Made by a program: the position numbers and the translations under genes. Positions 1 through 56,586 of a stretch of DNA of 56,586 nt are shown here, in pieces (positions within the stretch are counted from its first letter, which is position 1; each line of letters opens with the position of its first letter). The DNA comes from an uncultured Bacteroidales bacterium (GTDB lineage: Bacteria > Bacteroidota > Bacteroidia > Bacteroidales > Muribaculaceae). The stretch lies in assembly GCA_947175575.1 (NCBI GenBank), contig CAMWNG010000005.1, positions 1-56,586 on the forward strand. The letters run 5' to 3'. The notes below the pieces were generated by a model. The model did not search any database, was not told the DNA's origin, and worked only from the letters and a program-made list of their open reading frames with translations.

Positions 1-84
1 GGACGTCCCCGGACGCGCTTGCCAACCCGTCAAAAAAGGGACGCGCGGACGTCCCCGGACGCGCTTGCCAACCCGTCAAAAAAA
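1..84. repeat. GC-rich dispersed intergenic repeat, locus A
   Basis: About one and a half tandem copies of a unit of roughly 48 bp: GGGACGCGCGGACGTCC, then CCGGACGCGCTTGCC, then AACCCGTCAAAAAA. The window starts inside a copy, so the true extent is unknown. The same unit recurs at loci B (1779-1950) and C (4966-5216), in the same orientation each time. The A-run that ends the unit is, on the minus strand, the U-run of the terminator of the gene at 137-1591. No reading frame of interest. It resembles a REP-type repeat in composition and position, but that is inference. Confidence 0.8.
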
Positions 85-112
85 TCCACCCTCCGGACTG
101 CCCGGAGGGTGG
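78..112 (-). terminator. Intrinsic terminator of the 484-aa secreted protein gene
   Basis: Perfect 11-bp stem (86-96 with 102-112, loop 97-101) followed on the minus strand by seven T residues (78-84). It lies 25 bp past the stop codon of the gene at 137. The T-run is also the end of the GC-rich repeat unit. Confidence 0.85.
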
Positions 113-136
113 CTTGTAACTTATTCAGAAGTTGTA

Positions 137-1591
137 TTATTTGATGACAACTTTCTTGGCTACGCCGTTCTGGAGAGTTACGTAAACACCTGCGGTGAGG
201 TTGTTTTCGTTAACTTCAACACCATTGAGGTTGTAGAACTTGGCGGGACCGTTGGCTACGATGTCAGCAACTGCGTCCTCGATACCCTTAACGTAACCTT
301 CTTCAGAGAGGAGGTACATAGCGACACCGTTAGATTCCTTGAAGATCATGATCTCTACAGCGCGCTTACCGTTTGCGTCGGTGAGTTCAGGAGAAATGCT
401 GATTGAGTGAGTGAAGCGACCACCACCTTTTGCTTCGCCGAGCATGGCCTCGGGAGCAAGCCACAGAGGAGTAGCATCTTCGATGCCATTTTCACCAAGT
501 TTAATGATTGCTACACCACCACCGGGCTTACCGGGTTCGGGGAATACAACACCATAAACAAGGAAGTCCTGACCACCTAATGAGAACTGGCGTACACCGC
601 AAGGCTGATCTTTGGGGAAGAAGTCAGTCCAGGGATCATCATCATTATCCTTTTCGGGAACATTCTTAGAGAAATCGTCAATTTTTTCACCGGAGTAATC
701 GTATAATGCGGGGAGAGTGGAATGTGCATCTACGTAGAACTTGTTGCCGGAGAAATCATCATCAGCAAGGATAGACACTACAGGTGTGTAGCCCCAGTTA
801 ACCTTATCCGCAGGATAGGTTTCTTCACACTTAATTACGCAGTAGCCTTCACCTTCGGCATTGACATCGATATTCCATTCGTCAGAGCCCTGTTCGCAAT
901 GCCAAGCGCAAACTACGTTTGCACCGCCTTCAGCAGGAATCGACATGAATACGCAGCGAGCTTTTTCGCGGGTGATGTCACCACGAAGATCACAGTTGTC
1001 TACACGACCGCAACCTTCGGGACCTTCAACATCATCAAGAGCGAACTCAGTGACTTTTGTCATTTCGCCGGTTTCAGGATTTACCATGTACAGAGGAATG
1101 GGTCTGGGAACAACGACACCATCTTCACCTGCTTTGTATGTATCCGAAACATACGGAGTGATCCAGAGGTGACCGAAGTCATCGGTACCAATGCAGTTGG
1201 CACAGAGAGTACCAAACAGCTGCTTACCTTCATAGGTAAGAGTCAAGTCCTTGATAAACTTACCTGTTGCTGCATCAAGGACAAGCAGATGTCCGTATGC
1301 ATCAGTGCTCAGTTCACCACTTTCAGTGGTAACGAAATCCATTGAGCAAGCGACATAGACTTTATCACCGAGGCGAGCAGCCATAGTACCTTTGGTAGCA
1401 TCAGCCATCTTGGTGCAAAGGTCGTTCCAATCGGACATTGCGACACCTTTTTCGCCGTCGCCGAGGCTCATGAGCCAGAGGTTTTCAAGTTTGTAGCCTT
1501 CTTTTGCTTTGTAAGCGGCGGGGTCAACACCCTGTGCCACTGCTGAAAGACTCAGAAGACCCATTGAAGCGAAGAGTAAAGCTTTCTTCAT
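137..1591 (-). CDS. Secreted protein with C-terminal sorting-like tail, function unknown
   Basis: 484 residues. Residues 1-19 form a signal peptide with a likely cut after SAVA, so the protein is exported. The body has no motif I can name; alternating short hydrophobic strands and phrases such as HLLVLDAATGKFIKDL and FGHLWITPY suggest a beta-rich, possibly beta-propeller-like fold (inference). The last 35 or so residues (FYNLNGVEV ... GVYVTLQNG ... KKVVIK) have the shape of the short C-terminal tails found on secreted Bacteroidota proteins, some of which are type IX sorting signals. The protein at 28669 ends the same way. It is a single gene with its own terminator; upstream, TAACTTAG near 1675 is only a poor match to the usual -7 box. 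Confidence 0.75.
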   Translation of the reverse strand: MKKALLFASMGLLSLSAVAQGVDPAAYKAKEGYKLENLWLMSLGDGEKGVAMSDWNDLCTKMADATKGTMAARLGDKVYVACSMDFVTTESGELSTDAYGHLLVLDAATGKFIKDLTLTYEGKQLFGTLCANCIGTDDFGHLWITPYVSDTYKAGEDGVVVPRPIPLYMVNPETGEMTKVTEFALDDVEGPEGCGRVDNCDLRGDITREKARCVFMSIPAEGGANVVCAWHCEQGSDEWNIDVNAEGEGYCVIKCEETYPADKVNWGYTPVVSILADDDFSGNKFYVDAHSTLPALYDYSGEKIDDFSKNVPEKDNDDDPWTDFFPKDQPCGVRQFSLGGQDFLVYGVVFPEPGKPGGGVAIIKLGENGIEDATPLWLAPEAMLGEAKGGGRFTHSISISPELTDANGKRAVEIMIFKESNGVAMYLLSEEGYVKGIEDAVADIVANGPAKFYNLNGVEVNENNLTAGVYVTLQNGVAKKVVIK

Positions 1592-2004
1592 AGTCTGAGA
1601 AGTTTAAGGTTATTTTAATTAGTTTGTTTTTGTTTGGATTCAGTTGCCTTATAGATAAAGGAGAGATTTCCGACCGCTAAGTTAGCAACAATTTTTGTAT
1701 TGTAGAATTTTTCTCGCGTCAAAAAATGTTAATTAACAATTCCAACACCCGCCCCTCGGACCACGACGGTCTCCGGCGTGGCTGCCTACCCGACAAAAAA
1801 GGGACGCGCGGACGTCCTCGGACGCGCATGCCAACCCGACAAAACCAACCCGACAAAACCCCATCCGGCGCTCCCGCGCGCGTCCGAGACGTCCGCGCCT
1901 CCCTTCCTCCGGCTGCCAACCCGTCGCCCGCGCCGCCAACCCGTCAAAAAAAGCACAACCGTCCCCGGTTGTGCTTCAGCGTTTACGTTCCGTTTTCGGA
2001 TAGC
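1592..2004. repeat. Gene-free stretch holding GC-rich repeat locus B
   Basis: This 413-bp gap has an AT-rich part (1592-1735), which should carry the promoter of the secreted protein gene, and a GC-rich part (about 1740-1950). The GC-rich part contains one well-kept unit (about 1797-1856) followed by degenerate pieces (ACCCGACAAAACC, CGCTCCCGCGCGCGTCC, CGCCGCCAACCCGTC). The block from about 1850 to 1925 is shared with locus C. The end of the block is fused to the korB terminator. No convincing gene. Confidence 0.75.
1944..1976 (-). terminator. Intrinsic terminator of korAB
   Basis: Stem AAGCACAACCG / CGGTTGTGCTT (1951-1961 with 1966-1976), followed on the minus strand by a T-run (1946-1952) that begins repeat locus B. 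It lies 28 bp past the korB stop codon. Confidence 0.85.
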
Positions 2005-3024
2005 TTATTCCACCGTCCAGGTCTCGCCTGCGAGAATCATGGAGCGGAGGTTGTCGAAGCCTTTCTTGGCCTTGACGGCAGCTACCTGTTCTGAAACAGA
2101 TTCATCGTAAGTGGGCGCGTCGACGTCGCGGATCACACCGATGGCAAGCGGCAGGCTGTCGCCGTCCATCATGGCAAGCTGCTGATGCAGGAAGTTGGAG
2201 GGTGTATGAGCATCGTGCACCAGCACATCGTCGATTGTGTAACCGTCCTCACCTATGGTCACGGCCTTGAGTCCGAATCCATCCTGCACGAGTCCTTTTT
2301 CTTTGTTCGCGCCGAAAAGCATTTTTTCGCCGTGCACGAGGTGAATGGTCTTTTCGGCTCGCACGGCGCGGTCTGTGATGGGATTATGCACACCGTTGTT
2401 GAATATCACGCAGTTCTGGAGAATTTCAGTGACGGACGTACCGTGATGACGCCCGGCGGCCACAAGCACTTCCTGCGATACTGCCAACTCGACGTCAATA
2501 CTGCGGGCAAAGAAGTTGCCGCGTGCGCCGAAACACAGTTCCGCGGGAATGAACGGATCTTCAACAGTGCCGTAAGGCGATGATTTTGAAACGAATCCGC
2601 GGGCCGAGGTGGGCGAATACTGACCCTTGGTGAGTCCGTAAATCTTGTTGTTGAACAGGATGATGTTGATGTCCACGTTGCGGCGTATGGCGTGGATGAA
2701 ATGGTTGCCGCCGATGGCCAGTCCGTCGCCGTCTCCGGAAATCTGCCATACCGTCATCTCGGGATTTGCGACCTTGAAGCCTGTGGCGATGGCAGCCGCA
2801 CGTCCGTGGATGGTATGGAAGCCATAGGTGTTCATGTAGTAGGGCAGGCGCGATGAGCATCCGATACCCGAGATTACGGCAGTCTTGTGCGGAGGCACGC
2901 CAAGCGTGGCCATGGCCTTGTGGAGGGTGTTGAGGATGGCGTGGTCGCCGCAGCCGGGGCACCAGCGCACGCTCTGGTCGCTCTTATAGTCGGCCGCTGT
3001 ATATGTCTTGTTCTGTGATTCCAT
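2005..3024 (-). CDS. korB: 2-oxoacid:ferredoxin oxidoreductase, beta subunit
   Basis: 339 residues, the usual length for the thiamine-diphosphate-binding beta subunit of the two-subunit 2-oxoacid (probably 2-oxoglutarate):ferredoxin oxidoreductases. With KorA it decarboxylates a 2-oxoacid to the acyl-CoA and reduces ferredoxin, in the cytoplasm. Visible motifs: CPGCG at 22-26 and a third cysteine at 56 (GIGCSSR), which fit an iron-sulfur cluster site; GDGD at 97-100 and NNKIYGLTKGQ from 125, the metal and thiamine diphosphate site. The start codon is 9 bp after the korA stop, so the two are one operon. The exact substrate (2-oxoglutarate, pyruvate or a branched-chain acid) cannot be settled from sequence reading alone. 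Confidence 0.93.
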   Translation of the reverse strand: MESQNKTYTAADYKSDQSVRWCPGCGDHAILNTLHKAMATLGVPPHKTAVISGIGCSSRLPYYMNTYGFHTIHGRAAAIATGFKVANPEMTVWQISGDGDGLAIGGNHFIHAIRRNVDINIILFNNKIYGLTKGQYSPTSARGFVSKSSPYGTVEDPFIPAELCFGARGNFFARSIDVELAVSQEVLVAAGRHHGTSVTEILQNCVIFNNGVHNPITDRAVRAEKTIHLVHGEKMLFGANKEKGLVQDGFGLKAVTIGEDGYTIDDVLVHDAHTPSNFLHQQLAMMDGDSLPLAIGVIRDVDAPTYDESVSEQVAAVKAKKGFDNLRSMILAGETWTVE

Positions 3025-3033
3025 GGAATTTGC

Positions 3034-4878
3034 TTATTGAGCGATGAGGGTTTTGACCTTTTCCACCACTTCCGACACCTGGAAGGGCTGGCCCTGGATT
3101 TTGTTGATGCGCCGGATTTCCACTCCGGGAAGTTTGCTTTGCAGATAGTCGGCGAACATGCCCGTGTTGAGCTCGGCCACGATCACGCGGCGATAGCGGC
3201 GGATGACTTCGAGTGCGTTTTTGGGAAGGGGGTTGATGTAGCGGAAATGTGCGAACGCGGTGGGCACGCCCTCGGCGTTCAGCTCTTTCGTCGCAGTGAG
3301 GAGATGTCCGTATGTGCCGCCCCAGCCTATGAGGAGAGTGTCGGCGCCGGTGTCACCCATAACTTCGAGTTCGGGGATGTCATCGGCGATACGCGCGATT
3401 TTCTCGCGGCGGGTCTGCACCATTTTTTCGTGATTGACCGGGTCGGTGGAGATAGCTCCGGTAACGAAGTCTTTCTCAAGTCCGCCGAGGCGGTGAGCGG
3501 CGCCCTCGGTGCCGGGGATAGCCCAGCGGCGCACCTTGGTGGAGTCATCGCGGTCGTATGGACGCCAACCGGAGTTGATGGCATCCTCACTCACGTAAGG
3601 CACACGGATTTCAGGATATTCCGAGGCTTCGGGAATCCGCCATGCGCTGGAACCGTTGCCGATGAAGGCGTCGGTGAGCAGGATCACCGGAGTCATATGT
3701 TCAACGGCAATACGGGCTGCCTCGAAAGCCATGGTGAAGCAGTCGGTGGGCGTGGCGGCTGCCACTACCGCCAGAGGCGATTCGCCGTTACGACCGTAGA
3801 GAGCCTGCATGAGATCGGTCTGCTCGGTCTTGGTGGGCAGACCTGTGGAGGGGCCGCCACGCTGCACATCGATCACCACAAGTGGCAGTTCGGCCATGAC
3901 GGCCAGACCGATACCCTCGCTCTTGAGCGCGAGTCCGGGACCCGAAGTCGAGGTCACGGCGAGATTTCCGGCGTAGGATGCGCCGATGGCCGAGCATACG
4001 CCGGCTATCTCGTCCTCCATCTGAATGGCCTTGACACCGAGGTCTTTGCGTTTGGCGAGCTCGTGGAGGATGTCTGTCGCGGGAGTGATGGGATATGAGC
4101 CGAGAAACAGAGGACGTCCGGCTTTCTCTGAAGCCATTATGAGTCCCCATGCTGTGGCTGTATTGCCGTTGATGTCTGTATATACGCCCGGTACGGGAGT
4201 GTCGGATTCGATGCGGTATGTGGATACGGTGGCGTGGATGTTATGGCCGTAATTATAGCCTGCGTCGAGCACCTTGGAGTTGGCCTCGAACACAGCGGGC
4301 TTCTTGACAAACTTGTTGGCCAGCATCTTGCGGGCGGCTTCGAGCGGACGGTCGAACAGCCAGCACACCAGACCGAGGGCCAGAATATTGCGGCATTTGG
4401 CCACACTCTTGGGGTCGAGTCCGCTGTCGGCCAGAGCGTTGCGGGTCAGGGTGGTCACGGGCACTTCCACCACCTGTGCCTTTATGTCAAGTTCCTCGAA
4501 GGGATTGTCGGTCTTGAAAAGCGCCTTACGCAGATCGGCCTCCTTGAACGAGTCGATGTCGACGATCACCACCCCGCCGGGACGCAGAAACTTTATATTC
4601 TGCTTCAGCGCTGCCGGATTCATGGCGATAAGGACATCGCAGAGGTCGCCGGGAGTGTGTACGCCGTGGCCTACGCTCACCTGGAAGCCGGACACGCCGC
4701 TGAGCGAGCCCTGCGGGGCGCGTATTTCGGCGGGATAGTCCGGAAAAGTGGATACCTGGTTGCCAACACCGGCCGAAACATTGGTGAAAATGTTTCCCGC
4801 CAGCTGCATACCGTCGCCCGAGTCGCCGGAGAACCGCACGACGACCTTTTCGAGCTGCTTGACGTTAGTTGATTCCAT
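3034..4878 (-). CDS. korA: 2-oxoacid:ferredoxin oxidoreductase, fused gamma-alpha subunit
   Basis: 614 residues, the length of the alpha subunits that carry the gamma domain at their N-terminus. Residues 1 to about 190 are the gamma part (RFSGDSGDGMQLAG near 16-29). The alpha part starts near 230 with FLGSYPITPATDILHEL, the conserved SYPITP motif, and continues to a transketolase-C-like domain (DTLLIGWGGTYGHL ... FADYLQSKLPG). It works with KorB to feed electrons from 2-oxoacid oxidation into ferredoxin, or in reverse for carbon fixation into 2-oxoacids. First gene of the korAB operon; a good Bacteroidota promoter lies 31 bp upstream of the start. Confidence 0.93.
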   Translation of the reverse strand: MESTNVKQLEKVVVRFSGDSGDGMQLAGNIFTNVSAGVGNQVSTFPDYPAEIRAPQGSLSGVSGFQVSVGHGVHTPGDLCDVLIAMNPAALKQNIKFLRPGGVVIVDIDSFKEADLRKALFKTDNPFEELDIKAQVVEVPVTTLTRNALADSGLDPKSVAKCRNILALGLVCWLFDRPLEAARKMLANKFVKKPAVFEANSKVLDAGYNYGHNIHATVSTYRIESDTPVPGVYTDINGNTATAWGLIMASEKAGRPLFLGSYPITPATDILHELAKRKDLGVKAIQMEDEIAGVCSAIGASYAGNLAVTSTSGPGLALKSEGIGLAVMAELPLVVIDVQRGGPSTGLPTKTEQTDLMQALYGRNGESPLAVVAAATPTDCFTMAFEAARIAVEHMTPVILLTDAFIGNGSSAWRIPEASEYPEIRVPYVSEDAINSGWRPYDRDDSTKVRRWAIPGTEGAAHRLGGLEKDFVTGAISTDPVNHEKMVQTRREKIARIADDIPELEVMGDTGADTLLIGWGGTYGHLLTATKELNAEGVPTAFAHFRYINPLPKNALEVIRRYRRVIVAELNTGMFADYLQSKLPGVEIRRINKIQGQPFQVSEVVEKVKTLIAQ

Positions 4879-4908
4879 GTATATTAGTGTTAAGAGTCTT
4901 CAAGGGCA

Positions 4909-4939
4909 CAAAGGTACTAAATTATTTTGGATTGACCAA
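4909..4939 (-). promoter_or_regulatory. Promoter of korAB
   Basis: On the minus strand: TTG (4937-4939), 20 bp, TACCTTTG (4909-4916). It matches the Bacteroidota primary sigma consensus and puts the transcript start about 25 bp before korA. Confidence 0.75.
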
Positions 4940-5216
4940 TTCCCCCGCCCCGCGCGATCCGACAAAGAAGGGACGCGCGGACGTCCTCGGACGCGCATGC
5001 CAACCCGTCAAAAAAACTCGCGCCGTGTCTGAAAGACACTGAACTATCGTAACCCCATACGCCAAGAGCGTATGGGGAAGGGACGCGCGCACGTCCTCGG
5101 GCGCGCTGCTAACCCGACAAAACCCCATCCGGCGCTCCCGCGCGCGTCCGCGCCTCCCTTCCACCAGCCGCCAACCCCTCGAATCACGACGGCCCTCGGC
5201 CGCGCCTGCCACTGCT
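4940..5216. repeat. GC-rich repeat locus C with two hairpins
   Basis: Gene-free stretch between korA and the TPM gene. It holds one good unit (about 4969-5016), a degenerate second unit (about 5078-5125), and the CCCCATCCGGCGCTCCC block shared with locus B (about 5122-5165). Between the units are two hairpins, GTGTCT/AGACAC near 5026-5040 and the perfect 10-bp stem CCCCATACGC/GCGTATGGGG at 5053-5077. On the minus strand the hairpins and a following T-run could end transcription of the TPM operon. No gene seen. Confidence 0.75.
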
Positions 5217-6488
5217 TTACCAGCCTCCGGTGGCGCCACCGCCACCGGTGTGGCCGCCACCGAATCCTCCCCCGCTGAAGCCGCCTCCGCTGAATCCGCC
5301 GCCCCGACCGCTGTTCAGTATGGCTGCTGCCGCCGCGGCCGCGGCGGCTCCGGTAGCGGGAATGGTGTAACGCTTGCCGTCGGTATGGTTGCAATTCACG
5401 CAGCGGTATTCGGTCACACCCATACCGGCAGTTGTGGCGGTGGGCTGACGCAGCACACGGTCACGCTCTTTATAATATGTACGCGCGTGACAGTTCGGAC
5501 ATTCCGTATATGGACTCGATGATATCGGATAAGGATAAATATCCGTCTCGGAGCACGACGGACAGAGCCATACGTCATAGTCGACCGATCCGATGCGCTC
5601 TTCAAGGTCCTGAGCCGGGGTAAGATAGCGGTTGTCTGTGGCTTCGTCGAGTTTATGCATGCGTGTGCCGCAGTTGGGACACATGCGCGGCCGGTTGCGC
5701 CAATGTTGCAGCAGAAGGATGAGCGGAATCGTGGCCACAAGGGGTATACCGAGACCCAGGGCGCTGAAAATCAGATATATGTTACGCAACCGCACGAGTC
5801 GTGTGTATTTGCGGAAATCATCGTATCCACGCACGGAATACAGCTCCGCGAAAAGGATGAGCAGGAAAAGGAGTGCCACAATACATGCTGCATAGATCCA
5901 GACCTTGAACCCAACATCGCCTGCATCGTCGCCCGATGAATAGTCGGCGTCCGAAGCACCCGAACGATACTCGTCCGCAGTGTCAGGATCAGACAGAATG
6001 CGTGAAATCACGGCCACCGCATTGAGAAGCCCGGCATCATAATCGCCTTCGCGGAACTGCGGAGCTATCACATCGCGTATGATGCGACCGCATGTAATGT
6101 CGGGCAGCGCACCCTCGAGCCCGTAGCCGGGCCGAATCGTCACCTTGCGGGTGTCCATCACCACAAGGATCAGCAGGCCGTTATCGCGGTCAGACTTGCC
6201 CAGTCCCCACAGCTCGAACAGATCAGTGGCGAATTCCGAAGGATCGTCCGGATCCTCGATGGCAGGCAGCACGGCTATCATCGGCTCCACAGTAAGATTG
6301 CGACGCAAGGAGTCGAGTGAGGCATTGAGGCGCGACGTCGCGCGGGGCGACAGCACATGCGCGGGGTCGGCCACGAAGGCCGTGCGGTCGGCTCGGTGCA
6401 CGTCGGGCACCCGCGCCGGCGAATAAGCCTGAGCCGCAGCCATAAGCACGACTAAAACCGAGGCGATTATGAGAGCTGTACGTTTCAA
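5217..6488 (-). CDS. TPM-domain membrane protein with four CxxC pairs and Gly-rich tail
   Basis: 423 residues. Order: signal peptide (1-21), TPM domain (about 35-165; LVVMDTRKVTIRPGYGLEG is the typical core), membrane helices at about 194-216 and 236-260, then four CxxC pairs (270/273, 309/312, 330/333, 363/366) that look like two zinc ribbons, an alanine run, and a glycine-rich end (GGGFSGGGFSGGG ... GGW). TPM proteins are envelope proteins of poorly known role, linked in some bacteria to protein repair or turnover at the membrane. The ribbons should face the cytoplasm or lie between the helices and the tail; topology is not proven. The start is TTG at 6486-6488, overlapping the TGA stop of the DUF4919 gene (TTGA), which argues for coupled translation. 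Last gene of the pgi operon. Confidence 0.85.
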   Translation of the reverse strand: MKRTALIIASVLVVLMAAAQAYSPARVPDVHRADRTAFVADPAHVLSPRATSRLNASLDSLRRNLTVEPMIAVLPAIEDPDDPSEFATDLFELWGLGKSDRDNGLLILVVMDTRKVTIRPGYGLEGALPDITCGRIIRDVIAPQFREGDYDAGLLNAVAVISRILSDPDTADEYRSGASDADYSSGDDAGDVGFKVWIYAACIVALLFLLILFAELYSVRGYDDFRKYTRLVRLRNIYLIFSALGLGIPLVATIPLILLLQHWRNRPRMCPNCGTRMHKLDEATDNRYLTPAQDLEERIGSVDYDVWLCPSCSETDIYPYPISSSPYTECPNCHARTYYKERDRVLRQPTATTAGMGVTEYRCVNCNHTDGKRYTIPATGAAAAAAAAAILNSGRGGGFSGGGFSGGGFGGGHTGGGGATGGW

Positions 6489-7204
6489 AGTTCGGACGGA
6501 TGTTTGAGATAGTATTGACGCAGTATTTCGGAAATATTGAAATAATACCCTTCAGGGGCCGAAGCGTTGCGGGGATTCACCACCACATAGTCGTAATAAG
6601 GTTGCTGAAACTTGGCCTCGCGGACTGTGATTCCGGAGAGGTTCAGAAAATCATACTCGTCCTGAGGATACACCACCTGCCAGGCATTTTCGGGGTCGGC
6701 TCCGGTACCCGACGAGGCTATCACGAGCAGAAGATGGTTGAGTTTGTACTGCCAGATCTTGGCCAGGTCATATTTGCCGTTCTGCTCGTAGACGAAAATG
6801 CGGTTGGTGAGCTGCCGCAGATTGACGGGATTGTCCGCGAGGGTCTCTATCGCAAAGTCGAGAATCTGCTTGCGCTCGGCGCGCGACCACTCTTTTTTGT
6901 TGAACAGCGGCGCCAGACGTGCGGCCTGGTCGGGATTGGCCTGCGGACGGTAGGGGTCGTAGTCCTCCTGAAAGAGCGAGCCGTAGTAGAAATACTGGAA
7001 ATCCTCATCCGTCATAGTGGTGTCGTTGGCCATGAACTCCTTGAGCAGCTTGGGATAATAACGCGGTGAGGATTCGTTGAGCGTGGCCGTACGGATGGCT
7101 TCGAGGTCAGGTTTGCCGAGGTTGGTACGGACAGCCGCCGAGAGCCCGAATGTCACGAGTATGGCGGTTAAGGATGTCAGAATATGGCGGAGAGAGAGAG
7201 TCAT
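6485..7204 (-). CDS. DUF4919-family secreted protein
   Basis: 239 residues with a signal peptide at about 1-22 (LTAILVTFGLSAAV). The body (KPDLEAIRTATLNESSPRYY ... YFYYGSLFQEDYDPYR) matches my memory of DUF4919, a Bacteroidota family of unknown function, predicted periplasmic or outer-membrane associated. I chose the ATG at 7202-7204 because it overlaps the stop of the upstream gene by 4 bp (ATGA); a longer frame to 7291 would run deep into that gene and would lack a signal peptide at its start. Fourth gene of the operon pgi-murI-membrane protein-DUF4919-TPM. Confidence 0.8.
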   Translation of the reverse strand: MTLSLRHILTSLTAILVTFGLSAAVRTNLGKPDLEAIRTATLNESSPRYYPKLLKEFMANDTTMTDEDFQYFYYGSLFQEDYDPYRPQANPDQAARLAPLFNKKEWSRAERKQILDFAIETLADNPVNLRQLTNRIFVYEQNGKYDLAKIWQYKLNHLLLVIASSGTGADPENAWQVVYPQDEYDFLNLSGITVREAKFQQPYYDYVVVNPRNASAPEGYYFNISEILRQYYLKHPSEL

Positions 7205-7686
7205 AAGGCGGAAGAGACGAGGGTGAGCTGGAACAATGCGATGGCTATGATATAGAACGCCACCAGAGCCGGGAGGGCGATATCGGCCCACATCATAAGC
7301 TTACGCGAGACCGAAGCGTTAATCTGTCCGCCCGGTGTTCGTGTGAAAGCAAACCAACCCAGCGCGGCTCCGGCAGCTCCGGCAACGATCAAAGCGGCCA
7401 TCGAAGCAGCGACGGCACCCACAGCCGTACCGACCAGCGCGCCACCCACAACATAATAGCGCAACGACGGCACCGGAGGCTGCGCGCTCATAAAGCTGTT
7501 GATAGTGACGATGGCTGCTGCGATGCCCCAGAACCACATTATCGAATTTGTCAATGTGCCGTGCACGGTCCAATGCACGATCAGGAAGGTCACGAATGCC
7601 ATCAATGCGGCGGGCAGACGGCGGGTGAATGCCATAACGACGGTGACAACCGACAAAGTTACGATGAGGATGGTAAGCCAGAGCAT
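7201..7686 (-). CDS. Four-helix inner-membrane protein, function unknown
   Basis: 161 residues, mostly hydrophobic: helices at about 2-20, 25-62 (one or two), 78-112 with a Gly/Ala-rich segment (GGALVGTAVGAVAASMAALI), and 132-156. No polar or catalytic motif stands out and I do not recognise the family. It begins 21 bp after murI and overlaps the DUF4919 gene by 4 bp, so it is co-transcribed with both. The neighbourhood (TPM protein, DUF4919) hints at an envelope role, but that is guilt by association. Confidence 0.75.
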   Translation of the reverse strand: MLWLTILIVTLSVVTVVMAFTRRLPAALMAFVTFLIVHWTVHGTLTNSIMWFWGIAAAIVTINSFMSAQPPVPSLRYYVVGGALVGTAVGAVAASMAALIVAGAAGAALGWFAFTRTPGGQINASVSRKLMMWADIALPALVAFYIIAIALFQLTLVSSAL

Positions 7687-7707
7687 AGCGGGTAAATGGT
7701 TTTAGTA

Positions 7708-8547
7708 TTAGGGAAGTGTTATACGTGAAGCATGAACCGTATATCCGAGGATTTCGGAAGCGAACCGATCGAATTTCTCAGGAGAATCCGTAGTGTAGAA
7801 ACTGCGCGAGCCTCCGCGGGTGATGCGGGCGTCCATTTCCGGATGACGCCTCAGATAATCTACAAGACTGCGGGCGACGATTGTGCCCTGACGCACCACT
7901 TTCACTCCGGTTGGGGCGCACTGCTCTATCTTAGGCTGAAGCAGTGGATAATGTGTGCATCCGAGCACAAGAGTGTCGATGTCGGAGTCGGGTTCGAGAG
8001 CCTCGCGCACGTCGCGGCTCACGAAGTAGTCGGCTCCGGGGCCGTCGTGCTCGCCGTTCTCCACCAGCGGCACCCACATCGGACAGGCATGCACATAGGT
8101 TCTGAACGACGGATGCAGTTTCTCGATTTCGATCTCATAGCTGCCCGAAGCCGCAGTACCGGGAGTGCAGACTATGGCCACACGACCCGTCGACGAAAGC
8201 TCGCCGACAGCTTCGGCCGTGGGACGGATCACACCCAGGACGCGGCGCGCCGGATCCAGCTCCGGAAGATCCCGCTGCTGGATGGAGCGCAATGCCTTCG
8301 CCGAGGCGGTGTTGCATGCCAGAATGACCAGATGGCAACCCATGGCGAAGAGCCGCTCTACCGCTTCGAGAGTGAAGCGGTAGACCAGCTCGAACGAACG
8401 TGACCCGTAGGGCGCCCGGGCATTGTCGCCCAGGTAGATGAAGTCGGCGTCGGGCAGACTCCGGGCGAGCTCATCCAGAACGGTGAGCCCGCCGAAGCCT
8501 GAATCGAACACCCCGATGGGACCCGGGGCCTGCGGGAGTGATTTCAT
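7708..8547 (-). CDS. murI: Glutamate racemase
   Basis: 279 residues, normal length. It converts L- to D-glutamate for peptidoglycan. Both catalytic-cysteine motifs are present: ACNTASAKAL (first cysteine, about 77) and GCTHYPLL (second, about 195). The N-terminal FDSGFGGLTV motif with its general-base aspartate is intact. The start lies 5 bp past the pgi stop, so it is translated from the pgi operon. A second envelope precursor cluster (murF-ddl) lies at 42841-45646. Confidence 0.95.
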   Translation of the reverse strand: MKSLPQAPGPIGVFDSGFGGLTVLDELARSLPDADFIYLGDNARAPYGSRSFELVYRFTLEAVERLFAMGCHLVILACNTASAKALRSIQQRDLPELDPARRVLGVIRPTAEAVGELSSTGRVAIVCTPGTAASGSYEIEIEKLHPSFRTYVHACPMWVPLVENGEHDGPGADYFVSRDVREALEPDSDIDTLVLGCTHYPLLQPKIEQCAPTGVKVVRQGTIVARSLVDYLRRHPEMDARITRGGSRSFYTTDSPEKFDRFASEILGYTVHASRITLP

Positions 8548-8552
8548 GACAG

Positions 8553-9875
8553 TCAGAGTCGTGCTTTGATTGCCTCGGTTTCTTTCTCGTAGCCGGGCTT
8601 CTCGAGGAGCGCGAACATGTTGCGCTTGTAATCCTCTACACCGGGCTGGTTGAAGGGGTTCACACCCAGGAGATAGCCGCTGATGCCGCAGGCAGCCTCA
8701 AAGAAATAGATGAGCTGACCGAGGTAGAGAGCCTCGAGGGCGGGAAGAGTAATCTGCATGTTGGGCACTCCGCCGTCGACGTGGGCGATACGTGTGCCGA
8801 GTTCGGCCATCTTGTTCACCTCGTCGACACGCTTGCCGGCCAGGAAGTTAAGTCCGTCGAGATTTTCGGCATCAGTGGGAATCACCACTGTGTGACGGGT
8901 GCGTTCCACGCTGATCACGGATTCGAAGATGGTGCGTTCGCCGTCCTGAATCCACTGACCCATCGAGTGGAGGTCGGTGGAATTGTCCACGGCTGCGGGG
9001 AAGATGCCCTTGTGGTCCTTGCCCTCACTCTCGCCGTAGAGCTGCTTCCACCATTCTCCGAAATAGTGGAGTTTTGGGTTATAGTTGACGAGAATTTCGA
9101 TTTTCTTGCCTGCGCGGTAGAGGGCATTACGGGTCATGGCATATGTGAGGGCCGATTTGTCCGTTCCGTCAAGAGTGGCTTTCTGACACTGGCGTGCGCC
9201 TTCCACAAGCGCGTGAATGTCATGTCCGGCCACGGCGATGGGCAGCAGTCCCACGGGGGTGAGCACCGAGAAACGTCCGCCCACGTTGTCCTCGATCACG
9301 AAAGTCTTGTAGCCTTCGGTGGTTGCCAGCGAACGCAGGGCGCCGCGACGTGCGTCGGTGATGGCTACGATGAGTTTCGAGGCGGCTTCGCGTCCGGCCT
9401 GCTGTTCAAGCTGAGCCTTGAGCAGACGGAAGGCGATGGCGGGTTCGGTGGTCGTACCGCTCTTGCTTATAACGATGATTCCGAAGCGTTTGCCACGGAG
9501 ATATTCCTGAAGTTCATAAAGATAGTCCTCTCCGATGTTCTGTCCTGCGAACATGATCTGCGGACCGTCGGTTGCGCCGGTCGAATTGCCGAGGGCTTCG
9601 ATCACGGCCTTGGCACCGAGGTACGAACCGCCGATGCCTATGCACACCACGACATCGCAAGCCTCACGCAGCGAACGGGCTGTTGCGGCTATGTCGTCAA
9701 GGAGCGCGTCTGTGGTCTCGGCAGGCAGTTTCACCCAGCCGAGGAAGTCGGCACCTGCACCCGTGCCTGATGTGAGTTTTGCCAGAGAGGCTTCGGCCTC
9801 CGGACGAAGTGCCTCGATATCTGCCTGCGAAACAGTCTGAAGCACATCTTTGATATTCACTTGAATCTTATCCAT
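8553..9875 (-). CDS. pgi: Glucose-6-phosphate isomerase
   Basis: 440 residues, the short bacterial form. It interconverts glucose-6-phosphate and fructose-6-phosphate in glycolysis and gluconeogenesis. Signatures: [18 protein letters not shown] and, near the middle, [17 protein letters not shown]; the end carries [18 protein letters not shown] start it at the ATG at 9873-9875 ([13 protein letters not shown]); the frame is open to 9974, but that would place the start upstream of a strong promoter and add a hydrophobic, non-conserved head. First gene of a five-gene operon. Confidence 0.95.
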
Positions 9876-9911
9876 TGGTTGATGTGTTAAGTAAATTTTC
9901 TTAAAACTGAG

Positions 9912-9943
9912 CAAAGTTAGCGTTTTCTTTATATATACACAAA
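9912..9943 (-). promoter_or_regulatory. Promoter of the pgi operon
   Basis: On the minus strand: TTTG (9940-9943), 20 bp, TAACTTTG (9912-9919), a full match to the Bacteroidota consensus. Expected start of transcription about 30 bp before the pgi ATG at 9875, which also supports that start. The 317-bp gap 9876-10192 otherwise holds the divergent ATPase promoter and the 33-bp repeats. Confidence 0.8.
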
Positions 9944-10038
9944 TGTGAGGTGTTAAGTTTTGCGAAAGAAGCACAAAACCCTGTCAGCCGCCTTCAACGG
10001 GATTCAGCCGGGGAGCGTGCGAAATTTCGCCGATTTTT

Positions 10039-10069
10039 TTTGCAATATGTATCGAAAGCATTAACTTTG
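10039..10069 (+). promoter_or_regulatory. Promoter of the repeat-bracketed ATPase
   Basis: TTTG (10039-10042), 19 bp, TAACTTTG (10062-10069). Transcription would begin near 10075, so the three 33-bp repeats (10100-10190) would lie in the 5' leader of the ATPase mRNA. Confidence 0.75.
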
Positions 10070-10099
10070 CAGCATCACGAGAAGTGCGCCGGATCGTCT

Positions 10100-10190
10100 G
10101 AAGCCTTGAAAACGTGGGTTTGAGCGCTCCACGAAAGCTTGAAAACGTGGGTTTGAGCATTTCTCGAAGCCTTGAAAACGTGGTGTTGAA
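10100..10190 (+). repeat. Three tandem 33-bp repeats upstream of the ATPase
   Basis: Units start at 10100, 10133 and 10166, exactly 33 bp apart; the conserved core is CTTGAAAACGTGGGTTTGAG. The last unit ends 2 bp before the ATPase start codon and is altered at its 3' end (GTGGTGTTGAA). As RNA each core could form a small hairpin using G-U pairs (GCUUGAA with UUUGAGC). Not a CRISPR array: the parts between cores are 7 bp and themselves similar. Confidence 0.9.
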
Positions 10191-10192
10191 TT

Positions 10193-11545
10193 ATGAAACG
10201 CAAGATTTACAACAAGTTAGTTGAGTGGAAAAATCAATGGAACGGACGAACCGCCTTGTTGATTGACGGAGCACGTCGAATCGGCAAAAGTTGGATTGCG
10301 GAAGAATTCGGCAAAAACGAGTATAAATCATACCTCGTAATTGACTTCAACAACGTCTCTCCGGACATAATCGATCTGTTTGAGCATCACCTGACCGATC
10401 TCGATACATTTTTCACAAGATTGTCGCTCTACACCGGTGTTCGACTTCACAAAAGAGAATCTCTCATAATCTTCGACGAGATACAGATGTTCCCGAAGGC
10501 ACGCGCAGCCGTAAAATATCTGGTAAAAGACGGTCGGTATGACTTTATCGAGACCGGGTCGCTCGTAAGCATAAACCATAACGTAAAAAACATCGTAATA
10601 CCAAGTGAGGAAATCCGCGTGAACATGTACCCCATGGATCTCGAAGAATTCATGTGGGCTATCGGGGAAGATACGCTTTTTGATTATGTCAGAGAGTGTC
10701 ACTCGGCAAAGAAACCTGTGGGACAGGCACTTAACCGCAAAATGAACGAATATTTGTCAACATATATGCTTGTTGGAGGCATGCCCCAGGCAGTACTGAG
10801 CTATGTCGAACATAAAGACTTTCACGACGTCGAGTCAATAAAGGAAAGCATCCTCGCCCTATATCGCAATGATATCAGCAAATATGCCGGCCGGTCAGCA
10901 CCTAACGTCACGAGGATTTTCGACAGTATTCCGGGGCTGTTGCAGCAGCACGAAAAGCGGTTCCGCCCTTCTAAGGTGAAAACTAACAGCCGCATGAAAG
11001 ATTTCAATGAATCTTTTTTCTGGCTGGATGAGAGCCGTGTGGTCAACTTCTGCTACAACACCACCGAACCGTCCGTTAGTCTGGCTCTGAACAGGGATGA
11101 CTCTAAAGTCAAACTTTATCTTGCCGACACCGGGCTGTTGGTAACTATGGCGTTCGGACATCATGTGCTTGAAAAAGATGGCGTATACGAAAAAATCCTG
11201 AAAGGAAAACTGGACTTCAACCGGGGAATGCTGATGGAGAATCTCGTAGCACAACAGTTGTGTGCATCCGGCCACCCTCTTTTTTTCTACACGAATCCAA
11301 GTCGTGAATCTGCTGCTGAAAGAATGGAAATAGATTTTCTGATCCGTAAAAGCGAAATTACGAGCCGCCATAATATTTCACCGATAGAAGTGAAATCTTC
11401 GACCCGATATAGCCTGTCTTCTATACAGAAATTTACTGCTAAATTCAAAAATTATCTCAGCACTCCGATTGTCCTCCACCCTGGAGATTTAGAACTGAAA
11501 GACGGCATATTTTATCTGCCTCTGTACATGTCAGGGCTACTCTGA
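10193..11545 (+). CDS. AAA-type ATPase with C-terminal DUF4143 (nuclease-like) domain
   Basis: 450 residues. Walker A GARRIGKS at 26-33 and Walker B LIIFDEIQ at 91-98 show an intact ATPase core. The C-terminal DUF4143 region contains MEIDFLI at about 378-384 and IEVK at 398-401, the spacing and residues of a PD-(D/E)xK nuclease-type site, so nuclease activity is possible but unproven. The family is large and multi-copy in Bacteroidota and its biological role is not established. The gene stands alone, is more AT-rich than its neighbours, has its own promoter, and is flanked on both sides by near-identical arrays of three 33-bp repeats, which suggests a cassette that moved or was duplicated as a unit. 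The ATG follows directly after the last upstream repeat. Confidence 0.88.
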   Translation: MKRKIYNKLVEWKNQWNGRTALLIDGARRIGKSWIAEEFGKNEYKSYLVIDFNNVSPDIIDLFEHHLTDLDTFFTRLSLYTGVRLHKRESLIIFDEIQMFPKARAAVKYLVKDGRYDFIETGSLVSINHNVKNIVIPSEEIRVNMYPMDLEEFMWAIGEDTLFDYVRECHSAKKPVGQALNRKMNEYLSTYMLVGGMPQAVLSYVEHKDFHDVESIKESILALYRNDISKYAGRSAPNVTRIFDSIPGLLQQHEKRFRPSKVKTNSRMKDFNESFFWLDESRVVNFCYNTTEPSVSLALNRDDSKVKLYLADTGLLVTMAFGHHVLEKDGVYEKILKGKLDFNRGMLMENLVAQQLCASGHPLFFYTNPSRESAAERMEIDFLIRKSEITSRHNISPIEVKSSTRYSLSSIQKFTAKFKNYLSTPIVLHPGDLELKDGIFYLPLYMSGLL

Positions 11546-11634
11546 AGCCTTGAAAACGTGGGTTTGAGCACTCCGCGAAAGCTTGAAAACGTGGGTTTGA
11601 GCATTTCTCGAAGCCTTGAAAACGTAGGGTTTGA
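11544..11634 (+). repeat. Three tandem 33-bp repeats downstream of the ATPase
   Basis: Units start at 11544, 11577 and 11610, again 33 bp apart, in the same order (first, AAGCTT variant, last) as the upstream array. The first unit overlaps the ATPase stop codon (TGA 11543-11545). Directly after the array, 11635-11662 is a degenerate copy of the first 28 bp of the ATPase gene (ATGTAAACACCAGATTTACA compared with ATGAAACGCAAGATTTACA), so the duplicated block is about 120 bp and includes a dead gene start. Confidence 0.9.
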
Positions 11635-11663
11635 TATGTAAACACCAGATTTACAATAAATTA
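11635..11663 (+). pseudogene. Remnant of the start of a second ATPase copy
   Basis: Starts at ATG 11636-11638 but has a stop at the second codon. Some 20 of the 28 positions match the start of the intact gene at 10193-10220. Similarity fades at about 11662, exactly at the stop codon of the SpoU gene coming from the other strand. Confidence 0.55.
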
Positions 11664-12197
11664 TATTTCAGCCGAAAAATACCGGAAGAAATGCCATATC
11701 GTGATGGCTGTCGAGACCGCGACATTCAGGGAATGTTTCGTGCCTGCCTGGGGAATTTCAAGGCAGATGTCGCACGCGTCGACCACCTGCTGCGACACGC
11801 CGTCAACCTCATGGCCGGCCACGAAGGCATACCGCCGCGAGGGATCGGGAACAAACCGGTCGAGCATAGTGGAGCCGTTGACCTGTTCGAGACAGCAGAC
11901 TATATAACCGTCCTCGCGTAATTTCCTGACAGCGTGCATAGTGTCCTCAAAATAAGTCCATGCTACGGAATCCTCCGCCCCAAGGGCGGTCTTATGTATC
12001 TCGGGCGACGGCGGTGTCTGCGAGATGCCGCACAGACACAGACGTTCAACAGCGAAAGCGTCGCAGGTGCGGAAAATAGAACCTATATTATTGAGCGAGC
12101 GCACATTGTCCAGCACCACTGTGAGCGGGATTTTCGGCGCGCTGCGGAATTCGTCGGGCGTCAGCCGGTTCATTTCCCAGATGGTCTTCTTTTTCAT
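11661..12197 (-). CDS. SpoU/TrmH-family RNA 2'-O-methyltransferase
   Basis: 178 residues, a bare SPOUT domain with no N-terminal RNA-binding extension. The three family motifs are visible: NNIGSIFRTCDAF (motif 1, about 36-48), FVAGHEVDGVSQQ (motif 2), and PQAGTKHSLNVAVSTAI (motif 3), which together form the knot that binds S-adenosylmethionine. The substrate is a tRNA or rRNA ribose; which one cannot be told. Translationally coupled to the O-methyltransferase gene (4-bp overlap). Its stop codon is the very edge of the ATPase cassette. Confidence 0.9.
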   Translation of the reverse strand: MKKKTIWEMNRLTPDEFRSAPKIPLTVVLDNVRSLNNIGSIFRTCDAFAVERLCLCGISQTPPSPEIHKTALGAEDSVAWTYFEDTMHAVRKLREDGYIVCCLEQVNGSTMLDRFVPDPSRRYAFVAGHEVDGVSQQVVDACDICLEIPQAGTKHSLNVAVSTAITIWHFFRYFSAEI

Positions 12198-12832
12198 GAC
12201 TTACGGATTAGGGTCATGCCGTCATAAAGAGGCAGCAGCACAGTGGTGACATCCGGGTCGGCCACCACTTTTTCATTGAATTCCTGAAGTCCGCGGGTCT
12301 GCGGATCGTGTGGGGCGGTTTCGAGCGCGGCTCCGCTCCAGAGGGTGTTGTCGGCCATGATGAACCCGCCGGAGCGCACAAGCGGTTTCACCATGTCGTA
12401 ATACTGCGGGTATAGACGCTTGTTGGCGTCTATATACACCAGATCCCACGGCTCGTCAGAGATGCGGGGCACCACATCGAGCGCGTCGCCTGCATAAAGT
12501 GTTATCCTGTCGGCCAAAGGCGATGCCGAAAATGTTTCGAGCAGAGCCGGAACGGCCTCTTCGTCTATTTCGACTGTGTGAACCATTCCGCCCTCGGCCA
12601 CACCCTCGGCGAAACACAGGGCCGAATAGCCGCTGAATGTGCCGAGTTCGAGCACACGTCTCGGTTTTATCATAGAGGTAAGCATGCTGATGAGGCGCCC
12701 TTGATGAGGGTCGCAGCACATGCGGGGATAGAGCCGCGTGAGATAGGTCCGGCGGTAGAGGGCGTCGAGATAGTCCGGAGCCGCCGAAGTGTGCGCGGTC
12801 AGAAACCGCTGTGTATCATTATCCATATCCAT
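12194..12832 (-). CDS. O-methyltransferase (class I, SAM-dependent)
   Basis: 212 residues, the length of bacterial catechol-O-methyltransferase-like enzymes (methyltransf_3). The SAM site is LELGTFSGYSALCFAEG near 72-88, followed by the acidic end of strand two (VEIDEEAV). YIDANKRLYPQYYD and GGFIMADNTLWSG carry the metal-binding acidic residues of the family. Substrate unknown. Lies between the 94-aa membrane protein (3-bp gap) and the SpoU gene (4-bp overlap). Confidence 0.9.
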   Translation of the reverse strand: MDMDNDTQRFLTAHTSAAPDYLDALYRRTYLTRLYPRMCCDPHQGRLISMLTSMIKPRRVLELGTFSGYSALCFAEGVAEGGMVHTVEIDEEAVPALLETFSASPLADRITLYAGDALDVVPRISDEPWDLVYIDANKRLYPQYYDMVKPLVRSGGFIMADNTLWSGAALETAPHDPQTRGLQEFNEKVVADPDVTTVLLPLYDGMTLIRKS

Positions 12833-12835
12833 AAG

Positions 12836-13120
12836 TCAGGAATTGGAGAGCATCATTATGAGAATAAAAACATCGGTGAGCACCACCAGGCCGAGCAGAA
12901 TCCAGGCCACTGTGCGCCGTCCGGGATAGCAGGCCAGCGCAAGCACGGCGCTCAGAACGACATAGGCCGGGAAAAGCCATTCGGAGGATGTCTCGCCCAT
13001 CCACCCCGTCTCGCTCACCGCCTTGAATGCCTCGGGGATGAACAGAAACGACGGCAGTGCAACGGCCACCATCAGCACCACGAACCACCACGGCAGGCGC
13101 GCACGCCCCTCGGCGGTCAT
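12836..13120 (-). CDS. Small three-helix membrane protein
   Basis: 94 residues with hydrophobic segments at about 11-27, 48-64 and 70-91. The start at 13118-13120 overlaps the epimerase stop by 4 bp (ATGA). No recognisable domain. In frame sequence extends further upstream inside the epimerase gene, but the overlap pattern decides the start. Confidence 0.75.
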   Translation of the reverse strand: MTAEGRARLPWWFVVLMVAVALPSFLFIPEAFKAVSETGWMGETSSEWLFPAYVVLSAVLALACYPGRRTVAWILLGLVVLTDVFILIMMLSNS

Positions 13121-14145
13121 CGTTCGCCTCCTTTCGACTCGCGGTAGGCTGCGACTGTGCGCCGGATGCCCTCGGCAAGGTCGACACGCGGTGTGAAACC
13201 GAAGTCGCGCCGGGCGTCGGAAATGTCGCAGTTCCAGTTGCGCTGACGCATGATCTTGAATTTGTCGCGGTTGAGGGTCATGGGTTTGCCTTTGGCCGAG
13301 CCCCATTTCTCGCTGACCACCGAAGCGATCCAGGCGGTCCAGAGTGGCAAGCGCACGGGAATCACCAGCTTGCACCCGAGCTCGCGCGCCACCATCTTGC
13401 GGAATTCGGCCTGCGAATAGGCGCGGTCCTCGCTGATGATATATTTGCGGCGGAGTGTGTCGGGCGATGCAAGTGCGTCGAACATGGCGTTCACCAGATC
13501 GTCCACATATATAAATGTAAGCATCTGGCGGCGATATCCCACACCGAAGTCGAAATGAGAGTCGATGCTTTTTATCATCATCAGATAATCCTGCTCATGA
13601 GGGCCATAGACACCCGTGGGGCGGAAGATAATCCAGGGAAAATCGGCAAGGGTCTCGAGATACGTCTCGGTCTTGATTTTCGACAGGCCGTAGCGTGTGT
13701 TCGGATTCGGAACCGTAGCCGATGTGAGCGGGGCGTAGGTCTTCTCATCGCCAGGGCCGAGGGCGCTCAGCGAGCTTATATAGAGGAACCGGCGGGGCAC
13801 CATGTCCAGGCGCCGCAGCGTCTCGACAAACGTGCGCGGGTACATGAAATTCACCAGATTGAAGCCTGCGAATGTCACGCTTTTGGTGGCGCCGAGGTTC
13901 CAGATTATGTCATCCCAGCCGTGAGCAGCCGGAGCAGCCTCGCGGATGGCCTGCTCCACCTGATCGGGATCGTCGTAGTCGAACACCACGAATTTCAGGC
14001 GCGGATCGGTCAGAAACCGGCGCGATGTGGAGGCGCGCACTCCGGCCCACACCGTATAGCCGCGGCGCAGTCCTTCGGCCGCGATGAATCCGCCGATGAA
14101 CCCTCCGGCCCCGATTATAAGTAATGTCTTGCTGTCGTCAGCCAT
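13117..14145 (-). CDS. NAD-dependent epimerase/dehydratase family protein
   Basis: 342 residues, extended short-chain dehydrogenase. The nucleotide-binding glycine motif is GAGGFIGGF near 13-21; the catalytic YxxxK is YGLSK near 152, with the upstream Ser in YISSLSALG. GPHEQDYLMMI follows, as in sugar-nucleotide epimerases and related steroid or flavonoid-type reductases. Exact substrate unknown. First gene of a four-gene operon (epimerase, membrane protein, O-methyltransferase, SpoU). Confidence 0.88.
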   Translation of the reverse strand: MADDSKTLLIIGAGGFIGGFIAAEGLRRGYTVWAGVRASTSRRFLTDPRLKFVVFDYDDPDQVEQAIREAAPAAHGWDDIIWNLGATKSVTFAGFNLVNFMYPRTFVETLRRLDMVPRRFLYISSLSALGPGDEKTYAPLTSATVPNPNTRYGLSKIKTETYLETLADFPWIIFRPTGVYGPHEQDYLMMIKSIDSHFDFGVGYRRQMLTFIYVDDLVNAMFDALASPDTLRRKYIISEDRAYSQAEFRKMVARELGCKLVIPVRLPLWTAWIASVVSEKWGSAKGKPMTLNRDKFKIMRQRNWNCDISDARRDFGFTPRVDLAEGIRRTVAAYRESKGGER

Positions 14146-14169
14146 TTGTCAAAATAATTAAAATCGCCG

Positions 14170-14201
14170 TAAAGTTACTAAAAAAATGAGAGTCCGGCAA
14201 A
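14170..14201 (-). promoter_or_regulatory. Promoter of the epimerase operon
   Basis: On the minus strand TTTG (14198-14201), 20 bp, TAACTTTA (14170-14177), one mismatch from consensus. Start of transcription about 20 bp before the ATG. Confidence 0.65.
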
Positions 14202-14284
14202 ACAAACGCCCGGCCAAAAATTGTTATTGCCTGCGAAAGAGCGGAATCCGGGATTCGGCGTCTGCAAATTTTCTAAAAAATTAA

Positions 14285-15409
<1,125 letters not shown>

Positions 15410-15430
15410 TATTCCGTCGACTCCATAAAA

Positions 15431-15461
15431 AAGCGTTCCGGGCTCCCGGGACGCTTTTTTT
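15431..15461 (+). terminator. Terminator of gapA
   Basis: Stem AAGCGTTCCGGG / CCCGGGACGCTT (one mismatch) followed by a run of seven T residues ending at 15461. Confidence 0.9.
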
Positions 15462-15507
15462 GTCGTTTTCCGTTTTCAGCACATCCGGACCGGTGGTGCT
15501 GATTTAT

Positions 15508-15988
15508 AGACCCCGTTCCCTAATATTTGTTAATGCTGAAGCGGTCAAGCGTTATGCAGATGTGTTCGCGCAGTGAGGGAGCAATGCGGTTGCATTGTGA
15601 CCGAAACAAGCGGACGCAGATGCATGACGATTGGCCGTGGCAAAGGTAACTTATGCCTCGGACAAGTAAGAATAATGATATGTAAGGATTTCGGGGTGTA
15701 GTTGGATTATACAAACCGCAACATAAACATTGCGCATGCTACCATTGCAATCCCTTTTGAAGTGTGAAGAAATTGTTCGTAGTTTCTGTTTAATCGCCTG
15801 AAAGATAACCGAATTTGGGCGCTTTTAATTGTGTAGTGTGAAAAAAAGTTTCCTTACCCCCGCATCTCACCGGCGCTTTTTGCCTTGTTCTTCAGTCACG
15901 TAGCTACAGCTACGCTCCTTCATCACAAGGCAAAAATCTCTCGGCGATATGCGTCCTCAGCATTAACAAATATTGGGGAACGGGGTCT
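15508..15988 (-). mobile_element. 481-bp non-coding element with 32-bp terminal inverted repeats, copy 1
   Basis: Ends are AGACCCCGTTCCC..AATATTTGTTAATGCTGA on one strand and the same on the other (one mismatch over 32 bp). No gene inside. I write it minus because its hairpin end faces the M18 gene on the minus strand. Next to that end is an imperfect hairpin of about 95 nt (15864-15956) with paired arms CGCATATCGCCG.. and ..GAGATGCG, TTTTTGCCTTGT and ACAAGGCAAAAA, and tip GTAGCTAC. No direct target duplication is visible (flanks GATTTAT and TGCTATT). A second copy, inverted, is at 56257-56586. Could be a MITE-like element or a 3'-UTR repeat. Confidence 0.85.
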
Positions 15989-16000
15989 TGCTATTAAAAA

Positions 16001-17290
16001 TTACACTGTAAAGAATTTTGAGAATACAGCGATTGTGTATGCGTGGTCGGCCAGTGATGCTGTCTCGCGTACGGAATGCATCGCCCAGATCGGTGCGCCG
16101 ATATCTACTCCGCGCAAGGGTATCTGCGATGTCAGGATATTTCCGAGAGTGGAGCCGCCGGCCACATCGCTGTGGTTCACGAAGTATTGGCACGGTACAC
16201 CCGCTTCTTTAGCGAGGGATGCGAAAACGGCCGCCGAGTCGGCATCGGTCATATATTTGCAGTTGGCATTGATCTTTATGACCGGACCACCTCCAAGCAC
16301 CGGATGGTTCGTGGGATCCTGTTTCTCCACATAGTTGGGATGTACGCCGTGAGCGTCATCGGCTGAAATCATGAACGACCGCGCCACAGCCTGCATGTAG
16401 TCTTCTTCGGAGCCGCCCATGCAGAGATTTATCCTGCGAAGGATATAGTCGAGCATCGGTGATGCGGCGCCTTGCTTTGTGCCCGAACCGGTTTCCTCGT
16501 TGTCAAATATCGCCATCACGCGCGTATCTTTAATTGCGGTGGAAGCGGTGTCGAGCAGCGCGTTGAGAGCCGCGTGCACCATGCTGAGGTCGTCGATACG
16601 CCCCGAGCAGATAAATTCACCGTTAAGTCCTCCGATGGATGCGCGGGTGGTATCATAAAGCGAGAGATCGTAATCGAGGATATCCTTCTCGGGGACGTCA
16701 AGTTTTTCAGCGACCATGCGTTTGACCAGTCCGCGGGCTTTTTCAGGATTATCGACTCGGCCGAGAACCGGAAGCATGTCTTTCTGACGCGAAATCGGAT
16801 TACCTTCGTTGACGGCACGGTTGAAATGTATGGCCAGATGAGGTATTGTGAGCAGGTGACGCTCGAATTTCACAAGTCGTGTGACCGGGTGAAGGATATC
16901 ATCAGATCGCAGTATTACACGGCCGGCCAGCGAGAGAGGGCGGTCGAACCATGTGTATAGGATCGGGCCTCCGTAGACCTCGGTGTTGAGTTTCACCATG
17001 CCGCCGTCGCTTACCATCTCGCAGTTCGGTTTGATTCGGAAACCGGGAGAGTCGCTGTGTGCGGCGATGATTCTGAACGCTCCGGAGGGACGTTCCCCCG
17101 CCACAAATGCGAACAGTGCTGACCGATTCTTTGTCACATAATACTTTCCGCCGGGGACTATTTTCCATTCCTCGGCCATGTCAAGTTCCGAGAATCCTGC
17201 GGCTTTAAGATGCCGCTCCAGGGTGTCCACGGCCCAGAAGTTCACAGGTGAGGCGTCAAGAAACGCCGCGAGGTCGCGATAGTCGGTCAT
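16001..17290 (-). CDS. apeB: M18-family aminopeptidase
   Basis: 429 residues, as in bacterial M18 aspartyl-type aminopeptidases, which form large dodecamers in the cytoplasm and trim N-terminal residues from peptides with two zinc ions. Zinc and catalytic motifs: AAHSDSPGFRIKP (first His-Asp, about 83-95), DNEETGSGTKQGA (Glu pair, about 264-276), and ISADDAHGVHPNY with a later conserved NHSDVAGGSTLG (last histidine). Last gene of the gmk-nadD-DUF5063-apeB operon, starting 9 bp after DUF5063. The repeat element begins 12 bp after its stop. Confidence 0.92.
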   Translation of the reverse strand: MTDYRDLAAFLDASPVNFWAVDTLERHLKAAGFSELDMAEEWKIVPGGKYYVTKNRSALFAFVAGERPSGAFRIIAAHSDSPGFRIKPNCEMVSDGGMVKLNTEVYGGPILYTWFDRPLSLAGRVILRSDDILHPVTRLVKFERHLLTIPHLAIHFNRAVNEGNPISRQKDMLPVLGRVDNPEKARGLVKRMVAEKLDVPEKDILDYDLSLYDTTRASIGGLNGEFICSGRIDDLSMVHAALNALLDTASTAIKDTRVMAIFDNEETGSGTKQGAASPMLDYILRRINLCMGGSEEDYMQAVARSFMISADDAHGVHPNYVEKQDPTNHPVLGGGPVIKINANCKYMTDADSAAVFASLAKEAGVPCQYFVNHSDVAGGSTLGNILTSQIPLRGVDIGAPIWAMHSVRETASLADHAYTIAVFSKFFTV

Positions 17291-17299
17291 GATGTCTTT

Positions 17300-17788
17300 T
17301 TATCTATAGTAAATGGAGTTGAGCGGGCGCAAGACATTGCAGAGAGTCTGAGCCCAATACATTTCGAAATCCTCTTTTGCGGCAGCGACAGCCGATGCCA
17401 CCACATCTTCCGTGGCGTCGCGTACAGTTTCGATAAAGTTGTAGAACACCTGGAAAAGGTCAGCGAGCAATTCAGAAACCGCGGCAGCCACCGGAGTGTC
17501 CGAATACTTCATATCTTCCTCGAATACTTCCAGAAAAGTGTCGTCTTCACCGAGAAGGGCCCGGAGATCAGTCATAACGGAATTGTATGTGTCTTCATCG
17601 AGTGCCTGATCTATGTAGCCTTCGTCCAGAGCTCCGTCGGCTTCGAGTGAACGGGCGGTAATGTAAATGCGCGGGAGCAGGCCGAGCATTTCGTTTACAA
17701 AATCGCGCGGTTCGGTTCCGGCGCTCTTTTCGATCGCCTGACAGTATTCGTTACACAGAGCTATGAATGTGAGGGTATTCGGTGTCAT
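17300..17788 (-). CDS. DUF5063-family protein
   Basis: 162 residues, soluble, acidic, mostly helical (FIALCNEYCQAIEK ... FVNEMLGLLPRIY ... DDTFLEVFEEDM). It matches my memory of DUF5063, a Bacteroidota family of unknown function. It overlaps nadD by 4 bp and precedes the aminopeptidase, so it is translated with them. Confidence 0.8.
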   Translation of the reverse strand: MTPNTLTFIALCNEYCQAIEKSAGTEPRDFVNEMLGLLPRIYITARSLEADGALDEGYIDQALDEDTYNSVMTDLRALLGEDDTFLEVFEEDMKYSDTPVAAAVSELLADLFQVFYNFIETVRDATEDVVASAVAAAKEDFEMYWAQTLCNVLRPLNSIYYR

Positions 17789-18369
17789 TTTTGATATAGC
17801 TTATGATCAAGAATATACTTATAAACACCCGGAGGGAGGAAATAGCTCACGTCGCGGCCTTTCGCCACAGCGTTTCGTATGAATGAACTCGACAGATTGA
17901 CAGTGGGTGCGTTCACCACTTCCATACCGTCGACCATCCGCTCCTTGATAGGGTATCCCGGCCGGGGATAAACGATCACTCCGTAATCCGAGAGAATACG
18001 TGCTGCGGCTCTCCATTTGTCGAATATCATCCAGTTGTCGGAACCGATGATCAGTTTGAACTTTTTTGCCGGATATCGCTGTGCGAGAACATCGAGAGTG
18101 TCAATCGTGAACGTCGGCGTAGGCATAGTGAGCTCGATGTCGCAGATATCGAGTTTGGTCGCACCTTTTATCGCCAGATTGAGCATCGTGAGGCGCTTGA
18201 GGTCTGGGAGCAGTTCTTCAGGTTTTTCTTTTAGAGGATTACGAGGCGAGAGTGTCAGCCATACCTGGTCGACATATCCCCATTGGGCCAGATAGGATGC
18301 GAGCATCATGTGCCCGCTGTGTACCGGGTTGAACGATCCGCCAAGAATTCCTATGACTTCAGGCTTCAT
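17785..18369 (-). CDS. nadD: Nicotinate-nucleotide adenylyltransferase
   Basis: 194 residues, usual length. Transfers AMP from ATP to nicotinate mononucleotide in NAD synthesis. GGSFNPVHSGHM at 10-21 is the nucleotidyltransferase motif with its HxGH; SSSFIRNAVAKGRDVSYFLP near 161-180 is the ISSTxIR-like motif. Starts in the gmk stop codon (TAATG) and overlaps DUF5063 by 4 bp. Confidence 0.95.
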   Translation of the reverse strand: MKPEVIGILGGSFNPVHSGHMMLASYLAQWGYVDQVWLTLSPRNPLKEKPEELLPDLKRLTMLNLAIKGATKLDICDIELTMPTPTFTIDTLDVLAQRYPAKKFKLIIGSDNWMIFDKWRAAARILSDYGVIVYPRPGYPIKERMVDGMEVVNAPTVNLSSSFIRNAVAKGRDVSYFLPPGVYKYILDHKLYQK

Positions 18370-18938
18370 TACTTGATGAATTCGGTTATGATGCCCTCCG
18401 TTTCGGCTACAGCCGCGTCAAGGTTATCGTTGATTACACGGGTGTCGAATTGCGGTGCGAAGCTCAGTTCGTATTCGGCACGGTTGATTCGCATGTCTAT
18501 AAGTTGAGGTGTGTCAGTTCCGCGTGCTTCGAGGCGTTTGCGAAGTGCGTCGATGCTCGGCGGCTCGATGAAAATGGTGCGGGCGCGGACGCCGTAAAGT
18601 TTTTTGACATTGAGCGCACCTTTGACATCGATGTCAAGTATTACGTTCAATCCCTCGCCGATCATGCGGTCGAGTTCGGATCGCAACGTGCCGTAAAAGC
18701 GTCCGGGATACACCTCTTCCCACTCTACGAATTCGCCGTCGCTTACAGCGTTGCGGAATTCGTCGGTGGTAAGGAAGTAATAATGTGTGCCGTGTTCTTC
18801 GCCGGGCCGGGGCGGGCGGTTGGTTGCCGACACCGAGAAGTTCAATGAAAGTTTGCCGGTGTCAAGAATCGAATTTATGATGGTGGATTTACCGCATCCG
18901 GAGGGTGCCGATACCACAATAATCTTGCCGTCAGACAT
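18369..18938 (-). CDS. gmk: Guanylate kinase
   Basis: 189 residues. Phosphorylates GMP to GDP. P-loop SAPSGCGKSTI at 10-20, then SATNRPPRPGEEHGTHYYF and EEVYPGRFYGT, the GMP-binding segment. First gene of its operon. Upstream, the minus strand has TAACTTTC near 18956, one mismatch from the -7 box. Confidence 0.96.
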   Translation of the reverse strand: MSDGKIIVVSAPSGCGKSTIINSILDTGKLSLNFSVSATNRPPRPGEEHGTHYYFLTTDEFRNAVSDGEFVEWEEVYPGRFYGTLRSELDRMIGEGLNVILDIDVKGALNVKKLYGVRARTIFIEPPSIDALRKRLEARGTDTPQLIDMRINRAEYELSFAPQFDTRVINDNLDAAVAETEGIITEFIK

Positions 18939-19037
18939 AATTGGATGAATCTGAAAGTTAGCGCTGAGAATCAGCGGTGATGTGTTTCAGTTGCGAAATT
19001 ACGAAATCTTTCGCAACTTACCAAATTTCCGGGCGTG

Positions 19038-19069
19038 TTTGGCTGTTTGCGAAATTCTTGCTAATTTTG
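19038..19069 (+). promoter_or_regulatory. Promoter of the nitroreductase gene
   Basis: TTTG (19038-19041), 20 bp, TAATTTTG (19062-19069). Start of transcription near 19075, about 42 nt before the ATG at 19117. Confidence 0.7.
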
Positions 19070-19116
19070 AGCATTGATTGAATTTGACCCTTGAATATAC
19101 TAATTCCGAATCTGTA

Positions 19117-19866
19117 ATGAATACAGACATAATGTCCTATTTTGACAGCCGCGCCACTGTGCGCGCGTATTCGCCCCGGGAGATTCCGGCTGATCTGCTG
19201 CGTTCGATGATTGAGAAGGCCGTCCATGCGCCGAACACAGGCAACATGCAGTGGTACAGTATTATAATCACTACTTCAGCAGAAGGAAAGGCAGCCCTCT
19301 CGCCGGCCCATTTCAATCAGCCGTCGGTGACATCGGCCGCAGCCGTGCTGACCTTCTGCCTTGATCTGAACCGTTTCGAGCAATGGTGCCGCATGAATGC
19401 CGCGGAGCCGGGCTTCGAGAATTTCCAGTCGTTTGTGGCCGCCCTGATCGACACATCGCTTGTTGCACAGCAGTTCTGCACGGTAGCCGAACTAAACGGT
19501 CTTGGAACCTGCTATCTCGGAACCACCACATATAACGCTCCGCAGATTTCGGAAATTCTTGCACTGCCTGAACGTGTGATCCCGGTAACGACAGTCACCG
19601 TAGGCTATCCGGCCGCGGAGCCTTCCGGACCTACATGGCGTCTCCCTGTCGAGGCGGTTACGCATTATGAACGGTACCATCCGGCATCAGATGCCGATGT
19701 GGCACGCTGGTATGCGCCGATCGAGGCTGACTCGCAGCGCTTTGTAGAGGAAAACGCCAAGCAGTCGTTGGCGCAGGTGTTTACAGATGTGCGTTATCCG
19801 CGTGAATCGGCTGAATATTTCTCAAAAGTATATTCGGATTTTTTGGCTAAAAACCGCTTCCTCTGA
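19117..19866 (+). CDS. Nitroreductase-family flavoprotein
   Basis: 249 residues. The N-terminal SRATVRAYSPREIP segment and the later GLGTCYLGTTTYNAPQI and VTVGYPAAEP segments are those of FMN-binding nitroreductases, in the NfsA/FRP-like arrangement. Probable NAD(P)H-dependent reductase of quinones or nitro compounds; substrate unknown. I chose ATG 19117; an in-frame TTG at 19078 would sit only 3 bp from the expected transcript start. The stop overlaps the next start (TGATG). Confidence 0.88.
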   Translation: MNTDIMSYFDSRATVRAYSPREIPADLLRSMIEKAVHAPNTGNMQWYSIIITTSAEGKAALSPAHFNQPSVTSAAAVLTFCLDLNRFEQWCRMNAAEPGFENFQSFVAALIDTSLVAQQFCTVAELNGLGTCYLGTTTYNAPQISEILALPERVIPVTTVTVGYPAAEPSGPTWRLPVEAVTHYERYHPASDADVARWYAPIEADSQRFVEENAKQSLAQVFTDVRYPRESAEYFSKVYSDFLAKNRFL

Positions 19867-21350
19867 TGGTTGAACGTACTGAACGACTTTCAGTCGCCGG
19901 GGTAGGGATCGTTGTCTTTCTGGCCTTTTTGGGTTTTATGTTCACTATGCCCGGAGGCGACGATTGGGTTTATGCCGGGGTCATAGGCGGAGTCGACCCG
20001 CAGGTCGACAGCTGGCTGCGGTTGCCCGGTGCGTGGTTTGGCCACTGGATGGGTTCCAATGGCCGTGTGCCAAATTTTCTTATGACTCCGCTTATGATGG
20101 CTCCAGTGTGGTTGCGGGCATTGCTGTGCGCGGGATTTCTTGGAGCATTCTATTGGCTGGTGCTTGTTTCGGCGCGAAGCGTGCGTCGGCCGTTGATAGC
20201 CGCTTTCCTGTGCGCATGCCTTTGTTTCGCGTTGCCGTGGTGGGATTCGTTTAATCTTTTTGCATGCCAGACCAACTATGTCTGGGCGTCTGTCGGTATC
20301 CTTGTCACCATATATATTATTGTCAAAGATCCCGAGTGGCCTCTGTGGTTGTCAATGCTGGCGGCGGCAGCCGGAGCCACAGGCCATGAATCGGCAACCA
20401 TTGGTGCAGGTGCCGGTGTCCTTCTATGGCTGATTCTGAATCCCGAGGCCTTCACCCGTCGTCGACGCTTGCTGTTGCTTGCCGCTGTCATAGGTGGATT
20501 GCTTCCTGTAGCATCCCCGGGCATATGGCATCGGGCGGGTGCGGATGGCCATGCCGACGATCCGTTCTTTTTACTCCTTATTAAAAGTGATCTGCCTGCG
20601 GTTCTTTTATGGACCGGTATACCGGTCGCAATTATCGTACGGGAATGGCGGGGATGTGTTTTGCGTCTTTTACGTTCGTCTGCAGTGATTTATGCGGTTG
20701 GAGCAGCTGTATGTACAGCAATTAGTCTGTATAGTGGGATTGTGGGCCGGAGCGGATGGTTCGGCTCGGTCTTTTCCATTATCTTTTTGGGACTTTGGCT
20801 CGCAGGATCAAAACTGAAACTTTCTCATTCCCGCGTTTATGCAGCTGTCATATGGATTATAATTCTTGCGCAATGTGTATATACCGCTTTTTGGCAGATT
20901 CGGCTCTATGGAGAATGTGAAGAGTTCCGGACACAATATGTAGCCGGTCCGGACGGTGTCGTTTATCTTGACTATACGCGGCTGAACGAAATTCCGGCCT
21001 TCACTTTGGGAAAGGTCAGGGGAGTTCCTGATCCGGATGATCTGTATCTCCTTTCAACCTTTGCGCGCTATCATCGGTCGGACAAAGTACGGCCTGTGGT
21101 TTTGCCTGAGGAATGTCGTGATTCTCTTGTTCCCGGAGCGTTGAAGAACGGCGACCTGATTGTCAGCGTTATCCCGGAGCCGCGACTGTTTACGGTCGGG
21201 TTTGATTCAGATACCCTCTATGCCACAGAATTTGCCGATTGTTCAGAGAAGAGATCTATTTTCGTGGCTCAGCCGGCCGATACTCTTTGGCATCTATCCC
21301 CGCTCATAATCGCCCCCGGTGATCGTCCGTCATTTCGTCAGCTTGAATAG
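19866..21350 (+). CDS. DUF6056-type multi-pass membrane protein
   Basis: 494 residues with about ten hydrophobic helices from residue 10 to about 330, then a soluble, beta-rich C-terminal part (about 345-494). The early GGDDWVYAG segment and the overall plan resemble DUF6056 membrane proteins, some of which are thought to relate to glycosyltransferases of the GT-C kind, where an acidic pair in the first loop is catalytic. The assignment is tentative. Translationally coupled to the nitroreductase by TGATG, though a shared function is not obvious. Confidence 0.7.
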   Translation: MVERTERLSVAGVGIVVFLAFLGFMFTMPGGDDWVYAGVIGGVDPQVDSWLRLPGAWFGHWMGSNGRVPNFLMTPLMMAPVWLRALLCAGFLGAFYWLVLVSARSVRRPLIAAFLCACLCFALPWWDSFNLFACQTNYVWASVGILVTIYIIVKDPEWPLWLSMLAAAAGATGHESATIGAGAGVLLWLILNPEAFTRRRRLLLLAAVIGGLLPVASPGIWHRAGADGHADDPFFLLLIKSDLPAVLLWTGIPVAIIVREWRGCVLRLLRSSAVIYAVGAAVCTAISLYSGIVGRSGWFGSVFSIIFLGLWLAGSKLKLSHSRVYAAVIWIIILAQCVYTAFWQIRLYGECEEFRTQYVAGPDGVVYLDYTRLNEIPAFTLGKVRGVPDPDDLYLLSTFARYHRSDKVRPVVLPEECRDSLVPGALKNGDLIVSVIPEPRLFTVGFDSDTLYATEFADCSEKRSIFVAQPADTLWHLSPLIIAPGDRPSFRQLE

Positions 21351-21392
21351 CGCGTGTCATTTTGCAAGTACGGATTTGGAAGTATCTTTTAA

Positions 21393-21752
21393 TTATATTC
21401 CCAACATAGCTGCCGGTGCTATACCAAGAATGAGGCATAGTGCTCGGGCAATACGCAAAGTCGGTTCTGCTCTCCCGGAGATATAATCACTGACGCGTGA
21501 GGGGCTTACACCTAATTCCTTCGCCAGCTGTTTCTGGGTCATGCCTTTTTCTTCAATAGAAAGGCTGATGAGTTCTCCAATAGTTGGTTTTGCAATAGGA
21601 TAGTGAATTTTTTCATAAGCTTCAACCACGTCTGAAACAATGGTAAGCTCAACGGCATTCTTGTCGTTTGCCGGAGTTTCGTCTGTTACAAGCGGCAACA
21701 GTTCCTCAATGCGGCTGAGTGCATATTCATATTGCTGTTTGGTTATTTCCAT
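21393..21752 (-). CDS. higA: HigA-type antitoxin (XRE helix-turn-helix)
   Basis: 119 residues. The C-terminal half is an XRE helix-turn-helix (MTQKQLAKELGVSPSRVSDYISG, cut here to its family core MTQKQLAKELGVSPSRVS, about 70-87). The N-terminal half resembles the HigA extension that holds the toxin. It follows the toxin gene by 11 bp, the usual toxin-first order of hig operons. Expected to neutralise HigB and repress the shared promoter. Confidence 0.85.
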   Translation of the reverse strand: MEITKQQYEYALSRIEELLPLVTDETPANDKNAVELTIVSDVVEAYEKIHYPIAKPTIGELISLSIEEKGMTQKQLAKELGVSPSRVSDYISGRAEPTLRIARALCLILGIAPAAMLGI

Positions 21753-21763
21753 ATATCTTTATC

Positions 21764-22063
21764 TTAGATTGTTGAATAATCAATTTTATCATATTCGGCA
21801 TGGGTTCCGACAAATCTTATATAGACTCTTCCTATAGTGAACCTAACAACTACTACAAGACGGTAATTATTACCTTTAATATTGAATACATAATGTTGGT
21901 TCCCAACGTAATCGGTAGCAGGGAAATCCTCCTTGATTTCCGATAGGTTGTGCCATTCCGCTTGCTGAGCGATATCATACCATCGCTCTAATGCTATTCT
22001 TGAATCTTCCTTTCCAGGAGATTCGTAGAACTCTTTTAGTTTTCTATGAGATATTACATGCAT
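21764..22063 (-). CDS. higB: HigB-type mRNA interferase toxin
   Basis: 99 residues from the ATG at 22061-22063. RelE-superfamily toxin that cleaves mRNA at the ribosome. Family features: MHVISHRKLKEFYE start, AEWHNLSEIKEDFPATDYV, VFNIKGNNYRLVVVV, and the end VYIRFVGTHAEYDKI with the conserved R, H and Y. The frame is open to 22120, but that crosses the promoter, so the shorter start is right. Confidence 0.88.
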   Translation of the reverse strand: MHVISHRKLKEFYESPGKEDSRIALERWYDIAQQAEWHNLSEIKEDFPATDYVGNQHYVFNIKGNNYRLVVVVRFTIGRVYIRFVGTHAEYDKIDYSTI

Positions 22064-22078
22064 AAATTTTTCTCTATG

Positions 22079-22108
22079 CAAAGTTAATGATGAATTTTGA
22101 ATTACAAA
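22079..22108 (-). promoter_or_regulatory. Promoter of higBA
   Basis: On the minus strand TTTG (22105-22108), 18 bp, TAACTTTG (22079-22086). Transcription would start about 10 bp before the higB ATG. Confidence 0.7.
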
Positions 22109-22358
22109 AGTTTTAGACATGGAAATTTTGGATTACAATATTATTCTTACTTGGTACGGTTTATAGTGCCGCGTTTTTGTGCTATCTGCAAGCCTGGCGT
22201 ATGTTTGACAATTGAGTAGCAAAATTATTTAATATTTGACACGGAAAATCTTGCAGTGGCATTTTGCAAGCACTGAGTGGGTTTCACTGGAGTTTTGCGA
22301 GTGGTTTGCTTGCAAAAATAGCAAAAATCCATTGATTAACACTATTTAACTATATTAA
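22109..22358. other. AT-rich intergenic stretch, no feature seen
   Basis: Between the higB promoter and the promoter at 22359. It has a few TTGCAAG/CTTGCA words in both orientations (CTTGCAGTGGCATTTTGCAAG at about 22250-22270) that could form a weak hairpin, but no gene, promoter or conserved repeat I can support. Confidence 0.5.
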
Positions 22359-22390
22359 TTGGCGAATAATAGAAAGTATGCTTAACTTTG
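22359..22390 (+). promoter_or_regulatory. Promoter of a candidate small RNA
   Basis: TTG (22359-22361), 21 bp, TAACTTTG (22383-22390). There is no open reading frame of useful size downstream before the terminator at 22497-22547, so it probably drives a short RNA. Confidence 0.6.
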
Positions 22391-22395
22391 CAGCG

Positions 22396-22547
22396 TTAGG
22401 TAGTTTTTTCTATTAGTCCATTAGTTGTCGTAATTTCTAAGTTGATTGTTCTGCCGGAATATCGTCGAGAGAAGATTAATGGTAGTGGTCAATGCAAAAA
22501 GAGGCTCGCCTCCCCTCCGTAAAAGGAAGTGGGGCGAGTCACTCTTT
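22396..22547 (+). ncRNA. Candidate small RNA, about 150 nt
   Basis: Bounded by a consensus promoter and by a hairpin (arms about 22497-22518 and 22525-22543: AGAG.GGCTCGCC.CCCC with GGGGCGAG.CTCT) followed by TTTT. The body carries no RNA family that I recognise, and no coding frame. The length would fit a regulatory RNA. Confidence 0.45.
22497..22547 (+). terminator. Hairpin ending the candidate small RNA
   Basis: Long GC-rich stem with a few mismatches and loop GTAAAA, flanked by A-run on the left and T-run on the right, so it may work on either strand. Confidence 0.6.
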
Positions 22548-22579
22548 TGTGATATAGCCGTTTGGAGATGATGTTTGTC

Positions 22580-22630
22580 TGCCGATATGAATAAAGCCGG
22601 GACAATAGCCCGGCTTTATTCATATCGGCA
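22580..22630 (-). terminator. Perfect 22-bp inverted repeat, terminator of the CoA transferase
   Basis: Arms 22580-22601 and 22609-22630 are exact complements, with a 7-bp loop. It starts 10 bp past the stop codon of the CoA transferase on the minus strand. The arms carry an internal AT-rich segment but no outside T-run. Confidence 0.7.
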
Positions 22631-22639
22631 GTATTATGT

Positions 22640-24133
22640 TTATGCGAATTTGCTGAAGTCCACGTTGCGCATGTCGCCGGTTTCGTTGAAGGCGTTGTGG
22701 AATGCGAATGCAGCCTGAAGCGCGTGGGGGGTCTGTCCGCCTTTGCCGAGTTTGAGATAGTCGAGCAGCAGGGGGCGGTAGTCGGGATGAGCGCAGTTTT
22801 CGATGATGCTGTATGCGCGTTCCACGGGGTCGAGATGACGGAGGTCGGCGATACCCTGATCGGTCACGAGTACGTCAACCGAGTGTTCTGAATGGTCGGC
22901 GTGAGCCACCATCGGCACTATGTTTGAGATAAGGCCGCCCTTGGTCACACTGGGGCACGAGAAAATGGATATGTATGCGTTGCGGGTGAAGTCGCCCGAG
23001 CCGCCGATACCGTTCATCATCTTTGTGCCGAGGACATGGGTCGAGTTCACGCCGCCGAAGATGTCGGCCTCGAGGGCCGTGTTCATTGCGATAACACCCA
23101 GACGACGGATTACTTCGGGATTATTGGATATTTCGGCGGGACGCATCAGAATCTTGTCATGGAAGAAGTCGATGTTGCCGAAAAGTTCTTCCTCGACTTT
23201 GTCGCTGAAAGTCATCGAACATGTTGAGGCGAATGTACATTTGCCTTTTTTGAGCAGTTCGATAACGGCATCCTGAATCACCTCGGTGTACATCTGGAAA
23301 GTGGGAAGCACGGTGCTTTCGCCAAGGTCATACAGGACGGCATTAGCCACATTGCCCACACCGCTTTGCAAGGGCAGGAATTCTTTGGGGATACGTCCCT
23401 TGCGATATTCCGACAGGAGGAACTGCACCACGTTCGAACCGATCTGTTTTGATACAGCATCGGGTTCCGTGAACGGTTTCACCATGTCGTATGAATCAGT
23501 GCGCACGATGCCGATTACCTTCGAGGGGTCGATTTTAAGTATGGGCGAGCCGATGCGGTCGGAGGGTTTGTAGATGTCGATGGCGCGGCGGTAGGGGGGA
23601 TCTGCCGGCATGTACACGTCATGCATTCCCAGAAGGGTGTGGGGAAGTTTCTGGTTGAGCTCGATGAAGATCTTGTCGGCCATGGCGGCGTATGTCGGGG
23701 CATTGCCCACGCCGCAGCCCAGAATCACTTCGCCGTCGGGGGTGATGTCGGCTGCCTCGATGATGGCATAGTCTATTTTGCCGTAGAAACCGTAGCGGGT
23801 TTCCTGCGCCATATCGCTCAGGTGGCGGTCAAAATAGTGTGTGTCATGTGAGTTGATGCGTTTGCGCAGGTCAGGCACGTTCTGATAGGGGGCGCGCATG
23901 TTGATCGCGTTTGCGCGTGAGAGGGCGCCGTCGGCGCGGTCACTTGTCGACGCGCCTGTGAAGATGTTTACTTTGAATTTACGTCCTTCTGCGTGTTCTT
24001 TCTCGGCACGTTCTGCGATTGCTGTCGGGATATACTTCGGTGTTCCCGGTGCTGTGAATCCTGACAGACCTATCGTATCGCCGTCCTTGATCATGGCGGC
24101 GGCTTCTTCTGCCGTGATAAAGTTAAATGCCAT
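22640..24133 (-). CDS. Acetyl-CoA hydrolase/transferase family protein (likely succinate CoA-transferase)
   Basis: 497 residues, the size of bacterial class I-type succinate:acetate/propionate CoA-transferases. GLSGFTAPGTPKYIPTAI opens the first half; ILGCGVGNAPTYAAMADK and PLQSGVGNVANAVLYDL are the CoA-binding glycine loops; FQMYTEVIQDAV near 290 contains the likely catalytic glutamate that forms the CoA thioester. GTKMMNGIGGSGDF and VDVLVTDQGIADLR are typical late motifs. In a gut Bacteroidales it would fit the succinate-propionate route, moving CoA between succinate and propionate or acetate. Monocistronic. Confidence 0.9.
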   Translation of the reverse strand: MAFNFITAEEAAAMIKDGDTIGLSGFTAPGTPKYIPTAIAERAEKEHAEGRKFKVNIFTGASTSDRADGALSRANAINMRAPYQNVPDLRKRINSHDTHYFDRHLSDMAQETRYGFYGKIDYAIIEAADITPDGEVILGCGVGNAPTYAAMADKIFIELNQKLPHTLLGMHDVYMPADPPYRRAIDIYKPSDRIGSPILKIDPSKVIGIVRTDSYDMVKPFTEPDAVSKQIGSNVVQFLLSEYRKGRIPKEFLPLQSGVGNVANAVLYDLGESTVLPTFQMYTEVIQDAVIELLKKGKCTFASTCSMTFSDKVEEELFGNIDFFHDKILMRPAEISNNPEVIRRLGVIAMNTALEADIFGGVNSTHVLGTKMMNGIGGSGDFTRNAYISIFSCPSVTKGGLISNIVPMVAHADHSEHSVDVLVTDQGIADLRHLDPVERAYSIIENCAHPDYRPLLLDYLKLGKGGQTPHALQAAFAFHNAFNETGDMRNVDFSKFA

Positions 24134-24159
24134 TACGTGATATTTTTTATGATTAGGTT

Positions 24160-24471
24160 TTAGAATTTACGGTTGAATATTTCGGAATTGATAAACGCGC
24201 TGCGCAGTCCGCTCCGGCGTCGTGGACGCACATTGCCTGTCTCCGCATCAGCTTCCGGTGCGAGGTCGGGGAGCACTGCCCTCGCTCCTTCCGCTTCCGG
24301 CGCAGGGCGTGAGGTCGAGGCTTTCACAGCCTGCGGCTCATCTTCGCTATCCTGAATTACGGGAATCGGGCGGGGAGGCTGGGGCGACTTTTTCTTCATG
24401 TCGTCCTTCACGGTCTTTATTATGGCAAAAACCACAATAATAACACCCAGAGCTATCTTGACAGCTTCCAT
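24160..24471 (-). CDS. Small single-helix membrane protein
   Basis: 103 residues: one N-terminal helix (about 5-20), a lysine-rich cytoplasmic side (KDDMKKK), a proline- and acid-rich linker, and a conserved-looking end LRSAFINSEIFNRKF that recurs, to my memory, on small Bacteroidota membrane proteins. Function unknown. Divergent from miaB, with its own promoter. Confidence 0.7.
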   Translation of the reverse strand: MEAVKIALGVIIVVFAIIKTVKDDMKKKSPQPPRPIPVIQDSEDEPQAVKASTSRPAPEAEGARAVLPDLAPEADAETGNVRPRRRSGLRSAFINSEIFNRKF

Positions 24472-24487
24472 AATTCTGAGTCCGGAG

Positions 24488-24552
24488 TTCGTTGAATCGG
24501 CTTTTTTTTGTAATTTTGCACAAAATTAGGTAATCTTGTGCAATAGCACAAA
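24488..24552. promoter_or_regulatory. Divergent promoters of miaB and the 103-aa protein
   Basis: Plus strand: TTCG (24488-24491), 19 bp, TAATTTTG (24511-24518) for miaB. Minus strand: TTTG (24549-24552), 20 bp, TAATTTTG (24521-24528). The two -7 boxes are only 2 bp apart, back to back, so the two polymerases should compete. Confidence 0.65.
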
Positions 24553-24565
24553 TTTTTTTACAAGA

Positions 24566-25939
24566 ATGTCTGTAACAAACCCTCAAAATATTTCCTCCGG
24601 CACCTCTTCCGGGTCGCTTAAGCTGTTTATCGAGACATACGGCTGTCAGATGAACGCTGCCGACAGCGAGGTGGTGGCGGCCATCATGGGAATGGCCGGA
24701 TATGACATGGCTGATGATATTGCCGATGCCGACGCCATTCTTCTCAATACTTGCTCGATACGCGATAATGCAGAGCAGAAAATCGTTGCACGGCTGCAAT
24801 ATCTCTCATCCCTCCGCCGCAAGAAACACGACCGCCTTATTGTCGGCGTTATCGGTTGTATGGCCGAGCGCGTGCGCGATACGCTTATCAACGACCATGG
24901 TGTGGATGTGGTGGCAGGTCCTGACTCATATCTTGATTTACCTGCTCTTTTCGCATCTGCCGAGGCCGGCCAGAAGGCCATCAATGTGGACCTCAGCACC
25001 ACCGAGACTTACCGCGACATCATTCCCCGACGCATCGGTGCCAACCCCGTAAGCGGATTCGTCAGCATCATGCGTGGCTGCAACAATTTCTGTTCTTACT
25101 GCATTGTGCCATATACGCGCGGGCGCGAGCGCAGCCGTGAAGTCAACAGCATTCTGCGCGAGGTGGCCGATTTGCGCGACCGCGGTTTTAAAGAAGTGAC
25201 ACTTCTTGGCCAGAATGTCAATTCGTACAGCTATACAGATTCCGAAGGGAACACCACCGGGTTCGCGGATTTATTGGCTCTTGTGGCCGATGCGGTTCCG
25301 GGCATGCGCGTTCGCTTCACCACGTCACATCCCAAAGATCTCAGCGACGAAGTGATCGCTGTCATCGCATCCCGCCCGAATCTTTGCAGGCACATACATC
25401 TTCCCGTGCAGTCCGGTTCGGACAGCGTGCTGCGCGATATGAACCGCAAATACACCCGCGAGTGGTATCTCGGGCGTGTGGCCGCTATACGTCGTGCGAT
25501 TCCGGATTGTACGATAACCACCGACATGTTCACCGGATTTCATAATGAATCAGAAGAAGATTTTCAGCAGACACTTTCACTGATGCGTGAGGTGGGATTC
25601 GATTCTGCGTTCATGTTCAAATATTCCGAACGACCCGGTACCCTTGCATCGCGCTCGATGCCCGACAATGTTCCGGAAGAGGTCAAGATTGATCGTCTGA
25701 ACCGCATGATTGCCTTGCAGAACACCTTGTCGCTCGAATCAAACCGCCGCGATATAGGCCGGGAGTTCGAGGTGCTTGTGGAAGGTTTCTCCAAGCGTAG
25801 CAACGACCGCCTGGTGGGCCGCACTTCGGGCAACAAGACCTGTGTCCTTCCCCGCGGACGCCATTCCGTTGGGTCGATGGCTCGTGTACGTGTTGTCGAC
25901 GCCACTTCTGCCACCCTTATATGCGAGCTTGCGGACTGA
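24566..25939 (+). CDS. miaB: tRNA-2-methylthio-N6-dimethylallyladenosine synthase
   Basis: 457 residues. A radical-SAM methylthiotransferase that adds the 2-methylthio group to i6A37 of tRNAs reading UNN codons. N-terminal domain cysteines for the second cluster: TYGCQMN, LNTCSIRDNAE and VIGCMAER. Radical-SAM motif GCNNFCSYCIVP near 173-184 (CxxxCxxC). A TRAM domain ends the protein. I start at the ATG 24566-24568; the upstream in-frame start would be at the transcript start. Confidence 0.95.
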   Translation: MSVTNPQNISSGTSSGSLKLFIETYGCQMNAADSEVVAAIMGMAGYDMADDIADADAILLNTCSIRDNAEQKIVARLQYLSSLRRKKHDRLIVGVIGCMAERVRDTLINDHGVDVVAGPDSYLDLPALFASAEAGQKAINVDLSTTETYRDIIPRRIGANPVSGFVSIMRGCNNFCSYCIVPYTRGRERSREVNSILREVADLRDRGFKEVTLLGQNVNSYSYTDSEGNTTGFADLLALVADAVPGMRVRFTTSHPKDLSDEVIAVIASRPNLCRHIHLPVQSGSDSVLRDMNRKYTREWYLGRVAAIRRAIPDCTITTDMFTGFHNESEEDFQQTLSLMREVGFDSAFMFKYSERPGTLASRSMPDNVPEEVKIDRLNRMIALQNTLSLESNRRDIGREFEVLVEGFSKRSNDRLVGRTSGNKTCVLPRGRHSVGSMARVRVVDATSATLICELAD

Positions 25940-26004
25940 TTCTGCAAGTTCGCATTTTATTGATACGTTCATTTCCAATCGATATTTCCACATAAGTCAA
26001 AATC

Positions 26005-27381
26005 ATGTCAAAGAATCAATTCGTCTCACGTATCGGACTCATCGCAGCCACGGTCGGATCTGCAGTCGGGCTTGGCAACATATGGCGTTTTCCGGCCGAA
26101 GCCCAGACCAATGGCGGTGCCGCTTTCCTCTTGCTTTATATTATATGTGTTTTCGTTCTGGGTGTGCCTGTGATGCTGTCGGAATTTGCCATAGGACGGG
26201 CGGGTCGCAATGACGCGGTCGGTTCATTCCGCGCTCTTTCGCCCGGCACGGCATGGTGGACGGTCGGAGCCGTCGGACTGCTCGCTTCTTATCTGATAGG
26301 AATTTTCTATATGGTGGTCGCGGGTTGGACCCTCGAATATCTGTTTGAATCCGTCACCGGAGGACTTTTCGAAGGCATCGGAAACCTCGCTGCCGGAGCT
26401 GATTTCTCGCAGGCCGACACCGTTTTCGCCGCAAGAATGGATGAATATGTGGCCACTCCGTGGCGTCCGATGTTATTCACCGCTTTGATAATCCTGGTCA
26501 ATATCGGCGTGCTTCTTAAAGGTGTATCAAAAGGAATCGAACGTCTCAGCAATATCATGATGCCCTTGCTGTTCGTGGTGCTCGTGGCGCTCTGCTGTGT
26601 CACCCTCACGCTTCCCGGCGCTTCGGAAGGTGTCGAATGGTTTCTGCGTCCTGACTTTTCGGTTATAACCCCGCGTACGGTTATAAACGCCCTGGGACAG
26701 ACATTCTTCTCGCTTAGCCTCGGAATGGGTATTCTGATAACTTATGCCTCATATTATCCCGATAATACCCGTCTCGGCGGAACGTCTGTGACTGTGGCGC
26801 TCACCAGCCTGCTCGTGGCCGTGCTCGTGGGCTTTGTCATTTTTCCGGCCGTATCGAGTTTCGGTCTTACCGATCATTCGCTGCGGGGCACCACACTGGT
26901 CTTCCAGACACTCCCCGAAGTGTTCGCCTGTCTGCCCGGCACACGGATATGGTCGTCGCTTTTCTTTATCCTGCTCCTCGTCGCGGCCTTGACATCCACC
27001 GTTTCCATCATGGAGGTAGGAGTTGCCTTTCTTGAAACAAGGTGTCGTCTCAGCCGGCGCGCCGCCGTGCTGTGGGCGTTGTGTCCGTTGCTTGTCTTGA
27101 GTTCAGTGTGCTCGCTGTCGTTCAGTTCGTTGTCCTCGTTTACGATTTTAGGCCTTACGATCTTCGATTTTCTTGACAAGTTTTCCACTAATTTTCTGCT
27201 GCCTTTGGCTTCTATCGGCGCCTGTGTCTATCTCGGGTGGTTCGCACCCCGTCACCTGTTGCGCGACCAACTCACCAACGGCGGAACATTCCGCGCGCCT
27301 TTCGCCGGCCCGATTGTGTTTATCATACGGTTTATCGCTCCGGTGCTGATCGCGCTTATTCTTGTCTGGAGTATGATATGA
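26005..27381 (+). CDS. Sodium:neurotransmitter symporter-family transporter
   Basis: 458 residues, 11-12 membrane helices, like the bacterial LeuT-type sodium-coupled amino acid transporters. The first helix has GLGNIWRFP (about 20-28), the sodium- and substrate-binding break of this family, and GGAAFLLLYIICVFVLG follows. Substrate likely an amino acid, not determinable here. The next small gene starts in its stop codon (ATGA). Confidence 0.92.
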   Translation: MSKNQFVSRIGLIAATVGSAVGLGNIWRFPAEAQTNGGAAFLLLYIICVFVLGVPVMLSEFAIGRAGRNDAVGSFRALSPGTAWWTVGAVGLLASYLIGIFYMVVAGWTLEYLFESVTGGLFEGIGNLAAGADFSQADTVFAARMDEYVATPWRPMLFTALIILVNIGVLLKGVSKGIERLSNIMMPLLFVVLVALCCVTLTLPGASEGVEWFLRPDFSVITPRTVINALGQTFFSLSLGMGILITYASYYPDNTRLGGTSVTVALTSLLVAVLVGFVIFPAVSSFGLTDHSLRGTTLVFQTLPEVFACLPGTRIWSSLFFILLLVAALTSTVSIMEVGVAFLETRCRLSRRAAVLWALCPLLVLSSVCSLSFSSLSSFTILGLTIFDFLDKFSTNFLLPLASIGACVYLGWFAPRHLLRDQLTNGGTFRAPFAGPIVFIIRFIAPVLIALILVWSMI

Positions 27382-27665
27382 AATCCACGCGGCATGTTTT
27401 CGGGAAACCACTGATCGTGATGGTTCTCATGGCTGTTGCGGTCGTGATGATTTTCGCAGGTCGGTGTGGCCATGCGCCACAACCGGTCATTGTGTCGGAT
27501 ACCGTTTTTGTCGATTCTGCCTCTGCTTCACGGTCGGATACGGCGAAGGTGCACGTCCGCTCACGCAAATTGCGAAAAACTCGGCCGAAAGAGCGCAAAG
27601 TGCGCAGGGTAGTGGAGCGGGATTATCTTCACGAGAGGATTGATAGTGTTAAATCGCGTATATAA
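27378..27665 (+). CDS. Small basic membrane-anchored protein
   Basis: 95 residues from the ATG at 27378, which overlaps the transporter stop by 4 bp. One helix at about 12-28 and a short periplasmic or cytoplasmic tail that is Ser/Asp-rich (DTVFVDSASASRSDTAK), then strongly basic (KLRKTRPKERKVRR). A cysteine at 30 follows the helix but the lipobox is poor. Function unknown; perhaps an accessory of the transporter. Confidence 0.65.
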   Translation: MKSTRHVFGKPLIVMVLMAVAVVMIFAGRCGHAPQPVIVSDTVFVDSASASRSDTAKVHVRSRKLRKTRPKERKVRRVVERDYLHERIDSVKSRI

Positions 27666-27730
27666 TAATTAATATAGGTTAATTTGCAATTGGTTATGTA
27701 TATGGATTGTTAACTGACGCAAAATCGCAC

Positions 27731-27761
27731 TTGACAAACGTAAAAAAATGTTGTACCTTTG
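27731..27761 (+). promoter_or_regulatory. Promoter of the structured RNA
   Basis: TTG (27731-27733), 20 bp, TACCTTTG (27754-27761); transcription expected at about 27767. Confidence 0.75.
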
Positions 27762-27766
27762 CATCA

Positions 27767-28024
27767 CAAAGAAATACTGACACCTGTTAGCTTTAGCTTA
27801 GACCAATTATTTACGCATTCATCAAGTCAACAAGAGACTCTAAGCAAAGGCAAGTTTGATAAGCCGCCGCGAGGCGTAATCACCCAAACAAGGTGATGTG
27901 ATAAGTAAGTATGATATAATCTCTGCACTTTTAGAAAAAGACTATAAGACAACTATGATTTAATCACAAATTGCCTATTGGCTTAAGAGTCCTCAATCAT
28001 TGGTGAAATGGGTGAGGATTTTTT
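27767..28024 (+). ncRNA. Unclassified structured RNA, about 258 nt
   Basis: The span between a consensus promoter and a strong terminator has no useful reading frame but clear pairing. A long-range stem joins GACTCTAAGC (27836-27845) to GCTTAAGAGTC (27981-27991) and, inside it, AGGCAA (27848-27853) to TTGCCT (27971-27976). Within the enclosed part are hairpins GCC/GGC at about 27863-27875 and ATCACC/GGTGAT at 27879-27897. I find no RNase P, tmRNA or signal recognition particle RNA signature. It could be an independent regulatory RNA such as a 6S-like RNA, but the structure is not clearly 6S. The 424-bp gap 27666-28089 holds only this RNA and the two promoters. Confidence 0.65.
27990..28024 (+). 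terminator. Terminator of the structured RNA
   Basis: TCCTCA..TCATT / AAATGG..TGAGGA stem followed by six T residues (28019-28024). The promoter of the next gene begins 10 bp later. Confidence 0.85.
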
Positions 28025-28034
28025 ATGCGATATT

Positions 28035-28066
28035 TTTGGAAATTTCAGCGAATCGGAATACCTTTG
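28035..28066 (+). promoter_or_regulatory. Promoter of the GYF/TM2 gene
   Basis: TTTG (28035-28038), 20 bp, TACCTTTG (28059-28066). The ATG is 24 bp downstream. Confidence 0.75.
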
Positions 28067-28089
28067 CAAAATAAATCAAATATTCTGAT

Positions 28090-28533
28090 ATGAAAAATTG
28101 GTACATTCTTTATAATGGTCAGCAGATTGGCCCGATGGAAATGGATAATCTGCTCGCATACGGACTCAATCCTAATTCGCAGGTCTGGGCCGACGGAATG
28201 TCCGGATGGGTGGCCGCTTACACTGTTCCGGAACTTATGTCGCTGATTCACAGAGCTACCCCTCCGCGTAGCAACAATGCCTTCCAGACCGGTGCCTCCG
28301 GTAAAAGCAATCTTGTGGCAGGACTGCTTGCGATATTTCTTGGATATCTCGGAGTGCAGTATTTCTATCTCGGCAAGATTTCCGGCGGTGTGATTACTAT
28401 TCTTCTTTCATGTGTCACCTGTGGAATATGGTCGCTTGTTATGATTGTTCAGGGCATAATCATGATCACGATGACGCCCGAGGAATTTGACCGTAAGTTT
28501 GTCAATACAAACGCCACTCTCCCTCTTTTCTGA
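28090..28533 (+). CDS. GYF_2-domain and TM2-domain membrane protein
   Basis: 147 residues. Residues 2-50 are a GYF_2 domain (WYILYNGQQIGPMEMDNL ... VWADGMSGW), thought to bind proline-rich peptides. Residues about 75-135 are a TM2 domain: two helices around the short GYLGVQYFYLGK turn, with a CVTCGIW segment in the second. The combination is common in Bacteroidota; its role is not established. Monocistronic. Confidence 0.88.
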   Translation: MKNWYILYNGQQIGPMEMDNLLAYGLNPNSQVWADGMSGWVAAYTVPELMSLIHRATPPRSNNAFQTGASGKSNLVAGLLAIFLGYLGVQYFYLGKISGGVITILLSCVTCGIWSLVMIVQGIIMITMTPEEFDRKFVNTNATLPLF

Positions 28534-28606
28534 AACAGTTCTTTCGCGCAAACCCCGTTTTATATCCCGTTTTATACCAGAATTTGATGGAATATTGCCA
28601 TTGAAT

Positions 28607-28637
28607 TTTGGTATAAGGGATATTTTTGCTAAATTTG
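28607..28637 (+). promoter_or_regulatory. Promoter of the 412-aa secreted protein
   Basis: TTTG (28607-28610), 19 bp, TAAATTTG (28630-28637). Leader about 25 nt. Confidence 0.75.
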
Positions 28638-28668
28638 CACCCGAATTTTCACTCATGAATAGTTATCT

Positions 28669-29907
28669 ATGAAAAAATACTTTACTTTTGCACTTGCTTG
28701 TGCTGTAGCCTTGTCCGTTTCCGCCGATACATGGAAATCAATAGGCAACGCCACTGTTTACGACGGCTGGATAACCCCGGGCTATGTCGACGATGACGGT
28801 AAACAGCTCAATCCTTCCGATTTTCCTTTCGAAGTCCCCGTTGAAGAATCTGTAGAGACTCCGGGTGTCTACCGTCTGATCAATCCGTTCGGTTCGTCTG
28901 ATTTCCATCTCAGCAGCTTCAATGTCGACGGTTCGGCTCACGACATTGTAATCGATGCCCGCGACCGCACCTTCGTGCTCATCCAGCCCCAGTACTGCGG
29001 CTTCACCGATCTCGATTCATCCGAGGCTTCGGGTCGTTATCCCTATTATCTGTCAGACATGGGCACATATATGTGGAATCTCGGCCAGCAGCGCGAGGTG
29101 ATCAATCTGCTCCGTTGCGCTTCCACCATGTCCGGCAATGTGATCTATGTGCCTCAGCCCACCTTCGGCACCACAGCCGATCATGCCATCGAGGCCTGGG
29201 AAACCTCTTACCCCGCCCAGATCATTCTTCCTAACTCAAACCGCTTCGATGAGACCGAGTGGGAGATTCTCGGAAAGGCTACGATGGTCGATGGTTGGAT
29301 CGTGCCAGGCTTCAAGGATGAGAACGACCGTATTTTGAATCCTGACGATTACCCCTTTGAAGTCAGCGTGTACATGAATTCCGCGAATCCCGACATCCTC
29401 TGCATCCGCGATCCCTATCACACCGCTGATTTTCCTCTCGTGTCGCATAATCTGACGAACACTCCGGGTTACATCACCATTGATACTTCTGACCCCGAAT
29501 TCGTTACAGTAGAACCACAGTTCTCAGGCTTTATCGCACGAAGCGAGAATGATATTCTCCAGTATTTCATTACCGAGGCCGGCAGTTATATGCTTTCTAA
29601 GGGCTACACCCGTGAGGAGATTATATCCCGCGGCAACAATTCCACATACGACGCCGAGGCCGGTGTGCTCCGCATCACAACGCCTCTGTTCGGCTTCGAT
29701 GCCGATAACGTAGGCAAAGTGTGGAATAATCCCCATGCCACTGTCCTTACATTTAACGATGGTAAGGGCATCAGCTCGGCTGTCATTTCAGCCCCCGACG
29801 CCGAAGCTGTATATTACAACCTTCAGGGTGTGGAAGTTCCGGATCCCTCGGCCGGTCTGTTCATCGAGGCCAAAGGCAATGTAGTTCGCAAAGTCATCAT
29901 ACGGTGA
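28669..29907 (+). CDS. Secreted protein of two tandem homologous repeats with sorting-like tail
   Basis: 412 residues. Signal peptide 1-19 (cut after VSA). Two similar halves, about 22-190 and 196-365, each opening W..IG/LGKAT.V.DGWI.PG and containing NP.D.PFEV, then a FV.V/IQPQ.(C/S)GF segment and a Y.L.....YM step; the halves are clearly a duplication. The last 35 residues (YYNLQGVEV ... RKVIIR) match the tail of the protein at 137-1591. Probably exported to the surface; function unknown. Confidence 0.8.
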   Translation: MKKYFTFALACAVALSVSADTWKSIGNATVYDGWITPGYVDDDGKQLNPSDFPFEVPVEESVETPGVYRLINPFGSSDFHLSSFNVDGSAHDIVIDARDRTFVLIQPQYCGFTDLDSSEASGRYPYYLSDMGTYMWNLGQQREVINLLRCASTMSGNVIYVPQPTFGTTADHAIEAWETSYPAQIILPNSNRFDETEWEILGKATMVDGWIVPGFKDENDRILNPDDYPFEVSVYMNSANPDILCIRDPYHTADFPLVSHNLTNTPGYITIDTSDPEFVTVEPQFSGFIARSENDILQYFITEAGSYMLSKGYTREEIISRGNNSTYDAEAGVLRITTPLFGFDADNVGKVWNNPHATVLTFNDGKGISSAVISAPDAEAVYYNLQGVEVPDPSAGLFIEAKGNVVRKVIIR

Positions 29908-29930
29908 TATATCCACATAAGACTAAAGAC

Positions 29931-29964
29931 TAACGGCCCTTCCGGAATTCCGGAAGGGCCGTTA
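29931..29964. terminator. Perfect 34-bp palindrome between convergent genes
   Basis: Two exact 17-bp arms with no loop, centred on GGAATTCC. It separates the secreted protein gene from groEL, which converge here. It lacks a T-run on either side, so termination would be through the hairpin alone or by another mechanism. Confidence 0.7.
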
Positions 29965-29990
29965 TCACATTATGACAGGTTTTATAAATT

Positions 29991-31628
<1,638 letters not shown>

Positions 31629-31670
31629 TTATAATTTTTGAATTGTAGTTGAGGAGATTTAGTGCTGAAA

Positions 31671-31946
31671 TTACTTGTTGACTACGGCGAGCACTTCGCT
31701 CTGACGCATGATCAGGACTTTGTCGCCGTCGAGGTCAAGTTCAGTGCCGGCATATTTGCCGTAGAGCACTTCGTCGCCTTCTTTAAGAATCATTTCTTCG
31801 TCTTTGGTGCCGTTTCCTACAGCTACAACAGTTCCGCGTTGGGGTTTCTCTTTAGCTGAATCAGGAATGATGATGCCGGAAGCTGTAACTTCTTCGGCTG
31901 CGGTGGGTTGGATGATAACCCGGTCGGCAAGTGGTTTGAGTGTCAT
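31671..31946 (-). CDS. groS: Co-chaperonin GroES
   Basis: 91 residues from ATG 31944-31946 ([14 protein letters not shown]). Seven-subunit lid of GroEL. Mobile-loop region [17 protein letters not shown] and the end [13 protein letters not shown] are typical. A longer frame to 32057 has no support: the likely promoter is inside it. Confidence 0.97.
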
Positions 31947-31994
31947 ATTAGTATAGTATGTTAGGTTATTTTTATGTTGTTTCATGTAGTTATG

Positions 31995-32010
31995 TACATA
32001 ATTCGTGCCA
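31995..32010 (-). promoter_or_regulatory. Sigma-54-like -24/-12 element before groES
   Basis: On the minus strand TGGCACGAATTATGTA. The -24 part TGGCACG is a full match; the -12 part ATGTA keeps the T, G and A of TTGCA. The expected transcript start is about 40 nt before groES. No TAnnTTTG promoter and no CIRCE operator were found in this gap. A short dyad ATGCC/GGCAC overlaps the -24 part. Confidence 0.5.
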
Positions 32011-32134
32011 AACGGCATCGTCTGCCATTTTGTCCTATCTGAAAAACAAATCAGCATCTCTAAAGTTTGGAGGATAATGAAAAAATGACTAACTTGCGGC
32101 CGTATATCTATATCCGGAAATTAACTTTCGTAAT

Positions 32135-35100
32135 ATGTTTAGGAAACTTTGTCTTTCTCTCTTCACATTTCTTATGGCAATCAACAGTTCGTTAGCAAAC
32201 TTTCAAAATCCTGATTTCGCCTTCCCGGCCACAGTCATTACTGATGCCGAAGCGGTGCTGGCTGATTCCTCCCCTCAGCAGCCAGGACTTACGCGCCTGC
32301 TTGCACTGCTCCAGATAGTCCGCGCCACCGGCGACATCGGTTCCGATGCGCGATTTGATCTCCCCGCGCTAATTTCACGTGCCGCAGGGCAGGAGACTCA
32401 TGCTGATGTCCGTGGCCTGATGTATCTGCTCCAGGCTCGCACCGTCTATGATATTTATGAAGGAGGCAGATTTAAATATAATGGTGTCACTCAAGTCACC
32501 CCGCGTCCTGATGATATACGCGAGTGGTCCGGAGAGGATTTCAAAGCCGAAATTAAACGTCTAACCGAAAAATCTTCCGAATGGTTGTCGGCTTATTATT
32601 CCGCGCCTTTGTCAGATTACTCGGAGGTCGTGACTTGCGATTCCTTGAGTCAGGACATCTTTCCATATCTTCGTGATTTTTTATGGACACAGATTATTAC
32701 GATGACATCCGAAGAGGCCGAGTCGGTCTGTAATAATGCCGCGCTGCTTTCACCCGAAGGATCTGCCGAATGGGCGTGGTGGACACTCGGAGGTCTGGAT
32801 TCCGTAATGCTCGATCTGCCACAGATCAAATCTTTATTACCCTTGGCGAATTCTGATGCCGCCAAGGTTCTCATAATGCTGAACTGGCTTAGAAAAGCAT
32901 CGTCTGCCGCCGAAAAATTTGATGCTTACACTGCTGCCGAAGCGTTTCTTAAAACAGCTCCGAAGACTCCGATCACCGAATTATTGGCTCAGCATCTCTG
33001 CGGTTATCTCGATCCTTATGTCGAAATTGACTTCAGTGCGGTTGCCGCGCCGGGTGAGGATGTAGCGTTCATTCTGCACCATAATTTCTCCAGCAAAGTC
33101 GGATTGATTGTGCGGAAAACCGAAGACCACGACGATGTTCCGGTTTTTGAAATCTCTCTTGACACCGATTCCACTCAGTTTGACATAAAAGAAAAAATTG
33201 AACACTCATTCAAAACTCCCGGTATATATCAGGTGTCATCAAGACTAAACGGTAAGTCTCAGAATTGGGGTACGCAAACTTTAATTATTTCGCCTGTACT
33301 TGTAACCTTTATTTCGGGTTCAGAAAGTAATCTGTGGTTGGTGACCGACACCCGCACCGGTGCGCCGGTATCGGGAATCCGCCTTTCTATCGGTTATGAG
33401 GCCGGCGTCTCTGATGCGAACGGCCTCGTGAAATTGACCGGTGTAAAGAGTGGTTCCTGCAATATTACGGCTACTTTGCCTGATGGTACAGCTATTAAGT
33501 TTCCCGAAACAGTGTATATGAGTGAAGAGTATATAGGTGATTATGAAATTGATTATAGAGGGAAAATATATTTTTCTCGTCCGTTGTATCGTCCCGGTGA
33601 GACAGCTGAATGTGCCGTTGTGGTTTCGAAGGTTGACCGGAATTCAGCCCGGGTATGGCCGGAGGCAAAAATATGTCTCCAATGGGAAAATGCTTCCGGT
33701 GAAATAATATATTCCGATACGGTTACCACCGATCAATACGGACGTGCGACTTCCCGGCTTACACTTCCCGCCACAGCGATGGCCGGACGATATAACGTCA
33801 ATGTCAGAAATGTAGAGTCGGGGCGACATGTAGCCTACGGAGGTGTTATGGTGAGCGAATATAAACGACCTGTCTTTGAATTGGTCGACGTCGACATCGA
33901 ACAGGTTGCCGACAGCATCGTCATTCGAGGCCGTGCGGAGCGTTTTACGGGAGCTGCCGTTCCGGGAGCAAAAGTCACTGCTGACATTTCTGAGTTCCAT
34001 TGGTGGGCAAATTCTGAAAAGGCAAATATCGTGTTGGAAACGGTTACAGACAGGCAAGGACGCTTTAACATGTCTTTCCCGAGCGATAGTCTTAATGAGT
34101 TTGCTGATGTGCAGGTACTCATCAGATGTGTAGCTCCCTCCGGCGACGTAGCGGATGCCACGGAGCGTTTCCATTATCAGCCCGAGGCCGTTTTCAATTT
34201 CAAATCCACCGACTTTGACTGCTCGGCACCTTTTAAGGTCGATGTTTCTCTGAATTATGGTCTCCGCAAGCCTTTTTATCCGGTGGTGAACTGGAAGTTG
34301 CTCAAGGACAGACAGGAAGTGGCTTCCGGTTCTTCAAAACTTGAAAAAGACGGAATGGAGGTTGATTGGACGAAAATTCCGGCTGGAAATTATGAACTTA
34401 ATGTTACCGCCGACGGGTGTGCCTATTATACGATAGATGTTATCTTATATAATATAAAGCGGAATCTTGTACCTGATGATTCGGTGGATGTGATTCATGA
34501 AACCAAACTTTATGCCGCTCCGTTAGGAAATGTCGATGCAACGATCGGAGTGCCGGCTCGCAGCTATGTTTATGTCATCAGTACAGATGATAACGGCGAA
34601 GCCGAAATACGCGTAGAAAAGTTAGACAAGGGCTTCCATAATCTGACTCTGCGTGCAGCTTCCTCAGGATCAAAGACCTATACCATTCTGACCATACGCG
34701 GTGCATTGACTTCATTATCACATATCCGCGTTGAAGCGCGTGATCTTGACCGTCGGGTATGGCTTAGAGGTGAAGCATGGCGCGATAAAATTATGCCTGC
34801 CACTCCGCAACATTGGCGTTTGCGATTTGAGGATGCTCAGAATAATTCCGTATCCGGCGCTATGATCGCGACATTGTTTAACCGCGCGTTGCTTTCATAC
34901 GTTGACAATGATTGGTCTGATCTTCAGAGGATATTCACTATTTTCCCGAAAGATTATGGTTTCCATACTGATTTCCTTTGGGATTTGCATGGACATGTGG
35001 TTCAGGTTATAAACGGGCGATATGAAACCGGACGTATAAGGATTCCCGTATTCAAATATATAAGTGAGGGTACAAACACCCGAATTACATTATTTGCTTC

Positions 35101-37456
35101 CAATATGATGGCTAAATCTATAGTATCAGATAAACATTCCAGACTGGAAGGAGTTGTAGGTACAGATTCAGTTGAGGAGGAAGTCGCATTTGATAGTGAA
35201 GCTGAAGCTCCTGCGATGGCGGCGGGTGCGGTGATGCCGGTCGGTGAGAAACCGATTTTCCGCAATGCCGAGACTCTTCAGATCTTTTGGAAACCGAATG
35301 TCACCATCGGCTCCGACGGTGTGGCAGAAATAGAATTCGATATGCCGGATGCCATCGGCTCATGGCAGTTCAATGCCGTGGCTTGGGATATGTCAGGCCG
35401 GACTGCCAATTTGTCAGCTGCACTTGAATCTTCAAAACCGCTGACAATCGAAGGTAACGTACCGCGGTTTGTCAGGGCAGGTGACTCCGTATCCATTCCC
35501 GCAACTGTCATAAATCGTACGTCTGAAACAGTCTCGGCAACCGTCTCTCTCGAAACCTTCGATATTTCCACCGGAAAGATCCTTGACTCGTTCAGTTCGG
35601 ATGTTTCTCTTGATGCGACTGCGCAACGTCAGGTTGCACTCGATATTAAGGTTGATGGAACCCTTCCGATGATAGGTTTCCGCGCACTCGTAACCGGGGC
35701 TGATTTTACCGACGGTGAACAGATATCCATCCCGGTCCTTGAAGCATCGGTAAAGGCTGTCGATTCTGAAATTTTCTATCTTGATGGCGAACGTGATTCG
35801 GTACGTCTTACAATTCCTGCCGATAAATCAGGCGATGGCTTCGCGGCTTTGACTTTCTGTGGCAATCCGGTTTGGGATGTGGTCAAGGCACTACCGGCTC
35901 TCTATGATTTCACTCCTAAATCTGCCACGGCGGCCGTCAACTCGCTGTTCGGTGCGATGGTTGCGAAAGGAATTGCCGTGAATCATCCGGAGATAGTGAC
36001 AGTTGTGGACGAATGGGTCGCCAGTCCTGCCGATTCAGCACTCGTAAGCCCTTTGAAAAAGAATGAGGATCTGAAGATTCTTACCCTCGGTTGCACACCT
36101 TTCGTGGGCGCGTCGGACTATATGACACGTCAGATGCAGCGTCTGGCGGTCACTCTTGATCCTGAACAATCTTCGGCCGTGGCGGACGTCGCTGTCGGGG
36201 TGCTTGAGCGTCTCCAGCAGCCTGACGGCGGATTCAGCTGGATAGAATGGAATCCGGAATCTTCTTTGTTTATTACCGAATATGTGGTTCAACTCATCGG
36301 ACGTCTCAACCGTCTCGGTTTCACAGATGCGCGCACTGATTCCATTGTATCCCGGGCGTTCGGCTTCATTGACTCTCATATTGATCGTCTTGGCGAGCGT
36401 CAGGCTGCCTATCTTTACAGCCTGTATCCCGGCCGTCAGATGTCAGACGTTGTTAGGAAGTCGGTTGAAAAAGGCGTGGCTGAGGTAAAAAAAGACTGGA
36501 GAAAGGATGCTGTGGCATTCAAAGCCCTCGACGCCATGATTCTTGATGCTTACGGACACAAGACGGACGCTTCTGCCGTGATACGCTCGATCGCTGAATT
36601 CGCTGTGGCATCACCCACTGTTGGTCTTGAGATTCCTTCGGTCACTCTTGTCGATTCCTATGCGCAGATTCTTGAAGCTGTGGCTACTGTGGATCCGAAA
36701 TCCCAGTTGATCGACAGCCTGCGGAAATGGCTTGTTCTCAAGACACAAACCACGGATGATCTCGGTGCGTGGAATCCTACTGAACTCATTGCCGCGATGC
36801 TCGCTACCGGCTCCGGTTGGACGACCCTCGGCGACATTGATGCGCATGTCACGATTGACGGCGCTCCTGTGCTTCCGTCAAAGCTCGAACGCGCCACAGG
36901 CACATTCACTCTACGCCTGAAAGGTTCGGATGCTGTACGTACAGTCGAGGTTTCGCGCCGTGAAGGAGTATCCGTACCCTCTTACGGATCACTTATTACA
37001 GTTGCTGAAATCGATCTTGACTCAGTCGCTCCATCTGATTGCGGCGAGCTGTCCATAATGAAACGTATGCTCGTTCTGGACGGCGACGGGTGGCGGGACG
37101 CATCTTCCTTTGAGGCCGGACAGAAGGTTAAGGTGCAGCTTACGCTTCGTGCATCGCGCGAAATGGAATATGTGACGGTCGTTGACGCACGCCCTGCCGG
37201 ATTCGAGCCGGTGAATCAGATGCCGGGAAGAGCCGAAGGCGGAAGCACGCTGTGGGCTTACCGTACCAATGATCTTTCGACAACAGATTTCTTCATAGGT
37301 TACCTTCCCGAAGGCGTCAATTATCTGGAATATGAGGTCATTCCCGGCCATGCGGGTGAATTTATGTCCGGCGTAGCCACTGTGCAGAGCCAGTATGCGC
37401 CGGAGTTCACCGCCCGAAGCGGAGCTCGCAAGGTCTCTGTTTTTGAAAATCGTTGA
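32135..37456 (+). CDS. Alpha-2-macroglobulin-family protein
   Basis: 1773 residues, as in bacterial alpha-2-macroglobulins. Signal peptide 1-21 (no lipobox, so not a lipoprotein); macroglobulin-like beta domains in the first thousand residues, including the PLYRPGETAECAVVVSK segment of the MG2 type; the alpha-2-macroglobulin core near 1050 (WKPNVTIGSDGVAEIEFDMP); the helical thioester-type domain about 1230-1510 (RLQQPDGGFSWI), and a receptor-binding-like end. The thioester motif (C-x-E-Q) of trapping versions is absent; the family also has natural members without it. Probably a periplasmic or surface protease trap or scaffold. Its start is only 5 bp past TAACTTTC (32122-32129), a weak promoter match. 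Confidence 0.9.
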   Translation: MFRKLCLSLFTFLMAINSSLANFQNPDFAFPATVITDAEAVLADSSPQQPGLTRLLALLQIVRATGDIGSDARFDLPALISRAAGQETHADVRGLMYLLQARTVYDIYEGGRFKYNGVTQVTPRPDDIREWSGEDFKAEIKRLTEKSSEWLSAYYSAPLSDYSEVVTCDSLSQDIFPYLRDFLWTQIITMTSEEAESVCNNAALLSPEGSAEWAWWTLGGLDSVMLDLPQIKSLLPLANSDAAKVLIMLNWLRKASSAAEKFDAYTAAEAFLKTAPKTPITELLAQHLCGYLDPYVEIDFSAVAAPGEDVAFILHHNFSSKVGLIVRKTEDHDDVPVFEISLDTDSTQFDIKEKIEHSFKTPGIYQVSSRLNGKSQNWGTQTLIISPVLVTFISGSESNLWLVTDTRTGAPVSGIRLSIGYEAGVSDANGLVKLTGVKSGSCNITATLPDGTAIKFPETVYMSEEYIGDYEIDYRGKIYFSRPLYRPGETAECAVVVSKVDRNSARVWPEAKICLQWENASGEIIYSDTVTTDQYGRATSRLTLPATAMAGRYNVNVRNVESGRHVAYGGVMVSEYKRPVFELVDVDIEQVADSIVIRGRAERFTGAAVPGAKVTADISEFHWWANSEKANIVLETVTDRQGRFNMSFPSDSLNEFADVQVLIRCVAPSGDVADATERFHYQPEAVFNFKSTDFDCSAPFKVDVSLNYGLRKPFYPVVNWKLLKDRQEVASGSSKLEKDGMEVDWTKIPAGNYELNVTADGCAYYTIDVILYNIKRNLVPDDSVDVIHETKLYAAPLGNVDATIGVPARSYVYVISTDDNGEAEIRVEKLDKGFHNLTLRAASSGSKTYTILTIRGALTSLSHIRVEARDLDRRVWLRGEAWRDKIMPATPQHWRLRFEDAQNNSVSGAMIATLFNRALLSYVDNDWSDLQRIFTIFPKDYGFHTDFLWDLHGHVVQVINGRYETGRIRIPVFKYISEGTNTRITLFASNMMAKSIVSDKHSRLEGVVGTDSVEEEVAFDSEAEAPAMAAGAVMPVGEKPIFRNAETLQIFWKPNVTIGSDGVAEIEFDMPDAIGSWQFNAVAWDMSGRTANLSAALESSKPLTIEGNVPRFVRAGDSVSIPATVINRTSETVSATVSLETFDISTGKILDSFSSDVSLDATAQRQVALDIKVDGTLPMIGFRALVTGADFTDGEQISIPVLEASVKAVDSEIFYLDGERDSVRLTIPADKSGDGFAALTFCGNPVWDVVKALPALYDFTPKSATAAVNSLFGAMVAKGIAVNHPEIVTVVDEWVASPADSALVSPLKKNEDLKILTLGCTPFVGASDYMTRQMQRLAVTLDPEQSSAVADVAVGVLERLQQPDGGFSWIEWNPESSLFITEYVVQLIGRLNRLGFTDARTDSIVSRAFGFIDSHIDRLGERQAAYLYSLYPGRQMSDVVRKSVEKGVAEVKKDWRKDAVAFKALDAMILDAYGHKTDASAVIRSIAEFAVASPTVGLEIPSVTLVDSYAQILEAVATVDPKSQLIDSLRKWLVLKTQTTDDLGAWNPTELIAAMLATGSGWTTLGDIDAHVTIDGAPVLPSKLERATGTFTLRLKGSDAVRTVEVSRREGVSVPSYGSLITVAEIDLDSVAPSDCGELSIMKRMLVLDGDGWRDASSFEAGQKVKVQLTLRASREMEYVTVVDARPAGFEPVNQMPGRAEGGSTLWAYRTNDLSTTDFFIGYLPEGVNYLEYEVIPGHAGEFMSGVATVQSQYAPEFTARSGARKVSVFENR

Positions 37457-37467
37457 GACATAACGAT

Positions 37468-37517
37468 AAAAAACGCCTCCGAAAGACCGGAAACAGAATC
37501 TTTCGGAGGCGTTTTTA
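37468..37517. terminator. Bidirectional terminator, alpha-2-macroglobulin / PepSY-like genes
   Basis: Stem AAAAACGCCTCCGAAAGA / TCTTTCGGAGGCGTTTTT (37469-37486 with 37499-37516), loop 12 bp, with A- and T-runs so it can serve both converging genes. Confidence 0.85.
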
Positions 37518-37531
37518 TTTATAAAATTGTA

Positions 37532-37966
37532 TTACGGTTTCTGTGAGCCTGTTATCATGCCGTCGGATACGGTGTATTTTAGAGATGAATTCAGCAGAGT
37601 GACATTATATTCTGCGAAATTCCTGCTTATCACGAACACCTGATTGAGCATCTCGGCACCTTCGATGTAGTCGTATAGTTTGGCCGGGAGCTGGTCTGAC
37701 AATAGCATCTGCGGCAGAGGCAGCCCGTCGCCGTTAATGTCTGTCCAGGAATATTCGGAGTTGAAAGTAGCGGTAACACCGTTTTTTACCGTTACGGTAT
37801 AGCCGCCGTCATATGTGGGTGTGAACGCCTCAATGGCCGGATTTGGCCAGTATTTGGACATGAAATGTTGCAACGGCTCCGGGAGTTCGCTGTAAATGTC
37901 GCTTGACTGACAAGACCAGAGGGCCGGCAATGCGACAATAAGTAGGGGTAAAATAAACTTTCTCAT
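37532..37966 (-). CDS. PepSY-like (DUF2874) lipoprotein
   Basis: 144 residues. Signal peptide with lipobox LWSC, cysteine 19 as lipid site. The body (EPLQHFMSKYWPNPAIEAFTPTYDGGYTVTVKNG) matches PepSY-like domains (beta-lactamase-inhibitor-like fold, DUF2874), common on Bacteroidota lipoproteins. Role unknown; likely anchored in the outer or inner membrane. Monocistronic. Confidence 0.82.
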   Translation of the reverse strand: MRKFILPLLIVALPALWSCQSSDIYSELPEPLQHFMSKYWPNPAIEAFTPTYDGGYTVTVKNGVTATFNSEYSWTDINGDGLPLPQMLLSDQLPAKLYDYIEGAEMLNQVFVISRNFAEYNVTLLNSSLKYTVSDGMITGSQKP

Positions 37967-38018
37967 ACTTACTGAACGCTTTGCCGACCCTTTGGGTTCG
38001 GTGAAAGTTCGTCGATCT

Positions 38019-40019
38019 TTATTTTATCAGGCTGACCGAACGTGCGATGAAATCGCTGAGATCTTTGCCTTTCAACAGGCCGTTGCCGAGCAACGCAAGA
38101 TCGATGAGCTGACGCACCACAGGCTGTCCGGCGGCATAGTCCTTGATAAGTTTCTGCTGCTCGTCGCGGGCTGAGTTTACTGCAGCGAGCAGATCGTCTG
38201 TCTGTTTTTGTGCTTCGGCGTCAAGTTTGCCGTCGGTCGCTTTGGAACGGATTTCTTCAACCTTGGCGTTATCGGCATCCACAGTTTCCTCAAGGGGTTT
38301 GATCTGTGCCTCGAGAGCTGCGGTCGCTTTGTCACGGATATCCTCAACGAGTTTGCTCGATGTATTGACCACCAGGGTGTAGGAGTCGGGCATTTCGCCG
38401 TAGAAATTCATGCCGGGCTGCATGGCCGCCATGTCCTTCATTCGGCGCATGTATTCGTTCTGGGTGATTACGATAGGCATATCATCGGCTCCCATGGCCT
38501 CGAATTCCACCATGAACATCGCTTTTTCAACTTCAGGCACGGAGCTTTGGAACAGAGTGGTGAGAATGTTACGCTGTGTGGCTGTGAGGTTCACGGTCTT
38601 GCCCTCGTCCTTGCGTATGAGTCTGTCGATCACATCGGAGTCGACACGCACGAGACGCGTCTTCTCAAGCTTGTGTTCCAGCAGCTGCACGAAGTGAGAA
38701 TCAAGCTGACCGTCCATCAGCAGTACATTGTAACCCTTGTCATTGGCTGCTTTGATATAGTTGTACTGGGCGGTGGGGTCGGTGGTGTAGAGATACACGA
38801 TGTTACCGTCTTTTTCAGTCTGTTCAGGCTCAACGAGAATCTTGTATTCCTCAAGGGTGTAGAACTTGTGCGAGGTATCTTCGAGCAGGGTGAACTTCAT
38901 GGCGGCGTCGCAGAATTTCTCGTCGGTGAGCATGCCGTATTCGATGAAGATGCGGATGTCGGGCCATTTCTGTTCGAAATCGGCGCGATTGGCCTTGAAG
39001 AGGTCCTCAAGACGTGATGCCACCTTTTTGGTGATATAACCTGAGATTTTCTTCACGGCGGTATCGCTCTGCAGATACGATCGGGATACGTTCAGAGGAA
39101 TATCCGGAGAGTCGATGACGCCCTGGAGGAGCATCATGAATTCCGGTACCACACCTTCCACAGAGTCAGTCACATACACCTGGTTGCTGTATAGCTGGAT
39201 ACGGTTTTTGGTGATCTCGAAGTTGTTCTTTATCTTCGGGAAGTAAAGTATGCCTGTCAGTGTGAAGGGATAGTCCACGTTGAGGTGAATCCAGAACAGG
39301 GGATCGTCCTGTCCGGGATATAGCTCGTGATAGAACTCGAGATAATCCTTGTCGGTCAGCTCCGATGGCTTTTTCATCCACTTCGGCTCCGTTGCGTTTA
39401 TGAGCTTGTCGCCGCTGTAAACGGGGACGGGCAGGAAGCGGCAGTATTTCTTGAGTAAAGCGTCGATTCGTGTCTGGTCAAGGAATTCCTTGCTTTCATC
39501 ATCGATGTAAAGGATGATGTCTGTTCCGCGCGTGGTACGGTCGCCATCGGTCAATTCATACTCGGGTGAACCGTCACACTCCCAGCGTACGGGTTTGGCG
39601 TCCTCCTTGTAGCTCAGCGAGCTGATCACGACTTTCTTGGCCACCATGAAGGCTGAGTAGAAACCCAGACCGAAATGACCGATGATGCTGTTTGCCGTGT
39701 CCTTGTATTTCTCAAGGAACTCTTCGGCTCCTGAGAAAGCTATCTGATTGATATATTTGTCGATGTCGTCGGCGGTCATGCCTATGCCGTGGTCGCTGAT
39801 GCGGAGAGTCCCGTCCTCTTTGTTTACGGTGACTGTCACGTCAAGTTTGCCCGGCTCGCCTTTATATTCGCCGAAGGAGGCCAGGGTACGGAGCTTCTGA
39901 GTGGCATCCACTGCGTTCGATACCAGTTCACGAAGGAAAATTTCGTGATCGGAATAGAGAAATTTTTTGATTACGGGGAAAATATTCTCGGTTGTAACCC
40001 CGATATTACCTTTTGCCAT
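38019..40019 (-). CDS. htpG: Molecular chaperone HtpG (Hsp90 family)
   Basis: 666 residues from ATG 40017-40019 (MAKGNIGVTTENIF). Cytoplasmic ATP-driven chaperone. The ATP-binding N-domain is intact: LRELVSNAVDA near 30-43, SDHGIGMT near 80-87, and GHFGLGFYSAF near 117-127. No C-terminal MEEVD, as expected in bacteria. A frame reaching 40061 is open, but that lies upstream of the likely transcript start. Confidence 0.97.
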   Translation of the reverse strand: MAKGNIGVTTENIFPVIKKFLYSDHEIFLRELVSNAVDATQKLRTLASFGEYKGEPGKLDVTVTVNKEDGTLRISDHGIGMTADDIDKYINQIAFSGAEEFLEKYKDTANSIIGHFGLGFYSAFMVAKKVVISSLSYKEDAKPVRWECDGSPEYELTDGDRTTRGTDIILYIDDESKEFLDQTRIDALLKKYCRFLPVPVYSGDKLINATEPKWMKKPSELTDKDYLEFYHELYPGQDDPLFWIHLNVDYPFTLTGILYFPKIKNNFEITKNRIQLYSNQVYVTDSVEGVVPEFMMLLQGVIDSPDIPLNVSRSYLQSDTAVKKISGYITKKVASRLEDLFKANRADFEQKWPDIRIFIEYGMLTDEKFCDAAMKFTLLEDTSHKFYTLEEYKILVEPEQTEKDGNIVYLYTTDPTAQYNYIKAANDKGYNVLLMDGQLDSHFVQLLEHKLEKTRLVRVDSDVIDRLIRKDEGKTVNLTATQRNILTTLFQSSVPEVEKAMFMVEFEAMGADDMPIVITQNEYMRRMKDMAAMQPGMNFYGEMPDSYTLVVNTSSKLVEDIRDKATAALEAQIKPLEETVDADNAKVEEIRSKATDGKLDAEAQKQTDDLLAAVNSARDEQQKLIKDYAAGQPVVRQLIDLALLGNGLLKGKDLSDFIARSVSLIK

Positions 40020-40064
40020 ATTCAGGTTGAATTTTATTTTTATGTTATAATCATAAAACAAATC

Positions 40065-40080
40065 AGCAAAACAAATGCCA
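40065..40080 (-). promoter_or_regulatory. Sigma-54-like -24/-12 element before htpG
   Basis: On the minus strand TGGCATTTGTTTTGCT: -24 TGGCA and -12 TTGCT in exact canonical spacing. Expected start near 40054, about 35 nt before the ATG. No TAnnTTTG promoter in this 110-bp gap. The -24 part is also the right arm of the hairpin at 40076-40105. Confidence 0.55.
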
Positions 40081-40105
40081 CACCGTCAGAACTGACAATG
40101 TGGCA
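40076..40105 (-). terminator. Hairpin between clpC and htpG
   Basis: TGCCACA-2-GTCAG-2-CTGAC-2-TGTGGCA, 12 bp paired with 2-nt internal loops; 24 bp past the clpC stop and followed by TTTGTTTT. It may end the clpC transcript, and it may be a binding site for a regulator; see the htpG promoter. Confidence 0.7.
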
Positions 40106-40129
40106 TTTTTCGTATTTTTTAAGACAATT

Positions 40130-42721
40130 TTATGCCTCCGGAAGGGCTTTTGTGTCAGGTGTATCAAGGGCTGCGGCATCCGAAGCCACCACTGTGGTGG
40201 TGATTTTCTTCGCTTCGGGGTCGTAATCCACAATCACCTCATTGCCGGGAAGCAGGGCAGCCGACAGTATCAGTTCAGCCAGCTCGTCTTCCAGATATTT
40301 CTGAATGGCACGTTTGAGCGGACGTGCACCGAACTGCGGATCGTAACCTTTCTCGGAGATGAAATCCTTGGCCGCATCCGACAGGGTGAGAGTATAGCCC
40401 AAGTCGGCCAGACGGCGCCGGAAACCGGAAAGCTCGATGTCGATGATGCTGAATATTGCCTCGCGTGACAGGGGTTCGAACATCACTATATCGTCCACAC
40501 GGTTGAGGAATTCGGGCGAGAACGCTTTGTTGAGAGCCTTGCGTATCACGGCGTGCTGTGCTTCGGCCTGTGCCTCATTGTTGCCGGTGGTGAAGCCGAC
40601 GCCCGTACCGAAGTCTTTGAGCTGGCGGCTGCCTATGTTCGATGTCATGATGATGATGGTGTTCTTGAAATCGACACGGCGACCCAGGCTGTCTGTCAGA
40701 CGGCCTTCGTCAAGCACCTGGAGAAGCAGGTTGAACACATCAGGGTGAGCCTTCTCGATCTCATCGAGCAGAACGATGGAGTAGGGACGCCGGCGCACAG
40801 CCTCGGTGAGCTGGCCGCCTTCCTCGTAGCCTACATATCCCGGAGGTGCGCCCACGAGGCGGCTCACGGTGAATTTCTCCATGTACTCACTCATGTCGAT
40901 TCGTATGAGTGTCTCGGGAGAATCGAAAAGGAACTCGGCGAGCTTCTTGGCAAGATGGGTCTTGCCCACGCCGGTGGGACCGAGGAACATGAACGATCCG
41001 ATGGGACGGTTAGGATCCTTCAGACCGATGCGGTTGCGTCGGATGGCTTTGGCGATGGTGTCGATAGCGGCATCCTGCCCGATAATGGCCTTATGCAATG
41101 TCGGTGCCATCTCGAGCAGACGCAGGCCTTCGGCCTGAGCCACGCGTTGAACCGGAACACCTGTCATCATCGCCACAACCTCGGCCACTTTCTCTTCATC
41201 GACAACAACACGGTTCTCTTCAAGAGTCTTTTCCCATTCCTTCTTGGCCTCGTCGAGGCGTTCGATGAGTTTCTGAGCGCGGTCGCGCCATACGGCCGCC
41301 AGTTCGAAGTTCTGGGAGTGTGCGGCCTCGAGTTTTTTCGAGGTGGCTTCCTCAATCTGACCTTCGAGATCCTGAATCTCCGAAGGTACAACGACATTGG
41401 TAATATGAGCTCGAGCACCGGCCTCATCCAGAGCGTCGATGGCCTTGTCCGGGAAATTACGGTCGGAAACATAGCGGTCTGTCAGTTTGACACACGCCGC
41501 CAGAGCTTCGTCGGTATATTTTACATTATGATGATCCTCATATTTTGACCGGATGTTGTTCAGAATCACCAGAGTCTCTTCAGGTGTGGTGGGTTCGACC
41601 ATCACTTTCTGGAAGCGGCGTTCGAGCGCGCCGTCTTTTTCAATGTTGACCCTGTATTCGTCGAGGGTGGTCGCGCCGATACATTGCAGCTCACCGCGCG
41701 CAAGAGCGGGTTTGAGCATGTTTGCGGCATCCATCGAGCCCTGTGAGTTTCCTGCGCCGACTATTGTGTGTATCTCGTCGATGAACAGGATGATGTCTTT
41801 GTTCTTCGACAGTTCGTTAAGGATTCCCTTTATGCGTTCTTCGAATTCGCCGCGATATTTGGTGCCTGCCACAATGGATGCCATGTCCAGAGCTATCACA
41901 CGCTTGTTGAACAGTACGCGGGGAACCTGACGCTTGTTGATGCGCAGTGCCAGACCCTCCACGATGGCTGATTTACCCACACCGGGTTCACCGATGAGCA
42001 CAGGGTTGTTCTTCTTGCGGCGACTCAAAATCTGGGCGAGTCGTTCGATTTCTACTTCGCGCCCTACGACCGGGTCGAGCTGTCCTCGGGCAGCCGCGTC
42101 AGTCATGTCATGTCCGAATTTGTCCAGAAGAGGCGTATTTCCGGAATTGGATGCCTTTTTGGCGCTTGATTTCTGCGAGTTGCCGGATTGACGTCCCGAT
42201 TTGGGTTCGGAATCGCCGGGAGCGTCTTCCACATCGTCGAAGCCTGCTCCGGCAGTGGGACGTTCCTCCTGAATTCCTCTTGAATCCCGTACGGCCTGCA
42301 CGACATCCTCATAGGTCACTCCGGCTGAGAAGAACGGCTGGAACACCTCGGAATTGCGCACCTCGTAATTATGCAGGAGGGCGAGTACGACATGCAGGGG
42401 CTCTATGACCGCATCCTTGAGCATGCGGGCTTCAAGAACCGAAAGTTTGGTGATACGTGCAGTGAGGTCGCCCACTGTGGTGGCTTCCGGTGAAGCCGGG
42501 GCGGAGAGCTCGTAGAGTTCGTTGTCAAGATATGACCGGAGGTCCTCGGCGGTGCGACCCTTGGCCACACGGTCGATGGTCGAATACGATTCGCCGTCAC
42601 GGTCGGTCAGCACGGCGAGCATCAGGTGTGCCGGTTCAATCACAGTGTTGTTGTGCTGAATGGCCTGGGCGCGCGCCGCGCTCATCATGTTTTTGAAATT
42701 ATCTGAAAAAGTTATGTCCAT
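40130..42721 (-). CDS. clpC: ATP-dependent Clp protease ATP-binding subunit ClpC
   Basis: 863 residues. Unfoldase that feeds ClpP in the cytoplasm. Order: two N-terminal Clp_N repeats (1 to about 145), a Ser/Lys-rich linker, first AAA domain with [13 protein letters not shown], a UVR-like coiled segment (about 425-465: [21 protein letters not shown]), second AAA domain with [13 protein letters not shown], and a VGF loop (GTGVGFTTG) that docks ClpP. The UVR-type middle and VGF loop make it ClpC, not ClpB. Start ATG 42719-42721. In the chaperone block, but with its own promoter. Confidence 0.93.
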
Positions 42722-42752
42722 GCAATTTTATCTAACAGTTCAATTGACAGAT

Positions 42753-42768
42753 TACAAAAATCATGCCA
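42753..42768 (-). promoter_or_regulatory. Sigma-54-like -24/-12 element before clpC
   Basis: On the minus strand TGGCATGATTTTTGTA: -24 TGGCATG, -12 TTGTA, canonical spacing. Expected start near 42743, 22 nt before the ATG. A dyad ATACCATTTTGGCAT overlaps the -24 part, comparable to the ATGCCGTTTGGCA of groES. No TAnnTTTG box with proper spacing in this 119-bp gap. Confidence 0.55.
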
Positions 42769-42840
42769 AAATGGTATGCGGAGCGTCGGATACCATAATT
42801 CCAACGCCCCGCACCACAGAAAAGTTCTTTCAGAGAATGG

Positions 42841-44004
42841 TTACTTCACGCCTTTGGCACCCTTGACGCCGCCGCCCATGTTGAAGATGTTCTGAGCGAA
42901 CGACAGGGTCTTGCCTTCGCGTCCGCGCTGACGTTTGATCGCAAGTTTCACAAGGCGGTCCATCAGGTCTTCGAAAGGAAGTCCGGCTGCTTCCCAAAGA
43001 TAATAGCTGAGCGAACCGGGTATGGTGTTTATCTCGTTCACGTAAACCTTTCCTGTCGAATCATCCATGATCAGATCGACGCGGCTTACACCGTGGCAGC
43101 CGAGCACGCGGAAGGTTTCGCCGGCAAGCTTACGGCATTCGGCTGCAACATCTTCGGGAAGCTCTGCGGGGATTTTCTTCTGGGCCGCATGCATTCCTCC
43201 TGCCATATACTTGTCGCCGTAACTCAGTATTTCATCTGCTTTTACAGGTTCTTCGAGCACTGATGTTTCGAATTCGTCTGCATCACCCAGCACGGAGCAG
43301 TTGATCTCGCGCAGAGCAGTGACCATGTGCTCCACGATAATGCGCTGTGAGAAACGCGCCGCTGTGTTCACACGGTCCACGAGTTCCTCGCGATTGTGAG
43401 CGGCGCCGATACCGATGCTCGAGCCGAGGTCGGCAGGTTTTACTATCACGGGGTATCCGAGAGTCTCTTCCACGTTTTTGATCACGGCGTCGCGGTCCGA
43501 GTTCCAGCGGCGGTCGGTGAACCATACATAGTCCACCACGGGAATCCCTTCCGAGCGCAGAATCATCTTCATGGTTATCTTGTCCATGCCGTTTGCTGAT
43601 GCAAGCGTGTCGCAGCCGGCATAGGGAATTCCGATTGTCTCAAGGACACCCTCGAATTTTCCGTCCTCGACATTTGTGCCGTGCAGCACGGGAACAGCTA
43701 TGTCAAGCGTGTCGAAAACCTCCTTGCCGAACAGGCTTTTGCGGGCGTTGTAGAGGTTGAAGTCACCGTAAACGGGGCGCATGTACACTTCGGTGCATTT
43801 TTCCAGCAGGGCAGGTATATTCTTGTAATTCGAGAGGGTGAGGAGGTCCTTGCCGGTGTACCAGCGGCCTTCTTTCGAAAGATATATGGGAATGATCTCG
43901 TATTTTTCGGGATTGAAAGCATTTATGGCCTGATTGGCCGAAATAACGGAGATTTCATGTTCGGTGGAACGTCCGCCGAAAAATACGCCTACTTTGGTTT
44001 TCAT
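42841..44004 (-). CDS. ddl: D-alanine--D-alanine ligase
   Basis: 387 residues, ATP-grasp enzyme that joins two D-alanines for MurF to attach. Motifs: FFGGRSTEHEIS near 8-19, PVIVKPADLGSSIGIG, and YVNEINTIPGSLSYYLWEAAG (cut here; the NEINTIPG part holds the metal-binding Asn and Glu). Slightly longer at the N-terminus than E. coli DdlB, as in the DdlA-like group. The start is 31 bp after murF; last gene of the operon. Confidence 0.96.
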   Translation of the reverse strand: MKTKVGVFFGGRSTEHEISVISANQAINAFNPEKYEIIPIYLSKEGRWYTGKDLLTLSNYKNIPALLEKCTEVYMRPVYGDFNLYNARKSLFGKEVFDTLDIAVPVLHGTNVEDGKFEGVLETIGIPYAGCDTLASANGMDKITMKMILRSEGIPVVDYVWFTDRRWNSDRDAVIKNVEETLGYPVIVKPADLGSSIGIGAAHNREELVDRVNTAARFSQRIIVEHMVTALREINCSVLGDADEFETSVLEEPVKADEILSYGDKYMAGGMHAAQKKIPAELPEDVAAECRKLAGETFRVLGCHGVSRVDLIMDDSTGKVYVNEINTIPGSLSYYLWEAAGLPFEDLMDRLVKLAIKRQRGREGKTLSFAQNIFNMGGGVKGAKGVK

Positions 44005-44035
44005 ATTTATGATATAATCTGTAAACTATTGTTAC

Positions 44036-45646
44036 TTATTTGAATGTGTCCGGAAGATCGTTTTCATACAGAACGGTGTCGCCTGCGGCTACAATACCTG
44101 ACAGCATACGCTGTGCATCTGCGAACGAGTCAGCCAGATGGAGATTACCGGCAGAGAAATTTCCATCGTTCATTATGCCCTCTTTCAGTGCCTCGCGGTT
44201 GTATTCGCCTACCACGATGGCCACATCGGCATGACGTGCGATGGTCTCGCCGAGTGAAAAGTTCAGTTCGTATTGTTCTGCACCCAGTTCGATCATGCCC
44301 GGAGTTATGACTATGCGCTTACCGCCCGGCATGGCTCCGAGAACTTCAAGAGCCATACGTGAGCCTACGGGATTGGAATTGAAAGCATCGTCGAGAATTG
44401 TTATGCCTCCGGGAGTGCGCTTCACCGACAGACGGTGCTCGACCGGCTCGATGGACGCCACCGCCGCGCTGATCTTCTTGTCAGGCACTCCCAATGTGCG
44501 GGCGCACACCACGGCGGCCAAAATATCGCTCACGTTACATTCGCCCATCAGACGCGTCTCGAGAGGCAGTTCCCAACCGTCCTTGCATCGCACGGTAAAG
44601 CGAGTGCCGTCCGGGCTGTATGTAACATCGGCAGCTACATAATCGCAGCCGTCTGCCCGCACGCCGTAGCGCAGACACCGTGCGTTGGTCACCGGCCGGC
44701 CGGCTATCTGCTCGAAATCATCGTTGATGATGGCTGTGCCGGAGGACGGAAGCGCGTCGGCGAGTTCAAATTTTGTGTCACGCACACGTTCGATGGTCTT
44801 GAACGATTCGAGATGTTGCGGTCCGACCGCGGTGATGATTCCCACGGAGGGATGTACCAGATCGCATATTTCCTTGATGTCGCCGGGATTCTTCGCACCC
44901 ATCTCCACGATAAATACCTCGTTGTACGGTTTGAGGTACTCACGCACGGTGCGCACGACTCCTAAAGTGGTGTTGAAACTTCCCGGAGTCATCAGTGTGT
45001 CGAAATGCTCCGAGAGAATCCGATGCAGGTAATGCTTTGTGCTGGTCTTGCCGTAGGATCCTGTTATGCCGACGATTTTAAGATCGGGCATCGATTCGAG
45101 TCTGCGGCGTGCATCGTTGACATAATGTGCCGTGATGCACTTTTCGACCGGATGCAGAATGAAATTGGCTACGATTATAATAATGTGTGATCCACAGTAG
45201 CATCCGATCAGAGCCACGAGCACCACATACTCGATGCCGAAGAAATCGGAATAACCCGACAATACCGCAGCCAAAGCACAGATTGCGCAGACTAAGATAA
45301 CTGACACTATATAAATGCGTCGCGCACGTGCGGTCCATACCAGAGGTTTCTTATATTTCCGGCGTCCGAGGGAGACAGCTGACGCCACTGCGAAAATTCC
45401 GCAGAGCAGCACGGCACCGCGGGCGTTTGAAAAACTAGACAGTGAGATGAACAGAATCACGAGCGCAGCCAGTCGCCACATCGAAGTCGTGTCCTTTGAC
45501 TGGGCGAGCCACCGGCGGTAGCGGTGTGCCATATATGAATTCTGCTGGAACATCATCAGGTCGCGTGACAGTTCCAGACGGAGGTTGGCCGTAGCGGCCA
45601 CTGCGGCCACAGCGCAAAGAATCGTGAAGATTAATGATACAGACAT
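44036..45646 (-). CDS. murF: MurF-type ligase with an N-terminal membrane domain
   Basis: 536 residues. UDP-N-acetylmuramoyl-tripeptide:D-Ala-D-Ala ligase. The first 165 residues hold about five hydrophobic segments (2-20, 57-75, 78-94, 111-130, 137-162), then the Mur ligase catalytic core: GITGSYGKTSTKHYL with GKTST at 199-203, SFNTTLGVVRTVREYL, EMGAKNPGDI, and later AAVASIEPVEHRLS and DDAFNSNP. Usual MurF is about 430-460 residues and soluble; this one would be anchored in the inner membrane. The downstream gene is ddl, which makes its substrate. A second, soluble murF may exist elsewhere in the genome. Confidence 0.88.
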   Translation of the reverse strand: MSVSLIFTILCAVAAVAATANLRLELSRDLMMFQQNSYMAHRYRRWLAQSKDTTSMWRLAALVILFISLSSFSNARGAVLLCGIFAVASAVSLGRRKYKKPLVWTARARRIYIVSVILVCAICALAAVLSGYSDFFGIEYVVLVALIGCYCGSHIIIIVANFILHPVEKCITAHYVNDARRRLESMPDLKIVGITGSYGKTSTKHYLHRILSEHFDTLMTPGSFNTTLGVVRTVREYLKPYNEVFIVEMGAKNPGDIKEICDLVHPSVGIITAVGPQHLESFKTIERVRDTKFELADALPSSGTAIINDDFEQIAGRPVTNARCLRYGVRADGCDYVAADVTYSPDGTRFTVRCKDGWELPLETRLMGECNVSDILAAVVCARTLGVPDKKISAAVASIEPVEHRLSVKRTPGGITILDDAFNSNPVGSRMALEVLGAMPGGKRIVITPGMIELGAEQYELNFSLGETIARHADVAIVVGEYNREALKEGIMNDGNFSAGNLHLADSFADAQRMLSGIVAAGDTVLYENDLPDTFK

Positions 45647-45650
45647 AGAA

Positions 45651-46427
45651 TCATTTGTTCAGAAAACGGCGCAGTATCGATGCGCTCTGGAATGGATTGT
45701 CGATAAAGCTGAAATGTCCTGCACCGGGAAACGAAGCAAGCCGTGCATCGGGAATCAGCTTTTGCATGGCGCGGGCATCGCGCATCGGGGTGGCCGTATC
45801 CTCCTCGCCCCAGATGAGTTGTGCCGGAGCCTTGATCTTCGGCATTACTCCCCGGAGGTCGGTATTTACGGCCTTGACGAGCACCTGGCGCATCAGGGGC
45901 GAGGCGTTGCTGTAATCGGACGAACCGCGGCGTGAGCGCATTTCCTCTACGCGCGCAGCGGCTTTCTCTTTTCCGAAAATCAAGGGATAGAGTTTTTTCG
46001 CGAGTTTATAGGAATAGACCCGTGCATAATATTTAAGCGACCGACGCGGTTTGACACCTGCGGCGTCAACAAGTACAAGGCCGGCTGTCTGATTGCGCGA
46101 CGCGTACAGGATGGCGATGCGTCCGCCGAACGAATGTCCCAGAAGAACCGGAGCATCGAGGCCAAGCTTGCCGACAAATTCTTCAAGCATACGGGTATAG
46201 TCCTCCACGCCCCATGCGGCGGGCGGTTCAGGACTGCCGCCGAATCCCGGCAGGTCGAGGTTGAGCACGCGGTGAGTCTGCACGGCCGCATCTTCGAAAA
46301 CCTTAAGATGATTATGGTTGCAACCCCAACCGTGCATCATTATTACCGGCGCTCCCTGACCGCGGTCGGTGTAGGAAAGCATGGTGCCGTTGACTTCTAT
46401 TTTATGTTCAGTGGAATCAGTAGTCAT
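45651..46427 (-). CDS. Alpha/beta hydrolase
   Basis: 258 residues from ATG 46425-46427. HGWGCNHNHL oxyanion region, nucleophile elbow LLGHSFGGRIA (Ser near 98), aspartate in LIWGEEDTATP, and the closing PGAGHFSFIDNP histidine: a complete catalytic triad. Likely esterase or similar; substrate unknown. Overlaps the PCMD lipoprotein gene by 11 bp and precedes murF by 4 bp. Confidence 0.9.
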   Translation of the reverse strand: MTTDSTEHKIEVNGTMLSYTDRGQGAPVIMMHGWGCNHNHLKVFEDAAVQTHRVLNLDLPGFGGSPEPPAAWGVEDYTRMLEEFVGKLGLDAPVLLGHSFGGRIAILYASRNQTAGLVLVDAAGVKPRRSLKYYARVYSYKLAKKLYPLIFGKEKAAARVEEMRSRRGSSDYSNASPLMRQVLVKAVNTDLRGVMPKIKAPAQLIWGEEDTATPMRDARAMQKLIPDARLASFPGAGHFSFIDNPFQSASILRRFLNK

Positions 46428-47994
46428 AAAGGAGTTCGAGGTCATCAATATACAATACCGCGCCTGCGCCGCATGTGAAATAGTCGCCATACTTGGAGGC
46501 CGAGGCTGTCACGAGGATATAATTCGGCACACGGGAGGTGCTGCGGTAATCGAGTTCGAATTCAAAAGGAATGTATTCCGGAATGTCCTCGCCGTACTGC
46601 ACCGCGCCGTAAGCCACGACATAATCGCCCTGAGGGTCGAAAAGCTGACGGTTCTTTGGATTGGTGCGGATTTCGAACGGTTCATCGGTATCGATGAGCG
46701 CGATCCACACGGTGCAGGTGTCCGGCTGGCCTATCATGGCCTGCATGGTCGGATTGTCGCGTTCGGCATAGTTGATCGGCGCGGTCTTGTATTTCAGATA
46801 GCCGCGCATGCGTGTGGGACGCATGTGGAACTCACGGCCGAAGGAGAGCACGCCGTTGGTGCCGTCGGTGCGCACATAGCTGCCGACGAATATATTGCCT
46901 GCCGCCGGCTTGCCGATAGCGCCGATACCTATGAATTTGGTCTGTAGCATGGCGGCCCAGCCTGTGCCGGTGCTTGTGTCTTCGGTAGGCACGGAATTAG
47001 ATTCGCCGAGTGTGGCGGCGCCTTTGTTGCCGGTGCCCCAGTAGGGTTGGGCGTCCTCGGCCCACGGACACCATATCTTGCCGTCTTTCCACCAGTCGTC
47101 GAACGAACTGTTCGGCATCTGCTGCTTTGTGCCCGTAGTGAAGGTGAGGGTTTCGCCGTAGGCCTGACCCGAGAAGGCGCGGGTCTCATAAGTGGTTTCG
47201 GCATCGAGATGCAAGATGCGGGCGTAGAAGTTGCCGCCGTCGACGTACATGTCTTTTTCGTCAACACGAGTCCATTGTTCGGTGCCCTGCAAGCGGTATT
47301 CTATACCGTTGTCGAGCCCGGCCGTACCGCGGCCGTAGACCCATGCCACGTTTGTCCAGGCATCGGCGCGTTCCGTCGCCACATCGAGATCGGTATTTTC
47401 GACAAAGATGGTCCATACGGCTTTGCGCCCGTAAGCCTCTACCAGCACTTCGTACGGTTTGGTGAAATCGACCCTCTGGCCTGCGATGTCGGGAGTCATA
47501 GTGCCGCCGTCGGGTGCGAGTTTGATGCTTTCGACAAGCACTGATTTCAGCGAGGCCGACTTAGAGACATACGCTACCACGCGGCGCCCCGGGACATCAA
47601 TTTCCGTTGGCCCGACCTGACCGGCCACGGTGAAATAGCGTTCGATGGTCTGCTCGGCGCTGATGGTCCAGGTCCAGTCGGCATACAGATGCACTTCGAC
47701 TCTTATAGGCGAACTGAGATTGAGCGGCGCTGCGAACGGATCGCCGACAAGAGAAGCATCGGCCGAAAGGGTGTAATCAGTGACACGTACATTCTCGATG
47801 TCGACCTGTTCCGGCAGATACACTGTGATGCTGCGCGAAGCAGAGTCGACCAAAGCTCCGCGGTCCTGGCCTTCAACCTCGAATGTGACGATGTTTGCCT
47901 GAATACGGGGGTAGGGGATATCGTTAACTATACACCCCGAGAAAGCGGCCGCCGCGGTTGCGGCCAGTATTGTTTTTATGATACGGTGTGCCAT
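46417..47994 (-). CDS. PCMD-domain lipoprotein
   Basis: 525 residues. Lipoprotein signal with cysteine at 21 (AFSGCIVND). Two or three immunoglobulin-like beta domains (about 30-280), the last of fibronectin type (ARILHLDAETTYETRAFSG), then a PCMD domain, a putative carbohydrate-binding jelly roll (about 290-525; MPNSSFDDWWKDGKIWCPW ... YIDDLELLY). Probably on the cell surface, binding glycan. Starts at the stop codon of the barrel protein gene upstream (1-bp overlap). Confidence 0.85.
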   Translation of the reverse strand: MAHRIIKTILAATAAAAFSGCIVNDIPYPRIQANIVTFEVEGQDRGALVDSASRSITVYLPEQVDIENVRVTDYTLSADASLVGDPFAAPLNLSSPIRVEVHLYADWTWTISAEQTIERYFTVAGQVGPTEIDVPGRRVVAYVSKSASLKSVLVESIKLAPDGGTMTPDIAGQRVDFTKPYEVLVEAYGRKAVWTIFVENTDLDVATERADAWTNVAWVYGRGTAGLDNGIEYRLQGTEQWTRVDEKDMYVDGGNFYARILHLDAETTYETRAFSGQAYGETLTFTTGTKQQMPNSSFDDWWKDGKIWCPWAEDAQPYWGTGNKGAATLGESNSVPTEDTSTGTGWAAMLQTKFIGIGAIGKPAAGNIFVGSYVRTDGTNGVLSFGREFHMRPTRMRGYLKYKTAPINYAERDNPTMQAMIGQPDTCTVWIALIDTDEPFEIRTNPKNRQLFDPQGDYVVAYGAVQYGEDIPEYIPFEFELDYRSTSRVPNYILVTASASKYGDYFTCGAGAVLYIDDLELLYDY

Positions 47995-48842
47995 CAGATT
48001 ACTACCATCAGTCCGAAGTTGATATTGAATATGTTGAACCGGAAGTTCGCTCCGGAAGTGAATCGGGTGCCTTCGTCGACCATATCGGTGGTCTGGTGTT
48101 CTCGTTTGAAGTTAAGACCGAACACCCCAAACGATACGTTGAACGACACATATTCCTGTATGAACACGCATACACCCGGACTGAAGTTGATGCTTCCCTG
48201 AGTTGTGATGGTGCGGGTGTCGCGGGGCTTGCCGTCGTAGATGCGGTTGAAGCTCGAACTGCCGCTGCCGAACGTAACGTCCACCTCGTTGAAGATGCCG
48301 AATCTTTTCGACCGGTTGAGGCCTATATAGTTGCGGTAGAACACCGAGGTCGAGAACGACTGTGTGTGGTAGCTGACATCACGGAGCGCGAAACTCAGAT
48401 CCTCGTCGAAGTCCATGGCGAGGTTGTTGAGGTCGGCTATGCCGCGCGAGTAGTTGAACCGCAGACCGATCGACTGGTTGTTGCGGAAGAAATAGGCGAT
48501 GAACGGCTTCACGGAGTACATTTTGCCTTTGAAGTCGATATCGGTGAGGAGCGACAGAAGTTCGACATCATCGGTTTTCAGAGATCCGTAGGAGGCAGTG
48601 AGTCCGAAGGCCCATTTCCCGCGCGGGATGAACAGATAGTTGTACAGTCCGCGATGATAGCGGCCCAGGTTTCGTTCCGGTATGACGAGGGGTACGGTAT
48701 CATTGCCTACGATCACCATCTCGTCGAGGTCGGGCAGCGAAGCCGCTTCCGAATTACGGACCACTTCGGGTGCCGATGCCGATGCGCCTATGGAGACTGT
48801 CGCCAACATCAGGATCGCCGGTATGTAATGTTTGAGTTTCAT
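47994..48842 (-). CDS. Outer-membrane beta-barrel-like protein, paralogue 2
   Basis: 282 residues. Signal peptide about 1-23 (ISIGASAS region), then a short spacer and many alternating amphipathic strands ending in FNINFGLMVVI, as in outer-membrane barrels. Homologous to the next gene upstream (FIPRGKWAFGL versus FVPKGQWIGGV; YRNYIGLNRSKRFGIFNEV versus FRQYLSLGNSTRFGLFNEV). Tandem duplication, 12 bp apart. Function unknown. Confidence 0.8.
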   Translation of the reverse strand: MKLKHYIPAILMLATVSIGASASAPEVVRNSEAASLPDLDEMVIVGNDTVPLVIPERNLGRYHRGLYNYLFIPRGKWAFGLTASYGSLKTDDVELLSLLTDIDFKGKMYSVKPFIAYFFRNNQSIGLRFNYSRGIADLNNLAMDFDEDLSFALRDVSYHTQSFSTSVFYRNYIGLNRSKRFGIFNEVDVTFGSGSSSFNRIYDGKPRDTRTITTQGSINFSPGVCVFIQEYVSFNVSFGVFGLNFKREHQTTDMVDEGTRFTSGANFRFNIFNINFGLMVVI

Positions 48843-48854
48843 AGCCTTGAATGA

Positions 48855-49598
48855 TCAGATGTAGAACGACACCCCGAAGGTGATCGAGAAAAGGTTGATT
48901 TTGAAATTAGCTGACGAACGCTGCATGCTCGCCACATATATCCGGTCGGTCACCAGATGGTTGTGCGTGTAATTGAAGCCGAGTACACCGACATTCACTT
49001 CCAGCGCGGAGTAGTTGCTCAGGAACACCACAACGCCCGGAGCCAGGCCTACGTTGCAGTTGAAGTGGCGTGAATATGTGCCGGTGAAATCCTCGCCTGC
49101 GCCGTTACAGATTTTCGACTGACCGCCTCCGAGCTGCAGCTGAACCTCGTTGAACAGACCGAAACGTGTGCTGTTCCCCAGCGACAGATACTGACGGAAA
49201 GCAGCCGTGCCGGTGTAGGTATGCGATATCGAATAGAAATTCTCGACACCGTATGAGGTTTCCGAATCGAGCACAATGTCCGTACGGTCAAGCTTGGTCT
49301 TTGTGCGCGAATAGGCGAAGCGGCCGCCGGCGGCGAGATTGTTCTGAAATGCGAACATGAGCATCGGCGACACCTTGAATGTGTAAGCGTCGCCGGACAG
49401 ATTCTCGATAATCAGAAACTGATAATTATTCTGGCTCGACTGCGAGTAGTTCACGCTCACGCCGCCTATCCACTGCCCTTTGGGCACAAAGGATATCTGT
49501 TCGATGCCGCGTGTGAACTGCTCCTGCGCTCCGGCCGACAGTGGGCCGAAAAGTGCAGTGAACATTATGAAGCACAACAGCTTAAGCGATTTTTTCAT
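48855..49598 (-). CDS. Outer-membrane beta-barrel-like protein, paralogue 1
   Basis: 247 residues from ATG 49596-49598 (MKKSLKLLCFIMF). Signal peptide 1-24 (cut after AGA), then barrel-type strands to the final ITFGVSFYI (aromatic end residue, as in barrel proteins read by the BAM complex). First gene of the operon: two barrel proteins, PCMD lipoprotein, hydrolase, murF, ddl. Confidence 0.8.
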   Translation of the reverse strand: MKKSLKLLCFIMFTALFGPLSAGAQEQFTRGIEQISFVPKGQWIGGVSVNYSQSSQNNYQFLIIENLSGDAYTFKVSPMLMFAFQNNLAAGGRFAYSRTKTKLDRTDIVLDSETSYGVENFYSISHTYTGTAAFRQYLSLGNSTRFGLFNEVQLQLGGGQSKICNGAGEDFTGTYSRHFNCNVGLAPGVVVFLSNYSALEVNVGVLGFNYTHNHLVTDRIYVASMQRSSANFKINLFSITFGVSFYI

Positions 49599-49619
49599 AA
49601 CCGGTTGTAAAATAATCGC

Positions 49620-49651
49620 CAAAGTTACGAAAAAATCCCTCAATACGCAAA
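49620..49651 (-). promoter_or_regulatory. Promoter of the envelope operon
   Basis: On the minus strand TTTG (49648-49651), 20 bp, TAACTTTG (49620-49627), full consensus. Supports the 49598 start over the open frame to 49643. Confidence 0.8.
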
Positions 49652-49708
49652 TTTACATCATGCGGGTTTCCCGAACAATTTTCGTGCTGTGTCCACCGAA
49701 AATTTTTA

Positions 49709-49738
49709 TTGATTTGTCAATACAATTTTATAACTTTG
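49709..49738 (+). promoter_or_regulatory. Promoter of the CMD/cupin gene
   Basis: TTG (49709-49711), 19 bp, TAACTTTG (49731-49738). Confidence 0.7.
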
Positions 49739-49774
49739 CAAGGTGGATGATAAATGTACCAACCTTAATGACGC

Positions 49775-50587
49775 ATGAAAAAAGTAACTATTACAGCATT
49801 ATTACTTTTATTAACACTTATACCAGTCATGGCTCAACAGAAAATAATCCAGACCGCAGGACGGCAACAGCTCGGTGAGTTCGCGCCGGAATTCGCACAC
49901 CTCAACGATGATATCCTTTTCGGCGAAGTGTGGAGCAGAAACGATCTGCTTTCGCTGCGCGACCGCAGTCTTGTAACAATTACTTGCCTGATTTCTCAGG
50001 GAATCACTGACAGTTCCCTGAAATTTCATCTTCAGGAAGCCAAGAAGAACGGCATCACGCGCACTGAAGCGGCTGAGATCATCACTCATATCGCCTTCTA
50101 TGCCGGTTGGCCCAAGGCATGGGCTGCTTTCCGGCTTGCCAAGGAAGTGTGGACAGATGACATTAAGGGCGATGACGCCAAAGCGGAGTTTGAGCGTTCG
50201 ATGTTTTTCCCGATCGGAGAGCCCAATCCGTATGCACAGTTTTTCAGCGGAAAAAGTTATCTGGCTCCGGTGGCCACCGAAGGCGTTCCTTTCTTCAACG
50301 TAACCTTCGAGCCCGGATGTCGCAACAACTGGCATATCCATAAGGCAGCTAAAGGCGGAGGCCAGATGCTTGTAGGTGTTGCCGGACGCGGATGGTATCA
50401 GGAAGAAGGCAAACCCGCCGTGGAGATTCTGCCTGGAACGGTCATCAATATCCCCGCCAATGTGAAACACTGGCATGGAGCGGCAAAAGATTCATGGTTC
50501 GCGCATCTCGCATTCGAGATTCCGGGCGAGGCCTCGGAAAACGTATGGCTCGAACCTGTATCCGACGAGGATTACGACAACCTTTGA
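49775..50587 (+). CDS. Secreted carboxymuconolactone decarboxylase-like / cupin fusion
   Basis: 270 residues. Signal peptide 1-20 (cut after VMA). Residues about 30-130 are a CMD domain with the helical EIITHIAFYAGWP motif (Glu, His) and a cysteine in LVTITCLIS. Residues about 150-265 are a cupin with NNWHIHKAAKGGG and IPANVKHWHGA, giving the metal-binding histidines. Domain fusions of this kind are known in Bacteroidota; the signal peptide places it outside the cytoplasm. Reaction unknown. Confidence 0.85.
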   Translation: MKKVTITALLLLLTLIPVMAQQKIIQTAGRQQLGEFAPEFAHLNDDILFGEVWSRNDLLSLRDRSLVTITCLISQGITDSSLKFHLQEAKKNGITRTEAAEIITHIAFYAGWPKAWAAFRLAKEVWTDDIKGDDAKAEFERSMFFPIGEPNPYAQFFSGKSYLAPVATEGVPFFNVTFEPGCRNNWHIHKAAKGGGQMLVGVAGRGWYQEEGKPAVEILPGTVINIPANVKHWHGAAKDSWFAHLAFEIPGEASENVWLEPVSDEDYDNL

Positions 50588-50609
50588 TTTCTGACACCTT
50601 ATGATATTT

Positions 50610-50642
50610 GTGGCCGCGGACGACAGACCGTGGCCACTTTTG
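50610..50642. terminator. Terminator between converging genes
   Basis: GTGGCCGCGG / CCGTGGCCAC stem (one mismatch) followed by TTTT on the plus strand, serving the CMD/cupin gene. Confidence 0.8.
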
Positions 50643-50644
50643 TG

Positions 50645-51139
50645 TCATGCCTGCCGCGTGAATTGCCTTGAGACGGCGAATTCATACTGCATCGCGTTGG
50701 CTATGTGTACCCAGAAGTCCTCCTCGGAGGCATGACGTATGGGGCCGTCGTGCAGGGAGGCGATCTGCCAGTAGTCCACGATAGCCCGCGCCGCGCGGTC
50801 GAAGGTCTCGCGGTCAATATTGTATTGCAGGCAGAAGCGACGTGAGCATGCCTTGGTGAAGGCCTGCAGGTATTCGAGTTCCTGAGCGGGCGGTTCGGGG
50901 ATTGCGGTGGCAGGAGCGGGAAGGGCTTCGGATGGCTTGGAGTTATCGGGGGAGTCGCCCTTTTCGGCGTCGATGAGGTCGAGAATTATGCCGAGGTATG
51001 GCAGGAGCTTTTCGGGGATAGGTGTGCCGTGGAGCAGGAAAGCGATGAGCGCACCGTAGAGACGCGGGCGCATGCGTTCGGGGAAGCGTTCGATGTGATT
51101 GATCCAGAGGGGCTGAAGTGTGAGTGTGGTGTTTGTCAT
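50645..51139 (-). CDS. Hypothetical protein, function unknown
   Basis: 164 residues, soluble. N-terminal helical part (INHIERFPERMRPRLYGALI), a proline/alanine linker (about 65-85), and a C-terminal helical part (TFDRAARAIVDYWQIA ... EEDFWVHIANAMQYEF). The first part is loosely like N-terminal domains of replication-type proteins of Bacteroidota mobile elements, too weak to name. The -7 box TATCTTTG (51187-51194, minus strand) precedes it. Monocistronic. Confidence 0.65.
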   Translation of the reverse strand: MTNTTLTLQPLWINHIERFPERMRPRLYGALIAFLLHGTPIPEKLLPYLGIILDLIDAEKGDSPDNSKPSEALPAPATAIPEPPAQELEYLQAFTKACSRRFCLQYNIDRETFDRAARAIVDYWQIASLHDGPIRHASEEDFWVHIANAMQYEFAVSRQFTRQA

Positions 51140-51258
51140 AATATCTGAGATTTTGGATTTGATTAGTTTGTTTTGGAATTCCGGTGCAAAGATAATACGC
51201 GGAATGAGGGAGCGGACGACAATCGGTCCGATTGTGCGATTTTTTTGTGACTGACGAA

Positions 51259-51289
51259 TTGCATATTCGGTATATGTTGACTAACTTTG
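51259..51289 (+). promoter_or_regulatory. Promoter of the DUF5131 gene
   Basis: TTG (51259-51261), 20 bp, TAACTTTG (51282-51289). Confidence 0.7.
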
Positions 51290-51316
51290 CAATATACAGT
51301 ACAGTAAGTTTCAGTC

Positions 51317-52207
51317 ATGATAATATGGAATCCGTGGCACGGATGTAAAAAAATCAGTGAGGGATGTGAGCACTGCTACATGTATTTCCTTGACGGAAAA
51401 CGTGGCGTGGACACTTCGCGTGTGGTGCGTACGGCAAATTTCAATCTGCCGGTGCAGCGAGATCGTCGCGGTTCGTTCCGTCTGCGTGCCGGAATGCAGA
51501 TTTATGTAGGACTGTCAACCGATTTTTTTGTAGAAGAGGCCGACCAATGGCGCGCCGAGGCATGGAAGATGATGCGTGCGAGGCCGGATATAGCTTTCCG
51601 GCTGCTCACCAAACGCGCGAACAGGATTGAAGCCTGTCTGCCTTCTGACTGGGGTGAAGGTTATAAAAACGTGATGCTGTCGGTAACTTGCGAGAACCAG
51701 AAGCGCGCCGATGAACGTCTGCCGCTGCTGCTCTCGCTGCCGGCACGGCATCGTGGCTTCATGGCGGCTCCGTTCATCGGACCGTTGAATGTGCGATCAT
51801 ATCTGTCAACCGGACTTATCGAAGAGGTGCTGTGCGGCGGAGAAAATTACGATGGAGCGAGACCCTGCCATTACGAATGGGTAAAAAGTCTGGCTGACCA
51901 GTGTGTCGATAATGAAGTCACGTTCAATTTCATTGAGACAGGAACGGTCTTTGTCCGGGACGGAAAGACATACCGTATTCCGTCGAAACGCATTCAGAGT
52001 CTCCAGGCATTCAAATCGGGTTTGAGCCGTGACTTCGGCAAGCCTGTGTTTGAGCTTGAGCCTACACCGGGCACATTGTTCCCAAGCGAAGCATACCGTC
52101 CCTTTTTCCGGCCGCATTGCGCTACATGCGGTTCACGCATGACATGCAACGGATGTTCGAATTGCGGCAACTGCGAGGCAGGGGAGGACTATCACGGAAT
52201 CCAATAA
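51317..52207 (+). CDS. DUF5131 (phage Gp37/Gp68-like) three-cysteine protein
   Basis: 296 residues. The N-terminal NPWHGCKKISEGCEHCYMY has three cysteines in C-x5-C-x2-C spacing near 10-20, as in radical-SAM-like enzymes of the Gp37/Gp68 family, found in phages and chromosomes. Later motifs: RLLTKRANRI, and FIGPLN. Eight more cysteines cluster at the end (CATCGSRMTCNGCSNCGNC), perhaps a second metal site. Some relatives act with a partner, TcmP; no such partner is next door. Its end overlaps the convergent gene by 16 bp. Confidence 0.82.
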   Translation: MIIWNPWHGCKKISEGCEHCYMYFLDGKRGVDTSRVVRTANFNLPVQRDRRGSFRLRAGMQIYVGLSTDFFVEEADQWRAEAWKMMRARPDIAFRLLTKRANRIEACLPSDWGEGYKNVMLSVTCENQKRADERLPLLLSLPARHRGFMAAPFIGPLNVRSYLSTGLIEEVLCGGENYDGARPCHYEWVKSLADQCVDNEVTFNFIETGTVFVRDGKTYRIPSKRIQSLQAFKSGLSRDFGKPVFELEPTPGTLFPSEAYRPFFRPHCATCGSRMTCNGCSNCGNCEAGEDYHGIQ

Positions 52208-52785
52208 TAATGTGGCAACGTACGGTGCCGCCTAACCCATTCTCTCAGTGAATCGAGGTCAGTGATGCCGTCGCTTATCACGGCTTCGTAGTATTCCACT
52301 CCATGAATGGTCTCGGTTTCAGGGGTCTCGAATTTCAGGCGTAATATGGTGTCACGTTGGTCATCAGTCATGACCTCGAGAATGCGGTCGGCCATTCGTT
52401 CGAAGAATCCGTCGTATTGCGAACCTGCTTCGATATGAATAATGTCAAATTTCCATTCCTCGCCGTTTTCGGCTGTAAAACGGATATGCCAAGCCATACA
52501 GTGTTCGTCGGTGTGCAAACCGTTGATACTGGTTATTTCACTGACACCTGTGAGAGCCGATATTTCTGCAGCGATGGCGAAAGACGAGGCTTCTGTGATG
52601 CCTGACGAGTAGACGTGCAGGTCGATGTCGAGGTGCGATGCAAGCAATCCCATTTTAAGCGAGCCTATTATGTTTACGCGGCATCCGGCGCGCTCCAATA
52701 CTTTAAGGATGCCGGAAGATTCAAGAACCGAGTGTGCACGTCGGATGTTAGCAGCCGACTTTGAGTTGATTTCTGATTGAGTCAT
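52192..52785 (-). CDS. Nucleotidyltransferase-like protein
   Basis: 197 residues. GSLKMGLLASHLDIDLHVY near 43-61 has the Gly-Ser and Asp-x-Asp layout of polymerase-beta-type nucleotidyltransferases; a third acidic residue is likely in EEWKFDIIHIE. Relatives are sometimes misannotated as phosphoglycerate mutase. Substrate unknown. The minus-strand -7 box TAACTTTG (52809-52816) precedes it. Convergent and 16-bp overlapping with the DUF5131 gene. Confidence 0.65.
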   Translation of the reverse strand: MTQSEINSKSAANIRRAHSVLESSGILKVLERAGCRVNIIGSLKMGLLASHLDIDLHVYSSGITEASSFAIAAEISALTGVSEITSINGLHTDEHCMAWHIRFTAENGEEWKFDIIHIEAGSQYDGFFERMADRILEVMTDDQRDTILRLKFETPETETIHGVEYYEAVISDGITDLDSLREWVRRHRTLPHYYWIP

Positions 52786-52967
52786 CGTGGCGATTTTAAA
52801 TAAATCCGCAAAGTTAAGAAAAAATCGGTTACGGAAATGTCGTGACTTAAAATTTCACCCTTAAAGGCTATAAAAACTACATTAAGGCAACTGAAACAAA
52901 AGCGTGCGTACTGTAGGGCTGAGGCCGTATATGGTTTTCACAATAAAACTTAAATCATTAGCCGGCA

Positions 52968-52999
52968 TTTGGTAATTACATCTGAAAATGCTACTTTTG
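52968..52999 (+). promoter_or_regulatory. Promoter of the ECF sigma operon
   Basis: TTTG (52968-52971), 20 bp, TACTTTTG (52992-52999), full consensus. Transcript start expected at 53003-53006, at or next to the ATG. Confidence 0.75.
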
Positions 53000-53005
53000 C
53001 GCACC

Positions 53006-53560
53006 ATGCCACAAATGCCGGCCGATAATCAGGACCTTATAGAACGCCTCAGAAAACCAGAAACCGTCTCTGATGCGTTTACCGAAGTGATCAAAAGTTA
53101 CTCCGAGCCTCTTTATTGGCAGATACGTCGTATGGTGCAGACCCACGACGATGCTGACGATGTGTTGGAGAACACTTTCATGAAGGCGTGGCAGAATTTA
53201 GAGAATTTCCGTGGAGAAGCCCGTCTTTCCACCTGGCTGTACAAGATTGCGATCAATGAATCGCTGAGCCATCTGGAGCGAGAGCGCCGCCGGGCCGGAG
53301 TATCGCTTGACGATGACGCTGCATTTCAGGCCTCGCTTATCGAGAGTGACGAGTATATCGACGGTGACAAACTTGCCACTGATCTGCGAAAGGCTGTTGC
53401 GTCCTTGCCCGAGAAACAACGTCTGGTGTTCAATATGAAGTATTTCGACGAGCTTAAATTTGAAGAAATGTCAAATATTCTCGGGACGAGTGTCGGTGCG
53501 CTTAAGGCTTCATATCACCTCGCAGTCAAAAAAATCGAGAATTTCTTCAAAAAAATATAG
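53006..53560 (+). CDS. ECF-type RNA polymerase sigma factor
   Basis: 184 residues from ATG 53006 (MPQMPADNQ). Region 2 (YWQIRRMVQTHDDADDVLENTF, shortened: DADDVLENTFMKAW) and region 4 (LPEKQRLVFNMKYFDELKFEEM ... VGALKASYHLAVKKI) are clear. The start lies within about 3 nt of the expected transcript start, so the mRNA is nearly leaderless; an alternative ATG at 53015 would leave about a 10-nt leader. In an operon with an anti-sigma-like and an LTxxQ protein, 63 bp and 9 bp apart. Confidence 0.92.
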   Translation: MPQMPADNQDLIERLRKPETVSDAFTEVIKSYSEPLYWQIRRMVQTHDDADDVLENTFMKAWQNLENFRGEARLSTWLYKIAINESLSHLERERRRAGVSLDDDAAFQASLIESDEYIDGDKLATDLRKAVASLPEKQRLVFNMKYFDELKFEEMSNILGTSVGALKASYHLAVKKIENFFKKI

Positions 53561-53623
53561 TTTTTTTCATGCCCCGTTAAACCCTGGGCTTACTTTGGAG
53601 TCAAAACATACAAAGAATGCATC

Positions 53624-54058
53624 ATGAAGCAAAACTCTGACGACATATTATCCCGCGCCGACCATCGTGACGGAATGACTGTGCCCGAAGGCTACTTCGA
53701 ACAGTTCACCGCCAGGATGACGGCCCGATTGCCGGAACGCCCCGAGCTTACCGCTCCCGATAACCGGCTTCAGCCGCCCGCGTCCCTGTGGCAGCGGGTG
53801 CGTCCCTATGTCTATATGGCGGCCATGTTCGCCGGAGTCTGGTGTATGCTCCGCATGTTCACTCTTATGACAGCCGAAAACCCGCAGCCGCTGGAGTCGA
53901 ATCCTGTGATAGCGGAGGCTTTAGGTAATGATTCGTTTGTAGATGATTATGTGTTCGGCGATCTCAACCAATGGGATCTTTACGATGATCTGATGGAGTC
54001 CGGCTTCGATCCCGACTCACTCGTAATCTCTGACTCCATGGTGCCCGTGCACGATTAA
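53624..54058 (+). CDS. Small single-helix membrane protein, probable anti-sigma factor
   Basis: 144 residues: an acidic and polar cytoplasmic part (1-64; it starts with VPEGYFEQFTARM, a common opening of these Bacteroidota proteins), one membrane helix at about 65-85 (VYMAAMFAGVWCMLRMF), and a short acidic periplasmic tail. It sits directly after the sigma factor gene, which is where anti-sigma factors lie. No zinc-binding anti-sigma domain is visible, so the role is inference from position and topology. Confidence 0.7.
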   Translation: MKQNSDDILSRADHRDGMTVPEGYFEQFTARMTARLPERPELTAPDNRLQPPASLWQRVRPYVYMAAMFAGVWCMLRMFTLMTAENPQPLESNPVIAEALGNDSFVDDYVFGDLNQWDLYDDLMESGFDPDSLVISDSMVPVHD

Positions 54059-54067
54059 TTTTCTGAT

Positions 54068-54550
54068 ATGAGACACTACGGATTTCTGACTTCGATCGTT
54101 CTCCTGATGGTATGCTCCGCAGCATCGGCGCAGGCTCCGGCTCCTGTAAAGCAGCAGGACCGTGCCCGCTGGATTCAGGAAATCAGAACTTACAAGCATG
54201 ACTTCATCGCGAAAGAACTTTCACTGACCAAGGAGCAGCAACGGAAATTTTTCCCTGTCTATGATCAGATGGAGGATGAAATCGAGCGAATCAATATGGA
54301 AACCCGAGAGCTGGAAAGCAAGGCTGACCAGCCCGACGCATCCGAACTCGAACTGGAGAACGCAGCCCGTACCATTTTCGAGCAAAAACGCGCCGAAGGT
54401 CAGATTGAGATGACATATTTCGAGAAATTCAAGGAAATACTCACGCCGCAGCAACTCATTAAGATGAAAAATGCCGAACGGCGCTTTACCCAGAATCTCG
54501 TGAACTCCCACCGACGCACCAGACCCAGACATTCCAACAATACTAACTGA
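54068..54550 (+). CDS. LTxxQ (CpxP/Spy-like) periplasmic protein
   Basis: 160 residues, signal peptide 1-20 (cut after ASA). Two motifs of the LTxxQ family: LSLTKEQQRKFFPVYDQM near 56 and ILTPQQLIKMKNAERRF near 122, in an all-helical, charged body, like Spy and CpxP, periplasmic chaperones or sensors of envelope stress. It follows the sigma and anti-sigma-like genes (9-bp gap), which suggests that it helps sense or relieve the stress that activates the sigma factor. Confidence 0.82.
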   Translation: MRHYGFLTSIVLLMVCSAASAQAPAPVKQQDRARWIQEIRTYKHDFIAKELSLTKEQQRKFFPVYDQMEDEIERINMETRELESKADQPDASELELENAARTIFEQKRAEGQIEMTYFEKFKEILTPQQLIKMKNAERRFTQNLVNSHRRTRPRHSNNTN

Positions 54551-54580
54551 ATTTTCATACTGAACTAATTGTTTTCATCG

Positions 54581-54610
54581 GAGCGGATCGGACAACTGTC
54601 CGGTCCGCTC
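54581..54610 (+). terminator. Terminator of the sigma operon
   Basis: GAGCGGATCGGACA / TGTCCGGTCCGCTC stem (one mismatch), loop 2 bp. No long T-run, followed by ATTGCAAATAA. Confidence 0.7.
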
Positions 54611-54683
54611 ATTGCAAATAACAGAGTTACAGAGGTTAAGCGTTAAATATGTTTTGTAACATATAAAAAAATCATCCTTTTCT

Positions 54684-54714
54684 TTTGTCAATTGAAAAAT
54701 TAGTCCTAATTTTA
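54684..54714 (+). promoter_or_regulatory. Promoter of the small HTH protein
   Basis: TTTG (54684-54687), 19 bp, TAATTTTA (54707-54714), one mismatch. Confidence 0.6.
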
Positions 54715-54756
54715 CGGAACAAAACATAACTCATAATAATCCTCTAAACTGATAAT

Positions 54757-55014
54757 ATGTCCAAGACAATAACTTTCAACGAGCTTCGCCGTCTCAAAGA
54801 CAGCTTGCCCGACGGATCGATGCACAGAATCGCCGATAAACTCAACGTAACTGTACAGACTGTCCGCAACTACTTCGGCGGTGCCAACTATGAATACGGC
54901 AAAAATATGGGCGTTCACATCGAACCGGGTCCTGACGGCGGTATCGTAGTTCTCGACGATCCCACGATCTATGAGATGGCTCTTGATATCCTCAAGGAAC
55001 AGGAAACAGACTGA
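54757..55014 (+). CDS. Small helix-turn-helix DNA-binding protein
   Basis: 85 residues. N-terminal helix-turn-helix: LRRLKDSLPDGSMHRIADKL then VTVQTVRNYFGG near 29-43, where the second half is a recognition helix. The C-terminal half (VHIEPGPDGGIVVLDDPTIYEM) is a short beta and helical tail. A Bacteroidota family known only as DNA-binding proteins, to my memory. Target unknown. Monocistronic. Confidence 0.78.
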   Translation: MSKTITFNELRRLKDSLPDGSMHRIADKLNVTVQTVRNYFGGANYEYGKNMGVHIEPGPDGGIVVLDDPTIYEMALDILKEQETD

Positions 55015-55050
55015 ATACGGCTCCGATCGCTGTACTCATACGATCTAACT

Positions 55051-55093
55051 CACGCGGCAGCTGATATTCGTTCGGCTGTCCGCGTGTGGTTTT
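55051..55093 (+). terminator. Terminator of the small HTH gene
   Basis: CACGCGG.CAG / CTG..CCGCGTG stem followed by TGGTTTTAT. Confidence 0.8.
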
Positions 55094-55140
55094 ATATTCC
55101 GGTATCCATCGCCCTAAATCCTTTTATATAACGAATTTTT

Positions 55141-56244
55141 ATGTCCCGACTCATTACCCTCGCCATACATACTTACGACCATGCCATCGCCCTGCGCCGG
55201 CTTCTTGAAGCTGAAGGAATCGAAGTGGTGCTTCAGAATGTAAATCTGGAACATCCCGGCGTATTCTCAGGCGTGAGGGTGCGTATCGAGGAGCATAATC
55301 TTCCGCTGGCGCTGAGGGTGGTGGAGAATCCGGAAATGTTCAATGCCGCGTCGGCTCAGTCAGGCAGATTCGTGCTGGTGCCTGTGGATTTCACGCCGCA
55401 TTCGAACCTCGCGGCGCGTCTCGGGGTAAAAATCGCGCACAGACAGAAATCGGATGTGGTGTTCCTCCACGCATATATCGATCCCCGTATGGCCGGAAAC
55501 GGTCAGCTCACCGATACCCTTACCTTCGACCGCACGGATCATAGGGCCGTTGAAGTCATCAAAGCCAATGCTGCCGCAAGACTCGAAGAATTCACTGAGA
55601 CCATTAAATCGGAGATGCGTAACGGTCTGCTCCCCGCCGTAAGAATCTCGACGGAGCTCCTCGAAGGCGTGCCTGAGGATGTCATCAACCGATATACACG
55701 CAATCGGGTGCCGCATCTGGCTGTGATGGGTACGCGCAGTGCGACGCGGAAGGATCGTGAGATGATAGGCAGTGTGACTTCAGAAGTTCTTAATCAGACC
55801 CGCCTTCCGCTCCTGAGCATCCCGGAAGGAACAAAAAATCTGATGGAACGTCAACCCATCAACGTCTTGTTTTTCGGAAGTCTCGATCAGGAGGACATAC
55901 TGGCTATGGACTCGCTTAACAGATATCTTAAAGGCCGTGAGGCCAAGATTACGATAGCCACGATGCCTGCCCGCCAGCGACTCACCGACAAACTGGCAGG
56001 CAAAACTACCAAGGCGCTGACAGACTATTGTTCCGAGACATATAAGAATTTCTCGTTTGACAATATGGTGCTTCAGCCGAAAACGGCTCTGACCCAGATC
56101 AAGGATGCGCATGAAGCATCGCCTTACGATCTGTTCGTAGTGCCTACACGTCGCAAAAACGCATTCATGCGGCTGTTCAAACCGGGAATGGCACACGACA
56201 TACTCTTCAGCACGGATATTCCGATGCTGGCCATTCCGGTGTAA
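55141..56244 (+). CDS. DUF2007 and universal stress protein fusion
   Basis: 367 residues. Residues 1-65 are a DUF2007 domain (HTYDHAIALRRLLEAEGIEV ... VRVRIEEHNLPLALRVV), a small putative signal-transducing domain. Residues about 78-225 are a UspA domain (HAYIDPRMAG, VAVMGTR type motif HLAVMGTRSATRKDREM, SEVLNQTRLPLLSIPEG), and about 235-367 a second, diverged UspA-like domain (NVLFFGSLDQ ... FVVPTRRKNAFMRL). Cytoplasmic; probably a stress-response nucleotide-binding protein. Monocistronic. The repeat element copy 2 begins 12 bp after its stop codon. Confidence 0.88.
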   Translation: MSRLITLAIHTYDHAIALRRLLEAEGIEVVLQNVNLEHPGVFSGVRVRIEEHNLPLALRVVENPEMFNAASAQSGRFVLVPVDFTPHSNLAARLGVKIAHRQKSDVVFLHAYIDPRMAGNGQLTDTLTFDRTDHRAVEVIKANAAARLEEFTETIKSEMRNGLLPAVRISTELLEGVPEDVINRYTRNRVPHLAVMGTRSATRKDREMIGSVTSEVLNQTRLPLLSIPEGTKNLMERQPINVLFFGSLDQEDILAMDSLNRYLKGREAKITIATMPARQRLTDKLAGKTTKALTDYCSETYKNFSFDNMVLQPKTALTQIKDAHEASPYDLFVVPTRRKNAFMRLFKPGMAHDILFSTDIPMLAIPV

Positions 56245-56256
56245 TAAAGTACAATA

Positions 56257-56586
56257 AGACCCGGTTCCCCAATATTTGTTAATGCTGAGGACGCATATCG
56301 CCGAGAGATTTTTGTCTTGAGATGAAGGAGCGTAGCCGTAGCTACGTGACTGAAGAACAAGGCAAAAAGCGCCGGCGAGATGCGGTGGTAAGGAGGTAAT
56401 TTCAGCCCCGGCACACAATTATAAGCACCTAAATGCGATGGCGGCATGCGCAATGTTTATGTTGCGGTCTGTATAATCCAACTCCACCCCGAAATCCTTA
56501 CATATCATTATTCTTACTTATCCGTGGCATGAGTTACCATTGCCACGGCCAATCGTCATGCATCTGCATCCGCTTGTTTCGGTCAC
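56257..56586 (+). mobile_element. Non-coding element with inverted ends, copy 2, truncated by the window
   Basis: Read on the plus strand it matches the reverse complement of 15508-15988: AGACC.GGTTCCCCAATA.. end, the 95-nt hairpin, then a part shorter by some 60 bp, then the conserved segment from GCGCAATGTTTATG to TTTCGGTCAC. The far end is beyond the window. Point differences in the hairpin keep pairing (GTCTTG with CAAGGC uses a G-U pair). A further hairpin CCGTGGCA / TGCCACGG lies at about 56522-56548. No gene. Confidence 0.85.

Follow-up and report, generated by a model that had tools for sequence, protein, structure and literature searches.

Putative sigma-54 control of chaperone genes in a Muribaculaceae bacterium and a candidate sensorless activator

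Which sigma factor reads the chaperone genes of an uncultured Muribaculaceae bacterium, probably an inhabitant of the gut, and which protein opens their promoters? Sigma-54 is usually associated with motility and the use of nitrogen, and a promoter of this type requires an enhancer-binding protein (EBP). The initial annotation of a stretch of 56,586 nucleotides from this bacterium (hereafter the window, that is, the whole stretch of DNA that was analysed) had noticed −24 and −12 elements in sigma-54 spacing before groES, htpG and clpC. It had proposed a sigma-54 chaperone regulon with an activator of the NtrC type and had known of no earlier description of such a regulon.

Sigma-54-type promoters before three chaperone genes

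The features of the window on which the question turns are the following.

29991..31625, minus strand: groEL (NCBIfam, above cut-off)
31671..31946, minus strand: groES (NCBIfam, above cut-off)
31995..32010, minus strand: sigma-54-type promoter of groES, TGGCACGAATTATGTA, assigned from sequence and kept at groES across the order
32023..32035, minus strand: GGACAAAATGGCA, a near-match (one mismatch) to TGMCA-N3-TGKCA upstream of groES, the strict form of which is enriched in relatives
38019..40019, minus strand: htpG (NCBIfam, above cut-off, with a query lacking the start codon)
40062..40115, minus strand: strong hairpin (folding), probably the clpC terminator, in which the −24 box of htpG and the strict palindrome both lie
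40065..40080, minus strand: sigma-54-type promoter of htpG, TGGCATTTGTTTTGCT, assigned from sequence
40093..40105, minus strand: TGCCACATTGTCA, a strict TGMCA-N3-TGKCA palindrome upstream of htpG, assigned from sequence
40130..42721, minus strand: clpC, a ClpA/B/C-type unfoldase (best NCBIfam match ClpB; no model above cut-off)
42753..42768, minus strand: sigma-54-type promoter of clpC, TGGCATGATTTTTGTA, assigned from sequence

All three pairs of elements are present on the minus strand with the sigma-54 spacing, and the end of the site lies 48 nt from the start codon of groES (31946), 45 nt from that of htpG (40019) and 31 nt from that of clpC (42721). Among these three sites the −12 dinucleotide is GC at htpG only, and GT at groES and clpC. 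The initial annotation had also set the chaperones apart from most other genes of the window by the lack of a TAnnTTTG box. As for the chaperones themselves, this holds: no such box was found within 160 nt upstream of groES, htpG or clpC, nor of dnaK, grpE and slyD, which are encoded outside the window. The other half of the statement does not hold, because the box precedes, within 130 nt, only 9 of 29 comparison genes of the window, which were hand-picked and many of which lie inside operons. The contrast between the chaperones and the other genes of the window is thus weak.

The site of htpG calls for particular caution. The stretch 40062..40115 folds into a hairpin of −23.9 kcal/mol (z = −5.77), with the TGGCA of htpG within its 3′ arm, and the site is partly confounded by this overlap. 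A count of hairpins based on 53-nt folds was discarded as too lenient.

Well-placed sites in the genome

The loose pattern is not in excess genome-wide and means nothing on its own: TGGCA-N7-TGYW has 81 matches in the 2.36-Mb genome versus 118 for the reversed pattern. We read the DNA around all 81 sites and called genes with a codon model for which the window served as training sequence; 66 of the sites are within predicted genes and 15 outside. Six of those outside genes are followed by a start on the same strand within 100 nt, and they precede groES, htpG, clpC, dnaK (92 nt from site to start), grpE (26 nt) and the gene for a SlyD-type prolyl isomerase (slyD, 40 nt). The identity of GrpE, whose gene is followed by dnaJ, was confirmed by Pfam, and that of SlyD by PDB sequences (E-value = 3.7e−17). 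All six well-placed sites precede genes for folding or unfolding factors, which is more than chance, and three of these promoters (dnaK, grpE and slyD) are outside the window and independent of the original observation. The scan, which the initial annotation had named as a check, thus limits the well-placed sites to chaperone-type genes, dnaK and grpE included, and the motif did not turn out to be equally frequent before unrelated genes.

Several sites are less well placed. Outside genes, C98:3936 is separated by 130 nt from the start of a gene that encodes no chaperone, and another site lies 132 nt upstream of a called start that is an empty call (C27:4929), and three (C10:632, C13:2199 and C52:15111) are within a predicted gene and 54–86 nt upstream of another, non-chaperone start. 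The site C3:9624 (TGGCACATTTTTTGTA) looks ideal, yet it was rejected as a promoter since it is within a gene on the opposite strand.

Conservation of the element and its spacing

Upstream regions of htpG were collected from 80 loci, in genomes that by title belong mostly to Muribaculaceae, Porphyromonadaceae, Bacteroidales or Bacteroides, with a few others. In these relatives the strict pattern stands within 200 nt of the start at 48 of 80 htpG genes (a locus with 1 nt of sequence before htpG, L056, being scored as a miss) and at 17 of 21 clpC genes. With the N7 spacing it is found at 58 of the 101 htpG and clpC loci versus 6 of 740 other genes, and with other spacings (N4–6, N8–10) at 0–1 of the 101. 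Beyond these two genes, groES of 30 families carries the strict pattern in 25 cases, the loci being the 30 best-scoring ones, and so not a random sample, of a search of 99 genomes. If any base is allowed before the −12 G (TGGCAY-N7-G), the element is present at 37 of 39 groES genes versus 4 of 321 background upstreams, whereas TGGCAY and G at other spacings occur at 0–9 of the 39. The two groES loci without it are L133 and L241; this count excludes L122, where a contig end gives the wrong upstream, and L233, which comes from the same genome as L114. Class-wide, the element precedes 16 of 17 readable groES genes (3 of 20 loci were excluded because the script did not find the start). For dnaK, whose upstreams were taken from 12 of 31 genomes, the figures are 10 of 12 overall and 8 of 8 within the genus. 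At groES, clpC and dnaK the −12 G is often followed by T or A in place of C.

As to htpG, at least six T are present in the spacer at 29 of 63 sites in relatives, as a terminator would have. Because of these T-rich spacers and the terminator arm described above, the case for promoters rests more on groES, dnaK, clpC and grpE than on htpG. One may ask whether the sites are simply chance matches, with the T-runs of a terminator mimicking the motif at htpG, a reading consistent with the hairpin overlap and with the loose pattern being rarer than its reversed control. Since groES, clpC and dnaK keep the element at this one spacing in different families, this explanation is barely credible.

The sigma factor

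The initial annotation had made its proposal depend on an rpoN gene in the genome, and the gene was found on contig C53 (E-value = 5.3e−42). It is also present in 20 of the 21 genomes searched, the source genome included, and in 242 of 246 genomes of the class. In one member of the order (G016) the search did not find rpoN, though the groES site and the EBP described below are present there. The use of rpoN loss as a natural experiment was abandoned for want of cases: 4 of the 246 class genomes are without the gene, three of them with an rpoN-bearing genus mate.

The elements thus have GG at −24, G(C) at −12 and a fixed spacing between them, in a genome with rpoN, and the six chaperone-type sites are very probably sigma-54 promoters. 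The published work on Flavobacterium psychrophilum points the same way: in the accessible text of that report (PMC9723704), mapped transcript starts of groES-groEL, lon, dnaK, grpE-dnaJ, htpG and clpB follow a sigma-54 −24/−12 motif, and promoter mutagenesis backed the element for one operon. These data also bear on a different reading, in which TGGCA-N7-TG would be bound by a repressor or activator of chaperone genes that works with the vegetative sigma factor, the site being partly palindromic and reading TGGCA-N7-TGMCA at some groES genes. Indeed, at several groES genes the element is an imperfect inverted repeat, e.g. TGGCACAAAATGTGCCA. However, the 3′ part at htpG and clpC is TTGC(A/T), which is not palindromic, what stays constant is GG together with the −12 G at the distance typical of sigma-54, and the TAnnTTTG box is missing at all six genes within the 160 nt given above. 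Together with the mapped starts in F. psychrophilum, this leaves such a reading highly improbable. The CIRCE inverted repeat of HrcA-type heat-shock control gave 0 exact matches, and its shorter core likewise 0, in the window and the fetched loci.

The sigma-54 chaperone regulon itself is not new, although the initial annotation knew of no description of it. It is already in print for relatives, both in the F. psychrophilum report and, as far as the consulted part of PMC12316311 goes, as a prediction of sigma-54 control in Bacteroidota for GroEL/ES, IbpA, GrpE, DnaJ and DnaK, and for HSP90 in Bacteroidia. The latter is a statistical comparison over COGs, which in that part names neither an activator nor an enhancer site for the chaperone genes and does not describe their order. 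The proposal of a sigma-54 regulon is supported by the outcome of the genome scan, the presence of rpoN, the dependence on one spacing and the depth of conservation. It calls for revision in three points: the NtrC type of the activator, the control by heat, which is conjectural, and the lack of an earlier description.

A candidate activator without a sensor domain

The source genome encodes one strong PF00158 protein (E-value = 2.3e−66); two other matches are weak, and one of them is ClpC itself. Exactly one strong EBP (E-value < 1e−60) is present in 8 of 13 genomes of the genus, as counted by eye, and two of those eight (G003 and G012) have further, weaker PF00158 matches. The EBP of the source genome has 421 residues, with an AAA+ domain (PF00158, 220.3 bits) from residue 23 that carries the GAFTGA loop, and a Fis-type HTH (PF02954) at residues 378–418. 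Neither domain search nor alignment found a receiver or another N-terminal sensor domain in it. Thus, the NtrC type proposed for the activator does not fit the only strong EBP of the genome: the AAA+ core and the Fis-type HTH are like those of NtrC-type response regulators, but the receiver domain is absent.

The protein instead has the features of the PspF-like class, namely, an AAA+ domain with GAFTGA, no N-terminal regulatory domain and a C-terminal Fis-type HTH. PspF of E. coli, an AAA+ EBP without an N-terminal sensor domain, activates a sigma-54 stress regulon; it serves the psp genes and is restrained by PspA. Both proteins are sensorless, but the EBP described here differs by its long linker, part of which is conserved and resembles SEREILYKILFDMK. 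In the alignment of 22 such EBPs, this linker lies between a conserved core and a conserved recognition end, and the N termini are mostly short, a few longer ones possibly resulting from start-codon choice.

In the source genome the EBP gene is encoded with those for LptE, a 260-residue protein without a Pfam match, and SecG. Within the order, 93 genomes hold both the EBP and groES, and in 42 of these the EBP ortholog precedes groES in the same orientation and at a distance of at most 4 kb; where both were found on one contig, this is 42 of 47 genomes. The arrangement EBP-lptE-(260-residue protein)-secG-groES-groEL was observed directly. In the accessible text of PMC9723704, F. psychrophilum has a probable operon of a sigma-54-dependent regulator and LptE, THC0290_0733-0732, with locus numbers beside that of groES (0729), and this numbering fits the order EBP-lptE-groES. 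Its authors counted three PF00158 proteins, as against one strong EBP in the source genome.

A TAnnTTTG box lies near the start of the EBP gene at 16 of 22 loci (in two, after the called start), which suggests that the EBP is made from a vegetative promoter. Autoregulation seemed appealing in the source genome, where a palindrome stands 11 nt upstream of a TAACTTTG box before the EBP gene string, but it was set aside because the repeat is present upstream of the EBP at only 2 of 22 loci. We propose this EBP as the probable activator of the chaperone promoters.

Enhancer-like repeats upstream of the promoters

TGTCA and TGACA are enriched upstream of the promoters at groES and htpG, not at clpC. 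Counting only upstreams that hold the promoter motif, with the other genes of the 80 htpG loci as background, the palindrome TGMCA-N3-TGKCA is present in 22 of 117 chaperone upstreams versus 1 of 321 background ones, and other spacings in 0–2 of the 117. By gene, it occurs at 3 of 25 groES, 13 of 63 htpG, 0 of 18 clpC and 6 of 11 dnaK. Direct TGTCA-N3-TGTCA repeats were found in 13 of 106 chaperone upstreams versus 0 of 321 in the background. The comparison has its limits: groES regions of other families differ somewhat from the background in G+C (0.316 versus 0.412), and the p-value for the palindrome, 9e−13, is optimistic because the motif was framed post hoc on sequences some of which were then counted, and because sequences from relatives are not independent observations. 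A shuffled control word, TCTGA/TCAGA, likewise gave a higher count at groES (20 of 25, as against 93 of 321), owing to its overlap with the flank of the motif.

The source genome has 18 palindromes versus 10 for the reversed control. Thirteen are within predicted genes, and one of the thirteen precedes grpE by 183 nt. The five outside genes include those of htpG and slyD and one in the promoter region of the EBP gene string. Judging from their enrichment, the TGMCA-N3-TGKCA palindromes or the direct TGTCA-N3-TGTCA repeats are candidate sites that the EBP probably binds.

A model of chaperone control

Taken together, the best explanation, to which we assign a probability of roughly 0.8, is that sigma-54 chaperone promoters are opened by one PspF-like sensorless EBP. 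RNA polymerase with RpoN would wait at the chaperone promoters as a closed complex. The complex would be opened by the single EBP encoded beside lptE and secG, whose gene string runs into groES-groEL in many relatives, and the EBP would act from the candidate repeats about 25–140 nt upstream of the −24 box. As the EBP is probably made from a vegetative promoter, its activity would have to be set by another protein; we infer such a restraint, and the state of protein folding in the cell would be its natural candidate.

Alternatively, the sigma-54 promoters may be real but served by another activator or by one that works without these repeats, which would then be sites of a repressor or another regulator, the adjacency of the EBP and groES being an inherited gene order. 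Such a scenario would explain why no repeat is seen at the 18 clpC genes and why the nearest repeats lie 24 nt from the −24 box; moreover, more than one strong EBP is present in 5 of 13 genus genomes and in most of the searched genomes from other families, and the EBP adjoins lptE and secG as well as groES. We consider it unlikely, given that the source genome has one strong EBP and no other strong candidate, and that a 0.49-Mb genome of the class likewise has one.

A further possibility concerns the purpose of the regulon rather than its promoters. It may be of a general protein-quality or envelope-stress type and not a heat-shock regulon, with constant or growth-linked chaperone levels. In F. 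psychrophilum, according to the accessible text of PMC9723704, induction was seen on blood agar and with osmotic pressure, plasma and freshwater, and the absence of a sensor domain in the EBP and its linkage to lptE and secG would suit this view. On the other hand, the targets found here are cytosolic folding and unfolding factors only, and we regard a general stress role as a tentative option, somewhat less doubtful than that of a different activator.

Returning to the PspF-like EBP as the activator, we propose three things as new: the EBP as a candidate, the repeat that resembles an enhancer, and the small range of targets in this genome. In the text available of PMC9723704, the activators are left open and no enhancer site is given, whereas here there is a candidate for each; the sigma-54 (SM4) promoters selected in F. 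psychrophilum also serve gliding and exported proteins, whereas here the well-placed strict sites precede chaperone-type genes only. A literature search, with supplements, preprints and most subscription papers outside its range, found no paper naming this EBP as a chaperone activator or describing the repeat. The terms rpoN, sigma54 and chaperon have no match in the main text of the B. thetaiotaomicron modules paper (PMC12596196), and no chaperone activator is named in the consulted parts of PMC3162934, PMC2754498, PMC4072883 and PMC3547785.

The reduced genome and the meaning of the circuit

The 0.49-Mb genome (G360, ~20% G+C) belongs to the same class and is the sole genome of its family examined. 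It has rpoN and one strong EBP, encoded directly behind miaB, which reads GSFTSA where the GAFTGA loop stands. Sampling 200 of its 490 kb yielded, of the chaperone genes, dnaK and grpE only. Before dnaK stand TGGCACAAGTATTGAA and a near-palindrome, CTGCCATTTAGTCAG; before grpE stands the repeat TGTCAAAATGTCA, without TGGCA. The five strict sites of this genome fall within other genes or at their borders, with no chaperone seen behind them.

In the genus, and perhaps in this small relative, sigma-54 might have shrunk to a chaperone-only factor, served by one sensorless EBP at TGMCA-N3-TGKCA that is restrained by chaperones or unfolded protein; this fuller scenario is speculative, and we hold it to be a good deal less likely than the opening of the promoters by the EBP as such. 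The accessible part of PMC3971599 notes rpoN in Walczuchella, Uzinura and Blattabacterium, calls this unusual among endosymbionts of insects and offers nitrogen control as a suggestion. Chaperone control may be an alternative to nitrogen control as the reason why flavobacterial endosymbionts retain rpoN.

If true, the scenario would add an activator-based chaperone circuit distinct from those of RpoH and HrcA, and would explain the retention of rpoN in tiny Bacteroidota symbionts. With a candidate activator, a defined enhancer-like repeat and a genus that seems to retain few other strict sites, the circuit would be a testable one.

Promoter variants and overlapping signals at the chaperone genes

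The base 3′ of the −12 G in the sigma-54-type promoters (−24 TGGCA, −12 G) of relatives is mostly A or T at groES (loci L113-L142) and C at htpG and clpC (htpG set, L005-L084). Because groES differs in this base from htpG and clpC, each chaperone gene seems to have kept its own −12 variant across relatives. Two features of the window lie at or near these promoters:

40062-40115, − strand: stretch folding into a strong hairpin that holds the htpG −24 box (−23.9 kcal/mol)
32135-37456, + strand: alpha-2-macroglobulin-like protein, 1773 residues, divergent from groES

Folding of this stretch places the htpG −24 box in the 3′ arm of the hairpin, which also contains the enhancer-like palindrome of htpG (TGMCA-N3-TGKCA). 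Since this hairpin probably serves to terminate clpC transcription, some bases seem to belong to both the terminator and the htpG promoter. The alpha-2-macroglobulin-like gene starts divergently from groES, so its promoter lies within the groES upstream region.

rpoN, the EBP and further palindromes

The sensorless AAA+ enhancer-binding protein (EBP) is the proposed activator of these promoters. rpoN was not found in G016, another genome of the order (98% complete, 170 contigs), in which the groES sigma-54-type site and the EBP are both present. G360, a 0.49-Mb genome of the class with roughly 20% G+C and the single genome of its family in the comparison, retains rpoN together with one strong EBP behind miaB (contig C1, L243-L270).

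In PMC12316311, a comparative sigma-54 regulon study, sigma-54 dependence of GrpE and GroES transcription is referenced to a Blattabacterium nitrogen paper (reference 80); in that sentence the reference looks misplaced.

Two of the further palindromes in the genome of the window (G000):

G000:C12:19259-19271 (L093 near 9260): enhancer-like palindrome before the acyltransferase-EBP-lptE-secG gene string
G000:C4:44626-44638 (L226): intergenic enhancer-like palindrome

The C4 palindrome, 45 nt downstream of which a gene of ~170 codons starts, is absent from the genome scan's list of sigma-54-type sites. An enhancer-like repeat upstream of the EBP gene occurs at only 2 of 22 loci. A TAACTTTG box follows the C12 palindrome at a distance of 11 nt, ahead of the gene string; EBP bound to this palindrome could block a vegetative promoter.
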